From Earliella scabrosa (taxonomy: Eukaryota > Basidiomycota > Agaricomycetes > Polyporales > Polyporaceae): 64,000 nucleotides of DNA. Where the stretch lies: contig JABYQQ010000014.1 in the NCBI GenBank assembly GCA_022605405.1, positions 682,001 to 746,000 of the forward strand, read 5' to 3'. The notes beneath the pieces are model-generated. The model was not told the origin of the DNA. It did not search any database and saw nothing but the letters and a program-made list of their open reading frames with translations. Positions 1 through 64,000 of the stretch are shown here, piece by piece; position 1 is the stretch's first letter, and every line of letters begins with the position of its first letter. Both the position numbers and the translations under genes were made by a program.

Positions 1-1569
1 GCGGATCGCAAGCGGTTCACCGGCCGATATGTCCCCTACGAGGTCGAAGAGCTGTGGACGTCGTTGCCAGAATGGTCCCCGAAGTCGAGCGTCACCTTCG
101 CCGAATTGCGTGCAGCAGTCGTCTCCCTGTACCCCGAAGTCCGGACCGAGAGGAAGTTTGTTTACAGAGACCTCCTACACCTCGTCGAGTCGTCCCAGGA
201 TCAAGACATCGAAACCCTCCAGGAGTATGGCGAGTTCTATCGTGCGTTCTACCGGATCTCCAGTCACCTGCGCCAGAAGGACGAGCTAGGAGTAGCCGAG
301 CAAGGCCGTCTCTTTGCCAGGTCGTTCCCCATCAACTCTAGGTTTCGCCGGCAGCTATCTCGTCGTCTACGCCTCAAGTTCCCCGATCGACATCTCACGG
401 ACGTCTTCTCGCTAGCCGAGCTGCACGACGCTGCCGTCTTCGTACTACAAGCGTTTGCGGCCGGTGTCTTCCTGCCCAGTGACAACATTCAAGCGTTGAG
501 CATGCATCCGAGTCCCACCCGATTCCAGTCATCAGGCGAACCCGAGCCCGCCGAGCCTGTCACGCGCGAGCCACCAGCAAATCGTCATGCAACGGCCATC
601 CAGACTGACGTCCTTGCAAGTTCATTGCCCGCCAACCCCGCTCAAGTAGCATCTGCCGAGCCAGCTGCGGAGAGCGTCACCAATGCGGTTCCCTTCGTGT
701 CGGCGAGCACGCTTGTCGTCGACGAGTGCCACTACTGTGGAGCACCGAAGTGCTATATCAGGAGCTGCCCCGCCGTCGCCGCCGACATCACAGCCGGTCG
801 ATGTGCGCGGAATGCGGACGGTCAGGTCATTCTGCCGAGCGGTCGTTTTGTCCCGCGTAGTCTCCCAGGTCGCACCATGCGTGAGCGCGTCTTGGAGTGG
901 CGTCGCCGAAACCCACAAGCGGCTGCAAGTCATCAAGATCCACGGCGACGAACATCACTAGATCGTCGAGCTTCCGTCGAAACCGAGTGGCGAGTTCCTA
1001 GGCAGCAATCTCCCGCGTCTCGAGCCCGCTTGCACATCGACGAACGGCCGCGTCCTGCTGAACACGCGCACGAGTCCGCACCATGGCTCTACAGTCAAGT
1101 CTCTCCGACGGCGTCGGACGCACAGGTCGAGCAGCCACTCTTGAGCAACCAGCTCATCGTCAACCCAGTACCCGAGTGGAGGATCCGCAAGCCGAGCGAG
1201 CAGGTCACCGTCGCACTGAGCCCTCCTCCATCGTCCTCAGGCAGCCCTTGGAAGCCTCTCGTCCCGCCGTGCGATGTGCGAACACCCGCCGATCGTGACT
1301 CTCAGTACTCGCAAGACAGTGGAACCCCGCCGATCGCATCTGAGGAGGTCGTCGAACGGATCGCGCAGCGCATCCTGAAGATACCCGTGCAGCTCTCAGC
1401 CGAACAGTTAGCCGCCCTCTTCCCAGAGCAGACAGCAAGGGGTAGCCGCAGTCCTCCCGTCTGTCCCACGAGCCCTGAGATTGCACTGGCCGATTCGGTC
1501 GTCGACACAAACCCGCACGCAACCAGATCGCAGTCATTCGAATGGTATCTACTCGAACATCTAGACTAA
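1..1569 (+). CDS. Gypsy-type gag-like protein, 5' end outside window
   Basis: The reading frame is open from the first base to a TAG at 1567-1569, so the start lies outside the window. The N-terminal part has a helical, capsid-like character. Near position 725 there is a short Cys cluster (CHYCGAPKC, then C five residues on), followed by a stretch running from GRCARN to LPSGR. This Cys cluster plus G-rich tail resembles gag proteins of basidiomycete Ty3/Gypsy elements; that family match is from memory. The C-terminal third is Pro/Ser/Arg rich and low complexity. No protease, reverse transcriptase or integrase follows before the LTR, so the element is internally deleted or gag-only. It should act as a nucleocapsid precursor if expressed at all. 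Confidence 0.7.
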   Translation, partial: ADRKRFTGRYVPYEVEELWTSLPEWSPKSSVTFAELRAAVVSLYPEVRTERKFVYRDLLHLVESSQDQDIETLQEYGEFYRAFYRISSHLRQKDELGVAEQGRLFARSFPINSRFRRQLSRRLRLKFPDRHLTDVFSLAELHDAAVFVLQAFAAGVFLPSDNIQALSMHPSPTRFQSSGEPEPAEPVTREPPANRHATAIQTDVLASSLPANPAQVASAEPAAESVTNAVPFVSASTLVVDECHYCGAPKCYIRSCPAVAADITAGRCARNADGQVILPSGRFVPRSLPGRTMRERVLEWRRRNPQAAASHQDPRRRTSLDRRASVETEWRVPRQQSPASRARLHIDERPRPAEHAHESAPWLYSQVSPTASDAQVEQPLLSNQLIVNPVPEWRIRKPSEQVTVALSPPPSSSGSPWKPLVPPCDVRTPADRDSQYSQDSGTPPIASEEVVERIAQRILKIPVQLSAEQLAALFPEQTARGSRSPPVCPTSPEIALADSVVDTNPHATRSQSFEWYLLEHLD

Positions 1570-2048
1570 CGTCTCCGCTAGCCGTCGCCGCCGTTCCTTC
1601 CTACTCTACTCACTCCTTTAGTCAGCCTCTACACCCTTTTCCTTCATCTCAACATTCGGTCGCTCGTTGAAGTCTGTCGAGCAACGAGTCCTCCAGCAAG
1701 CAGTCGAGCCCGAGAGCAGCCAGCCGAGTTGCAGCAGCCCTCATTCATGGCCAAGCCCTAGAGTCGGTCGCGCTACCACAGGCAAGCCAGCGTCGTCGAC
1801 CGGCCATTACACAAGACCTGGGCTACTCGACGAACGTCGAGCTGTCACCGAGGACTCAGGAGCCGCATCCAGATTGTCATCATTGATCGGCGTCCACACC
1901 TTCATCCGTCGCCCGCAAGCCACTCGTACCTGAGTCTTCGAATTATCGTGGTTCAGTTCCTCGAAGCCGTCGGAGCATGTCGTCATCCAGTTCGAAAGTC
2001 GGCACCCAGTCAAGACCGAGGACGGTCAAGATTTTTGTCGGGGGGAGA
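1570..2048 (+). other. Gypsy internal remnant with polypurine tract, no pol
   Basis: This stretch continues the Ser/Arg/Gln-rich composition of the gag region but has no long frame. It ends in a G-rich polypurine tract (GGGGGGAGA at about 2040-2048) directly against the LTR start. A normal Gypsy element would have several kb of pol here; it is absent. Confidence 0.55.
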
Positions 2049-2835
2049 TGTAACGATGTCTGTTGCGCCTGGACGTAGAACCAGCCAATCGCGGCTCTTC
2101 TGGCACTGTGCGTGGTAGGATCGTCGAGCGTAGGTTCGAAGGTTAGTCGAGGCGTAGCCGAGTTCGTTCGGCGAAGCATACCATAGACGGTAGTTTAGAC
2201 GCTCGAAAGCATAGCTTGTACCGCGACCGCGACCATCTCGTCGAATACACCTGCGAGCCCATCGTTCCCATCTCTTGCTGCGACCCGCGACCGCGTTCAC
2301 TACCTCTTGTTTCTGCGAACTCCCTGCGACCTGCGGACATTCCCGCGAACCTTAGTCGAAGTGCTCTGCCTCGCCGAACCCCGCGCACGTCGTCGAACGC
2401 CACGTCGAACCCCTTCCCTGTCCCGCACGCCTGCACCTCGGACGTCCCTGGATTACGGAAACCCCACCAGACCACCAGTGCGGCTCGTCGAGGCCCCCTG
2501 CAAGCCCTAGGAGGTCAAGTTCTCATCGGTCCGCGTCGTCGGTAGACGCCGGCAGGAGGAGCTCGTCGAACGCGTCGTCGAGCGAGTAGCCCTTGTTCCG
2601 CACACCGTCGGGCAGCATAGGCAAGTTTATACGCATATTTTACACGTTGATCCATAGTCTATACCGCGTCTTCCTTCTGCATCCATCAAAGATCCACCCC
2701 CTTCCCTCCACATCTGCACCCACATATATCCCCCTTCATCCAGCAACGAGAAGACTAGACCCTCGCACACACTTGTGGTTGACCCTTAATAGATATAGTA
2801 TTTGTTTCTGTTACAGGGATACCACACACGTTACA
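2049..2835 (+). repeat. 3' LTR of the Gypsy-type element
   Basis: The repeat starts TGTAACG right after the polypurine tract and ends CGTTACA at 2829-2835, a perfect 7-bp terminal inverted repeat. Length is 787 bp. The 5' LTR is outside the window, so the pair and the target duplication cannot be checked; AACAG at 2836-2840 would be the predicted duplication. The interior is rich in TCGTCGAAC-type motifs. Confidence 0.7.
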
Positions 2836-3138
2836 AACAGATCTAACACACTCATGTATTTTGTCCGCGCGAACGGTGGTTCTGATTATTACCCTACACG
2901 GTGCTCTACATTGCTTCACGCTCGCTTTGCAGGCAGCCTTTCTTATCAGTGAGACGTCGTCTCAAGATGTCACAAGTCATCTTCATACTGCGACGACTTA
3001 GTGGAGCACGTATATGGATAACTCAGGGCTAATCGAGTCCTATCTACATGACGCCTCTATATGCATGCTCATCCGCGACCCGCCTCGCAAGTTCTAGCCT
3101 CACTATACATGATGCTGGGGGCCCAATCAGATCGTAAC
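2836..3138. other. Intergenic spacer between LTR and UbiA gene
   Basis: Lies between the Gypsy LTR and the 3' end of the UbiA gene. I see no coding signal; part of it must be the UbiA 3' UTR. Confidence 0.4.
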
Positions 3139-4208
3139 TCAGTCGCCGTACAAGAAAGGAATCGCATGAACGAAGCTGAGCCAGACCTGGAATACTGTAG
3201 TAAGCTTCAAAATCTCGTATGGTCCGTCGTTTAGCACCACCTACGTTGTAGATCCTGTACATGTCAGCGTCGCGAGTGGGCGTCCTTCTATTACTGTATA
3301 ACTGAGCTCCAACGTACGCCCCAAGGGATACAAGCACCGCGGAAGACAGGAAACCAACGTTCCAGAAGAGCGACAGGAAAATCGACCATGCCGGGAGTAT
3401 CAGGGATATGGATAGACGGCTTGCCCATGGGTAGGCGATGGGGAGAGTCATCCTCCCAGTGGCTCGGTCGCCATCTACATCTTGGAAGTCTTGTACTTGG
3501 ATAGTCGTGAGTATTAAGAGGGCGTTGAGAACCTGAGCTTTGAGGGATGTCTGACTGGTGTTGAGCACGGGGTCTGTGGGGGGATGTATGAGGCTTGAGC
3601 TAGTAGCCGCGCACGTACATACTGATACACTCGCCTACCATGACTCGGCTTGCGCCCGCGTTGAAAGCCGCATATGCGAGTGCGTTGCACACATTCCGCG
3701 GGAACCAGTGGGCATCGAAGTGAAAGTCCTGATAGGCAATGTTTGCCATTGCGATGACTGCACCCTCCCATGGAACGTAGCATATGATAGAGAGGACGAG
3801 ACAGGTGGGAGCGAGTATCCAGCGCAACCTCCGCGCGTGCTCTTGAGAGATTCGTCCAGCAGGAATGGGTCTCCAAGGCTTGTTGACGCGGTCTTCATCT
3901 GGGCTCGAGCTCTGGTTTGACACAGTAACTTGTAGGAGGTTTGACCAGACCCAGATGAGGCGGGGAGCTATGTAGTGGGTGTCTGCGCCGACCGGCGCAG
4001 CAAGGGTTCCGAAGAGCGTCTGCGCGCCGGATTCAGAGAGTCAACTACTCGCATCGACCTTGATACACACCACCGGGATAACAACGGTTTTGAAGTCAGA
4101 GCAAGTGAAAAGATACAGAGTGTATAGAGAGTAGGTCACATCACGGATAGAGATGCGTAGTGTTGGCGGCACTGGGACTTCAGGTCTAAAGAAGTTATGA
4201 TAAATCAT
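3139..4208 (-). CDS. UbiA-superfamily prenyltransferase or terpene cyclase
   Basis: Four exons fit together without a stop: 4208-4071, 4019-3623, 3573-3245 and 3186-3139, giving 303 residues. Introns are 51, 49 and 58 bp with GT-AG ends. The protein is polytopic. The first Asp motif lies near residues 81-96 (N, then PDEDRVNKPWRP) and the second near 207-214 (DFQDVDGD), as expected of UbiA enzymes, which bind a prenyl diphosphate through Mg2+ in the membrane. The first motif is the fungal NQ..DEDRxNKPWRP form rather than NDxxDxxxD. The superfamily contains aromatic prenyltransferases and also membrane terpene cyclases, and the sequence alone does not decide. The start ATG at 4208 is the first in frame. 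It is divergent from the P450 and methyltransferase genes and could supply their scaffold. Confidence 0.85.
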
Positions 4209-5044
4209 TTGGGGGGAGGAAACGAAGAGACAAAGTTCTTCATAGTCGACGCTTCTTATGTGTAGCCTTGAATCGACATGATCGAATACTCACGGCCCCG
4301 TACTGCTCATAGCTCGGACACTACATCAGCACAGACTGCTTGTTCTGTTGGTTGCCCTCCTTTAGGGCGGTAGACCGGGATTTGTGTTCCGAGTGTCCCA
4401 TGATACTGGTTCTTCTGTGAAGAGTGCCAGGAGTTATGGTTGAGGCTGTTTATAACATACACACCTGGCAGTCGCTTTTCGTCTATGAGCATGCGCGTCA
4501 CGACATGAACAGCTTCAACAGCGACCACCCGGAACCTATTTTTAACGTTCGAATGAACACCTAGTTTCTTGTTCGTAGGTCAAGGATGGCAAACAGTCGA
4601 AGCTCACACGCAGTAAATAGCCCACAAGCCACAGGGAAACACAGCTACAAAGAAGACGTACCAGATAGAGCTGTATAGTCACATGGAATGAAGGGCGATT
4701 GTGCTACACTGCTACTGGAGTTTGACTCATCGTCCGCGCCCAACATGTCAGAACACAGGCGACGTTGCATACGCGCCGATGCGTTTCCGCAACATGTATG
4801 ACAGGAGTGACGGACGGCGTAGCCCTAGTACTGTGCTTTCTCCGCAGAGATCGCAGAGATAAGGCTGCGGAGACCTGGAAGTAATAGAAGGTATATTGTG
4901 TCGCGATGGACGTGCCTTGTCTTGCACGAAGCCCTTCGAATTCTGTTCTGCTGGATTGTGTCGCGCCTATCATCTAGACCCTGTGGGATGAGTTCTGTTC
5001 CATGCGTTTGGGTGCCGGCGCTTGATCGTGGTCTTTGAGTTGTG
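4209..5044. other. Intergenic region upstream of the UbiA gene
   Basis: Short frames are present but none has a recognisable domain or convincing intron structure. It probably contains the UbiA promoter. Confidence 0.35.
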
Positions 5045-5451
5045 TCACCAGTTGATAGCTCGGAACTTGGAAGTGCGTGCCACTGCACGTTGTGAGATGC
5101 TGTCAAACCACATGACAATCTTGTCGCGTACGATGGTGGACACGTACGCCCCATACGCTGTGAGCGTATTGCTCTGAGTCACCCGTGGCTTGATGTCTCC
5201 CACACTGCCAACCATGGTGACGTGTCCCGGCTGCGACGTACGGTTCGAGGGTTCTTACGGTAAGCGCAATGATACTTACAGTGGGCTGGCAGTGCATCGA
5301 GTCCTTCGATGACATGGTGGGAAGAGAGGGACAAATTTCCGGCCGCTGGAACTCCGCAAGGCCGACGTACGGGCGCTTGCGGCGACTCTTGCCTACGTCA
5401 GGTACCAAGGGTGGCCGTCAAGAACGCTGCAACGAGGGCAATGCTCATCAT
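5045..5451 (-). CDS. Possible small single-pass membrane protein, unrecognised
   Basis: A hydrophobic segment (MMSIALVAAFLTATL) encoded near 5451-5405 is followed by two blocks that read as protein. They are joined by a good intron with GTAAGT donor and CGCAG acceptor (about 5219-5269). The block before it runs from RPYVGLAEF to HCQPT and the block after from PGHVTMVGSV to a TGA at 5045-5047. The join between the hydrophobic segment and the first block is not resolved; the only obvious intron there would be about 30 bp. I do not recognise the family. Its place between the UbiA and P450 genes suggests a possible accessory role in the same pathway, which is inference only. Confidence 0.35.
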
Positions 5452-5784
5452 CACGGTCAAGATGCGCCAAATCAATAGCGGCTGGTCTAAAGAGAGCTAA
5501 TTCGGTCAATGTATTGTGTCATGGTTCCTTCATCCAGATATATGTACTACACTCGTGTTGCTTGCGATCCACTCTAGTATCGCTGTAGCTCATGACACTG
5601 GTAGTCAGTACTCCGCCGCCAAACAAGGTCCTTGTCCCTTGTGTCTTTTTGGCATTGGTAAGACCTAATGATCCATTTAAGGAAGGCAACGGTAGTTGAC
5701 CCTCCGTAGATAGCGCATCAAGTCTTCAGGAAGCATGAATCGTTCTCGGTATACCAGCACGCTGCACTACTTCTAGGTCCTCCC

Positions 5785-7852
5785 TTGCTGGCTCGTCTCT
5801 ACTCTACTCAGGAACTCAGCTTGACGATTTCTGCATACCAAGACTATGCACTCTCCTACACCATCCTCTTGGTAACAATCGGGTTATCTACTGTGATATA
5901 CCGCCTGTCGCCCTGTCACCCCTTGGCATCTTACCCCGGCCCAAAACACTACAGAGTCTCAAAACTGGCTTGGGCATATGGGACACTGAGTGGCTACTCA
6001 CACTACACGACGAAAGCGCTGCACGAGCAATATGGGGATGTGGTCAGAATAGGTACATGTTGTATATCCCTGTTCCAACTTTCCGATGACTGACGATGAT
6101 TCATCCACAGGTCCAAATGAGATTTCAATCCAAGACCCAGGCGCCGTCAGTACGATTCTTGGCGTCCCAGGTGTACCGAAGAGCACATGTGAGTCTAGTA
6201 TTGTGCCTGTCTCTGCAAAATTCACTCATGCTGTCTAGTCTATGTCGGACCAACTCTTGGAAGAAGCACGAACGATACCAATATGATGCTCATTGGCATC
6301 ATCGATAGGGATGAACATCTTCGCCGCCGTCGCGCCTGGAATCGAGCCTTTAGCACAGCAGCTGTCAAAAATCACCGCGAGCTCGTGGCATCACGCGTAC
6401 GGCTTCTAGTCGAAAGGCTGGAGGAGCAAGGGGGCGAAGTCTTCCTGGGTAGATGGATGGAGTACTTCTCGTACGTATTCACCTATGTACCATATACCGT
6501 GTCTCAACCGCATCCTCAGGTACGACTTTATGTGCGATTTGGTGTAAGTCTCTTCGTTTATATGAAGGCACGAGGTCACTGTACTCATACTCCGGACGCC
6601 TTGACAGATTTGGTGGGGGCTCTGAGCTACTCAAAGGAGGCGGCGCGGATAATCCATGGTCTGTGATTGAGAAGGGTGTAGTGTGAGTTCTTTCGCCTCC
6701 CTTTAGGTCTGCTAGTAATCTCTCTCTCAGGTTCGCTCATTTCCTGTCCCACGTGCCGTGGTTGGGTGTTTACGTGGGGCTCTTCCCGGGAGCTGCAGGA
6801 TCTCTGAGCTCCCTAACTTCGCAAGCACACCGGTTGACAATGGAGCGACTGAGGAGAGGAACGGTGCGGCGTGATTTGTACCACTATCTGGTGAGTCCGT
6901 TTCGCTCAAATGCCACATAGCTATTATTGAGCGCGATCCACAATGTGACAGAACAACGAGGACCTTCAAGACACGCCATCTCCACCAGTAGAGCAGCTCT
7001 TGGAAGATGGGCTGCTTGCGATAATTGCAGGCTCTGATACGACGGCTAGCGCCTTGACGAGCACGTTGTTTTGTCTTGCTACACACCCGCATGCGCGCAC
7101 CGCACTTCAAGCTGAAGTCGATCGAGTATTCCCCCAAGGCTGGAAGGATTTATCCATCGACGCTCAAGAAATGCGATACTTGAACGCAGTCCTGTACGTC
7201 GCTCTCGGTGCCAGAGACAAACATCCCTTTCTGATACATCGCTGTCGTATAGGAACGAGGCAATGCGCCTGTACCCCCCTGTGCCCGGAGGAGGAGCTCG
7301 CCGGGTTGCTCCACATGGCGAACCAATAGCCGTAGGATCTATGTGAGTGCTATGCGATGCCGCTCATGTGACGATGCTACAGAGACTAACGATTGTGGTA
7401 GAGTGATTCCTCCTGGGACATCAGTCTGGGTCCCAATCTACTCGCTCCAGCGGGACCCGCGGAGCTTCTCCTTTCCCAACACGTTCTGGCCCGAACGGTG
7501 GCTCATAGCCTCTGGAAGCATGACGTTGGAGGACGGCCTGGCTACCCTCCCCAAAACCACTCCGGACGCCACGCGAGAAACCTTGGAGCCTTCTCGAGCA
7601 CCCTCGCCACCCCCTATGATCGACTTTGTCCACAACGATGGAGCATTCATCCCGTTCTCGCACGGACCCATGAATTGCGCTGGAAGAAACCTCGCCATGC
7701 TAGAACTGCGATCTGTCGTGTGTGCATTGGTGCGGCGGTTCAACATCCGGTTGCTGGATGGCTGGGATCCGAACACCTTTGACCGCGAGTACAAGGATTA
7801 CTTTGCGGCTGCGCGACCCCAATTACCCTCACGCCTCGAGACGCGGGATTAA
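5785..7852 (+). CDS. Cytochrome P450 monooxygenase
   Basis: Nine exons can be joined in frame: to 6052, 6111-6188, 6239-6470, 6520-6543, 6608-6682, 6731-6890, 6952-7193, 7253-7342 and 7402-7852, about 540 residues. An N-terminal membrane helix precedes a Pro-rich hinge (HPLASYPGP). All P450 marks are present: AGSDTT in helix I (exon 7), ExxR as NEAMRLYPP (exon 8), FWPERW, and the heme loop FSHGPMNCAGRNLAMLE in exon 9 with the Cys ligand. It should be an ER-anchored heme enzyme that hydroxylates or oxidises a lipophilic substrate, plausibly a prenylated one given the neighbours. No in-frame ATG exists in exon 1 (the frame is open from 5710); translation probably begins in a small upstream exon, perhaps using the ATG at 5735. 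No inactivating lesion is seen. Confidence 0.9.
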
Positions 7853-8602
7853 TTGAGGTGACAATGGTCTTATTGCACTGTACAGTTCCAAGTTCATGTA
7901 TGTATCGTGACAACAGTACAATATTCACCTCAACGACAACTACACGGAAGAAGTGGGTTCGATTCTGTTGATACTGCTGGACAGTGTACTGAGTGACGCG
8001 TTTCAAAGTCGGCGAGCCTTCTAATGGACCCCTGTACCGCTCATGCTGGGTGACCAATCAGTCCTTATGCATTGCAGACACTCGTCAAGAGGCGATGAGA
8101 ATAACGACACGTTGGAGGCACCCTGAACTGGGCTTTAGATAAAGTTCTCTTTCGGCGGAACGCCCATGGAGAGCCCGGCGTCACTCAAGTTCCCTATCAA
8201 TTGACACATCTGCGCGCTTCGAGGTTATCCCGAGGGTACATCGGCCGGCTGTCCCTTTGAGTGGCGTCCAACTTCTGAGTGTCCATTCCGACGCTTCTTC
8301 GGAGTTTCGATACCACCCCGATGATGTACGGCGACGCTCAAGCAAGAAGTTGCACACACGCCACCGCGGCTCACTAGGTAAGCTACCCTATTCTCCTCCC
8401 ATGACAACTCAGGGTTAGGGTAGCTACGAGAAGAACGGGCATGTACAAATCGGGAGCCTGGACTCTGGAGTAATGCAGACATCGATATGATCGCAGCGCG
8501 GGAAAGTCCCAAGTTGAACAGTGTCAGGACTCAGCGCACCAAGACAGATATAGGTCGAGAGCTTTGCCCGAATTTCCTCGTCTACGAGGCCATCTCGTCA
8601 TC
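7853..8602. other. Intergenic region between P450 and methyltransferase
   Basis: No convincing coding signal. It must hold the P450 3' UTR and the methyltransferase promoter, since both genes run to the right. Confidence 0.4.
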
Positions 8603-9785
8603 ATGTCTGCCAACACTACTGTCGATGTTGTCCTCGGCTCCCGCTACATTCTGCCTCCTTCTGGTCCGGAGAAACAGAGGTCAGTTATCCGATTATTGAT
8701 TAGTATCAACGGAGGAGGCACTGAAGAATTACAGGCTATACACACAGTATGCAATGAAGAACGCCATCTATGGATGGACCGCGGCTGTCCCATCCATCAT
8801 CGACATCTCAAAGCTCCAGAACGTGCTGGATGTTGCAGCGGGTACTTGCGTGTGGACCGCTGATTTTGCCAACATGCCAGAAGTCAACGCTCGACTGGCC
8901 TTGCCTGGAAGAGCCCCTGTGACTTCACCTATCCGTCTCTTTGCTACGGATATCGATACCAAGTTCTTTCCTGACAAGGAATTCCTCGATAGCTTTGGTA
9001 TCGAGACGTTCCAGCACGATGTGACGAAGCCATTCCCTCCTGACATGCACGGAAAATTCGACCTCATACACATCAGCTTTCTTCTGTTGTGCATCACCGA
9101 GCAGGGATGGAAGGACGCTCTCGAGAATTGTCGTCAGGCATTGAGTATGTGCAACATTCTTTGACAACCTGGCTGCCACTGACCCGGAGACCTGTAGATG
9201 ATGGCGGCATTTTGATGCTTGACGATGCCGACCCAGTCGTCTACGCGGAGCACTTTCCCCCACCTCTAGAAGACGCTGTCACCCACGACGTCACGGTCGC
9301 ACTCCATGCCTCTGGTTGGGTAGGGAAAGGGAACAGAATCTACGCTGCCTACGCATTGAACGGAGGGTTCATTCCAGAGTAAGCTGGCTCCCAGTCGTCT
9401 GATACATATTCGCGCTGACTTGATCTCTAGCTTGTCCTTCCGCTTTCCCTCCATGTTGTCGACTGCAGGATACACGGTTCTTGAGGCGGGATACGGCTAT
9501 GCCACTACCGGAAGGCTCTGCACTGCCCGGACCTACAACGCGCAGAGTCTCGACCTTACCCCGTTTGCACAGTTTGCCGCCGAGGACCTCGGGTTCATCT
9601 TTCAGCATCTCGCCCGTGCTCTCTTTGCCAAGGGAGAGCTCTATGATTCTGACGACAGCAAAATCACGACGGAAGAGGAGATGAAGGCGATGCTCGAGGA
9701 AATTCGGGCGGGCTTCCTGAATGACGGTGCTGTCACTCGTGGTGGATACGCTATTGCTAGGAAAGGGGGAAACGCGGACACTTGA
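8603..9785 (+). CDS. Class I SAM-dependent methyltransferase
   Basis: Exons 8603-8679, 8735-9144, 9198-9378 and 9431-9785 join to 340 residues. The ATG at 8603 starts MSANTTVD. The SAM-binding motif I appears as VLDVAAGTCVW near residue 67, an unusual variant of the DxGxGxG loop. It is followed by an acidic strand end (FATDIDTKFF), then FDLIHISFLLLCI and GGILMLDDADP, matching the fold of LaeA-like and secondary-metabolite methyltransferases in fungi. The role would be O- or C-methylation of a small molecule; a regulatory LaeA-type role is less likely given its position beside the P450 and UbiA genes. The gene appears intact, with introns of 55, 53 and 52 bp. Confidence 0.85.
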
Positions 9786-10611
9786 TATATGTCTATACTG
9801 CAGCCTCTCTCACCGCGTGTGTGTGAACCGTAGCTAATGCGCACTTCGAGACCTGAGTCCTTTCATCCAAGATTGACGGTTCAGGCGCTTCCTCCAATAA
9901 CGACCGCCGTTTAGGTTTACTGGCGTGAGCCTCCCGTTCTATCTCGTATTCACACTTTAGCGCTGTACCTGCGCAGCTCTTCCCATTAGTCCATGACTGA
10001 CCCACCAAGGTCACTGCGAGTCTCACAATAGGACGCGGGTTCTCTAACTCCACGACTCGATCATGCTGGACACCTTTACATAGTTGTTCGCAGCTGTATC
10101 TGCTCTCTCAGGGGAGTACAATGTTTGATAGAGGTAACCGGTGTCATAACGAGGGTGACAGGGTGAGGTGGTGGCGTGATGGACTCTCCAAATCTTTCCG
10201 ACGCCGTTCGGTGCGAGTGCCACACGGTGGCACGTCAGGCAAGCACAGGTTCTGCCCTATTTCAAATCAATTTGCCTGCGGCCGACTCGAAGACGCGTAA
10301 CTCTCAGGCGTTTGCATGGAGCAATGACGAGCTACTACGAAAAGCTTACTACAAGGCATTGAATAATGCTCCTCAAGACGGTGCTCCGGATGCAGTACAT
10401 ATCCTACATATGCTGAGGTACGCAACGAGGATAGAATTGTGTTTTTCTGAATTGCTATTAGGGTATAGCAAGCCGAATACGACCAATCTAATCGCCCTCA
10501 GTGTCGTTCTAAGTGTCGTGGGAACGTGATGGCAGAGTCGGGACACGATATATGAGTGCTTCCAAGGAGCGCATGGCAGAGGCCGTCTGCTTCAACCCAC
10601 TAGCTTGACAC
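9786..10611. other. Intergenic region, no gene recognised
   Basis: A 117-codon frame at 10176-10529 has no recognisable motif and no codon or intron support. I see nothing else here. Confidence 0.35.
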
Positions 10612-12311
10612 ATGATAGCTATGGAGATGGAGATCCCGGACCCGAAGCCTGTGTAAGTAGTGCATTTCCTCGCCAGTCTATGTCTCATCATTCTCTCCTC
10701 TAGAATAATCCCTCTGGTATGCACCGAACCCAACTCCAGCCTCTCATGCTCTCGCTCCCTCCTAATTTCATTATTGCCGTGGAACTTGAAGTTCATTGCA
10801 CACTCCCTCAACTGGCTGGCCCTTGGCATTCTCCTCGTGCAATGTTGTGAGTAGTTCCGCCTCAAGTTGGGCGAGGTCTGCTTACCGCGGTCATGTAGAT
10901 TACTATTCTCAAAACTTCCCGTCGGACAGACTCTGGATACGCGTTCTCGGTGAGTAGTTCGTCGTTCATGCAATTCTATGACGATTCAACGGCCCATCAG
11001 TCATTGGCTTGTTTGTTCTGGAGCTCGCGCAAACAGGAACAACAACTCACAACGCGTGGTACTACGCGATTGAGAACTGGAACAATCCTATGGTTCTCTT
11101 CACGTTTACCTGGTCCGCGATCTCTATCCCTATTACGGACGGCGTCAGTGAGTACCCCGACATTGTATTCCTGCGACGTGAGCTGAAGGCTTTACTAGTT
11201 GCCCTGATTGCTCAAATATTCTACGCCTGGTGAGTCACGGAACTAAGGTCATATTCAGCACCGATCAACGTCTGCGGTGTAGGCGCATATGGACACTGTC
11301 CCGAGCTAATAGGATCTTCAAGTTCATGGCTGTTCTAGTTGTACTGGTTAGTGCCAGTCTGTAGCTCCGAGTTCGTAGCTGATCAGTCATGAGATCTCCA
11401 GCTTGCTATCACACAAGCAGTTGCGGCTCTCACTGCAGCAATCATTGTGAGTGAAGCCTCTCTTGACGGAGGTAACAGCATGCTAATTGAACCTTTCGCA
11501 GTTTCAAATCAACGGTGACGTCCCGACACTCTTACGGCTTCGTCCGACCTTCCAGGTATACCCCCAGTGTCCCTGTCCCAATGAGCGATTACATCTCATT
11601 CCCGCGTCTCGTAGTTATGGATCATCACAAGCTTTGTCGCAGATGTTTTGGTCGCTGCGTCCATGTTATGGCTAGTGAGTACATCCTGGCACATACCTGT
11701 CGCAGTTAATGAGTGCTTCACAGCTCTACACCGTCAAACACCGGACAGTATGGGAGAAGTCTATCAACACCATTGGAAAGCTCATGGTCATCACCCTCGG
11801 AACTGGAACCGCCCTTGCACTTTGTGGTGTTCTCGCGCTCGCGCTCTACTCAAGCAGCCCAAGTACGAGCTTTCAATACGTACCCGCGTGAGTACTCGAA
11901 TTTGCGCTCAGGCCGTGCCGACTTGCTGACATGAACCTCGCTCAGGGTGTTCATATGGGCAAAGCTGTGAGCCCTTCGTCTGAATGATCTCCTCTTGGTA
12001 ATGGCTCACCCTACCAAGATACACCAACAGCGTCATGGTCAGTCTGAATTCTCGCAACACGCACCATACGAGCAGCGACACAACGAAGATCGATTCCTAT
12101 CCCATGCGCATTCATGTCGCGAGCACTATGTTCCGGGATGGCGGCAACGAGGAGACCTTGGAGGCGGGGGTGAGTCGAATAGTCGCGTAGTGTGGGACTG
12201 GCTCTCATCCCACAATATCAGGGTCGAGACGGGGACGCCATCGATTACAAGACCGGGGAGCTGTCTGGAGAGACCTCCGCAAGCAACATACACGCCTCCC
12301 GAACCCGGTGA
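10612..12311 (+). CDS. DUF6534-type multi-helix membrane protein
   Basis: About twelve small exons join in frame. Key pieces are FIAHSLNWLALGILLVQC, then YYYSQNFPSDRLWIRVL, IGLFVLELAQT, WSAISIPITDG, IAQIFYAWRIW, an ADVLVAASMLWLM helix, NTIGKLMVITL and KLYTNSVMVSLNSR. This order matches the basidiomycete-specific seven-helix proteins with DUF6534: LNW..L.G, a QxYYY..FPxDRLW pattern, a KLYSNSxxxxLNxR end. Their function is unknown; they sit in membranes. Start ATGs at 10612 and 10621 are both possible, and exon 2 may contain a further 56-bp intron (GTATGC to GAAG). The C-terminal tail after the last intron ends at a TGA at 12309-12311. It is the next gene after the methyltransferase on the same strand. 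Confidence 0.75.
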
Positions 12312-15300
12312 AAATCTTATGGTACCAGCTCAAACCAGCTGCTTCCCATCGCATGCGTCACGACTATGCTTTTTCGATGATAGGGCTACTGCTACTTGGG
12401 ATTTGGGAGGATTTGACGGGCTATCGCACGAGTACAAGCGGACCCCAATACATGTGGTGAACATAACAGCGCATCGTCCGAGATACCAACCTCGAGGGAA
12501 CAAGGGCCGATTGTTGTACCGGAAGGTATGCCAGGATATTGAATAATCCAACGTTGCACACTCGTAGTACCACATGTGTACCGTCTCACCCACCACGCTT
12601 CAGCTATTACGCGGAACACGTACAGCAGATATCCATCGCGCCCGCAGTATGCGGAAGAAGAACCCTGCATTCCATCGTCGGGACATCGTGCCTCCTGACG
12701 CGTTCTCGACTCGCAGCCTTCACATCGCCCCGCGCTCGCTGGTGCGCCCATGTGTCTCGAAGCACACCATCTCAGCGCGCGGGTATGTCGGGCGCCGCTC
12801 GGCAAGGATATTCGAACCTACGTGTGCGTTTGTGGGTGCGGTATGGGAGCAGAGAAGACGTCGTCGAGCGCGCCGACGCGCTCGGTCGTCCGAGTTCCGA
12901 GTTCCGAAAGAGGGTGCTCCTCAGGGCGTTACAGGGCCAGGACTGGGGTCTTTGATGTGAGCGGAGGAAGTTCTACAGCACCGCGCACTGCGACGATGGC
13001 GTGCCGGATCATGTCACGAAGTCGTACGAGTCGCTCGTGATTCGACCTGTGGAATGCAACGTCAGTACGAGCGCGACCGGTCATGCGGTATGAGTACCTG
13101 CCAGATAGCGTGCCTGCTGTGCGGGAGTGCCACCTATGTTCAACAAACACTTGGTGCTTGATCATGTTTCGTGCTCACGTCCTGACCAACACAATGGATC
13201 GCATGGCACCATTACATGACATTCGATCGAACACATGCCTTCTGACATACTGAGCGAAAAACGTTGATGTTCGCAACAAGACACCTGTCGGTGTCGAACA
13301 GGCTCTCGACCCATCTAAGAATAGCGGACGTTAGTTGATGCATACGCCATGCTCCGTGCGACTCACGGAAGCTGTGAATAGTAGTATCGCAAGCGGGAGC
13401 TTGCACCAGAGCTGTCGAGGGAGCCATCGGGCAGCCGCTATGGTAACGGGGGCACGGACGCCCTTCATCCAAATGAACTTGACTCGAACATCAGAACCTC
13501 CTCCCGCGCCCTATGCCGGCGTCAGACGGGCGCAGTGTCCGCACGATAGGATGGGACAAGCCGGCCTGGTCTGATGCGTCGACCGCATGGGGCGGACGAG
13601 CGCAAGTATAGCAGTGGTTCCATGCGCCGGGAACAGGTTCCGTATCATAAGACGTCTTATGAGAGTGGCGACAGGTCGTTCATTCGCGCTTTGAGGATGT
13701 GTACGTGGTGCGCGAGGACATGGTAATCGCAGAGGACAGCTCGCTCTCGGCCAGCCCGATGTACACGATGAGCTGGCCACAGCCAGGCTCGTTCACGCGC
13801 CAACAACAGCCTTATCGCCTGCGCAGGAGCAGATACCAGCTTCGACCGGATGTTGGGCCATAGGCTCCTCCCACAATCGTCGGTGACGATATAGTGTATG
13901 TAGAATGTGAAGCTGGGGAAGAATCAGTCATGCTGAGGCCCTTCGATACCTACAGCCCGGGCGCGTGTCAGTGTGGTTGCAATTGCCAGGTAGGTAAGAA
14001 ATACGTACATGAGACTTCCGCGAACCGTCATGAGCAGCCCCAGATGGCATCGACACCGTTGCGGACGGGTTCGGGCGTGACGGCAAGCTCGGGTTAGAAC
14101 TCGACAGTGACGTGGATGACGAGGTGATCGCGTAGGCATGGCGGAGCGGGCGGTAGCGGGCGAGATAGGACCCACGCAATGCGACGGAGCGCAAGGAGGG
14201 CGTGGCCGATGCTCTACAGAGCAGTGAAACACTCTTGATCCAGACATATGACCAGAAAGGGTACCGTAGCGCAGGTTGCGCTACATCCTCGTAGAAAGGG
14301 TATCTGCATCCACGGCTTGAACGGGGGAACCGCGCCGCGCCTATCTTTGCCTCCTCGCTGCGGTGTCATGCCGACGGTCGAGACTGGGAATCGTTGCAAG
14401 ATGGACGGGATGAGGGATCGCATCCCAGAACGTACTGTCTATGCAATGATGATCGCGAGGGATCCATCCAGGAAATGGGAGACCACTCGCGGAGTGTTCA
14501 GTGTGCTTCACATGCGAAGGACAAGCGAGCGATGGGTGTCGGGGCAGGTACTGACAAAATGCTCGGTGCCACAGGGCCAGCGGCGCATCAGAGGGGATGG
14601 AAGGAGTCTTGAGGAAGCATCTCGCTGTGCAACATGTTCTACCTCGCTGTTCGTAAGAATCTGGATCAAGACATACCGGTATCCCATCACGATGAGCTCG
14701 AGCATCCTGGCCTTCAAGTACCTTCAAAAACCCATCTGCGAGCCTATCTCGGACGCCTCTCAGCGTTCTGAAACCCCAAAGATGCTTGAACTAGCAGGAT
14801 TGTTGAGTCGACAGTCCTCCGTGTCTTCGAGCAGGCCGAACGTCCGCGTATGACCGATTCTTGGGAGCTGCAATGGTTGAAGCCACGAGACGAGGAGGAT
14901 TCAACAACCATAGCATACATAGACGTCCAGTAAACATAGTGAAGCAAGGAGGATGGTAGAAGGATGGTAGTACAGGAAGAGAAGGCGAGCACACATAAGC
15001 GCGCGATGTTCGGGCGATTCCGGAACCGGGCTACAGCCTACCAGCGAGAGTCGTCTGCCTGCTGTCGCGCATCCCCACACGAGCGGCATACTGGGCTCCA
15101 CACGGCGGGCAGGGGCCCTAATCCGGACGGTCAAATATGCGTGGGAAATTGATGGGTAAGGTTTCATCTTCTCCGGCAGTGGCACGGATGTTGGACGGAC
15201 GAATATTCATCGTGACCTACTCCATCCCCGCCCATCTCCTAATCGGATATTCGACCATAGAATGCCCATTCGTCGGTCATTGGACGGCTGTGTTGCATGG

Positions 15301-15391
15301 CCCATGTGTATTGTCCAATAGGTAAGGCTTGGCACAGACCCACGCATATCCGACTGAAAAGCTGTTCAATATCGGCTCAAACGGGAGTGGT
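12312..15391. other. Long region without a recognisable gene
   Basis: Three kb with only short or biased frames on both strands, such as 14248-14853 plus and 13924-14247 minus. Some have Ser/Arg-rich tails that could be decayed coding sequence, but I cannot assign any family or build an exon chain. The Copia element is inserted at its right end. Confidence 0.4.
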
Positions 15392-15971
15392 TGTTGAACT
15401 TAGGGTTATCCGGCACTGTCTGGACCGATATGTCCCCATATGGACTTGTGGCTATGCGTTCACATGACGCACAGCATGGGCTATGCTTCTTCGTTACTAT
15501 ATATAGATAACTCTGCATCTGTACGATAGTTCTTTCTTTCCGGACTTTACCTCTACGTACCAGTGCGTTCTACGATGTTCCGGATAGTTCCAGACCTTAT
15601 GTCTGACTCAGACTTGGTGCTCATCCTCACGTCATACTGACTCATCCTCGCACCATAGCCTCGTATGCCTCTTACTCATCGTCTTGTGGCTAACATGTGA
15701 CTGCTTTCTACGCTTACTCAGCTACTTTCCCTACGTCTATATAAGCAGCTCACATTTCGCCTCTGCTCTTCAGTCGTTCGCTCACTGACTGAAGAGTAAG
15801 TCTCATACATACATATGCTCTCTACTTACTTACTGACTAAGTACTTGTAGTCTCTCTCTGTTCGACTTACAGGTACTTATCTATGCAATAGAGTCGTTCG
15901 CTCACTGACTGAAGATCTCTCTCTGTTCGACTTACAGTCGGCTCCCAGCCTTCCAGGTCTGAAGTTCATCA
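15392..15971 (+). repeat. 5' LTR of Copia element 1
   Basis: Starts TGTTGAAC, ends TTCATCA. TATATAA lies at 15738-15744. Unit A (15771-15795) begins 33 nt after the TATA start, where the transcript should begin. A GTAAGT...TTGTAG intron-like segment (15796-15850) separates it from unit B (15851-15872). After a spacer starting GTACTT, an intron-less A-B copy follows (A 15892-15915, B 15916-15937). Confidence 0.93.
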
Positions 15972-15993
15972 GGTTATGAGCCCTGCGCTCTGA
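15972..15993 (+). promoter_or_regulatory. Primer-binding site, internal initiator tRNA-Met type
   Basis: The bases GGTTATGAGCCCTGCGCTC follow the LTR directly. They are complementary to the anticodon arm region of a fungal initiator tRNA-Met (contains the CAT anticodon in GGGCTCATAACC). Drosophila copia is primed in the same way by a tRNA half, not by the tRNA 3' end. Confidence 0.7.
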
Positions 15994-16077
15994 CCGGTTG
16001 CTACTTCGTCGACATCTTCGTGCGCACACCTCTCTCTTCGTCGACTCTCTGCCCGTGCTCCCTCCATCTTTCCTCAC

Positions 16078-16147
16078 CTCTTGACTGTGCCCGCCGACAC
16101 TGCTGCCAGGGGGACATTCCTGCGCTCGTGACGCAGCCCTGAGCGCT
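16078..16147 (+). promoter_or_regulatory. Conserved leader block, candidate packaging signal
   Basis: Seventy bases between the primer site and gag are identical to 50865-50934 in Copia element 2, although the LTRs of the two elements are clearly diverged. The block contains a TGCG...CGCA stem and an alternative AGCGC pairing, so an RNA structure used in packaging or dimerisation is plausible. Confidence 0.5.
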
Positions 16148-16481
16148 TTTGTTTAGTTGTCGCGTAGCTAAGTACTGTTGTACAGCCTGTTGTGCTCTCG
16201 AGGCATTTGGGCTTTCAGGTATCCCTCTGCCAGGCCACGCACTTGCGCCCGCCAGCAGTTGTATCCGGGGTGCTTATCACCTTTGGAGACGGAGGACAAC
16301 CGTGTGGACCCTCCTTACCGTACCCTTTGCTCTCGTATAGCTACTATAGTCTTTCTGGGCACAGTTGGCAACTTCTATCCAGATTGTCGGGATCTCCAGC
16401 TTCCTGACTCTCTTGGCTCGCCTCAATAGGTGTTCCCCATCTACCGTTTCGCACGTGGCATCGTCAATCATCGCACCCTTC

Positions 16482-19400
16482 TAGACCACAGTTTTGGAGC
16501 CGACACCAGCATCTCCTCCCTCTGAGGCGGAAGTCGAGGATCTGATTGACTCCCAGTCGTCGTCTGACTCCTCTGACTACAAACCCACCGTCGACTCTTG
16601 TCAGGAACTTCCACACGTTCTTGACGAGGAATACCCTGCCGATTCTCATCTCCATCCGGAGGACGGCTTCTGGTACAACTGTCACCGGAGTCCTTGTCCT
16701 CATCGGTACAACGGGGTTCCCGTTCAACCCGAAGATTATCCTGACACATTCAAGTGGGCTTTCCCCTCTCCTGACCAAGAGGATTTCCTTGCTGGAGTCA
16801 ACACTGCCCTTCCAGTCGCATCAGACACACCCTATACCACTCCTCTTCCTTTCATCGTCCTAATCCCTCCTACTCCGGAGGTTATCCCTGAGCCAATCGA
16901 GACTCTCCCTCCTCCTCTCATCGAGTTACCTCCTCCTATTGCAACACCGCTTCCACCGGTCGCACCAGTAACAACATCCGTAGACTTCTCGGAGGACTAT
17001 CTCGACTCATCGCACTTTCTCTTATCAATCATGGGAGACGTCAAGCTCGACTCTATCCCTTCCCTTTCGTCGGCAAACCAGTACACCGACTGGTCTGCCA
17101 AGATGAAGGGCTACTTCATCTTCATGGGCTGTTGGGACGTCGTCAACGGCAAGACCAAACGTCCAACTGCTGCCGACAAGCAGGAGTCCTGGGACAAGCT
17201 CGACGAGAAGAAGCCCAAGGGCAAAGGCAAGGGAAAGGGAAAGGCGAAGGACAAGGATAAGGACAAGGACAAAGGGAATAACAAGGACAATCAGCCCCAT
17301 GCGCATACCGTCGTCGAGTCTCAGTCTGTAAATGTAGTCGCGTCGTCTAACATTGTTGGTTCTTTCTACCCCGAGGCCCTCGTCGCCTCTAGTGAGAACT
17401 GGACTGCATGGCTGATGGACTCAGGTGCTTCTCAGCATATCACGGGCGACCTAAGTGACTTCTCCGAGTATCAGCCGTTTGATACGCCCATCAGCTTCAA
17501 TACTGCTGATGCGAGCAACATGATCCTTGCTCTCGGGAAGGGCACGGTCCGTGGTAACACTTGGGTTGATGGTGACAAAGTTACGATCACACTCACCCAT
17601 GTGTACTACATCCCGAAGTTGAGAGGTCGTATCTTCTCGACAGGCACCATTGAGCGCAACGGGTACTCCCTTGTCCAAGGAGATGGGAAGATGTGCATCT
17701 TTGACAAGCTGCCAGAAGGCGCTGTCAAATTTGGTTCGACGATTTGAATCAAGGGTCGCAAGATCCTTGAAGCGGAGTACAACGTCCTGAGCAATATCTA
17801 CTGGGCTAAGCTCGAACTTCACAATGGCCAGCGTGTTCATCTTAACGTCAGCCGCTTTCGTACCTTGCACCGTCGCTTTGGTCATCTCGGCAAGGACGCG
17901 CTGCGCCATCTCCCGAAGAACGTCCGAGGGGTTGATTCAGTTGATTCCCCTGAAGACGAAGATGAACCGTGTGAGGGATGTGCCTGGGGCAAATCCACTC
18001 GTCTCCCCTTCCCGCCTTCTGATAAGCGTGCTACGGAACCACTCGAGCTCGTTCATACCGATCTTGATGGCCCGATGCGCACACAAGCTATCGGAGGTTA
18101 CAAGTATTTCGCCGGTTTCATTGATGACTACTCCGGACTCGCCCGTGCTTACTACCTTAAGTCGAAGTCGGATGCGTTCCAAGCGTTCCTCGACTACAAG
18201 GCGTGGGCTGAGACCCAGACCGGTCGAAAGATCAAGAAGGTCCGCTCGGACCGAGGGGGAGAATACACTTCTACCGAGTTCTCTGAGCTTCTTCGTTCGC
18301 ACAGGATCGAGCACCAGAAGACTATGCCTGGCTCTCCGCAGCAGAATGGACGCGCTGAGCGCTGGAACCGTACTATCGTCGAAAAGGCCATGGCCATGCT
18401 CCATCAGGCAGGTCTTAGTCACGGTTTCTGGCAACTCGCCGTTGATGCAGCCGTTCATATCTACAATCGTCAACCGATGCGTCGACACAAATGGCAATGC
18501 CCCATCACCAAGTGGGACGGAACCGTTCCGGACGTCTCCTACTTCCGAGTGTTCGGGTGCAAAGCCTTTGTACACGTGCAGAAGGCAAAGCGCGAAGGGA
18601 AACTCGACAAGAAGGCTGTCGAGATGATCTTCGTGGGGTATGAGTCTGGTTCCAAGGGGTATAAGTTTTGGAATCCAGCCAACCGCTCTATCGTAGTGTC
18701 TCGCGATGTGACATTCGATGAAGAGTCTTTCCCTGCTCGTAAACTCCCCGGCAACCATCCTGTTACCCCGGATGACCATCCGTTCCCAGATGATCAGTCT
18801 GATAAGGCTTCCGAAGCCGATGTCGACGGTCATGAGGACGACCTCCATCCCGAGATTGTTCCTGAACTCCCAGATCTACCACCTGACCCTCCAGCGGATG
18901 CTCAGCCACCTCCTGCTGAAGCGCCTCCTCCAGCCGACGCCCCTGCTCCTCCGCCACCGCAACCGCCTCAACCGCCTGCTGAACCACCGCCTAAGCCTGC
19001 TCACAAGCGAGGACGTCACCCTCCAGTGGGAGAACAGCCTCCCAGCCTTGCGCGTGACAGACCACGGCGTGAGAATGCGGGTAAACGGTCCGAGTCGAAG
19101 ACTCGTGATAACGTGTACGGCGACGAACCACCGGCTAAAGTCGATGCCCGGACTGATCCGGATGGCACGCAGCGAGAGGACCAAGCGCTTCTCATGTTTC
19201 TCATGGCGTCTCAGTACAAAACTGGCATTCCGAACTCCCACAAGGAAGCCATGAAGTCGCCTGAAGCTGAGAAATGGCGTGATGCGGAGAAAGCGGAGTA
19301 TGACTCGTTGCTCGAGAATAAGACTTGGGTCCTTGTCCCTCGTCCGAAAGATCGGCACGTGGTCTCTAACCGCTGGGTCTATGACATCAAGCACGATGGG

Positions 19401-20771
19401 CGGTACAAAGCTCGTCTAGTCGCTAAGGGTTTCACTCAGGTGTGGGGCGAGGACTATCACGAGACCTTCTCCCCTGTGGCGCGGTTCGAGTCTATCCGGT
19501 ACCTCCTCGCACATGCAGCGCTTGAGGACTGGGACATCGAGTCAATGGATGTCAAGACCGCGTTCCTCAATGGCGATCTGGATGAGGAGATCTACATGGA
19601 ACAGCCGGAAGGTTGGATCGTTCCTGGCAAGGAGGATCACGTGTGTCTGCTGAAAAAGGCTATCTACGGTCTTAAGCAGGCATCCCGTCAGTGGAACGTG
19701 AAAATCCACCAGTCGCTTATTAGCCTGGGATTCAAACGGACCTATTCCGATGCCGGGATCTATGTATATCGGCGACAAGGGGGGGATCACGTCACTATCG
19801 TCGTTCTTTATGTCGACGATCTACTTCTCCTCGGCGATCAGCCTGGCCACATACAGCACGTGAAGCGTTCGCTTTCTAAGCAGTACAAGATGACGGACTT
19901 GGGACCAGTTCAGCGTTTCCTTGGTCTTCGCATCACTCGTGACCGTGCTTCTCGGATCATCGAGATCGACCAGGAAGAGTACATCCAGTCCGTTCTCGAG
20001 CGCTTTCACATGGCCGACTGCAAGCCGTCGCGTACCCCTCTCCCTGCTGGTGCTGTTCTAGAGTCATCTGAGCACACCGCCACCGATGCGTCGCGTCAGC
20101 GCTATCAGAGCTTGATTGGCAGTCTTCTGTACGCCATGCTCGGTACGCGGCCCGACATAGCCTTTGCTGTCACGCGGCTTTCAAAGTTCAATGCCAATCC
20201 CTCAGACGCGCATCTTCACTATGCCAAGTATGTCCTCCGGTATCTTCAGGGTACTAAGGCGTACCGGCTGCGCTACCAGGGAGCGTCTAATGACGGTCTG
20301 ATTTCGTACTCCGATTCGGACTGGGCTGAAGACCGTGATGATCGGCATTCTACCTCTGGCTTCATCTTTCTGATGGCAGGTGCTGCTATATCGTGGGCAT
20401 TGAGGCGTCAGCCTACCATTTCGCTTTCCTCGACCGAAGCGGAGTATAAAGCGGCCTCTGACACTTGTCGTCAATTGGTGTGGCTGAGGACGTTCGGTGA
20501 AGAACTCGGCGATGACATGTCTCGACCAACTCCCATGTGTCTTGACAATCAGGGGTCTATCTTCCTGTCCGTCAATCCCGTGATCGACCGCCGGACCAAG
20601 CACATCGAGGTTAGATACCACTTCATCCGAGAGCAGGTGGAGTTGGGATCGACCGAGATCTTCTATGTAGCGACTGCGGATCAACTCGCCGACGCTCTGA
20701 CTAAGAATGTGCCTTTGGCAATTCAGTCGAAGTTCGTCCAAGAGATTGGTCTTGCTTATGTCACATCTTGA
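16482..20771 (+). pseudogene. Copia gag-pol of element 1, gag-deleted and with a stop
   Basis: The frame runs from after a TAG at 16482 to a TGA before 20772, interrupted by one TGA at 17745-17747. The first Met in the usual gag position is at 17031 (MGDVKLDS). Compared with element 2, most of gag is missing: the sequence jumps from ESWDKLDE into a Lys/Gly/Asp run, so about 190 residues including the zinc knuckle are gone. Protease (MDSGASQHITG), the gag-pre-integrase zinc region (HRRFGHLG to CEGCAWGK), integrase (HTDLDGP, DRGGEY, NGRAERWNRT), RT with YVDDLLLLG and RNase H (SSTEAEYKAASD) are all readable downstream. The protein could not assemble particles on its own. Confidence 0.9.
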
Positions 20772-20772
20772 A

Positions 20773-20782
20773 CGAGTGGGAG
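20773..20782 (+). promoter_or_regulatory. Polypurine tract of Copia element 1
   Basis: GAGTGGGAG lies just before the 3' LTR. The same tract, in the same context, precedes the 3' LTR of element 2, so plus-strand priming is conserved. Confidence 0.6.
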
Positions 20783-21362
20783 TGTTGAACTTAGGGTTAT
20801 CCGGCACTGTCTGGACCGATATGTCCCCATATGGACTTGTGGCTATGCGTTCACATGACGCACAGCATGGGCTATGCTTCTTCGTTACTATATATAGATA
20901 ACTCTGCATCTGTACGATAGTTCTTTCTTTCCGGACTTTACCTCTACGTACCAGTGCGTTCTACGATGTTCCGGATAGTTCCAGACCTTATGTCTGACTC
21001 AGACTTGGTGCTCATCCTCACGTCATACTGACTCATCCTCGCACCATAGCCTCGTATGCCTCTTACTCATCGTCTTGTGGCTCACATGTGACTGCTTTCT
21101 ACGCTTACTCAGCTACTTTCCCTACGTCTATATAAGCAGCTCACATTTCGCCTCTGCTCTTCAGTCGTTCGCTCACTGACTGAAGAGTAAGTCTCATACA
21201 TACATATGCTCTCTACTTACTTACTGACTAAGTACTTGTAGTCTCTCTCTGTTCGACTTACAGGTACTTATCTATGCAATAGAGTCGTTCGCTCACTGAC
21301 TGAAGATCTCTCTCTGTTCGACTTACAGTCGGCTCCCAGCCTTCCAGGTCTGAAGTTCATCA
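20783..21362 (+). repeat. 3' LTR of Copia element 1
   Basis: Same 580-bp sequence as the 5' LTR apart from one base (21083). It keeps the A-intron-B-A-B arrangement, so the arrangement was inherited through transposition, not made after insertion. Confidence 0.93.
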
Positions 21363-21367
21363 GTGGT

Positions 21368-21660
21368 TCAATAGACAACCTATTCACCGACACAACACTT
21401 TGGATAGCTGACCGTAGGGCATTATGACGCAACGTAAACTACCCATTCAATTTCCTAAAGATATCCTCCACACAAACAGGCTGTGTCTGCCGGATGGTCG
21501 AACATTTAACCTCACCATAGGACAGGGTGACCGAATGGGGAGCGTCAAAGGTACGTTTGTCCGAGCCCATATTGTAAGCGCCACCGCGCAGCACAGAGCT
21601 GATGACGCGAGCTCCTCGGTGCTCAGATAATGCGCGCAGCCGAGCTCATGGCATGAGTTC
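21368..21660. other. Short unique stretch right of Copia element 1
   Basis: No gene recognised; it grades into GC-rich repeats containing GAGCTC and TCATGACGCGAG motifs. Confidence 0.35.
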
Positions 21661-21815
21661 GTTCGTGCTCAGAGTCGCGTACAGCTGAGCTCATGACGCG
21701 AGCGCGTGTGTGCTCAGAGTCGCGTACAGCTGAGCTCATGACGCGAGCGCGTGTGTGCTCAGAGTCGCGTACAGCTGAGCTCATGACGCGAGCGCGTGCG
21801 AGCTCAGACCTGCGC
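21661..21815. repeat. 45-bp tandem repeat, about 3.4 copies
   Basis: The unit begins GAGCTCATGACGCGAGCGCG and continues with TCAGAGTCGCGTACAGCT. Consecutive units at about 21686, 21731 and 21776 look identical, with degenerate edges extending on both sides. Confidence 0.75.
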
Positions 21816-22071
21816 TCATGACCTCAGACTCGCGCTCGCGCTCCTAGGGCGCGCACGAGGTTGTGTATGAGCACGCGCGAGCGCATCCAGAATCGTGCTC
21901 GCCCAAGCTCTCATGGTGACCCGTGCTCCGAGACGAACTCCGAGTGCTAAGGTCATCGATATCGTGGGGACGCTGTGACCACTACCGAACAGAAACTGAG
22001 CTACGCGGTGCTCCAGGCGAGCATCATCGAGCGTCCGTGTGCACCGTGCTGCGCTCGTCTTGTACCCGGCC

Positions 22072-23890
22072 GTGCGGGGAGCTCAGGAAGGCCCAATCGA
22101 CCTCCGGGGCGGGGCTCCCGACGAGCTCCAACGAGCTCTCGCGAGCACTAGCCAGCAACGCGAAGCCAACAGAGCGACGCGGGGCTCCCGGCCAAAATGG
22201 TGTCCCCACCGGCCGAGCACAGGGGGAAATCCATCGCTCTACGCAGCGGTCGTAGCGTGTCTCGGCGAGCTTCCGTCTGCGCTCGGCCGTGCTCCCCTTG
22301 TTCTGTTTGAGCCGTCGCAAGCTCTGTCAATGCAGCCCGTGCAAACAAGGCGAGCTCTGATGAGCGTTGGACTAGCACAATCGGATCAACGGAAGGCCCA
22401 ATCGAGCTCCGGGGAGCTCCCGACGAGCTCCAACGAGCTTTCGCGAGTACTAGCCCGCCACGCGAAGCTCAACAGAGCTCCGCGGGGCTCCCGGCCACAA
22501 TCGTCTCCCCACCGGCCGAGCTCCGAAGGAAATCCGTCGCCCTTCGCCGTGCTCATGGCCTGTCTCGGAGAACTTCCGTCTGCGCTCGGCCGTGCTCCCC
22601 TTGTTCTGTTTGAGCCGTCGCAAGCTCTGTCAATGCAGCCCGTACAAACGAAGCGAGCTCCAACAAGCTCTCCCGAGCGCAACAGAAAGATCAACCGAAC
22701 TTCGCGGGGTTCCCAGCCGTGCGGAGAGCTCAGGAAGGCCCAATCGACCTCCGGGGCGGGGCTCCCGACGAGCTCCAACGAGCTCTCGCGAGCACTAGCC
22801 AGCAACGCGAAGCCAACAGAGCGACGCGGGGCTCCCGGCCAAAATGGTGTCCCCACCGGCCGAGCACAGGGGGAAATCCATCGCTCTACGCAGCGGTCGT
22901 AGCGTGTCTCGGCGAGCTTCCGTCTGCGCTCGGCCGTGCTCCCCTTGTTCTGTTTGAGCCGTCGCAAGCTCTGTCAATGCAGCCCGTGCAAACAAGGCGA
23001 GCTCTGATGAGCGTTGGACTAGCACAATCGGATCAACGGAAGGCCCAATCGAGCTCCGGGGAGCTCCCGACGAGCTCCAACGAGCTTTCGCGAGTACTAG
23101 CCCGCCACGCGAAGCTCAACAGAGCTCCGCGGGGCTCCCGGCCACAATCGTCTCCCCACCGGCCGAGCTCCGAAGGAAATCCGTCGCCCTTCGCCGTGCT
23201 CATGGCCTGTCTCGGAGAACTTCCGTCTGCGCTCGGCCGTGCTCCCCTTGTTCTGTTTGAGCCGTCGCAAGCTCTGTCAATGCAGCCCGTACAAACGAAG
23301 CGAGCTCCAACAAGCTCTCCCGAGCGCAACAGAAAGATCAACCGAACTTCGCGGGGTTCCCAGCCGTGCGGAGAGCTCAGGAAGGCCCAATCGACCTCCG
23401 GGGCGGGGCTCCCGACGAGCTCCAACGAGCTCTCGCGAGCACTAGCCAGCAACGCGAAGCCAACAGAGCGACGCGGGGCTCCCGGCCAAAATGGTGTCCC
23501 CACCGGCCGAGCACAGGGGGAAATCCATCGCTCTACGCAGCGGTCGTAGCGTGTCTCGGCGAGCTTCCGTCTGCGCTCGGCCGTGCTCCCCTTGTTCTGT
23601 TTGAGCCGTCGCAAGCTCTGTCAATGCAGCCCGTGCAAACAAGGCGAGCTCTGATGAGCGTTGGACTAGCACAATCGGATCAACGGAAGGCCCAATCGAG
23701 CTCCGGGGAGCTCCCGACGAGCTCCAACGAGCTTTCGCGAGTACTAGCCCGCCACGCGAAGCTCAACAGAGCTCCGCGGGGCTCCCGGCCACAATCGTCT
23801 CCCCACCGGCCGAGCTCCGAAGGAAATCCGTCGCCCTTCGCCGTGCTCATGGCCTGTCTCGGAGAACTTCCGTCTGCGCTCGGTCGCGTG
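22072..23890. repeat. 647-bp higher-order tandem repeat, about 2.8 copies
   Basis: Units begin near 22072, 22719 and 23366, and the same bases recur at exactly 647-bp steps with no difference that I noticed. Each unit is itself two diverged half-units of roughly 310-330 bp, both containing CCAATCGA, CTCCAACGAGCT and TGTTTGAGCCGTCGCAAGCT. The repeat is full of the palindrome GAGCTC. Long frames occur on both strands but are a by-product of the composition. The third copy is cut off at about 23890. Confidence 0.9.
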
Positions 23891-24436
23891 CCCCATGGTA
23901 TCGGACAAGCGGCGAGCTCAGTCAATGCAGCCCTGTACAAACGAAGCGAGCCCCTACGAGCTCCCGACAGGCGCAGCCGACCATCTGGGATGTCGGTTGC
24001 GCTCCCGTGTCGTGCTCGTTTAAGATACACGCGAGCGTTGTCCCCTCTCCCCCACGGACCTCGCCGACCATACGCACCCGGTCCAACGATCTCACTATGA
24101 CACATGACTTCTGGCGTACATGAGAGTACGGCGCCATGCGCAACTACACTTGATAGGGGGATGACGCGGCAGCTGCAGCTCGAATAAGCTTTTCACAAGC
24201 CACCGCCAGGTAACTTGGAATATCCATAGAGCTTCGCGATGCACATATCCGACGTCAGCGCGTTGTGTCTGCTCCTCCGAACCATGAGTCCACGACAACT
24301 CTGACTGCGAAGGCATCCATTGATGTGTACAGCTATTCCAAACAAACCGAAAGTTCACACACCACGGTGTAGGGCTGGGACAATGATCAGCTGGGTACCG
24401 TGAGGTTGCAATCGTGGCCACTCACTCGTCTTCACC
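23891..24436. other. Spacer between repeat array and next gene
   Basis: No recognisable coding sequence. It would include the 3' UTR of the minus-strand gene that ends at 24437. Confidence 0.35.
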
Positions 24437-27400
24437 CTAACCTTCAAACACGTCGTCGTCCGTCCCGGAAATCGTCTCCACGTCCGAAACCTCCGAGGTT
24501 GCTCTCCCCTTCCCCTTCCCCTTCCCCTTCCCCTTCTTCCTCTTTATGTTCTTCGCGTTCGCCTCCGCCCTCACCCTCTCTTTTGCCTCTTCAGTAGCGA
24601 TCGTCCAAGCCGGTAGGGTAAAATCATAATCCTCGTCGATAATGCGAAGTTGCTCTCGAACGTGCGGCTTAAGCGTAGCCAGCCAATCGGGGTCGTAGCA
24701 GTTGCGCCAAAGTCCTCGCGGGGCGACCGTGTTATCAATGCGGCCATCTGGGTGAGGGAGGCGTTCACGAGGAGCGTTTCCACCAGGCAACTGGTCTCCG
24801 ACGCCGTTCTTGAAGTCCTCCAAGTGCCATTTGTCGAGCGTGTGGAAGAACTCGATCAAGGGCTTGCTTTGCCATGCGGAGCCGATGATGAAATATTTGC
24901 GTGGATGAGGCTGTCTCTTCACACTATCGTCCTCAGAATCGACTTCGGCCTCGTCTCCGCTCATGTGTGAGGGTTTCAACTGGGAGAGCAAGGCGAGATG
25001 ACGGTCTTCTCCGTGCAGTTTGACGACGAGCTTACGCACTCTGAGCGTCTATCAAGGTCGTTAGATCACCACATAGCGATGCCCTACAGATCTTACTTAC
25101 CGTAGATCGACGAGAATAGCCCCTGCGCCTGAGAATGCTCCTTCGCTCCTTGGCGATGACCGACACTGTCCTGGGCGATGCATACCGTCGATATTCGGCA
25201 CGCAGGTGTCTCATGTGTGAGTCCAGCAGGTCGCCGATACATTCTTCCGTGAGCAGTCGCTCGGGCACGTCGGTGAGGGCTCCTGCCACGGTCTGAAGGA
25301 AGTGCTCGATGAAGAAGGCACGTGCTTCGCAGTTGAAATGGAACCGTTTCCATCCGCGAATGAAGTCAATGTAGAACGACTCAGGCGTGAAGTAGCTCCC
25401 TTCCGCCTGCTCGTACGCCTTGACTTCTGCAGGTGTCAACGTTGGGTACTTGACGGGCAGGTACTTCACATGCTTGTACTTGAGTAACTTCAACTTCAAG
25501 TGACAACGAATCAAGTCCTATAAGCCAGAGATGAAATTCGAGAGGCATACGACTCGGTCAAGTAAGTCACTCACAGAAAGTCGATCGAGGTAAGGACGGT
25601 CGATGGCCTTCTGCCTACGCCGTGCCTCCTGCGCAGCGTTGTCTGCATCCTCGTCGTCGGAGACATCCGCGTAGCCGCTCATGTCTTCGTCTTCTTCCTC
25701 ATCGTACACGGGCTTCTTACTCGAAGAACCGCGAGGAGACTTGGCAGTACGAGCTTCTTTGGTACGAGCTTCTTTGGTACGCTTATGGCCTCCCTGGTGC
25801 TCCCCAAGATGGTCGTCCAAAGTCTGTCTGTAAGTGTGTGTCGTGAGTCCTTACAGCATATTCTTGACATAGAAACATTCGCAACTTACTGTAATCGCCC
25901 AACTTTGGCGTCGAGCTGATTGACCGCATCGAGCATGACGGTACCGAAGTAGGCGTCGGGACCAGAAGGCGGGCCAGTATACGTGCCACCGCCAGCCGCG
26001 CCGTAGCCGCTTGTCGCGGACTGAGGTGGGTGTCCATCGAACCTGCCATGGCTGGACTCCTTCGCGAAGAACCCATTGGACGAAGCCGGTCCAAAGTTGC
26101 TAGTAGGATTGGCAGTGCTGGCCGGGTCCCAGTCGTTGGAAGCGTCGGGCTAAGCAGTGTCGTGTGAGTGATGATGCCGTACCATACTGTGCACTACAAT
26201 ACTGACCGGCACTTCGAAGGAGGTTCGCGGTTGCACGTCAGGGTCCTAGCGATAGCAATGTAAGCGATACTAGATGATTCTTGATGCGTGGTATGAGCTC
26301 ACGGAGGAGTCGTCCGCATCTTCCACGTATGCTGTTTTCACACTTCTGCGATTCGAACCCGCCGGGGGTCTCGAAGGTCTCGAGTTGGTGGTTTGGCGCG
26401 TGGCGCGGCGTCGAGCCTGGGGTTTCTCCTTCACAGGGGTCGTCTTGGTTGCGGATGCCGATCCAACCACAAACAAGGGCTGATGGTAGTTATGGCACTG
26501 GTGGAACAGAGAACAGACGATTACATACATCAACAGCCATGGCATCCTCGCCGGGGTCATTGCCGTCCCTCCGTGCTCGCTGACGCAAGTGATATATCCC
26601 GACAAGGCGGCGCTGATCCGCCTCTGACAGAGAGAACCACAGGGCAAGAGACGCCTCGTATGACTGTGGAACAGACATCAATATCCCGTTGAGCACATGC
26701 AGTGCAGGACGTACCGTGTCTGGACCAAGGCGGATAGGAACGACGCCATCGGGAGGAGGTATCTTGCCTGGTTTGTGGACGACGGTATCAAATGACTGGG
26801 CTGCGGGTGGTGGTTGGGCTTGAGGAGTTGCTTCTGGATGTCTAGGACGTGGTGGCATAGCGTTCGAAGGCGCGGTTGCATCGCGAAACGAAGAAGGTCG
26901 TTGAGCTGTAGTATCTGGGGAAACGGTGGTCTGTTGCCGTGATGCAGCCGTCTGAGAGGACGATGCACGCTGGGGCGCAGGCATATCGGTCGTCGGAACT
27001 GGCAGTGGCCGCGAAGGTTCAGCCTCATGTTGAGCAGCCCGCTGAGCCTGGTCTGCAAATCGTACATGGCGAGGGTCTTGACGAGCCTGCGCATAGTCAT
27101 GTTGCGGGTGGTCCTCAGGAGGTGAGTGAGGAGTCTGCGCAGGTTGCGGAGTCTGCGCGTAGCTAGCGGGCGGAACATCTTGAGATCGATCAGTGTCTTG
27201 TTGAGGTTGCGCATAGCCAGCAGGCCGGGCTTGCTGATATCGCGCATAGTCAGTAGGCTGGGATTGCTGAGGATGCGAGTAGCCGGGAGGAGAGGGCTGT
27301 TGAGGATGCAAGTAGTTAGGATGCGGGGGCTGTTGAGGATGCGCATAGCTAACGGGCTGCTGAGGATGCGCATAGCTGGTGGGCGGGCCCTGCCGAGAAT

Positions 27401-27707
27401 GCGTGTAGTCCGCGGGTGGAACGTGCTGAGGATGGGTATAGCTGGTGGGCGGAACCTCCCGAGGATAGTAGCCGGGGGGCGGAACCTGAGGAGGGTGCGA
27501 GTAGCCAGCGCCCGAGAATTGTTGAGGCCGATAGCCAGCGGAGGAATCGGGATGTGCACCAGCGTATGGCGGATATGGGGGTGGTTGTCGAAGGTGTGCA
27601 TCTGGAGGAGGACGGTAGTATTGGGACGGTGCGGTCGGATGGTGTTGATAGTGTGTGTATGCGGACGGAGGTGGCGCACCCGAGCCTTGGGGATGGTTAT
27701 ACTCCAT
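24437..27707 (-). CDS. Large Pro/Gln-rich hypothetical protein, multi-exon
   Basis: The ATG at 27707 starts MEYNHPQG. The first exon encodes a long disordered region of His/Pro/Gln/Tyr repeats (YAHPQQP, YTHPQ types) of about 300 residues, then LDxxxQSYEASLALWFSLSEADQRR-like sequence. Later exons carry a basic KEKPQARRRATRQ segment, an acidic YDEEEDEDMSGYADVSDDEDAD segment in which the SDDED part looks like a phosphosite, and a folded block around YFTPESFYIDFIRGW and FHFNCEARAFFIEHF. The last exon ends in a Gly/Lys run (KGKGKGKGKG) and a Ser/Asp tail before the stop at 24437. A nuclear protein of the kind common and lineage-specific in Agaricomycetes seems likely; I do not recognise a function. 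Introns of about 50 bp divide the 3' half. Confidence 0.65.
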
Positions 27708-28181
27708 GCAAGCTACCGACCAATATATGAGTACCATGATCACGTAGTCTCTGCAGAAGAACACACAAACCTGAGGTGAGCAAGTCAGGGAATGGATGGT
27801 ACTGGGTGGCGCGTGGATGCGTGGGGTGAGGTGAGGGAGAACGTCTCACGGACGTCTCACATAGCGATATATCAAGGCGATGAAGCAGTCTCAAAAGTCT
27901 CATTGTGGCCATGATAGATAAAGCGACGCGCACCATTGATGTGTAAGACATGCGGTACAAAACAGCAGGCAAAGCGGGCGCGCTGGACACGTGTTGACGC
28001 GCTTTGACGCGACGCCTTATGCGCCATAGCGCGCTCCCATTACATTGTGGAAACTTACATTCTTCGCTTACACTACGTCACGCCTTCCGCGTCAGAGTCC
28101 ATTCCACTCTACGCACGTCTGAGGCAGGGAATAAGGGAGTGTAGCGATAAGAGATGTGGCAAAACGTACAGGCCAGATCAC
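27708..28181. other. Intergenic region upstream of the Pro/Gln-rich gene
   Basis: No gene seen. It separates two minus-strand genes and probably holds the promoter of the Pro/Gln-rich one. Confidence 0.35.
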
Positions 28182-29286
28182 TCACCCATGACCATGAATC
28201 CGTAGACGATAGATGCAGGTAACGTCGCTACCCCAGTTATCGAACACTTCGACCACGAACACTCCAAAGTTGATGCGCGCGTCAAAGATCTTTGGGTCCA
28301 CCGGGAACGTCTGGCTGTGGTGGGGGGATTCGAGATTGAAAGTGAAGTTTGCGATGTGCATGAATGTGTAGATATCCTGCATCGGAGGACCAACGCCACG
28401 CTGAAGTTGACCTTGTCGACCCTGATTCGCTCGTCCGTCGAGGGCCCCCCAAAGCCGCATGCGCCGAGGGGCTTGGCCTGGATCATCCGCGACCTTCTGT
28501 GGTACATAGTCTACGGTGATGTGCGTGGGGTGGATGACATGAGGAATGTAGATGCCAACCTGTCCGTGGTTCCCCTCGAACTGCCAGCATCTACCTCCAT
28601 GGAGGTTGTGGCGTAGGACTACTTCAGCGGGATGGCGAGTCGAACTGGATTTGGAGCCGGCTGCCCTCGGGAGCTCCAGGGTGCACGACGTCAGTTCGGG
28701 GACAATGCGGCCTCCGTCCACTGCAAGCGCATAGTCACGAGGACCATAGTGAGTGTGCATGGCGTTCTGAACGGCCTCTTCGATGTACTGGGCGAGATGG
28801 GGTGGTATGGTTTGTGGTGGAGCGGAAGGGAGACGGAGCAAGGTGGATAACGAGCGAGTGCGCACATAGACATATTTGGCGAGAACGCGCGGAAAAGCTG
28901 GCTGGTATACAGCAAAGGCAACTAGAGCGAGGGCGAAGCACAAAGTGAAGGAGACGAGGGGTCCAGGCGCGGGGGTACGGGAAAATCGTGTGCGTGTAGC
29001 TCGGGGGGATCCTTTTCTCCCTGGGTTCGGTGGTTTGGACGACGTACGCTGATCCAAGCTACCCAGTGGCCCCCCCGTGCGCGGTGAGCTACCGGGGCGG
29101 GGGAGATTTGTATGTTGGAATCTGGGATCGTCCTGAGCCCACCGCACATGCTTGGAGGCTACTACCACGATGAGACACCGCGGATTGGGAGCATTAAGTC
29201 GACGGCTTACCGGGTTGTGCGGACTCCTCAAAAACGAAGCGGCCTCCATAGAAGGGATCTTCGATGGCGGGCTTGTGGGCGTACAT
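28182..29286 (-). CDS. SUN-domain protein 1
   Basis: Two exons, 29286-29211 and 29161-28182, with a 49-bp intron, give 351 residues from ATG at 29286 (MYAHKPAIEDPFYGG). A single membrane helix (SFTLCFALALVAFAVY) near residue 95 is followed by a linker and the SUN domain, seen as DYALAVDGGRIVPELTS, PAEVVLRHN, CWQFEGNHGQVGIYIP, RRMRLWGALDG and a final CIYRLRIHG. SUN proteins sit in the inner nuclear membrane with the domain in the perinuclear space, where they bind KASH partners. No coiled coil is obvious, so this is a short form. A longer start upstream (29424) is possible. It has a paralogue at 62299-63366 with an intron at the same place. Confidence 0.85.
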
Positions 29287-29487
29287 GAGTGAGTGCGAAT
29301 GTGCTGCTGGTGCTCCAGTGGCGCAGAACGAGGGAAAGAGGAGGATAGTAAGCGCCCCGCCAGCGCGCCTGCTCAATGCGGACATGTGACCGCTCGGGCC
29401 CAGTAGCGGCGCGAAGATTGACATTATACATGCATTGAAGACACACTCGGATACTACAACGTAGACAGGGCAGAAACACAGAGTGTC

Positions 29488-29915
29488 TCAGACGAGCAAG
29501 GGAGCGCGTCGGGAGCGCGGCGGAGTGCCAGTTCAAGTTGGTCGTGTCCGAGCGAAGGAGGTACCTCGCTAGGCAGGAGCGCCTCCGATACGACGAAGCG
29601 ACGAGTAGGGCAGTGCTTCGCACCGAGGGGGGAGAGGGACTCGTTAGTATGACGAAGCCCTGTCGGATGGAGGGTCGGCTCGCGGGAGTGCGTCGGAGCG
29701 CGGGTGCGAGAGAGCACCGACGAGTGAGGGAACGGGGGTGTGCGAGGGAGCGCCTCGCTGCGGAGAGAGCACGTTTGCAGCGAGGGTATGCGCTGATACG
29801 TAGTGCGTCGAAAAGAGGGAAGAAGCCGTCGGCATGGCCAGAGCGTGTCGGATGGGCTTGCGCAGTGTGTCGGGCAGAGAAGCACGGCGTCGGAGCGAGG
29901 GAGCGCGGGAGATAA
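29488..29915. repeat. Dispersed GC-rich repeat, copy 1
   Basis: The sequence from TCAGACGAGCAAGGGAGCGCG through GTGCGTCGAAAAGAGGGAAGAAGCC closely matches 61592-62105 in the same orientation. It is built from GGAGCG, CGAGGGAG and CGGAG words. No protein, terminal inverted repeat or tRNA-like promoter was recognised. It lies just upstream of SUN gene 1. Confidence 0.75.
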
Positions 29916-30226
29916 ACGCGTCCAGAAGGAAGTTCTCCGTTTCATACCATCGGAGCATAGGAGTCGTGCGCTGCGCTGGAATACATCGCCGTGAGCTTGA
30001 AACCATAATTTGCACCTGTTGGCACCGTAATTGCACCTGCACCTGACGCATGATGAGCGCAGAGGCACTCTGTGCCCGCACCTGACCATGGCTGTCGTTG
30101 CCCTGCCTGGCGAGGCGAGGCGAACATCGTTGAAACTCAGGGAGATGAGCGTTTCCGACAGTATATCTGTTGGTGATCATTTCGCCGAGTTCTAGACAAT
30201 ACATTTCAGAGAGATTGGTGCAAACT
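29916..30226. other. Spacer after dispersed repeat
   Basis: No gene seen. Confidence 0.35.
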
Positions 30227-32713
30227 TCAGCGCTTCACTTCCCAGGCTGTCCACGTACTACGGGGAAACTCCATCGGAGTCGTGTGGACGTCATCAAGGG
30301 AAAAATCCAAACCACCTAGAATGTCATCCACAACGTCCTTATGTAAATCTGCTGCGTGAACCACCACGGGAGGATATAGGGGTTCCGGCGAATCAGACGA
30401 GCGATTGTACCACTTGGTATGGAGGACCACCAGGGGGTGACTGCAAGGACTTGCCATCAATGATAGGAACAGTCATTGTGGACGTTACTGACCTCTCCAC
30501 GAAGTGCTTCTGTAACTGGACGAAGTCGTAGGCCCAGCGGGATTGTGGCCAGTCGCATCGGACACAGGTCCACCGCGCGAGCGCCCTCGTTCCATGGAGT
30601 CCGGCAGCCCGTTCTGAGCGCTCCAGTTTCTTCACGTAACTTGCGACTTCAGAACAGACGGGATACCATTCTACACGAGACATGCCGTGCGCCTCAATCA
30701 TGTGCTGCACCTATGATTTCGTATGAGCGCGTCATTGACAGTCAGAGTAGTTGTAAAGACAACGTACCGCGCAACGCCAACCCATGACCACCATGACCCT
30801 GTTAAGCTGGCTGCATGCACCACATGCAACTCGTCCATCTAGTCTGGAATCCTGAGGATCTAGAGCAGGCGGCTCCAACCCGAACGCATCGCTAACCACC
30901 CCAACCAAATCAGCACAGGGATACAATGAGGCAGGCGACCACGGCCGAACGCCCTGAGAGTACACGACGCAGGTACGTTCGAACATAGTACCTAGGTCGT
31001 TGATGAGCGGTGTATATGCCCCGTCAATCCAAGGAGAGCAGTCTTGGTCACGGTGAATGTGGCTCCAGCCTGGGTCGAAGCCATAACAGCAGCTGTGCGT
31101 CATCGCCGAAGTCCCTTGGACAAGTTGCTTGCATTGCGTGCACCAAAACAAGGCCGAGGGAACATCTAGAGAGGAGCAGGGGGGTAGATGACCCGTGTAG
31201 GAAGAACCGGCGTTGAGTAGCGTGAGGAGAGTATGCTTCCTCGCATCTCGCCATTGATCAACATACACGCCGATCATCTCCTCGTACACAGCGGCAGGTA
31301 TGAAGACGGCTTCGTGGAATTGTATTAGATGCGCGACCACGGGCAGGTCAACGAGATCGAGCGCGCAAGGCCACACGCTGACCGTACCCGACGCTGTCTC
31401 GTTTCGGCGAGAATCGAGAACGGTGTCGATTTGTCGGAGGCGAGCGAACATAGCTCGGACTTGAGTCAGACGAGACTCCAATAACCTGCGGCTATCAAGG
31501 AAGCGCTTCACTGCCGGCAGAGACACGTCCCACTCTGAACGTCCGAACTATCAGCACCAAGCTCATATGACCAGACATGGTCGATACCTACCATCGTCAT
31601 TGAGAGGATGGGGTTTCTTGAAGAACGCATATATGCTCACAGACAGTCCCTCCAGTCCGATGCCCAGATTGATCAACTCGGTGATGTAGCCGAGCGCGAC
31701 TAGCTTGTCGTGTATTCTGAGGGGAACCCAAGATCAGCAACATGTACCATATTCCGTCTGCGAGGGCCGCACGTACTTTCTGTACCGCTCCAACCTGATC
31801 TTTTCGAGACGTTCGCGTTCAGTCTCATCCATGTTCGCCTTCCAAACGTGACATCTCTCCGCATGCTGAGAAGTACGTGAGATGACGAGCGAGTAGGATA
31901 AGGTGGGCTTACACTGCGACGTTCCATCGTTGAGACATACCAATCCCCAATGGTGATGAAACGTTCAGAATCAGACGCATCGTGCAAAGCATCACGGAGC
32001 TTTGTGACGTCAGGGAGATGGTAGAGGGTGACAAGGGTTGAATCACCGTCATCTGGATGCGAACTCAGCATGAACTCCCTCTCCTCACCAGGATGTACTC
32101 ACCAGTCACGAACTCGCAACGGATCGTAGGAAGAATCCTGGCCACGTCGCCGCCAAATCGATTCTGATAGGATCCACCTTCCAAACCTTTGTATGGGTGC
32201 GCCGTAGTCGTACTGACAAAAGCTCATGAGGTCAACAGAGGCGACCAAACTAGTAACGCGGGACAACTCACTAGATAGGTTCGCACTGAGTGCAGTAGCG
32301 CGTGTAGAATTGCCATAGAGGGTTCTTGCTGCTGTCGTCCACAGCGAGACAGCTTTGGCAGTGATCCTCAAAGCATAGAGATGCATATCGCATCTCGGCG
32401 AGCCACCCAGGACAGTCAGGGAGACCGGGCACGTTGCGGCGAACGACTCGCCAGAACAATTCAGCATTGTGTCCCTTGAAATAATCATGGGTGTCCTTGT
32501 CGATGCGAGAGAGATTCAACAGGTCGGTCGGCGTCAGATAGCCGTAAATCTATAACATCCACAGTAAGTATTGCATGAGGGCAAAGGCGAACAAAATGGG
32601 TGGCATACTTCTATCTGAATATCTTCCTGAATAGCCGGCCACTTGAAGTGTCGTGCCGGTGATTCGCCTCCGGAGACATGTTCTGGCGTTCGGGACTTCT
32701 TGACAGGACGCAT
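30227..32713 (-). CDS. F-box protein with Cys/His-rich C-terminus
   Basis: From ATG at 32713 (MRPVKKSRTPEH) the spliced product begins with a basic segment and then an F-box-like stretch: IYGYLTPTDLLNLSRIDKDTHDYF, AELFWRVVRRNVPGLPDCPGWLAEMRYASLCFE, followed by CQSC and YCTQC pairs that may bind zinc. Further exons carry coiled helical segments (ETERERLEKIRLERYRK) and the C-terminal region WTCVRCDWPQSRWAYDFVQLQKHF. The last exon ends at a TGA at 30227-30229. This is the pattern of the expanded basidiomycete F-box family, substrate receptors of SCF ubiquitin ligases. At least seven introns are needed; not every junction was traced. Confidence 0.7.
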
Positions 32714-34140
32714 GGTGGATGGTATGGTCACGACGGAGGGGGGAAAGGACGTACCAGATGTCTGCATTATAGGTGCCAGGAGGAGGCCGAACAGACAAAG
32801 AGGTCCTTTGACATACCGCGGGTCATTCAGATGATTTTGATCAACTCGCCCGCCAAGGATCAGGTCGCTACGACGAGATTATGTCGCAATGGTTGGAGCT
32901 CCAGTAACCTGAGTAGGTCGCTGTAGTTGATGCCCAAGGAGGAGGGCAATAGGCAAACGTCGGCGAGCGGAGATGCGCGGCCGCGCGTCATGTCGGAAGG
33001 GATGGGCGCTGGTGCAAGGAGCGCTATTACATCATGATCTCGCCGTCCGTCAAGGGAGAACTACAAGGGCACGAAGGAGGCTGCCTCAATACGTCGAATT
33101 TCGCCTAAAACTACACTTGGGAAATACGAGCGTACGGGGGACGTCTGCCATTGGGACACAGCAAGGTGAATTATGGTAGAGTGCGACCATGGGCGGTAAG
33201 CTCCCGAAAAACTCCATCTTCACGGCTATACAAGAAGTAGGATAACGTACGATGCATTGAACAGTATACGTATAGGGTGATTGCTCCCTGAAACAGTAAG
33301 GCATGAGGAGTACAAACACAGAAACAGACTATACACCATGGGGGGAAACGCATGCGGTATGATAGGTGACTCCAGACCGTGAAAGGCTGGATTACTACAG
33401 GCAGGCGACGAGGAGTGATAACCAGCGGATCGGTATCCGCGCGCTGTGACCCAGGGGCGATGTAAGCCACAGTCCAGCGAGTGGTGACATGCTGCAACTT
33501 GCAAGATGTCGCCGACGGACAGGTCTTCCAGCATGGGAAGACCGTCAACCGTTCCAACAGCATGGCTCGTACACCAGCACGGTGTCCAGCCGAGTGAGTT
33601 TCTGTGTGCCTCGATGTCTCAACTACGCGTTCGATGCCACACATACTGATACGTTCCAATGAAAGCTCACCTCGTTGGTGATGACGGGTGCAGGCGCCAT
33701 GAGCGAGGCAACCGGAGCGTCCCCTCCGCAAGAACGCAGGACCTGAGTGATGAGCTAGCGCTCATCACCTCTTGATCCGACGAGAGCTTCACAGAGGGAG
33801 GAGAAACAGCCGAGGCAGCATTGCGCCATCGTCCTTTAGAAGACCAAGCGAGAGGGACGAAGTACTTAGTACGTACTCGACCACATAAACCTACGATTTG
33901 GTTGCTGGTAGAACTGTTGAGCTCTACGGGGCAATAACCCTGGTAGAGGGTTCCGGTCCCCAACAACCGCCTTCCTTCATCGAAGCTTGATGTTCACTGT
34001 TTTCGAATAACACCGTAGCATTGAATGGATGGCGGGAGCTATATAGAGACATACGGCCTGGCGCCAGATTGTGCTGAGGGTGTGCGCGATACGAGACCAG
34101 TCTAGTGCCAGCTGCAATGTGACAGCGAGCAGACGATAAA
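32714..34140. other. Region with at most a decayed small gene
   Basis: On the minus strand, MAPAPVITNE at about 33701 and a block starting TPCWCTSHAVGTVDGLPMLE near 33580 could be exons of one small gene, but I cannot find a clean chain or a family. The rest shows nothing. Confidence 0.3.
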
Positions 34141-34141
34141 T

Positions 34142-34430
34142 GTGAAATCAGTAGGTGAAAGCGGCGAGCTGGGGACAGGATGGGACGAGGAGAAGGACGA
34201 AGTAGGCGTCTACGCCACGTGGGTCCACCACTGCAACCGCAACAGCACTCGTCCACGCCTTGTCGTCGAACGTCACGTCGAATCCCACTCTGAGCTTTCA
34301 AAACCCCGTCTTGTGCTCATTCCCTCAAGCCCTCAAGAACAACTCGTCCAAACGACCTGCGAGCCTCCAGTTTCAACCGAAGCGTTGTCAGATACTTACG
34401 GGAGGAAATCGTCGAACGTGTCGTAGACTT
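34142..34430. repeat. Decayed LTR fragment related to the Gypsy LTR
   Basis: It shares TCGTCGAACG-CACGTCGAA-CCC (about 34261) and TCGTCGAACGTGTCGT (about 34411) with the LTR at 2049-2835, in the same order and with similar spacing. Ends are not identifiable. Confidence 0.35.
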
Positions 34431-34766
34431 GGATAATGGAGAGCCCGGTGGACGTACGGGTAAGATGGGAGACTCGGTCAACACAGATTACGCCGGTACG
34501 TTCTACCCTGCGTCTCTCTACGGAGACCTGAAGCAGACTCTTGACACGCAACACGGCGCACGCAAGACATCAACCGGCCCATTTGTATTGACCGGGACGC
34601 TTCCTGGGCTGCACGTCGGTCTGCCAGCTGCTCCGGTGTCAACGAATGGCGCATTTCACCCCTACCCTCTACCGACGGTCTATATGTAAACAACAGCTTG
34701 CATTCCAATGGCCTCGAGGTCCACCAATTCTTGTCCTGCTGCGTGGCATGATTCGGAGAGGTACGT
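34431..34766. other. Spacer, no gene recognised
   Basis: An 86-codon plus frame at 34429-34689 has no motif and no exon support. Confidence 0.3.
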
Positions 34767-35559
34767 CTATTCTTCTGCATTGGGTAGGACCTTAGGCTCC
34801 TGTTCGTTACCCACAGCAGGCCCTGTGGTGTACACGGTGAGCATAGTCTATCATCACTTGGCTGAGCACGTACTTGGATGCATCTTCTTGCACGACTCCT
34901 GCTGGAGAGGCGAAGAATGGCGGGGTACCGCCGTTGCTAAGGCACGTCGAAGGGCAAGCTTCATACCCTCCCGTTGGTCCTCCGTCGCGATATTGGCCTC
35001 ATTGATGACCTTGACACAGGTGAGATAGTCCGCTCGCTCGTTGAAGCGCAGCTTGAGGAGCATCGACTCGGCGCTGAGAGGGACGAGGGTGACGAGCGAA
35101 GCAGCCTGCGCGCGAAGTGAGCTATCTGCATCTTCGAGTCTGTAATCGAGCAGCAACTTACTTTGTAGACACGGAGCAGGAGCGTCATTCTCTCTGGCTC
35201 TGTATACATGACTACGTTCTCGTCGAGGACTAGACCAACTTTGGCAGTCGTCGGGTTTGCCGCGTGCCCACACTTGAGCAACTCGCACACGATGAGGCCG
35301 ACTGTGAGTCCAGATCATTGTTGGTTCAAATAGGTGATACGCTGACGCGAGCACTCACATCTTTCAGTCCCAACCTCTGTCACCGCGACGTGAGCGGCGG
35401 TCCAGTCGACGACGCCACAAACAGCGTAGGAAGCCCCAGCCGTGCTGAATGCCACGTAAGGGATTTCAAACCAACTGTGACCCGCACGTAGCTGTTCAGA
35501 AGACCGCGTCGCTGGAGTCGGTGTACGTACGAGTTTACAGGCACTTCAGTGGCAGACAT
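34767..35559 (-). CDS. Small hypothetical protein, five exons
   Basis: Exons join in frame: ATG at 35559 (MSATEVP), a 47-bp intron, then LRAGHSWFEIPYVAFS and VVDWTAAHVAVTEVG, an intron with GTGAGT donor, GLIVCELLKCGHAANPTTAKVG, a 56-bp intron, then SAESMLLKLRFNERADYL and INEANIATEDQREGMKLALRR, and a last exon ending in LPNAEE and TAG at 34767-34769. About 200 residues, alternating short beta-like segments with a C-terminal helix. I do not recognise the family. Similar spacing and sequence in 42474-43103 suggest a paralogue. Confidence 0.55.
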
Positions 35560-36343
35560 GATGGTTGAGTAGTACGTTAGGAAGGAAGAGTGTAAGAGGA
35601 GAGTGGCACAATTGATATGGGCTGGTGTCGCACAAAGGAGATTATGATCATCGAAGTTGGCGCGTGTTGTTGCAAATCGATGTCAAGGTGACCGCGCACT
35701 ATGGACGTTGCGGTAGTTGGTCAAGCCTGCATTACCCGTTGAGCGGTGACCATGTAACTCTTGTAAGCACTGCCAAGCAGCGCAGATGGGCGGGTAATGC
35801 GAAGCGATGATCGCGAAGCTGCCGAGTCCACACGTATGGACTGACCTGTTGTAGGCAGAGAAGACCACGGAGCGATGAGCTGAGCTCGCCGGCTTGGAGT
35901 CATCGCTGGCTTTTAAGGTCAAGACCCCGGGTTAATGGCTGTCCCCTCAGGACGAGCTGTATCTGACCCGTGTGGCGCCCAACGTCCTCGCCATCACCCC
36001 TCATCTCCTGGTCACCCGCATCCTGCCAGTCCGACACCATCGGCGAGGTTGGTTTGATTGACACCACCGGTTTCGTCGATGTTCCCACCTGCTCTTTGAC
36101 GATGTAGAGATCTAGCATACTGTGCTTCTAGTTTACGACCTGCAGAAAGGCATCCTGACAGGAGGGCGTGAGCAAGGGGACGGAAAGGGCGAGGAGGTGT
36201 CAGCGCAAGTTGAAGGAGAGTGAGGAAATGCGGCCGCAATAGGAAAATAAGACTGAGCTTGTCAGGATGATCACCTTCGTTCATCCTTAACGGGCAAAGG
36301 CAATTGTTATGATTAAAGCTGTACGCAGATATTACATGAGAGG
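35560..36343. other. Intergenic region, no gene recognised
   Basis: Only short frames; probably includes the promoter of the minus-strand gene ending at 34767 and the 3' UTR of the next one. Confidence 0.35.
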
Positions 36344-37998
36344 TCACATTCTTGTGGCCTCCCAGATAGGATACTCCGGACCGTCGACTACTTGCACCTG
36401 CATTTCATGCATGGCGAGCACGATGCTGGCGACGAGCACGATGCACGCCAAAATAGTGACTTCGATCGCGTTGAAAGGGTGCTGAGAAATGTTCGGGGGT
36501 ACGATATCATCGTCAGCACCGGCATCCTGAACGATTACCGTGTCAGCGCGTGCTCCGAGAGGATTGGGGGACACATACATCGACTTGGCCTTTCCGATCA
36601 TATGTTCCGTCGCTGCAATCGGGTTCGGCATGGCGCAGCAACGGAGAGGACTCCGCTACATTGTCTTCGCGTTCGACGGAATCGGAGAGCTGCGGGCCTG
36701 TTGGTCAACAGGAGGTAGGATAGACCGTATAGCAGGAGCACGTACGTTGGCGCGGACGTCTGGCGAGCAGTCACGATGCGCTACTACTTGGGGAGGGACG
36801 ATGTCCTCGAAACTTACCTTCGCATGCGAGATAGAGCCTGAGACGGAGTCTACGCATGTGTCCTTGTCGCCGGCGGAGGTCTATCACAGCAATGTGAGCT
36901 ATAGAGCTCTCCGGTGACTCTACCTACTTACGTTGCCATGTTCTATTCCGTCGATGCAGCCGGATGCAGCATGATGTAGCGGCGGAGAGGATTCTGCAAC
37001 TGCGTCCTTGAAATCTACGCAATCGGGGAGCTGTGGAAGCCGTGTCAATCGGTTTGGAGCGGTCGTCAGGTATACGCACGTTGGTATACACAGGTTCGAC
37101 TACGCCTTCAAAAGGAGTCCTTCGCCTCAATGTGAGGGCGGATCGAACACTCCGAACATGCGCAAAGGGCCCTTTGGCATCATCGAAGAGGCCATCGGTA
37201 TCGCCGAAGGGGGGATTGTACATCTGTCGTTCGGTCTCGGAAGACTTATTAGATGCAGGCAAGTGGTACGATATCCACTTCGTTCGCTCTGATGAGAGTG
37301 TCACCTTGAGCGCGTTTGTCAATAAGTCCGAGACGGTAACCTACTGTGCGATTTTAAGATGTTCTTCGCGGCACCTAAGTCAGTCTCGATGTCTATAATA
37401 CGGTAAGCAATCTTGTCGTCATAAACGGAGTTGCGCGTTGACCCAGATTGCTGGAGATGACGTGAGCTTTCTAGGACGGTACGCAGCGCCGAATGACCAG
37501 GTACCTCCGCATCGACCAGTGCTCCCGCTGCCTTGAGAAAGGCGTGACTCGCTCGCACACAAGTCCGTAGTTGTGAAAATATGTCATCGTATATCTCCAC
37601 GCTGAGGGTGGGTGCATTAAGTGGGGAAGCATCTAATCATGGATACTAAGCGAGTACCTGGATAGTCGCCGACGGAAGCCTCGAGGCAGCGGCTTGCTCT
37701 CAGCTGTGGTACTCTCGTTGCTCTTGATGCTCTCGGTAATAGAATCATCGAGTTGGCGCAGACGAACGGCGGTGCCAATGGGTGGTAGCGGGATCAGGAG
37801 TGGTGACCCGCGAAGTGGCTCAAAGTCGTCAGAGCCAAACGCGAGCGGGCGATCCTCGGGTTGCATCAGATACTCCTCCGGGGCCGTGGACTCTAGCAGG
37901 GGAGAATTATTCAAGGAAGGGAGTGAAGGTAAAGAGGCTGGAGACCCAACGGATGGCGAAGAAGGACTGGACATGTCGATGGAGGAGATGCAAGCCAC
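36344..37998 (-). CDS. Hypothetical C-terminally anchored protein
   Basis: The ATG at 37998 opens a Ser/Pro-rich exon (MACISSIDMSSPSSPSVG). Next comes a helical exon (EIYDDIFSQLRTCVRASHAFLKAAGALVDAE), likely coiled or helical bundle. Two later exons resemble each other: one runs LPDCVDFKDAVAESSPPLHH and the other QLSDSVEREDNVAESSPLLRH. The last exon ends with a hydrophobic helix (VTILACIVLVASIVLAMH) and a short tail, so the protein should be tail-anchored. No known domain was recognised. Introns are short GT-AG; a few junctions in the middle are not certain. Confidence 0.55.
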
Positions 37999-38259
37999 AG
38001 TGGTGTGCCACTGGACCTAAGGTCACTGGCCCATGAGCGCGTAACGCGTAAGGTCACAACACCACGAGGCAATCAAAGATGACGAAGACGGCCCGAAGCA
38101 GGATGAGGTACATAGCATGATAACAGCGACGTTCATTAACAGTGTAGACAATAAGGTACGTTACTAGAACGAAACAAGGCGATGACGAGAGAAAGCGGGA
38201 GATATCTAGACTGTCGATGAGAACGAGAACAACATGTGTAGGATGATGACTCACCCGTC

Positions 38260-39367
38260 TTAGAACGGTTCATCAAGAGGGGGATTGCACATTCGGGAAG
38301 TGTTTCGCCATTTGCCAGAGGTCTTCGACCAATGAGTCATGATGCCTCCGCCAGCCTCCTCGCATCGGTACCACAGACGCAGGAACCTCAATGATGGGTG
38401 CGAGTGCTTGCACGCGGCAGACCGCGAGGGGCGTGTTATCTTCGTGGACCATTTCCTGACTGTCTGCAACTCCTTCGCGGGGCTGGAAGGCGAACTTGTG
38501 AGCTCGGAGGCCGTACGGAGTGCGAAATCTTCTAGACGGTCAAGCCTGAACAAGGAGTTCGACCACCTGGTCGAGTGGTTCCAGCTACGGCGTGACTGAG
38601 TGTCTCGACGCTGTGCGGGTGCCATGAGCAAACAGACATGCCTCCCTGACGAAATCGAACGTACATATGCCCGCGGCCGTTCGAGCAGTTTGAGTCTTTG
38701 AAGCCTCGGTGCCACGATGACAATTTGATCGAGGAGATCGTAGTCGTCTGGGAAGAAGTCCAGCTTCATCTCAAAGAGCGCCACGAGTGGTGCGTTCAAG
38801 GTCCTCAGGAAGGTGGAAGGGCTAGGGGAGGCATGGCCCATATGCTCTGCAGTCAATCGCAGCAGCGCAGAATGCGATGTCGCGATAACACATTCGTTAC
38901 CGCATTCCACAGTCGTGACGTGACCCAGGTCGAGATGGCGTAAGGGACACTGCTCATTCGGAGCTCGGCCGCAGCCATCAAGGCATAGGTCCGTGATTGT
39001 GTCATGCGACACCAGGAAGGGTGCAAGGAAGCGGTGTGGGAGATTGGTTTTGAAAAGCTCCAAGCGGCCGAAGTGGACGTTCGCGAGAACGTCATCGAAC
39101 CCTGCGGTAGGCAGAACGAGTACGAGGTCGACGACATTGATGGAGGACAGAAGGCAGAATCGGAGAGCGTCGACGGGGAACGGAGTGCATAGCACGATCG
39201 TGAGTTCTCTTACGAGCGATGCAACTTGCCAATCGCTCTTCACGGCTTGTTCAAAGTCATGCAGGTCTTGAGCAGACGCAACTATGACGACGGGCTGTAT
39301 GTCGTAATGAGCAAAAAAGGCCAGATGTCACGATGTAGTCGCACACCTTAGCGGGGATATAGACCAT
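38260..39367 (-). CDS. F-box/LRR-like hypothetical protein
   Basis: From ATG at 39367 (MVYIPAK) a 53-bp intron leads to PVVIVASAQDLHDFEQ and a long exon with Leu-rich repeats: SLVRELTIVLC, INVVDLVLVLPT, APRLQRLKLLERP and later LDRLEDFALRT and PSLRFLRLWYR. This spaced Leu pattern and the short N-terminus are typical of the many basidiomycete F-box-like LRR proteins, often without a clear F-box. The C-terminal 120 residues become Arg/Ser-rich and may contain an unspliced intron or frameshift. Probable substrate-recognition role; partly decayed is possible. Confidence 0.5.
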
Positions 39368-40939
39368 GTTTGTTGACTAGTAATTGATTGCCAATGAGCG
39401 AGCGGAGCGCAACACGCAACGGGCAGGAGAGGCTCACCAGGGCGGCGTACGAGAAGCGGGGGGCAGGGAGATGAGCATTCGTAGACAGACGGTCGAGCAG
39501 AAGGTTAAAGCGTACCGTTCTCCAAAAAGAGTTTCAACATCGCCCCGCAAAGCACTCTGGGATACCCTGTTCATGCCATTGACCAACAAAGTATGCTGGA
39601 ATATTGCGTGTTTGTATTGACAGTGGACAATCAGTTTGTACCTCACGAGCCGAGAGCACGCTTCAACACCATGTTGCATCAATACCGACTGGCGAGAGTT
39701 AAACAGCGATGATGAGCGATTAGGGGGTGATGAGGGTAGACGTTAGTTGGCGAAGGGCGCATTTTGTATAGTCGTGGTCTGGTCGTGGCGGCGACGCGCG
39801 AAAGTGAGCGCTTCTGCCCAGTTGCCTACTGCCGCTGGCCGGGCCGGCCGTAACGCTGTTGCCGTCGACGAGCGTCGACGTCCTCAGGCTCAGGGCCGCT
39901 CAGCTCTCCAGCAGCTCTCGAGTCTCCACGATTATCACGCCTCAAGCGAAGCCACATCTCGGCTCTAAGCTTCTGATCTGACTCACTATACGGTGGCTAC
40001 TACCTCCATGGGGGGCACTCCCTTGAGATAGAGCGCGTTACGACGTCTATACCGTGTTGATTCTATCTGGTCATCATGCAGCCTTGCAAGGGGAGAGAAC
40101 ACGGAGACGAAGGCGGCCTAGGAGCATTCGCGGGTCTTGGCGCACACACGGTGAGCTGCGAGTTGCTGTTTCTTCCCAGCTCTTATCACCGTGTGTATGC
40201 TCGCGCCTGCTCGCGCTTGGGAGCTTTCGAGACCGTTCACCATGATCGCCTCCCGGCCGCGCATACTTACTCGCCAGGAATTTGAAATCATTATCGTCGT
40301 CCCTCGTCATCGTGCCAAGGACACCTGCAAGCCGGTGCCGGACTCTCTTCTCTAGCTAATCCACCGACTTGGATGCTCTCCTACAACATAATGAAAGCTC
40401 ATGTCACGACAACAACAGTTACATAGGCACCTCTACCCGGAGTCGCCGTCGCCAAAGTCTGCCTCGAGGCCGAGCTCGGCGCCCCGCAGGTAACACCTGG
40501 GTACCACAACGGACCAGTCGAGGGACCAACGCCCGTATCCGAAGGCCAGTCGTCCTCTCCCGAGCCCAGTCACCGCTCGGCGTCTGGTCAAGTTCAGAAG
40601 AGAGAACACGTGCGACTCATCAGTGGGCTCCCGCCGTGTAGTCTGATCGGCCTGGCTCAGACTGACGATGCGCACCGATCGTGGAGTAGCCTTTCTGCCC
40701 ACCACCATACCGGGATCCGTGCTAGGGCCAGCTTTGAACATGCAAATATCCGAGAACTGTAGAGTGGAACGAGCAGCAGTAGCCATGCGCGTGCCTCGTC
40801 GCGCGCGACAAGCGCTGCATGTGCTCGGGCTCTCCGAACCCCTCTCTCACACACACACACGACGCCGCAGCGGGCAGAGAAGGACAGCTTCCGCGACCAA
40901 GGTTCAAAACCTCCGCGCTAAGGCTCGACCTGCTCCAAG
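39368..40939. other. Region without a resolved gene
   Basis: Several plus-strand pieces read like protein, for example PVEGPTPVSEGQSSSPEPSH near 40515, and may be 5' exons of the following gene. I could not link them. Confidence 0.3.
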
Positions 40940-41795
40940 ATGCGCCTGTGGTACTATTTGTTCCCTCTCTTCGTTGCGCACATCCCTCTTCTAACGTTCT
41001 TCGACTTCAACGCTGTGTTCATACTGCTCTCGTAAGTGTCTGTCAGCCATCGCATTGCCGGATGTTCACATCTCTCGCGCAGAGTTGCCCGGTTCCGAAC
41101 CGTAAGGCATCCGGTGTACCGGGCTCTGGTCGCAAATGGGCCTGTGTACGAGGTCGTCAACTCCTTCGTTCGCCGGTCGCGTGTCTGTGAGTCGCGCGTC
41201 CAGAATCTTATCTGAGCGCACAGTCAAGCTGAAATGGTGCTTCTAGGGCCACTTGATCCTGCCCATCTTCTCTTCTTCCGCATTCAACCTCGCCGCGATG
41301 TCTTCCTACGTGATCTTCTGTTTCATCTACTATATCCGGAGCTCCGCCTTTGTGGGCACGGCAGCCTCGTGGACGGCCTCGCCTCTACTTCTACTCGCAG
41401 AACGATGGTCACGCTCTTGATGCCGCGTGCGGCACCGTCCATGGCCCTGCTCTCCACATTCTCTTCCCCGGAACCGGGCGCTGTTGCGCTCGCAAATCGG
41501 CCGCAGCGACGGGGCCTTCTTCCGGCCGTCTGATGGAAAGCTGACGAGCTACGCCCGAGGTGTGCTCATGGCGGATACTGGTTCTTGCAATCAGCTGGTG
41601 CGTCATCTCTGATGAATTGCTAGACTAGTGTCCTAATGCTATTACTTACTGTCCAGGATCCTCAGCGGACAAGGCTGTGTCGGTCTCTGTGGGCCGCAAT
41701 ACCGTTGGGAGGAAGAGGACACGGAGGATGTAGCTGCCGCGATTAACGACAACGTCTCCGACTTTGACACGCCTCTGCGGTCTTGGAAGGGGTGA
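40940..41795 (+). CDS. Possible multi-helix membrane protein, unresolved exons
   Basis: MRLWYYLFPLFVAHIPLLTFFDFNAVFIL from ATG at 40940 is a strong membrane segment, then a GTAAGT intron and VARFRTVRHPVYRALV. Further on, LILPIFSSSAFNLAAM, SYVIFCFIYYI and ASPLLLLAE are hydrophobic. The last exon (41656-41795) reads LSGQGCVGLCGPQYRWEEE to RSWKG and stop. The phase between the second and third pieces does not match with the obvious splice sites, so there may be another exon or a lesion. Family not recognised. Confidence 0.35.
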
Positions 41796-42473
41796 ACGAT
41801 ATGACGCATCAAAGACGCATACAACCTCTGTCTCACGAACAAACCGTTCACGTTCCGCTGTCCTCGCGGAAGCATATCGTCCGCATCGCACATGGGCCCG
41901 CAGACGCACTCCACACCGTACTCGACACAGTCGCGGTCCACTGGTCTGCAAGTGCTCTTGACCTTCGTGAACAGTCCTAGTTCTGGCGGTGTATAAGGAA
42001 CTGAACTGCACCACAGCGAAGGTGTGTACAACCTTTCGCGATGTATTCGCTACACAGTGACCTCATTGTTGCAAACCTCGCAGTCCATAATCTGTGGAGT
42101 GCAGGACGATATTGTTCGGACCGAGCTACTGGTACTCATGCAATATGAGCTCACTGGCGTCAAGCGCATGATATCGTTCGCCGTGATAGCGAGCACTCGG
42201 CGGCGCATCTGGACACGAGAGTGGGGTTAGATGCTGAGGGGACACCCTTCGTTGAGGAGTATGGGGGACCGTGGGTCTGAGACCAATTTTCTGGATCCAT
42301 GCCGCAACAGAATCAGACCGTCCTCCATTTCTATATACCATACTCGAGCTAGAATACGGGCAACGTAGCTTGTTGCAGATCCGAGTCCATGCAATACATT
42401 CCTCCGTGCTGTTCTAAGCGACAAAAAGGCTCCAAATCACGGCTGATCATTCGATCTTGATCCTTTGCGACAT
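41796..42473. other. Spacer, no gene recognised
   Basis: Short frames only on both strands. Confidence 0.3.
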
Positions 42474-43103
42474 CTAGTGTAACATGGCGCCGCTGCCAGG
42501 AAGGCGGGTAGTGGGGACGTGGCGCAGAACCTCCTGTTCAAGCTCCTCGACTTGTTGTTTGAAGAGCTCATGCGCTGCTTGAGCCTCAGCGATGGTACGC
42601 GCAACTTCCCAGAAGTCCGCCGGTGCGTCGAAGTGTAGAGAGAACCGGAAGGTTTGGCGGGATATTTCGACCGCGTGTTGCGACTGGTACAATAACCATA
42701 AGAACTAAAACAACGAGCGTAACAAAGCAAGACGAACGTGCAAGAAATCGAATTTGACATTGTCGTCGGGGATCGTCACACGGAACAACACCGTAGGAGG
42801 GTCAGCACAAGTGCTGCCATCCACGAGCTCGCAGATGAAAATAACATCTGCGGGACTTCATGAGCTGAGGGATCAATGCGTTATGTTGACGACAGGCTTA
42901 CGAAAGTCCTTGCCATACTCGGCGAAGAGGAAGAAGACCTCGCGCTCCTCTCCTCCATACAGATCCCCAGCAACCATATGCACCTTGCACTTGACATCCG
43001 AGTTGCCGAGCGAGATGAGTGCTTGCCTAAGAGAGATGAGCACGATATGCGAGGACGTCGACGATCAACGTACTCGTGAAGTGGCATCACTTGAGGGAGC
43101 ATG
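42474..43103 (-). CDS. Possible paralogue of the 34767-35559 protein
   Basis: Minus-strand blocks in order are ALISLGNSDVKCKVHMVAGDLY with VFFLFAEYGKDF, then IFICELVDGSTCADPPTV with FRVTIPDDNVKFDFLH, then SRQTFRFSLHFDAPADFWEVARTIAEA and a helical C-terminus ending GAMLH and TAG at 42474-42476. The pieces match the 34767-35559 protein in order and pattern (VCELL...GHAANPTT; LLKLRFNERADYL...NEA). The 5' end is not resolved and may lie up to about 43640. Confidence 0.4.
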
Positions 43104-43992
43104 TGGGGTTGACGAGGGCGTCGAGCAAAGTGAGAACAGTGGAGAGGTCAAGAGCCCTTTATGATCGCGGCGGAGTTCGCGCTGTGGACAAAGGTAGCGT
43201 CAAATGTTCTGGACCGATGGCTATTGGGAGTAGGGATAAAGCAGCGCGAAGTAGGGAACAACGGCCCCGGTTGTAGCGGCCCAACGTGCATGAACGCAGA
43301 GCCATAGAGTCGAGCTGGGACGAGCGCGTCATGGTCTCAGCGCATAGCACGACAAGGTCAGTTCTAGGTACTCACAGTTCTGTATGGCGGGATGTGGGAG
43401 CGCACTACGCGCTCCTGATGTCGAGGAGGGTGACCTAGTGAGACGGCGTCGGCGCACTCGGGCGTCGACCTTTGATGGTGCACGTGACTCTGGGATCGGA
43501 AGTTCCGTCACCAGCAACGCCCATGATGATGTTCAACCCATACCCCATCCTCCCCGCGCAGCGTCGCACGCAAGTTCCCATATAGCCGCGGATTGGTGAG
43601 CATCTACGCTGGTAGTGCATAAGCATGATCCCGTTGACCATCCGCGCCATCCCTTGTCATCCAGCCTACACATGTTAAGTGCTACAGCACCTCGTTGCGA
43701 TCCCGCACATCCTGCCAGGCCATCGGCATGGTACGTTCCAGCACTCTATCTCACGAGCTGTTCGTTGCTGACGGCTTCTATTGTAGCTTTGATACACCCG
43801 TCTTGAGTCACTGTGCTGAAGAGGACCAGACTACGAACGGATACTGCTCACCAGGTGCGTATTCATGTGTGGGTCTATAGCCCTCGTCCTCAATCATGAT
43901 ACACAGCGCAGCGGCACTATGATGTTCATCCTCATCGCATTTCGACGAAACAAACTCGTCGCCAAAGTCACGCCCGCTGCCAATCGGTCGAC
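43104..43992. other. Unresolved region upstream of 43993 gene
   Basis: May contain 5' exons of the preceding minus-strand gene (for example the Arg-rich stretch at 43340-43480). Nothing else seen. Confidence 0.3.
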
Positions 43993-44955
43993 ATGGCAGT
44001 ACCTTCAGACCTGAGGATGAAAAGCTCCGCCTCAAGAATCCGTAGTCCGTTCCCATCCACACCTTCGACCTCATCGCAACGGTCAAGATCCAAACCACTC
44101 TCCCCTATATCGACACATTCTCGCTTCGCATTCATCCTCCCTTCAACCCCTACCGAGAGTTTCGGGGAGCTCTCTGCGAAAGTGCTGACCGACCAGCCTG
44201 CCGCTGAGAGAACGGGTGCGGGCGATACCGCCACAACGTTGATGCAGGCTGAAGATGAAGGCGACGATGCTCAATCATCCTCTCAAGCTCTGCCTCCAAC
44301 AATGCCCGTCTTAGAAGAAGAGCTACCGACACCGGTGAATTCGGCTCCCATTATCACCCCTTCCACGGATCTGAATGCCCTTCCAACCATTCCCCCTCCC
44401 CCCCCCTCGCCTCGCTCATTCACCAGGGCCAATTCCTCCTCGTCTCAGATCCCTACCGAGGAGTATCCTGCCGACCTCTTCTACGTCCCACGCGCGAAGA
44501 CCTCCATCAGCTACTACGACGTATGTGGCCTCGTGGCTTCTGCCGCGGCGCTGAAGAAGGCAAAATCCACGCCTCCGAGGATTGTTGCCACGCATATGAC
44601 CGAGGAAGCTCTCCAAGGAGAACGTTGCTGGGGGTTCTACCGCGTTGTAAGACCCGGCCGTGGTCGTATAAGGCCGACCACATGGTATCGTACATGCGGT
44701 CCATTTTCACTCGACGCCCCCCCCGATGGGCTACGCGCCGAAGTCGACGACATCTTCATCCATCACGATCAGGCTCTACGATATGCTGCGTGGGTTCTCG
44801 ACTGTGACCGCATGTGGAAGCCCTTACGATGTGGTGATCGCCGGCCATCGGATCCAGATCGGAGGTTCTGGGTACGCAAGTCGGGGGATCCCAGCTGGAT
44901 TTCGAAGGAAACCTTCACGGTGTACAGTAGCCAGTACAAGAGGGGTGCCCAATGA
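43993..44955 (+). CDS. Single-exon hypothetical protein, 320 residues
   Basis: An uninterrupted frame from ATG (MAVPSDLRMKSS) to TGA. The first 160 residues are Ser/Pro/Thr-rich and probably disordered, with a Pro run (PPPPPSPRSFT). The C-terminal half looks folded: YYDVCGLVASAAALKKAK, CWGFYRVVRPGRG, WYRTCGPFSLDAPPDGLRAEVDDIF, HHDQALRYAAWVLDC and FWVRKSGDPSW. I do not recognise it. Length, Met start and a composition shift between halves argue that it is a real gene. Confidence 0.55.
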   Translation: MAVPSDLRMKSSASRIRSPFPSTPSTSSQRSRSKPLSPISTHSRFAFILPSTPTESFGELSAKVLTDQPAAERTGAGDTATTLMQAEDEGDDAQSSSQALPPTMPVLEEELPTPVNSAPIITPSTDLNALPTIPPPPPSPRSFTRANSSSSQIPTEEYPADLFYVPRAKTSISYYDVCGLVASAAALKKAKSTPPRIVATHMTEEALQGERCWGFYRVVRPGRGRIRPTTWYRTCGPFSLDAPPDGLRAEVDDIFIHHDQALRYAAWVLDCDRMWKPLRCGDRRPSDPDRRFWVRKSGDPSWISKETFTVYSSQYKRGAQ

Positions 44956-45528
44956 CTGAGCATGTACTGTTTCGTTGTAGTACTACTATGGACATCTCGA
45001 GCGAATTTCAGAGAAACGCATGAGGCTCTAGGCTAATTTCCCTGGTGTTATACCCTCACATCGTCCCTCTCTGACACCCGCCACAACCCTTGGTTCGCCT
45101 GTTGCGGACCGTGGTGTACGAGTGCAGGCGCAGCGTACTACACATTATGTGATTGCGTACTACTGGCTCGACACCGCTCTATCATGTACGTCGGCGGTGC
45201 GCCCGGAAGCCATGCTGCAGCGACCACTCCCATGTATGGATGAGTCCGGATGGCATCAATTGATTACTCATACGCTACTTGGCTACTTGAGTCCGAGTCG
45301 ACGGCTCGTCCGCCCTAGAACGATCTGCGGCTAACCGTTGAATACGTTTCGCGAGCGAGCAAGCTTCCATCCTTCGACAGCGTTTTTTCTCCTTATTGTC
45401 CAGTTCGATCTTGTGAAACTGCATGCTACACATGTTGTTAGTACTGCAGCAGTATGTAGAGAACTCCGTAAGCACTCACACATGATCGAGCAAGCCGCCT
45501 GCATATTTGAACCTGTTGCTACGCCGGT
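44956..45528. other. Spacer between convergent genes
   Basis: No coding signal recognised; it would hold the 3' UTRs of the plus gene on the left and the minus JmjC gene on the right. Confidence 0.35.
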
Positions 45529-47773
45529 GTCTGTCGGTGCCCTGACCAGACAGGGCGCAAAGTGGACAGAAGAAAGGATTGGTCGATAAAGGCGGAGTTT
45601 GACGTGTCTGTGGAACAGGGGGGTGCGCGTTGGCTGGAGGTATCCGCGAGCTGCTGGTACTGGAGTCTGTTCATCCATGTAGACACCCATGAAATAGCGT
45701 ACTCACGTTGCTACCGTTGTAGATATACGTGACGTGCAAACCCAGATATAATAGAGCAGAGGCCCGAAGGGAATCACGTCGAGGGGCCAGTGTTTTGCCA
45801 GTCGTTGTTCGCGGAATTCCACGGAGAGCTTCTCGCACATCGCCAGGGATTGGGGGCTGATGAAGTCGCAAGCAATTTTGATGCAGTTGGCCTGGTTCGA
45901 GACCTATGTTCAGTTGTTAGTATAGTATAACTAGTAGATATAGGATGAACCTTGTCAATACCTGATGAGCACATCCGGCAGGAATGAATATGGCATCTCC
46001 AACGTACTGGCGAATCGTGTATGGACGCACAGAGTAATGTTCTTCCAGATCACGAAGCATTCTCGGTGTAAGGTATGTTTGCTGATTGTGTATGGGATCA
46101 CCAACTGCGTCATTGCACCCTTGAACACGCTGCCGTAGATAGGCCCGTATACGGACACTATCTTCCGGAGCGAAGATATGCCATAAAGCGAAACCTGGCA
46201 AGCCTTCCGGAGTAAGGGAGGCGTACGTCAAGATATTCACAGCGTCAGAAAGATCGAGGTGAAGTCGTGTTGAACCCGAATGGTCTTCATCAAGAGTAGA
46301 GCCCGACGCGATGTACAATTTAGGGCCTTAGTCGTCTAGTCAAGCATCTATCTGACGCAGCGAAGATAGCATGGTACTTACCGAGGTCGGGTACAACGGA
46401 ATTTTCCGGAAAATGAGCCGCAAGGTTCATAGTCCCTATGGGTGTCGTATAAGCTGGCATCGGAACGACGCGCTCGAACTCCTCCTGGAGCTGGGGGAAC
46501 ATTTCGCGGAAGCGATCCTGGGGAGGCCAGTCCTGGGAGATGATCTGGTCAGCAACATTTTCACGGCGGAAACGGAGAGCTTGCCTTCAATTTGAATGCA
46601 CCTGGGGAAGGATTGCCCGACTGCCGAAACAGAGCGTAGAATTGCGCGATTGTCCGCACGGTGACATTTCCGGTCTCGCAGTCCTCCACCTCGCACTTGG
46701 TCTCTCCGAATTGCTCCACAAAAAACTCAGGAGTCCAACGTAATTGGAGGGACTCTTGGAGACCCTGGACGACGAGAGGATGACGAGACCACCATAGTTG
46801 TGAGAAGGTCTCTTCGCTGAGATCGGTCTTCCGAACAGAAAGATTTGCGCTTCCTCTTGGAATAGCGCGTTCCCTGGTAATCGTGTGAGTGTGTGGAGAC
46901 ACGTGGAAATAGAGACAAGGGCTTCTGCAATAGTTAGATTGTCTATGGTGATGACGTACCCGTCAATTGCCTCCATCTCATGGACAAGCGACGTTAACTC
47001 CTGCCTCGTGAATCGAGTCAAACGTATCATGTCGCTGTCGCTATGACACACAGTCTGTGACCGAGACTGAGCGCCGATCTTCTGCCTTGACGATGAAAAC
47101 ATACCTCTGTCTCCACGCAGACACTACAGTACTCCTTTCCACATACCCCGCAGAACAAGCTCCTGGAGAAGATCCCGGTCCCACACTGATCTGAAGACGC
47201 CACTCAAGACGTGGATGCAATGAACACAATCGGATAGAGACGAACCACAGAGGACCTTCGTGGACACCTCCATGTGTCTCAACACCGGTGTCCCTTCTTC
47301 ATAAGCCTTGATCTCATCCTTGAGGATGGGTAGGAGGTGGGCCGCTACGACGCGCTGCCAGGTTATAAGCATTATATTCGCAGAATATAAAAAGAGTTCC
47401 AGATCTCACTCTTTTAAGCAGGAGGTCCTCCATTGTGTGCTTGTCCGAGTAAACCTCCCGCAAAAGCATTCGCTCACTGGGGAGTTCATCTTCAAATGTG
47501 TACGACAGCTCCTCTCGCTGATTGTCGAAGTGGACACGACGGAAGTCTGCCAGCTCATGTGAGTAAGTCGTAATTAGCCTCCGTATGCGTACAGTTCCTA
47601 ATACCTTTGAACAAACAGACCTCCGAAGTTGAGAAAGGGGTGCGTGTACTAGCCTGCGTGGACAATCGCCGGCACCGGATGCAGTGCCCAACTTTGACCG
47701 TGGGCTGTTGCAGCTCCTTTCGGATTCTGCTCTGCATCGTCTTGCATGTGACATTTTGCTTCCAGATCAGCAT
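45529..47773 (-). CDS. JmjC-domain protein, KDM3-like
   Basis: Multi-exon. The N-terminal region has Cys pairs (CIRC) and later a zinc-finger-like exon QCGTGIF, LFCGVCGKEYCSVCVETE at about 47190-47105. Then come PLVVQGLQE, WTPEFFVEQFGETKCEVEDCE and DRFREMFPQLQEEFERVVPMPAY. The catalytic JmjC core follows: STRLHLDLSDAVNILTY with the HxD iron ligands, GFALWHIF, and GDAIFIPAGCAHQV with the distal His, continuing NCIKIACDFISPQSL. This order (zinc finger, then late JmjC) is that of KDM3/JHDM2-type 2-oxoglutarate oxygenases, which demethylate histone H3 lysine 9. All three iron ligands are present. The start is unresolved (ATG at 47773 or an upstream exon); the proposed last exon ends at 45529. Confidence 0.75.
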
Positions 47774-48469
47774 CTTGTATGCCGTGTGCTCTATATCTTC
47801 TAGGTTAAGCGAGCCTTGAAGCTTCAAGCTTGGAGTTGGAGCGCTCTGACTGGTGACGGGGAAGGGGCCACGTGGGCGCCTCCTGTAAATTTACCAAATT
47901 GACTCCGATCGGCTCTGTTCCTACTTACATCCGCTTGCAGGACCTCTCCATATCGTACTCTGCTAATCCTATCTTACGATATCCTTTCAAGTCACTGATT
48001 GCGTCGAATCGCTGTGGTACGACTTGGATATGATACAAGCGGTCCGCGCTGTGCCCCGGGCCCCCATCTTCTTTGACTCGCACTCGCGTGCCGACTCGCT
48101 ACCGATGTCGCCCCCCCGACGCCTAGCGAGGAGACGTGCCGTTGACGCCGTCGCCAGTCACGTCGGGCAGGACTACGCGGCGTGCCCTAGGGTGGAACGC
48201 GTCGCTGAGAAACGTTAGGGCGGGGACTCATTCCCATGCAGGACGACGGTCTGCGCGAGGCCCGTCAATCTCGACATCACTCATCCCAATTTGCCTCATT
48301 GCATTCCGCTGGTCAACAGGGCAAATCGCGCTCGTGTAGTGCGAGAATTACAGGACAACCATATGGCATGCATTGGAAGACAGAATTGACCTACACAAGG
48401 TGGGACATTGTGAAAAGGATGACAGGGCTACAAGGGGCGCAGGTAGACGCAGAAACAAGAGGTGGCGAC
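47774..48469. other. Region upstream of the JmjC gene
   Basis: Probably its promoter and 5' UTR. No other gene seen. Confidence 0.35.
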
Positions 48470-49855
48470 CAGAGCTCCCGACGCACGATCTTGACCAGCG
48501 GCGGCGTGCGCGAAGTATGGCCCGCACAGATGTGCGCGCCAGAGCTCCGAGGGAGAGGTGACCACCCGACGCACGATCTTGACCAGCGGCAGCGTGCGCG
48601 AAGTATGACCCGCACAGATGTGCGCGCCAGAGCTTCGAGGGAGAGGCGACCACCAGGGCTCCCGACGCACGATCTTGAGCTCCGAGGCAGTGGCGTCCAG
48701 AGCTCCCGACCTAGTGTCAACCAACGGTGGCGTGCGCGAAGTATGGCCCGCACAGATGTGCGCGCCAGAGCTTCGAGGGAGAGGCGACCACCAGGGCTCC
48801 CGACGCACGATCTTGAGCTCCGAGGGAGTGGCGTCCAGAGCTCCCGACGCACGATCTTGACCAACGGTGGCGTGCGCGAAGTATGGCCCGCACAGATGTG
48901 CGCGCCAGAGCTCCGAGGGAGAGGTGACCACCCGACGCACGATCTTGACCAGCGGCAGCGTGCGCGAAGTATGACCCGCACAGATGTGCGCGCCAGAGCT
49001 CCGAGGGAGTGGCGACCACCAGGGCTCCCGACGCACGATCTTGAGCTCCGAGGCAGTGGCGTCCAGAGCTCCCGACCCAGCGTCAACCAACGGTGGCGTG
49101 CGCGAAGTATGACCCGCACAGATGTGCGCGCCAGAGCTCCGAGGGAGTGGCGACCACCAGGGCTCCCGACGCACGATCTTGAGCTCCGAGGCAGTGGCGA
49201 CCAGAGCTCCCGACCTAGTGTCAACCAACGGTGGCGTGCGCGAAGTATGGCCCGCACAGATGTGCGCGCCAGAGCTCCGAGGGAGAGGTGACCACCCGAC
49301 GCACGATCTTGACCAGCGGCAGCGTGCGCGAAGTATGACCCGCACAGATGTGCGCGCCAGAGCTCCGAGGGAGTGGCGACCACCAGGGCTCCCGACGCAC
49401 GATCTTGAGCTCCGAGGCAGTGGCGACCAGAGCTCCCGACCTAGTGTCAACCAGCGGTGGCGTGCGCGAGGTATGGCCCGCACAGATGTGCGCGCCAGAG
49501 CTCCGAGGGAGAGGTGACCACCCGACGCACGATCTTGACCAGCGGCAGCGTGCGCGAAGTATGACCCGCACAGATGTGCGCGCCAGAGCTCCGAGGGAGT
49601 GGCGACCACCAGGGCTCCCGACGCACGATCTTGAGCTCCGAGGCAGTGGCGACCAGAGCTCCCGACCTAGTGTCAACCAGCGGTGGCGTGCGCGAAGTAT
49701 GGCCCGCACAGATGTGCGCGCCAGAGCTCCGAGGGAGAGGTGACCACCCGACGCACGATCTTGACCAGCGGCAGCGTGCGCGAAGTATGACCCGCACAGA
49801 TGTGCGCGCCAGAGCTCCGAGGGAGTGGCGACCACCAGGGCTCCCGACGCACAAT
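48470..49855. repeat. 226-bp higher-order minisatellite
   Basis: A core CGCACAGATGTGCG recurs at 48523, 48611, 48749, 48889, 48977, 49115, 49253, 49341, 49479, 49567, 49705 and 49793. Spacings alternate 88 and 138 (sum 226), with single long steps near the left end. Each core is a near-perfect hairpin (CGCACA-GA-TGTGCG) and is followed by CGCCAGAGCTCCGAGGGAG. Long frames on both strands come from the repeat and are not taken as genes. Confidence 0.9.
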
Positions 49856-50167
49856 GTCGACTAGACCTTCGAACAGCAGCCGGCCAAACCGTCTTCCATG
49901 GACACAGAATTCGAAAACCATATTCCGATCGAGACGACGAACCTCTGCGACCAGATATGGCTGATCCTTTGGCGAGGGTAGCAGGACACGCAAAAGACGT
50001 GGACAATGATGAATCCTGGCGGGACTACCTGAGCTTGTCGGATACTGAGGATGTGATTCACACACTCACCAATAGATACTTCCCCACCGAACACCCAGCC
50101 CTGGCACGGAGTGGGTAGTTGTGTTCCCTCTGTTGCGAGGAGGAGTCGCTGCGAGCGGGCAATGTGC
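49856..50167. other. Unique stretch left of Copia element 2
   Basis: No gene recognised. The element is inserted at its right end. Confidence 0.35.
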
Positions 50168-50172
50168 GGGTG

Positions 50173-50770
50173 TGTTGAACAATGGACTACGAACAGTAGA
50201 CGCGCATTAGGCGCTATGGGCACTGCTTCTTACGATAGATCTTAGGCTGTGCTTCTTTCTTTCCATATTAGGTATACGTTGTACGATACACATGGTTACT
50301 AGGCTTCTCTTTTGTCCAGTCCATTCCAGTGCGTTCTTCTACGCTCCGGACTCCTCTTAGACTGTTCCAGATCGTCCTTGTGACCATACTTTGTTCTCCA
50401 TTTGTCGTTATCTTTGTTCTGTCTGAGTCATCCTTCGTCGCTCCTTACTCATCCTCGACTCACTCTGACTCAGACACATCACATGCTCTCCTTATTGTCG
50501 CTTACTCATGCAGCTCCTGTACGGTATATAAGGAGGACTCTCTGGGACTCGTCTCCTCAGTCTTTCACTCACTGACTGAGGAGTAAGTACACATCTTACC
50601 TATGCGTTCTATGCTCTTACTTACAAGTACCTGTGTAGCTTGTCTGTCCGCTCACTTACTAGGTACTTGGCATTATGCTAATACAGTCTTTCACTCACTG
50701 ACTGAGGACTTGTCTGTCCGCTCACTTACTAGTCGCTTGCGACATCGCCTCACAGGTTCTCACTCCATCA
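50173..50770 (+). repeat. 5' LTR of Copia element 2
   Basis: TGTTGAAC start and CCATCA end. TATATAA is at 50525-50531. Unit A is 50558-50582, 33 nt after the TATA start; an intron-like segment GTAAGT...GTGTAG is 50583-50638; unit B is 50639-50662; a spacer starting GTACTT follows; then A again at 50684-50708 and B at 50709-50732 with no intron. Outside the ends and this plan the LTR differs clearly from that of element 1. Confidence 0.93.
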
Positions 50771-50792
50771 GGTTATGAGCCCTGCGCTCTGA
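50771..50792 (+). promoter_or_regulatory. Primer-binding site of Copia element 2
   Basis: GGTTATGAGCCCTGCGCTC, the same as in element 1 and complementary to the anticodon arm of initiator tRNA-Met. Confidence 0.7.
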
Positions 50793-50864
50793 CCGTTGCT
50801 AGTCGTCACATCGCGCGCACCCGACGACTTCTACCCTCGTGCACATCCTCCACTAACTCCTTAG

Positions 50865-50934
50865 CTCTTGACTGTGCCCGCCGACACTGCTGCCAGGGGG
50901 ACATTCCTGCGCTCGTGACGCAGCCCTGAGCGCT
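50865..50934 (+). promoter_or_regulatory. Conserved leader block of Copia element 2
   Basis: Identical over 70 bases to 16078-16147. Lower but clear similarity continues downstream (GCCAGGCCACGCACTTGCGC and TTGTATCCGGGGTG) to about 51110. Confidence 0.5.
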
Positions 50935-51291
50935 CTTTAGTAGTCACATAGCTCGTAGTATCGTTGTACAACCTATTGTGCTCTCGAGGCACACGGGTCC
51001 TTTTTGGATATCCCTCAGCCAGGCCACGCACTTGCGCCCGCCAGCTGTTGTATCCGGGGTGTCATCACCTTTGGAGCCGGAGGACAACCGTTCGGACCCT
51101 CCTTACGATACCATTTTCATACATACATCGTAGCAGACTCTTTCAGGGCACAGTTGGCAACTTCTACCCTTGGCATCAGCATATCCGACTTGCTGGTGTT
51201 TAAGGTTCACCTGAACAGGTGTTCATCTCTACGTTGCCTTTGCACGAGGCTTTCCAAACCATCGCACTCTTGAACCTGTCGCATCAACACA

Positions 51292-54200
51292 GTGGCTTCA
51301 TCGGACGACGAACCGTTTGATTGTAGTCACTCATACCATCGGCACGACCGCGTTGACCAAAGGGACGTCTTCTGGGAAGAGTCAGATAGAAGGTGGTACT
51401 ACTGCGAACGACAACCGTGTCCTAACCGGGAGTCGGAAGTAGCTCAACCAGACAACTGCACTGTACCTCGTCGTAACGTACCTATCGCTCCTGACCAGGT
51501 CTGCCGACCACGAACACCGGACACATCCTCGTCATCCTCATCCCCTGCTTCGTCTGAGCACGAAGTTGCAAATATCCTCGAAGATCCTGCGGAGCCTCCA
51601 GTCCCAACTCCTCTCCCTTCTATCGTTATCTCTCCGCCTACACCGACTCTCACTCCTCTACCAGCCCTCGATCTCATCGTCAACCAGCCTGACTCAACCG
51701 ACTTCGTCTACTCCTTCACCATGTCGGAAGCCGGAATGGAAAAGAGTCTTCCTCAGCTCCATGGGCAGGAAGGCTACAAGGAATGGGCTCGTCAGATGAA
51801 GGGCTATCTCATGATGATCGATGCATGGGATATCGTCAGCGGCACGGAGAGTCAACCAGCTGCCACTGATGGGGCTGGTCTCAAGGATTGGAAGAAGAGA
51901 GATTCCCGTGCAAGTGGTATCCTCATGTACAAAACCACTGCCGAGGTAGCCAAGTGCTATGAAGGGAAGAACACCTCGAAGGAGATCTGGGATGCCCTGA
52001 ACACGACCTACGAGAAGACCGACAACGGGTACAGTTTCTCCCGCTTCGAACGGCTTCTCAACTATCCTCGTTTCAACGAGAACAAGTCGATCGTCGACCA
52101 GGTCCAGACCTTCATCGGGCTGATGAATGAGCTGACCACAGGCTCCACCAACACCCTCGCCGAACATATCAAGGTCTACTGGCTCTTCTCCAAGATGCCG
52201 GATTCCTATCGCCCGTCGATCTCCACTATCCTTCACACCACGGCTGAGACGGACTTGACCCTTGAAAAGGTTAAGCCGAAACTCAAGCTCGAGGACTCCC
52301 TCCGTGGTACATCGATCGGTCAGGCGAACAAGATCTCCAAGCCCAAGTCCAAGCCCAAGCCTCCTTGCGAGCATTGCGGTAAGACGAACCACGATTCGTC
52401 GAACTGCTACAAGAAGTTCCCGGAGAAAGCTCCGAAGCGGAACAAAGGCAAGGGCAAGGACAACGGCAACGGCAACGGGAATCAGTCAGGTGGATCTGGG
52501 AATAATAATGGACATAACCACGCGCACACTCTAGCAGCCTTTGTACCTGTATCTACGAGCACCATCAACGAGATCTCCTTTTCAGCTTATAAGGCGGACA
52601 ACGCCAAAGACATGGACCTTGAGCGAACCACACTCTGGCTCATGGATTCTGGAGCATCTCAACACGTTACTGGCTGCCTCGAGGACTTCACTGAGTACCG
52701 TCCATATGACACACCTGTTCTGTTTGGCACCGCCCAGGCAGGTAGTGACGGACATGTCCAAGGACTCGGTGAAGGTACGGTCAAAGGATACACTTATGTG
52801 GAAGGCAAACGGGTCCACTTCACACTTCAGAACGTCTGCTACGTTCCAGCAGCAGGCAATACCCGTCTGTACTCCACTGGTGTCATCGAGCGCGCGAAGG
52901 GGTTCATCTATCAAGGGGGATACTACATGAGGATCTTTGACTCAAGGCCGGAAGGCTTTGTCGAATCTGGCAAGACGGTTAAGGTTGTCGGCAATGAGGT
53001 GGTTACTGCCCACTACGCCGCATCACACAACCTATACTACTTTCTGCTTGAGAATGCCGAACGTGATCTCAATGCTGCGTCCCACACTACACTCGATCAC
53101 GACCTTGCTCATCGTCGCTGGGGTCATCCTGGCAAGGAAGCGGTCAAGCGTCTTCCTGATGCAGTCAACGGTGTAGATGGCATTGACTCTAGTTCATCGG
53201 ACAAACCATGCGAAGGATGCGCGAAAGGCAAAATGCATCGCCGTCCGTTCCCTCCGTCTTCGAAACGCGCCTCGGAACCATGCGAACTCGTCCACATGGA
53301 TGTCGCTGGGCCGATGAGCACCTCGATTGGTGGTTACAGCTACTTCTGCACCTTCATCGATGACTACACCGGTCTCGCCTGTGTCTACTGCCTGAAGCGT
53401 AAATCCGATCAGGAGGCCGCTTTCAAGGAGTACAAAGCCTGGGCTGAGACACAGACCGGTCGTAAGATCAAGAAGGTACGATCCGATCGAGGGGGGGAAT
53501 ATCTGTCCGATTCGTTCGAGTCATTGCTACGCGAATTCGGGATCGAGCACGATAAGACGTTGCCTGGCTCGCCTCAGCAGAATGGACGTGCTGAACGCTT
53601 CAACCGGACCATTGAGGAGAAGTCACTCTGTATGCTTCACCACGCCGGACTCTCTCATGGTTTCTGGAAACTCGCACTTGAAGCAGCCGTTCACATCTAC
53701 AACCGTCAGCCCATGAAACGACTCAAATGGCAATGCCCCATCACACTTTGGTCTGGTAAGAAGCCGGACGTCTCATACTTCCGTGCGTTTGGGTGCAAAG
53801 CCTATGTACATGTGCAGAAGGACAAGCGTCATGGGAAGCTCGACGTGAAGGCAGTCGAGAGGACGTTTGTGGGCTATGAACCGGGTTCAAAGGGGTATCG
53901 TCTATGGAACCCGACTGCCCGCCAAGTCGAAGTATCTCGCGATGTGATCTTCGATGAGGACGTATTTCCTGCACGTGCAGACACCGGCACTCGTCGCGCT
54001 ACCCCCGACGACAGTCCGTTCCCTGCTCAACCGTCAGAGGATTCTTCCAATGACGATGTTGATCTCCCTGTTCCTCGTGATAACGACGAACCTCCTCCTC
54101 CCGCTCCGCCACAAGACCCTGCTCCTGCTCCGCCCGAAGCTGAACCGCAGCCGCCGCAACCACAACAGCCTCCGCCGCCTCCCGCTCAGATTCCTAAGCC

Positions 54201-55983
54201 GAATCATCGTCGCGGACGTCATCCTCCTGCCGCAGGAGATGCCCCTCCTCCTCGTCGCTCTGAGCGACAGACCAAGGGTGTCCCTTCAAAGGCACGGACC
54301 GAGGACAACGTGTACGGGGATGAACCTCCCGCTCAGATAGATGCTAGGACCGATGCGGATGGTGAACAGGCTGAGGCACAATCAATACTCGCGTTTATCC
54401 ATTACTCTCGGTACAAGTCTGGTATTCCTGAGCACCATAAGGATGCCATGGCTAGACCGGATCGCGAACATTGGAAAGCGGCTGAGCGAGCAGAGTACGA
54501 ATCACTAATGGCTAATAAGACATGGGTCTTGGTTCCTCGCCCAAAGGACCGATCCGTCGTCACATGCCGTTGGGTCTATGATCGGAAGTCAGATGGTCGC
54601 TACAAAGCACGTCTCGTAGCTAGGGGATTCACGCAAGTCTATGGGAAGGATTACCACGAAACCTTCTCACCCGTCGCTCGTTTCGAGTCCATCCGTTATC
54701 TCTTTGCGCATGCTGCCCTAGAGGACTGGGACGTCGACGCGATGGATGTAAAGACTGCGTTCCTCAATGGCGACCTTGACGAGGAGGTCTACATGGAACA
54801 ACCGGAAGGGTGGGTCGCGAAAGGCAAAGAGGATCACGTTTGTCTGCTTAAGAAGGCCATCTACGGTCTCAAGCAAGCCTCGCGCCAGTGGAATGTCAAA
54901 ATCCACGACTCGCTTGTCCAACAGGGATTTGTTCGGACGTACTCTGATGCCGGAGTCTACGTATATCGCCGACAAGGGGGGGATTCAGACCCTGATCATG
55001 TCACTATCATTGTCTTGTATGTCGACGACCTACTTCTCATGGGGAAAAGTCGCGTACAGATTGACAAGGTCAAGAAGGCGCTAGGCAAGCAGTACAAGAT
55101 GACGGACTTAGGTCCGGTACAGCGATTCCTTGGTCTACGCATACGTCGAGATCGTCAAGCTCGGACACTCGACATTGACCAGGAAGAGTACATCGAGGCT
55201 ATTCTGGAAAACCATCAGATGGCTAACTGTACGCCTGTGCGCACTCCTCTTCCCTCTGGTGCCGTGCTCGAAGCCGCTCAGACGGAGGCATCGGCAAAAC
55301 TTCTCAAGCGTTTCCAGAGCTTGATGGGCAGTCTTCTCTATGCCTGTCTTGGGACGCGACCCGACATCGCGTTTGCCATCAGCCGTCTCGGTAAATACAG
55401 CGCTAACCCCTCGGAAGCACATCTTCACTATCTCCAATACGTGCTTCGCTATCTCCGGGGGACTTCACATTATCGTCTGCGCTATGACGGAGCGTCTAAT
55501 GCCGGTTTGATCGCGTTTTCCGATTCAGACTGGGCAGAGGATCGCGATGATAGGCACTCGCAAACTGGCTTCATCTTCAAGATGGCAGGTGGCGCAATCT
55601 CATGGGCGTCGCGACGGCAGCCGACGATTTCGCTCTCTTCTACTGAGGCGGAATACAAGGCAGCATCAGACACCAGCCGTCAGATGATGTGGCTAAGGAC
55701 GTTTGGAGATGAGTTAGGGGACGACATGAGTGCGTCTACGCCCATGTGTATGGATAACCATGGCGCTATCTTCCTCTCTGAGAACCCAGCCATCGACAGG
55801 CGTACCAAGCACATAGAGGTCCACTACCATTTTGTGCGCGAGTATCTCGCCAGTGGGAGTATGGACATCTATTACATCGCGAGCAAGGAGAATCTGGCAG
55901 ATGCGCTAACGAAGAATGTCACCTTCTCTGTGGTTGACTACTTCGTACAGCACTCTGGTCTCATTTCTTCCTCCGCGTCTTGA
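51292..55983 (+). CDS. Copia gag-pol polyprotein, intact
   Basis: One frame of 1563 codons. Its 5' end has no ATG: it opens GTGGCTTCA right after an ACAG, and the first Met is at 51721 (MSEAGMEK), the usual gag start. Domains in order, numbered from 51292: gag (to about 350), zinc knuckle CEHCGKTNHDSSNC (about 359-372), protease MDSGASQHVTG (about 452), gag-pre-integrase HRRWGHPG and CEGCAKGK (about 605-650), integrase with D near 669, DRGGEY near 731 and E near 768, a Pro-rich linker, reverse transcriptase with YVDDLLLMG near 1243, and RNase H (SSTEAEYKAASD) near 1450. It should be cleaved by its own protease and make virus-like particles inside the cell. Confidence 0.95.
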   Translation: MASSDDEPFDCSHSYHRHDRVDQRDVFWEESDRRWYYCERQPCPNRESEVAQPDNCTVPRRNVPIAPDQVCRPRTPDTSSSSSSPASSEHEVANILEDPAEPPVPTPLPSIVISPPTPTLTPLPALDLIVNQPDSTDFVYSFTMSEAGMEKSLPQLHGQEGYKEWARQMKGYLMMIDAWDIVSGTESQPAATDGAGLKDWKKRDSRASGILMYKTTAEVAKCYEGKNTSKEIWDALNTTYEKTDNGYSFSRFERLLNYPRFNENKSIVDQVQTFIGLMNELTTGSTNTLAEHIKVYWLFSKMPDSYRPSISTILHTTAETDLTLEKVKPKLKLEDSLRGTSIGQANKISKPKSKPKPPCEHCGKTNHDSSNCYKKFPEKAPKRNKGKGKDNGNGNGNQSGGSGNNNGHNHAHTLAAFVPVSTSTINEISFSAYKADNAKDMDLERTTLWLMDSGASQHVTGCLEDFTEYRPYDTPVLFGTAQAGSDGHVQGLGEGTVKGYTYVEGKRVHFTLQNVCYVPAAGNTRLYSTGVIERAKGFIYQGGYYMRIFDSRPEGFVESGKTVKVVGNEVVTAHYAASHNLYYFLLENAERDLNAASHTTLDHDLAHRRWGHPGKEAVKRLPDAVNGVDGIDSSSSDKPCEGCAKGKMHRRPFPPSSKRASEPCELVHMDVAGPMSTSIGGYSYFCTFIDDYTGLACVYCLKRKSDQEAAFKEYKAWAETQTGRKIKKVRSDRGGEYLSDSFESLLREFGIEHDKTLPGSPQQNGRAERFNRTIEEKSLCMLHHAGLSHGFWKLALEAAVHIYNRQPMKRLKWQCPITLWSGKKPDVSYFRAFGCKAYVHVQKDKRHGKLDVKAVERTFVGYEPGSKGYRLWNPTARQVEVSRDVIFDEDVFPARADTGTRRATPDDSPFPAQPSEDSSNDDVDLPVPRDNDEPPPPAPPQDPAPAPPEAEPQPPQPQQPPPPPAQIPKPNHRRGRHPPAAGDAPPPRRSERQTKGVPSKARTEDNVYGDEPPAQIDARTDADGEQAEAQSILAFIHYSRYKSGIPEHHKDAMARPDREHWKAAERAEYESLMANKTWVLVPRPKDRSVVTCRWVYDRKSDGRYKARLVARGFTQVYGKDYHETFSPVARFESIRYLFAHAALEDWDVDAMDVKTAFLNGDLDEEVYMEQPEGWVAKGKEDHVCLLKKAIYGLKQASRQWNVKIHDSLVQQGFVRTYSDAGVYVYRRQGGDSDPDHVTIIVLYVDDLLLMGKSRVQIDKVKKALGKQYKMTDLGPVQRFLGLRIRRDRQARTLDIDQEEYIEAILENHQMANCTPVRTPLPSGAVLEAAQTEASAKLLKRFQSLMGSLLYACLGTRPDIAFAISRLGKYSANPSEAHLHYLQYVLRYLRGTSHYRLRYDGASNAGLIAFSDSDWAEDRDDRHSQTGFIFKMAGGAISWASRRQPTISLSSTEAEYKAASDTSRQMMWLRTFGDELGDDMSASTPMCMDNHGAIFLSENPAIDRRTKHIEVHYHFVREYLASGSMDIYYIASKENLADALTKNVTFSVVDYFVQHSGLISSSAS

Positions 55984-55994
55984 ACGAGTGGGAG

Positions 55995-56592
55995 TGTTGA
56001 ACAATGGACTACGAACAGTAGACGCGCATTAGGCGCTATGGGCACTGCTTCTTACGATAGATCTTAGGCTGTGCTTCTTTCTTTCCATATTAGGTATACG
56101 TTGTACGATACACATGGTTACTAGGCTTCTCTTTTGTCCAGTCCATTCCAGTGCGTTCTTCTACGCTCCGGACTCCTCTTAGACTGTTCCAGATCGTCCT
56201 TGTGACCATACTTTGTTCTCCATTTGTCGTTATCTTTGTTCTGTCTGAGTCATCCTTCGTCGCTCCTTACTCATCCTCGACTCACTCTGACTCAGACACA
56301 TCACATGCTCTCCTTATTGTCGCTTACTCATGCAGCTCCTGTACGGTATATAAGGAGGACTCTCTGGGACTCGTCTCCTCAGTCTTTCACTCACTGACTG
56401 AGGAGTAAGTACACATCTTACCTATGCGTTCTATGCTCTTACTTACAAGTACCTGTGTAGCTTGTCTGTCCGCTCACTTACTAGGTACTTGGCATTATGC
56501 TAATACAGTCTTTCACTCACTGACTGAGGACTTGTCTGTCCGCTCACTTACTAGTCGCTTGCGACATCGCCTCACAGGTTCTCACTCCATCA
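55995..56592 (+). repeat. 3' LTR of Copia element 2
   Basis: 598 bp, same as the 5' copy as far as I compared. The polypurine tract GAGTGGGAG precedes it at about 55985-55994. Confidence 0.93.
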
Positions 56593-56597
56593 GGGTG

Positions 56598-57070
56598 AAC
56601 GCACATCTCATGCGATATGCCTGCCCTGAACTATGGTGCTCGGCACTCTCCGAACTACACGCTTCCACGGCCCGATCCCACGGCACGCGGGCCCGGCGAC
56701 AATTCATATTACTCGGTCAATTTTCCGTGTTCTCATCCGAAGAAGACAGGATCTAGAGCAAGCCCTGTCGTCGGAATTATGTGGTCTGGGAAGCTCGCAA
56801 GGGGCACGCGGGTCACCGCAATGACTCTGCCGCTCTCATGGTGGAGTTCTCCCACATCACGGCATGAGAGCAGCTGGCGCGGGGCCAGAACAAGAGAATT
56901 GAGGCGCACTGTGAAATTACAAGCTCGTATCCACTATGCCTACGCGGAGAAATAACCGGTGGGGATCTCGTAGAAGGAGGTTGCTGCCCATCCCCATCTA
57001 ATCCACATCCGAATACGCAGTCTATCGCGGTGTGTGAGCGTGTGGAGCTTCAAAGCACGACGAAGAAGAC
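56598..57070. other. Spacer right of Copia element 2
   Basis: No gene recognised. Confidence 0.3.
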
Positions 57071-57469
57071 TCACTCTCTCCTTTGGGCTTCGTCGAACTC
57101 GCCATCATCTGGTCTCTGGACGAGGAAACCTTCCTCGCGTGCTTGACCTGGTTTTAGAAACAGTATGCCCGTGCCCTCAGGATCGGACACAGCGGCAAAT
57201 CCGATATATGATAGCGTCTATGCTACCATGAGACCCGACACGACGTGAAAGAACGTGTAAGCTTACCGACACATATGAGTCAAAGGTAAAGTCGTATTCC
57301 TTCAGTTCACCTTTAGCTTCGTATATGCTTTTCATACTCTATTGCCCATCTCAGACAGTCGCACTGAAGAGAACTGAATGAGACTCACAATATAGTGGGG
57401 CGTCGACAGCCCGATGTAGGCAGCCTCTCGCCGGTCACGGAGGCGTATCGACAGGAGAGGAGGTCCCAT
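57071..57469 (-). CDS. Small hypothetical protein, three exons, 99 residues
   Basis: Exons 57469-57389, 57338-57267 and 57217-57071 join in phase with GT-AG introns of 50 and 49 bp. The product starts MGPPLLSIRLRDRR, continues EAAYIGLSTPHYISMKSIYE, EYDFTFDSYVS and IGFAAVSDPEGTGILFLKPG, and ends DDGEFDEAQRRE. Clean introns and open frames argue for a real gene. I do not recognise it. The start could lie further upstream: coding-like sequence continues to about 57640, but with an in-frame stop and a 19-bp tandem duplication. Confidence 0.55.
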
Positions 57470-57518
57470 TGAACGAGTGCTGCGGTGTCGGGAAGGGTGT
57501 AGCGCAACTGCCGCAGGA

Positions 57519-57556
57519 TGCGCAGTTATACGTTCGGTGCGCAGTTATACGTTCGG
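57519..57556. repeat. 19-bp perfect tandem duplication
   Basis: TGCGCAGTTATACGTTCGG occurs twice in a row (57519-57537 and 57538-57556) in what looks like the 5' part of the preceding gene. Confidence 0.85.
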
Positions 57557-59168
57557 CCACTCCCATTGAAGGGAGCGTGCGAGGTAGAAGCTGACTCGGC
57601 CTTCGACGTAGATGCGACCATGGCCAGGGTTTCGACGGCGTTCTCGTCGCAGTCGTAGAGAGTTCATGCGCAGGATCCGATAACTTTACCCTTGACCTCC
57701 GACTTCTCGTTGATCTCTCGAACGTGAACGTGCTGCCTTTAGCCCAACAGAGTAGGTACACTGCCATGGAGGCAGCTCTCCGGAACCACGTCCGCGTGAT
57801 AGACGACTGGGGTCTTAAGCAGCTGACGCGCACGAGCCCTGGCGTCCCGCGCGGAGCGCGTACCCGGGGGCGGAGGAATGCTGGTATTAGTGCGCACGGA
57901 GGTGCGTGTCCTGTCGAATCCCGAGCGATCGTCGTCTGGGTACCGAGCGCCGTCTCCTTCAGAACTACACCGTGGACCTACGAACATGTCTTGGTAGCTC
58001 TCATCTCCGTCGCAGAAGGTGATGGTGTGCGCTGATTAAGACGTCCCTGATATCCGCGTAAGTCTTCGCCGGGAGGGCTCACAGCTATGACGTCTGTAAT
58101 AGGCTAGAGCACGGACCATTGCGGATTCATGAATTAAGAGAGTCACGCGTGTGGGGATTCTGGGGCGAGGAAGACACTGGAAGACAGCTTGCTCTTGCAG
58201 GGCGTCAACGCGTGGCAACCGTCGCGGTGACCAATGAGACAGCGTTACCAACTAAGCTGTGCTCACCTCCCATTCGTGGTTGAAAGCACTCATTTCAGGT
58301 CTGATCGATGGAACACCGGTCGCCGATGTGACAACTCATGACATGATAAGAATGTCATGGATCGGTCATGATCAGGGTTGCGCATTCGTGAAACAGGACA
58401 TCAGTACGTACGCTATTTCGGAACTCCGAGGAAGGCCACAATTGTAAGTTGGTTGAGCCAACTGGTCGTTGTTCTGGATAATGGCACCCGAACAGAACTG
58501 CGCGAAAACCGGGAGGTGCATCAGCGGAGACGTTGAGCCGAGACGTTGAGCGGAGACGAACAGAGCACGGCCAGGCACACCGACGCACGGAATATCGACA
58601 AATTGCACTCGCTGTGCAAGTGTGCACGAATAACGGGCGATTGTGACTCACTGTGAGATGACCCAGGACAACGCGAACCCCCAATACAGAAAGCTTCGGT
58701 CGATTGGAATATCTCGAGATGGCTGTTCGGCCGCACTAGTTGTCGGTGGCTCGTGACTATACTTAGGAAGCTGATGCACACCCGAATTTACTCACTAGGT
58801 AAACTGTAAAAGAAGCGCGGGATCCACGGGTGGGTCAAGGTCCTCGTTGCTACACGATGAAGGCCGATGAGGGGGCATGATGCTGAAAACAAGCAGCACA
58901 AAGGAAGTGTGAGCTCGAGACAGTCTAACGAGCCCTAAAGTTCACTAAGGTGTAATCGACGATCGAAGTTGGATCCGAGTTCACCCGATTGGGTCACTGG
59001 CAGGCGCCAGTAGGCTCGGAGCTGTTCGGAGCGAGCCCCCTTCCGAGTTGAGAAGGCGGCGGAACCCAAGGCGCCAGTAGGTGGCAGCGCGCGGAGCTGG
59101 GGCGGACGCATGGCGGACGTTACGACTTGAAGCTCTCCTCATCCTCTTTCATCAACCTCAATCTGATC
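57557..59168. other. Long region without a recognised gene
   Basis: Short frames on both strands, none with a motif or clear intron chain. The right end should contain the promoter of the WD40 gene. Confidence 0.35.
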
Positions 59169-60720
59169 ATGGCTCGACGTTACAACCAGTTATTCCATCT
59201 GAACGACCACGAGGATGCTATTACAGCCGTAGCCTTCAGTCCTCATGGAACCCTACTCGCGACAGGAAGTTTAGATGGAAGGTTGTGTATATGGAATGTG
59301 CAGGAAGGCTGCCTGCTGTATCGGCACATAGGAGAACACGATATATCGTCGATCGCGTGGCTTCCGGATGTTGAGGACGAACTTCTATTCGGGACAAAAC
59401 GCGGCCATGTCGCGAGACTGACAATCACGCCGGTACGTATACTCTTGAGTCTCCATCGGACGCTCGTTTCCTATGACAATGTACCCAGAATGATTTGTCA
59501 GTGAGCGGATTCTGGGCTCACGGGTTCCCGGTGGAACAGCTAGCCATCAAGGGTTCATGGTTAGCGTCTGGAGCCCATCAGGAGGTCAAACTTTGGCAAT
59601 GGGATTCTGTCGGTGAGATATCTCCGACACCTCTCCGTTTCCTCCTTTCTTACGTGGTCTACAATGGGACAAAGCCAAAATCTACATCTTCCGGCAGCAA
59701 TTGCCAGGACCTGCAACAGTCAAGAGGAACGCAGATAAGGAGGTCATCGTGACGAGCCTGCACTGGACAAGCTCGCGCCAGCACGACCTTCTTCTACTGG
59801 TGACTTATATGTATCATGGCGTGTAGTATGTGCTTCCAGCATTATTGCCCTCTCTGCACCTGACTAACTGTTGTTAGTCTCTATGACACCCATGACTGGC
59901 ACAGCGTGAGGACAATCCCGGCTCCCGGGAAGATGTAAGTCAGACAGCATTTGTTGCTGAATCGTACTGAATGAGGCTGGCATCCAGCGGTCATGCTTCC
60001 CTTTCCCAGTCAGGGACGCATCTTGCCATTTCCAACTTGGACACGGGCTTCGACGTCTATCGGATGGAAGATGGAGTACCTGTGTGCTCGTTCGAGCACG
60101 ACGCTCCGAAACCTGACTTCGTGCCCGTCCAATTCATACATGGTGGACATGCGATCCTCGGGGGAAGCTCAGTCGGCAAGATTGGTATATGGGACATATT
60201 TCTCAAACGTCAACTTGATGTTCTGTCAATCCCCAGTGCGTACATCTCCCTACTGCTTTCTAGCCGTGTTCATAATGTATGGCGACCTTCACTTGTGTAG
60301 AACACCCTCCCATCCGCGCGATAGCGGTGAGTCTGATGCCTACATGAATTCACGGTAACTATGAACCGTGGTGTAGGGTTACTGTATAACTGCAGATGAT
60401 CCTACCGGCTTCCGCTTTCTTCTAGCCACTGGCGTCTACAATCAGGGCAAGGATTCTCCCTGCATCCTATGGGAAGCCCAAGAGCCGAAGAACGACGAGG
60501 GCGAGGACGATCATAGGGACCAGGTCAATATCGATGACGACGAAGAGGAGGAGGCTCAAGGGCGGGAAGTGCACGTTGTGACGGTGCGGCCTCGCTCCTG
60601 CTCGCATCGTCTCACGAGCTTACATCTTGGCAGCTCTTCCGCATCGCGATTGCCGTTGGTCTGGTCGCTTTGCTCTACATGCTCATGATGTTGCCGGAGG
60701 ACATCGACATCGGGCTGTGA
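59169..60720 (+). CDS. WD40-repeat protein with C-terminal membrane helix
   Basis: ATG at 59169 begins MARRYNQLFHLNDHEDAITA. WD40 blades are visible as VAFSPHGTLLATGSLDGRL followed by CIWNV, then AIKGSWLASGAHQEVKLWQW, HASLSQSGTHLAISNLDTG followed by FDVYR, and GGHAILGGSSVGKIGIWDI. An acidic run (NIDDDEEEEAQG) follows, then a hydrophobic helix (QLFRIAIAVGLVALLYMLMML) and a stop at 60718-60720. WD40 proteins are scaffolds; this one would be tail-anchored. The frame changes between the acidic run and the helix; either an unusually short intron (GTGCGG to CACGAG) or a frameshift is needed. Several 50-60 bp introns occur. Confidence 0.7.
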
Positions 60721-61138
60721 AGGGACTCGAGAGAAGCCAGCGCGTGGCGCTATCATTGGCATTACGACGGACAATTGTACAATACACAGCGCATCTTCAC
60801 ATCCCATCGTATCGCATCACCCCCCGTTCGACAAGCATCGCTGATCGCGACAGGCTACGACGTCTGGTCGACATTCACGGCTCCCTCCAAGGACGCCGCG
60901 AACAGTTTGAGGTGGATGATGTCAGCGAACGCGAGAGCCACTCCGGCTTGCGCGCTGCACAAGCCGATGTGGTGCTCTTCCTGATGCGTCATAAGCGATG
61001 CGCTCCCTCAACAGGGTTGGACGAAGACACTCACCAGCTCCAGGAAGATGGTCAAGAACGTTGCCGGCATGAGCGCAGTGGAGACGACAACATCGTTCGC
61101 TGTGGTTGCAACACAAACATAGGCTATAGATGGATGGG

Positions 61139-61373
61139 TCAGCTGAGGAGGCGCGGGCACATGCATTGTGTGAGCTTGCCTTCGTTCAAGAGGGGAGTCG
61201 TGATGAAGGAGACGGTGACGTTGGCGTAGGGATCACTACCTTCGATGGAGGGACCCGTCTTGAGGAATGTCGGTGGGTTCTCGAAGCTCTCCCACATAGC
61301 ATATACGGTGTGGTATACGATTAAGCCGGACACGACGATATAGCTGAATGCAGCGAGCACGCGGAACATCATG
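61139..61373 (-). CDS. Possible small membrane protein exon
   Basis: ATG at 61373 starts MMFRVLAAFSYIVVSGLIVYHTVYAM, a membrane helix, then ESFENPPTFLKTGP and NVTVSFITTPLLNE with an NxT glycosylation site. A following block on the minus strand (PSIAYVCVATTANDVVVSTALMPATFLTIFLEL, about 61130-61036) is also hydrophobic and may be the next exon, but the frames do not join directly. It converges on the WD40 gene. Not recognised. Confidence 0.35.
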
Positions 61374-61591
61374 ATGGTGGGTTGCAGAGGGTGTAGAGCA
61401 ATGGGGGAGCAAGCATCGCGATGGGCGTATGTATATAGCTCAGCACACAAAGGAATAGGCACCACGTGCTCAAGGACACGTGTATCAGAGTCTGGGTCGA
61501 GCGGAATTCAAGGCTTACCTGGTAGAGACCTCTGTAATATACCTGAACACATCAGGCTCCGATTGGGATTCGACTGAGCTGAGGGACCGAG

Positions 61592-62105
61592 GGTCGCTCA
61601 GACGAGCAAGGGAGCGCGTAGGGAGCGCGAGGGAGTGCGGCGGAGCACGGGTTGGTCGTGTCCAAGCGAAGGAGGTCTGGTGCGTCGGAGCGAGGGAGTA
61701 CGTTGCTAGGGAGAAGCGCATCAGTACGACGAAGCGACGAGTAGGGGAGTGCTTCGCACCGAGAGGGAGTCGTTAGTATGACGAAGCCTGTCGGATGGAG
61801 GGTCGGCTCGAGGGTCGGCTCGCGGGAGTGCGTCGGAGCGCAGGTGTGAGAGCACGTCGCGCGGAGGAGTGCGATCAACACGAAGGAGCGACGAGTGAGG
61901 GAACGGAGGTTTGTGAGGGAGCGCGTCGCTACGGAGAGAGCACGTTTGCAGCGAGGGTATACGCTGATACGTAGTGCGTCGAAAAGAGGGAAGAAGCCGT
62001 CGGCATGGCCAGGGCGTGGCTGATGGGATGTCGAATGGGCTGGCGGAGTGTGTCGGTCAGAGGAGCACGTCGGAGCGATGGAGCGGAGGCGTGTGGAGGA
62101 GCGCA
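61592..62105. repeat. Dispersed GC-rich repeat, copy 2
   Basis: Same sequence as 29488-29915 in the same orientation, with small insertions such as a GAGGGTCGGCTC duplication near 61800 and GCGCGGAGGAGTGCGATC near 61860. It lies just 3' of SUN gene 2. Confidence 0.75.
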
Positions 62106-62298
62106 ATCAGGACGACGTTACAGCAGCTCCATACACGCATTTGCCCGCTTTCTAGAGGTGAAAGAGCATTCCGATTGTTCAAGTAGCCAATCAGTGTAAT
62201 GACGAAGAGCGCTGTTTACAACGGTCTGGCGTACAATCGTCCTGCGGCATGCGAAGGGAGCATGCGCAGGGAAACAAGCAACTATGCAAGGGAATCAT

Positions 62299-63366
62299 CT
62301 AAGTTCTGCCATGAATACGGAGACGATGAATGCACGTGTGACTATCACCCCAATTGTCCACGACTTCGAGAACAAATAAACCAAAAACAAGCTGCGAGTC
62401 TTGAACGTGCTCGAAGATAGGGAATGTTTGAACGTGTTTCGAAAGCATCTGATACTCGAAATCCGCAAGCAACAGGAACGTGTTGCCTTGTCTCACCGGT
62501 GGGCCGGTGTGGAGAACGGGGGGGAACGATGACTGTATAGAATCGTACCGTTTTACATTGGCTTTACCATCCAGCGCCCCCCAGAGTCGCAAGTTGCGAG
62601 GTGCTCGCCTCCTCCCTACGGTGTCTAGAGAGGGAATGTGGTCCACGGTGACGCCTGTAGGGTACACGACCTCCGGCAAGGATATGCCGACTTGGCCTTG
62701 GTTGGAGGTGATTAACCAACAGGGCCCGCCTCCGAAGCTGTCACGAAGGATAACGCGAGCGGGGTGGGACGAGGTCGTCGGAATGGGGATGGAGTTGTTC
62801 GTAGTGAGCGACAAGACGATACGGGTACCGTATTGTTCCGACGCATGGTCACGTTGCCCTATCTGTTCGAGGAGTGCCTTCTCGATTGCTGCATCGACAT
62901 ACTGACGCAGGTGCCAGGGGATACGCTCATGCGCGACGGGACGAGAGAAGGACAAGGATGGAGTGACTTGCGAAGCGAAGCGCTGGATGATTTGCGCGAG
63001 CGGAGGACAGAGCCAGCGGCCGTTATAGATGACGAGGAGGGGAAGAAAGGCTAGGAGGGCAACCATGCCCCAATGTTGGAGCCGCTTGAGCCACCCGAAG
63101 CGAGTGGGGGATGGGACGGAGCTTGGCGAGAGCGGCGACGACAACTTGCGAGATGCTCTGGACTGAGCTCGTTCAGAGCTTCTTGATCTAGACGGGGAGG
63201 TGGGAGGGGTAGTCTTGAACCGGACGTGCTTACGAGCTGTGGCAGTCAATGTCATGAAAGTCCCAGTGTGCGCAACATGCATACCATCGAAGCCAGCGCC
63301 CTCAAGGAACGCGTTCCCATCATATGGATTGATGTTGTGTTGTCCTGAATCGACCACTCTGGGCAT
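62299..63366 (-). CDS. SUN-domain protein 2
   Basis: ATG at 63366 starts MPRVVDSGQHNINPYDGN. A 48-bp intron (63284-63237) is a multiple of three and opens in frame, so it is easily missed; removing it joins GAGFD to ARKHVRF, matching the splice position in SUN gene 1 (QPVASKHVRW). The product is 339 residues: basic N-terminus, one membrane helix (MVALLAFLPLLVIY), then the SUN domain with PARVILRDSFGGGPCW, NQGQVGISLPEVVYP, RNLRLWGALDG, LVFGLFVLEVVDNWGDSHTC and RLRIHGRT. Expected place is the nuclear envelope. Outside the SUN domain it differs strongly from protein 1, so the duplication is old. Confidence 0.85.
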   Translation of the reverse strand: MPRVVDSGQHNINPYDGNAFLEGAGFDGMHVAHTGTFMTLTATARKHVRFKTTPPTSPSRSRSSERAQSRASRKLSSPLSPSSVPSPTRFGWLKRLQHWGMVALLAFLPLLVIYNGRWLCPPLAQIIQRFASQVTPSLSFSRPVAHERIPWHLRQYVDAAIEKALLEQIGQRDHASEQYGTRIVLSLTTNNSIPIPTTSSHPARVILRDSFGGGPCWLITSNQGQVGISLPEVVYPTGVTVDHIPSLDTVGRRRAPRNLRLWGALDGKANVKRYDSIQSSFPPVLHTGPPVRQGNTFLLLADFEYQMLSKHVQTFPIFEHVQDSQLVFGLFVLEVVDNWGDSHTCIHRLRIHGRT

Positions 63367-63625
63367 TTTGGCACAAGCGCAGGTCGTTCTAGTAGATGAT
63401 AGGGAAAGTGCTGGGGAGGTGGCAGAGTCCGCCGTGTGGGCGAGGCTGACAACAGTTGGATTATCTAGGTTATATAATATAGTTACATTTACAGGGACAT
63501 AAAAACGCAAAAATCTCGATTGGTGCCAGTGCAGACGTCGTATAGTATAGCCCAAGGGCCAAGGCTGGCTCCAACGGTGCATAGTTCAAAGTCTTCAGAC
63601 TGATTGCGTGATCAGTGGAGGGACT

Positions 63626-64000
63626 TCACAGCCGATTTGATCGCTCACCTGCTTTCGCCCTGGCCTTGCCCTTCCTCGCCACCAGTCGCTCCTTGTAGCC
63701 CAACTTGCGATACCACTCCTGCGTAACCCAGTTGGGTCTCGGCAGACCATCGTCGTCCTGCCCGATGGCGAGCCTCCGGTCGTCCTCTAGTCGCAGGTCG
63801 CCCTTGTAGACAACCTTCCAACCGTAGTGACCACTTGACAGCTCTACCCACAGCCACATCTGTGGCTCGGGCAGATGAGGCACGCAGTGGAAGAACACAT
63901 CTCCGACCTGCAGGTCTGGATGCTTCGCCATAGCAGGAGGGGGGGCCGAGAGCGAGTACTCGCCGCTAGAGTAGAACCAAGCGGTCGCGTACCTGACATC
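63626..64000 (-). CDS. Hypothetical protein, 5' end at or beyond window edge
   Basis: The frame is open from the right edge through an ATG at 63931 (MAKHPDLQVGDVFFH) to a stop at 63626. Upstream residues (FYSSGEYSLSAPPPA) also read as protein, so the true start may be outside. A possible GTGAGC donor after KAKAG would shorten the end. The segment VELSSGHYGWKVVYKGDL and WVTQEWYRKLGYKERL looks folded. Family not recognised. Confidence 0.45.
   Translation of the reverse strand, partial: DVRYATAWFYSSGEYSLSAPPPAMAKHPDLQVGDVFFHCVPHLPEPQMWLWVELSSGHYGWKVVYKGDLRLEDDRRLAIGQDDDGLPRPNWVTQEWYRKLGYKERLVARKGKARAKAGERSNRL

Follow-up and report, generated by a model that had tools for sequence, protein, structure and literature searches.

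Passage through RNA is classically proven by the loss of introns, which makes it paradoxical for a retrotransposon to retain introns upstream of its primer site; the paradox is taken up here. How such a state could be maintained is the question raised by element 1, a retrotransposon on the + strand of the 64,000-nucleotide stretch of DNA analyzed here as a whole (hereafter the window). Its 5′ LTR (15392..15971, 580 nt, TGTTGAAC...TTCATCA), whose limits are set by the identity of the LTR pair and by GTGGT on both outer flanks, carries a TATA box (TATATAAG, 15738..15745) and a block termed A1 (15772..15795), which reads as exon 1 and at which the sequence shared by two copies begins. A1 is followed by a putative intron 1 of 55 nt (15796..15850, GTAAGT...CTGAC...TTGTAG) and by B1 (15851..15872), the presumed exon 2, which ends in ACAG immediately before a GT. 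After a spacer of 19 nt (GTACTT...) comes A2-B2 (15892..15937), a copy of spliced exons 1 and 2, and then the remainder of the LTR (U5, 15938..15971), which would constitute exon 3. Direct reading gives 24/24 identical letters between A1 and A2 (15892-15915) and 22/22 between B1 and B2 (15916-15937), with A2 abutting B2. A preliminary description of this DNA had reported an intron-bearing unit next to its own spliced copy at 15738-15937. The layout, the 55-nt segment, the identities and the exact junction were all recovered in our analysis, with one correction: A starts at 15772, not 15771. The TATA box at 15738 stands 34 nt upstream of A1.

A primer-binding site (PBS, GGTTATGAGCCCTG..., 15972..15995) lies directly 3′ of the 5′ LTR, and is followed by a coding region (16494..20771) split into open frames of 417 and 968 amino acids (16494-17747 and 17865-20771), in which Pfam detected no gag domain. 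In many other copies, the frame around the reverse transcriptase domain is open over 1613 or 1616 amino acids. The 3′ LTR (20783..21362) contains the whole A-B arrangement again (A1 21163-21186, intron 1 21187-21241, B1 21242-21263, spacer 21264-21282, A2 21283-21306, B2 21307-21328). The LTR pair is identical at 579 of 580 positions, the single difference being located in U3, and the insertion is bounded by a GTGGT target-site duplication. The same anatomy is found in element 2 (50173-56592, + strand, target-site duplication GGGTG), which had been overlooked in the preliminary description. Its 5′ LTR (50173..50770) has the same order as that of element 1, in other letters: A1 (50559-50582), a 56-nt intron 1 (50583-50638, GTAAGT...TGTAG), B1 (50639-50662), a spacer beginning with GTACTT (50663-50684), A2 (50685-50708), B2 (50709-50732) and exon 3 (50733-50770), the A-B copies again being identical. 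Its 3′ LTR (55995..56592) is identical to its 5′ LTR, and Pfam assigned gag-pol to one frame of 1563 amino acids (51292..55983). In both elements integrase precedes reverse transcriptase (RVT_2, Pfam), which is the Ty1/copia order, and the LTRs have TG..CA/TA ends, 5-bp target duplications and a PBS directly after the 5′ LTR.

The preliminary description had also missed the GT at the start of the spacer and the AG at the end of the second B. Because GTACTT comes right after B1 and AG forms the end of B2, in element 1 as well as in element 2, the spacer together with A2 and B2 reads as a second GT-AG intron, the likely intron 2 (15873..15937, 65 nt, in element 1). When both introns are removed, the resulting A1+B1+exon 3+PBS is the same as the DNA from A2 onward, over 104/104 letters in element 1 and 100/100 in element 2. 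Intron 2 starts with GT and ends with AG in 11/11 representative LTRs, the last G being provided in some of them by the PBS. This is the case in the L047/L048 and L051/L052 families, whose LTRs stop with B2, so that the acceptor AG borrows the first G of the PBS; in the spliced RNA, nothing but A-B would then stand before the PBS. The inferred introns of elements 1 and 2 both end before the PBS, and because they lie upstream of it, a spliced RNA can be the genome here. The retrovirus-like subgenomic arrangement, with the PBS inside an intron and an unspliced genome, was found in neither element 1 nor element 2. The first 14 letters of the PBS have 108 exact copies in the genome, and its reversed control has 0. 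The PBS resembles the complement of the initiator-tRNA anticodon arm, a candidate partner; a half initiator-tRNA primer is used by some copia elements. A tRNA-gene pattern search for a partner of the PBS gave 0 matches.

These features suggest how the introns could survive. We consider it very probable that this copia LTR carries two spliceosomal introns and that A2-B2 is a landing site by which they are restored after passage through spliced RNA. Transcription would start at A1, at the A of CAGTC in element 1, and splicing would remove intron 1 and intron 2 to give a genomic RNA of the form A-B-exon 3-PBS, from which reverse transcription primed at the PBS would yield a strong-stop cDNA, A-B-exon 3. 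The sole full match of this cDNA in an unspliced 3′ LTR would be A2-B2-exon 3. First-strand transfer would take place there, and extension would copy the spacer, B1, intron 1, A1 and U3, so that the progeny LTR regains both introns with an A2-B2 freshly written from spliced exons 1 and 2 of the parental 5′ end. A2-B2 would act as a slave copy, the element passing through spliced RNA with its introns retained. This scheme would require that the 3′ LTR of the template RNA escape splicing, and introns would occasionally be lost when the 3′ LTR is spliced or when the cDNA lands on A1. A one-step landing at A2-B2 would explain the precision of the junction, the edges of the block, the joint change of the two copies and the occasional losses. 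The preliminary description had likewise envisaged a reverse-transcribed spliced 5′ end placed through transfer at R, which we retain. It had viewed this transfer as misaligned and as a single event, neither of which we retain: the transfer would be correctly aligned, because the DNA starting at A2 reads the same as the fully spliced 5′ end. Its alternative of two R regions of different splice state came close, the second copy being better seen as a landing site for spliced cDNA. We also rejected, by reasoning, a version in which intron 1 alone is spliced, as it would place two A-B units in the strong-stop cDNA and would fail to renew A2-B2; for element 1, the A-B-GTACTT form was moreover absent from the genome pattern search given below.

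The chance expectation for the A-B block is near nil. Allowing up to 3 mismatches, A and B had a mean of 0.00 matches in 100 shuffled windows each, and, with no GT-AG filter applied, a detector of interrupted repeats produced 1 match in 50 mononucleotide-shuffled windows. In the real window, the same detector returned 64 matches on the + strand and 55 on the − strand, most of which fall in one tandem-repeat array at about 48.5-49.9 kb. Seven of the window matches have GT-AG; four correspond to the LTRs of elements 1 and 2, and the other three to the tandem-repeat array. In this region of the window (48462-49943), related repeats are arrayed at spacings of 88, 138 and 226 nt.

The presence of the block in relatives was investigated using two samples. 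A search of the genome of the window for the copia reverse transcriptase domain gave 101 matches, and the 3′ flanks of 20 diverse ones were taken. The A-B layout, detected with 10-letter seeds, was present in 9 of these 20 flanks, and a tenth relative with the layout, L041, was recognized after extension of its stretch. Also among the 20, L043 has a single-intron form, and L042 is a deleted relative. Of ten LTR pairs whose sequence we followed as far as the PBS, nine have the layout in both LTRs, with the exceptions that the 5′ LTR L068 lacks part of intron 1 and that the 3′ LTRs L039 and L052 have a one-letter difference between the A-B copies; in the tenth pair, L067/L057, the 5′ LTR has no intron 2. 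Immediately 3′ of the L039 3′ LTR, which is of another family, lies a stretch that resembles the L057-family A-B-exon 3 in its spliced form. No relative outside the source genome was found in a viral contig collection.

As a less selective sample, we took 100 of the 108 PBS-marked loci, each with 400 nt of upstream sequence. The two-intron layout is present in 70 of these 100 5′ LTR ends, which belong to several unlike copia families. Intron 1 has GT-AG ends in 69 of the 70, as placed by a layout detector that favored GT-AG by a small bonus when positioning the junction, and in the remaining LTR, L166, intron 1 is damaged. Tandem duplication without an intron-precise junction, raised in the preliminary description as evidence that would count against a spliced origin, was thus not seen in these 70, and, given the intron-precise junction in unlike families, we reject simple tandem duplication as the source of the block. 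The other 30 loci do not have the two-intron layout. Thirteen of them form one short-LTR family, which shares the PBS start and has no exon-copy structure. Five have a splice donor only (L128, L168, L170, L174, L175), four have a single-intron version (L108, L109, L110, L138), two precisely lack both introns (L135, L176), two lack intron 2 (L131, L156), two are truncated (L091, L099) and two are of other kinds (L084, L139). The short-LTR family (L087 and 12 related loci) apparently has an LTR of about 220 nt, TGTCGG...GCGACA.

Are the segments between the exons true introns? Among 39 copies of the element 1 family, nine positions of intron 1 vary, none of which is in GTAAGT, in CTGAC or in the last 10 nt. 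A short YTNAY-type motif, a possible branch site, precedes the intron 1 acceptor in 11/11 representatives and, over the range searched, the intron 2 acceptor in 9/11. The edges of the block coincide with what would be the limits of the spliced 5′ end. B1 ends at AG/GT, the end of exon 2, and the shared block starts at AGTC or at most 2 letters away from it in 9 of 11 (sub)family groups, all except those of L107/L166 and L114. A strict TATA pattern in the 120 nt upstream of A1 was missing in 9 of the 11 LTRs examined, only those of elements 1 and 2 being positive. Without any splicing, the LTR would instead possess two alternative promoters, or two R regions, and the GT-AG ends would have arisen by chance, a reading that DNA evidence such as ours leaves room for. 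This reading is almost certainly wrong in our judgment, given the GT-AG ends of intron 1 throughout the 70 LTRs except L166, the GT...AG of intron 2 in every representative, the exact absence of intron 1 alone from the LTR L184 described below, and the location of the TATA box in elements 1 and 2, 34 nt before A1 in both, with none visible by eye between A1 and A2.

A constraint on how the second copy is maintained comes from comparing the copies between and within LTRs. A+B has a mean identity of 58% between eight families (48-78%), whereas the two copies inside one LTR are exact in 64 of 70 cases and differ at 9 of 3292 sites. In six pairs of related (sub)families, the same set of differences is found in both copies (11, 5, 7, 2, 2 and 9 differences); the two pairs with 2 differences carry little weight, as three of their four differences are at the block edge. 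Because A1-B1 and A2-B2 change together across families, the A-B copy appears to be remade repeatedly. This bears on the proposal of the preliminary description, in which one aberrant strand transfer of spliced RNA occurred once and was then amplified. Such an event would account for the intron-precise junction in one family. It is contradicted by the occurrence of the layout in unlike families with their own letters and copies that are nearly always identical in each LTR, since the copies left by a single ancient event would have diverged independently. We reject a one-off accident on the basis of the joint change, and regard this proposal as extremely improbable. A further possibility is that no copying takes place and that selection alone, for strand transfer or protein binding, holds both copies identical. 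The cDNA would have to pair with copy 2, so that mismatches would be costly. However, B is strongly divergent between families and near-identical within LTRs, and many paired changes would be needed where copying yields identity in one step, which makes an explanation by selection alone highly implausible.

Of the six mismatched LTRs, L123 reflects a match that the detector carried too far, L127 and L129 have their difference in copy 1, and L159 is decayed. The other two, L118 and L119, have different flanks, and both carry ..CTGGAGA in A1 and ..CTGAAGA in A2. Homogenization is imperfect, because these two loci share the A1/A2 mismatch. They would be explained as siblings of one parent with unlike LTRs, or by transfer between two co-packaged RNAs. 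L193 groups with L118 and L119 and their CTGGAGA/CTGAAGA mismatch.

The preliminary description had suggested searching for related LTRs lacking the intron or the second A-B, and such LTRs do occur: some lack intron 1, some intron 2 and some both. Our loss searches used patterns with up to 3 mismatches and covered the element 1 and element 2 types. Element 1-type LTRs without introns were found at four places. Two are the LTRs of one insertion on C11 (target-site duplication TCCAC), both introns being absent from these LTRs, which are identical over the 444 nt compared; the other two, on C23, are oppositely oriented at a distance of 2.7 kb and were counted once. Element 2-type LTRs without intron 1 were also found at four places. 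L199 and L200 lack both introns. The remaining two places belong to a single insertion on C23, flanked by the duplication CGGGG: its 5′ LTR, L176, has neither intron, and its 3′ LTR, L184, is without intron 1 only. L184 has lost intron 1 precisely while keeping intron 2, and is the sole such LTR in the element 1- and element 2-type searches. The loss of both introns is precise in L135/L185, L176, L199 and L200, as is that of intron 2 alone in L156 and L131. Absence of intron 2 alone was encountered at one element 1-type place, whose 3′ LTR, L187, has both introns with several letters of intron 1 differing, and at no element 2-type place.

These losses are also relevant to the possibility that the likeness of A1-B1 and A2-B2 is maintained at the DNA level, by gene conversion or unequal exchange. 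The A copies and the B copies form direct repeats, L131, L135 and L156 lack segments that such exchange would remove, and losses other than that of L184 could result from direct-repeat recombination between the A or the B copies. The L184 loss is of another kind: because intron 1 alone is gone, it did not arise by A1/A2 or B1/B2 recombination, and it could in principle be a conversion of copy 1 by copy 2. As a general explanation, conversion would nearly always have to leave out intron 1, and in every family its tracts would have to end at the presumed RNA start and at the exon 2 boundary. If it spanned both units, intron 1 would be deleted or duplicated, and in the element 1- and element 2-type searches L184 is the only LTR in which intron 1 alone is missing; an A-B-GTACTT form of element 1 had 0 matches in a genome pattern search with up to 3 mismatches. 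Maintenance at the DNA level is very unlikely on these grounds, and we favor restoration through landing of spliced cDNA at A2-B2.

A simpler version of the same organization is provided by a family with a single intron, represented by L108, L109, L110, L138 and both LTRs of L201/L043. The intron, GTGGGT..., ends in a copy of exon 1, so the same rule would apply with one exon. In two of four members of this family, L109 and L110, copy 1 has AAACTTC and copy 2 has AGACTTC, and in the relative L042 the intron is partly deleted. We find it rather likely that an intron ending in a copy of its own upstream exon or exons is a general device, by which a retroelement could go through spliced RNA and still pass on its introns, and which, judging from its two forms in unlike families, would have been adopted more than once. 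If so, it would leave a signature detectable in genomes, consisting of one or more exons, GT...exon copy...AG, and a primer-binding site. In L169 and L191, which are the LTR pair of one element, B2 is followed by an additional 23 letters (A + B). We considered a captured splice of intron 2 to an AG inside A2 as their origin and did not retain it, as a 23-bp tandem duplication fits equally well; a duplication is also seen in L099.

To our knowledge, no copia element has been described in which LTR introns are restored by a copy of the spliced RNA 5′ end. The elements studied here resemble Ty1/copia elements in the order of integrase and reverse transcriptase, the LTR ends, the 5-bp duplications and the adjoining PBS, and differ from them by an LTR with likely introns and a spliced 5′-end copy that would restore them. 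In retroviruses, the first-strand transfer of strong-stop cDNA occurs at R and brings the cDNA of the 5′ end to the 3′ LTR. The same step would be used here, except that R would be split, being made by splicing at the 5′ end and carried by an intron, as A2-B2, at the 3′ end. HTLV and foamy virus have a splice donor in R and an acceptor downstream of the PBS; a donor inside the LTR is a shared feature, and L073 of the source genome looks like their arrangement. L073, on C23, has an LTR donor (TCTAG/GTGAGT) and a fitting acceptor (GTCTAG/CTCAACC) after the PBS, just before an ATG. The PBS of L073 would then be inside an intron, with splicing of the retrovirus-like subgenomic kind. The LTRs of L128, L168, L170, L174 and L175 are of copia type with a donor AG/GTGAGT; the leader was read only in L073.

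Introns are known in other retroelements. The introns of the plant LTR elements EVADE and Ogre are reported to give rise to subgenomic RNAs by alternative splicing (PMC12786077); these are likewise LTR elements with functional introns, and ours differ in that the introns are located upstream of the PBS. Penelope-like elements retain introns, for which an antisense template, or possibly an unspliced one, has been tentatively invoked (PMC3846280). Introns thus survive retrotransposition there too, in elements of another class, and their retention is not ascribed to an exon copy. Among the titles and abstract openings listed in searches of open-access literature, none describes LTR introns kept or restored by an exon copy. 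An engineered lentiviral vector (PMC5542766) proved to be a false lead as a precedent, and the part consulted of a paper on copia elements of a mushroom mentions no LTR intron (PMC10817607).

Why would an element keep introns at all? For efficient expression of transgenes, Ganoderma lucidum (PMC7017817) and Armillaria mellea (PMC4935854) are both reported to require an intron. If the host is similar, the element would need introns for its expression, together with a means of not losing them, and the layout may explain how retroelements cope with hosts whose genes need introns. The paradox would be resolved by a simple rule, a copy of the spliced 5′ end placed at the end of the intron. Such LTRs would provide a natural record of first-strand transfer, a splicing marker in each new insertion, and a directional, testable form of concerted evolution.

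A Pfam analysis of eight frames of the window returned Sad1/UNC only, in two of them, at 28182-29249 and 62299-63582 on the minus strand. Copies of a 144-nt repeat are located near these two open frames, at 29713-29856 and 61884-62027.
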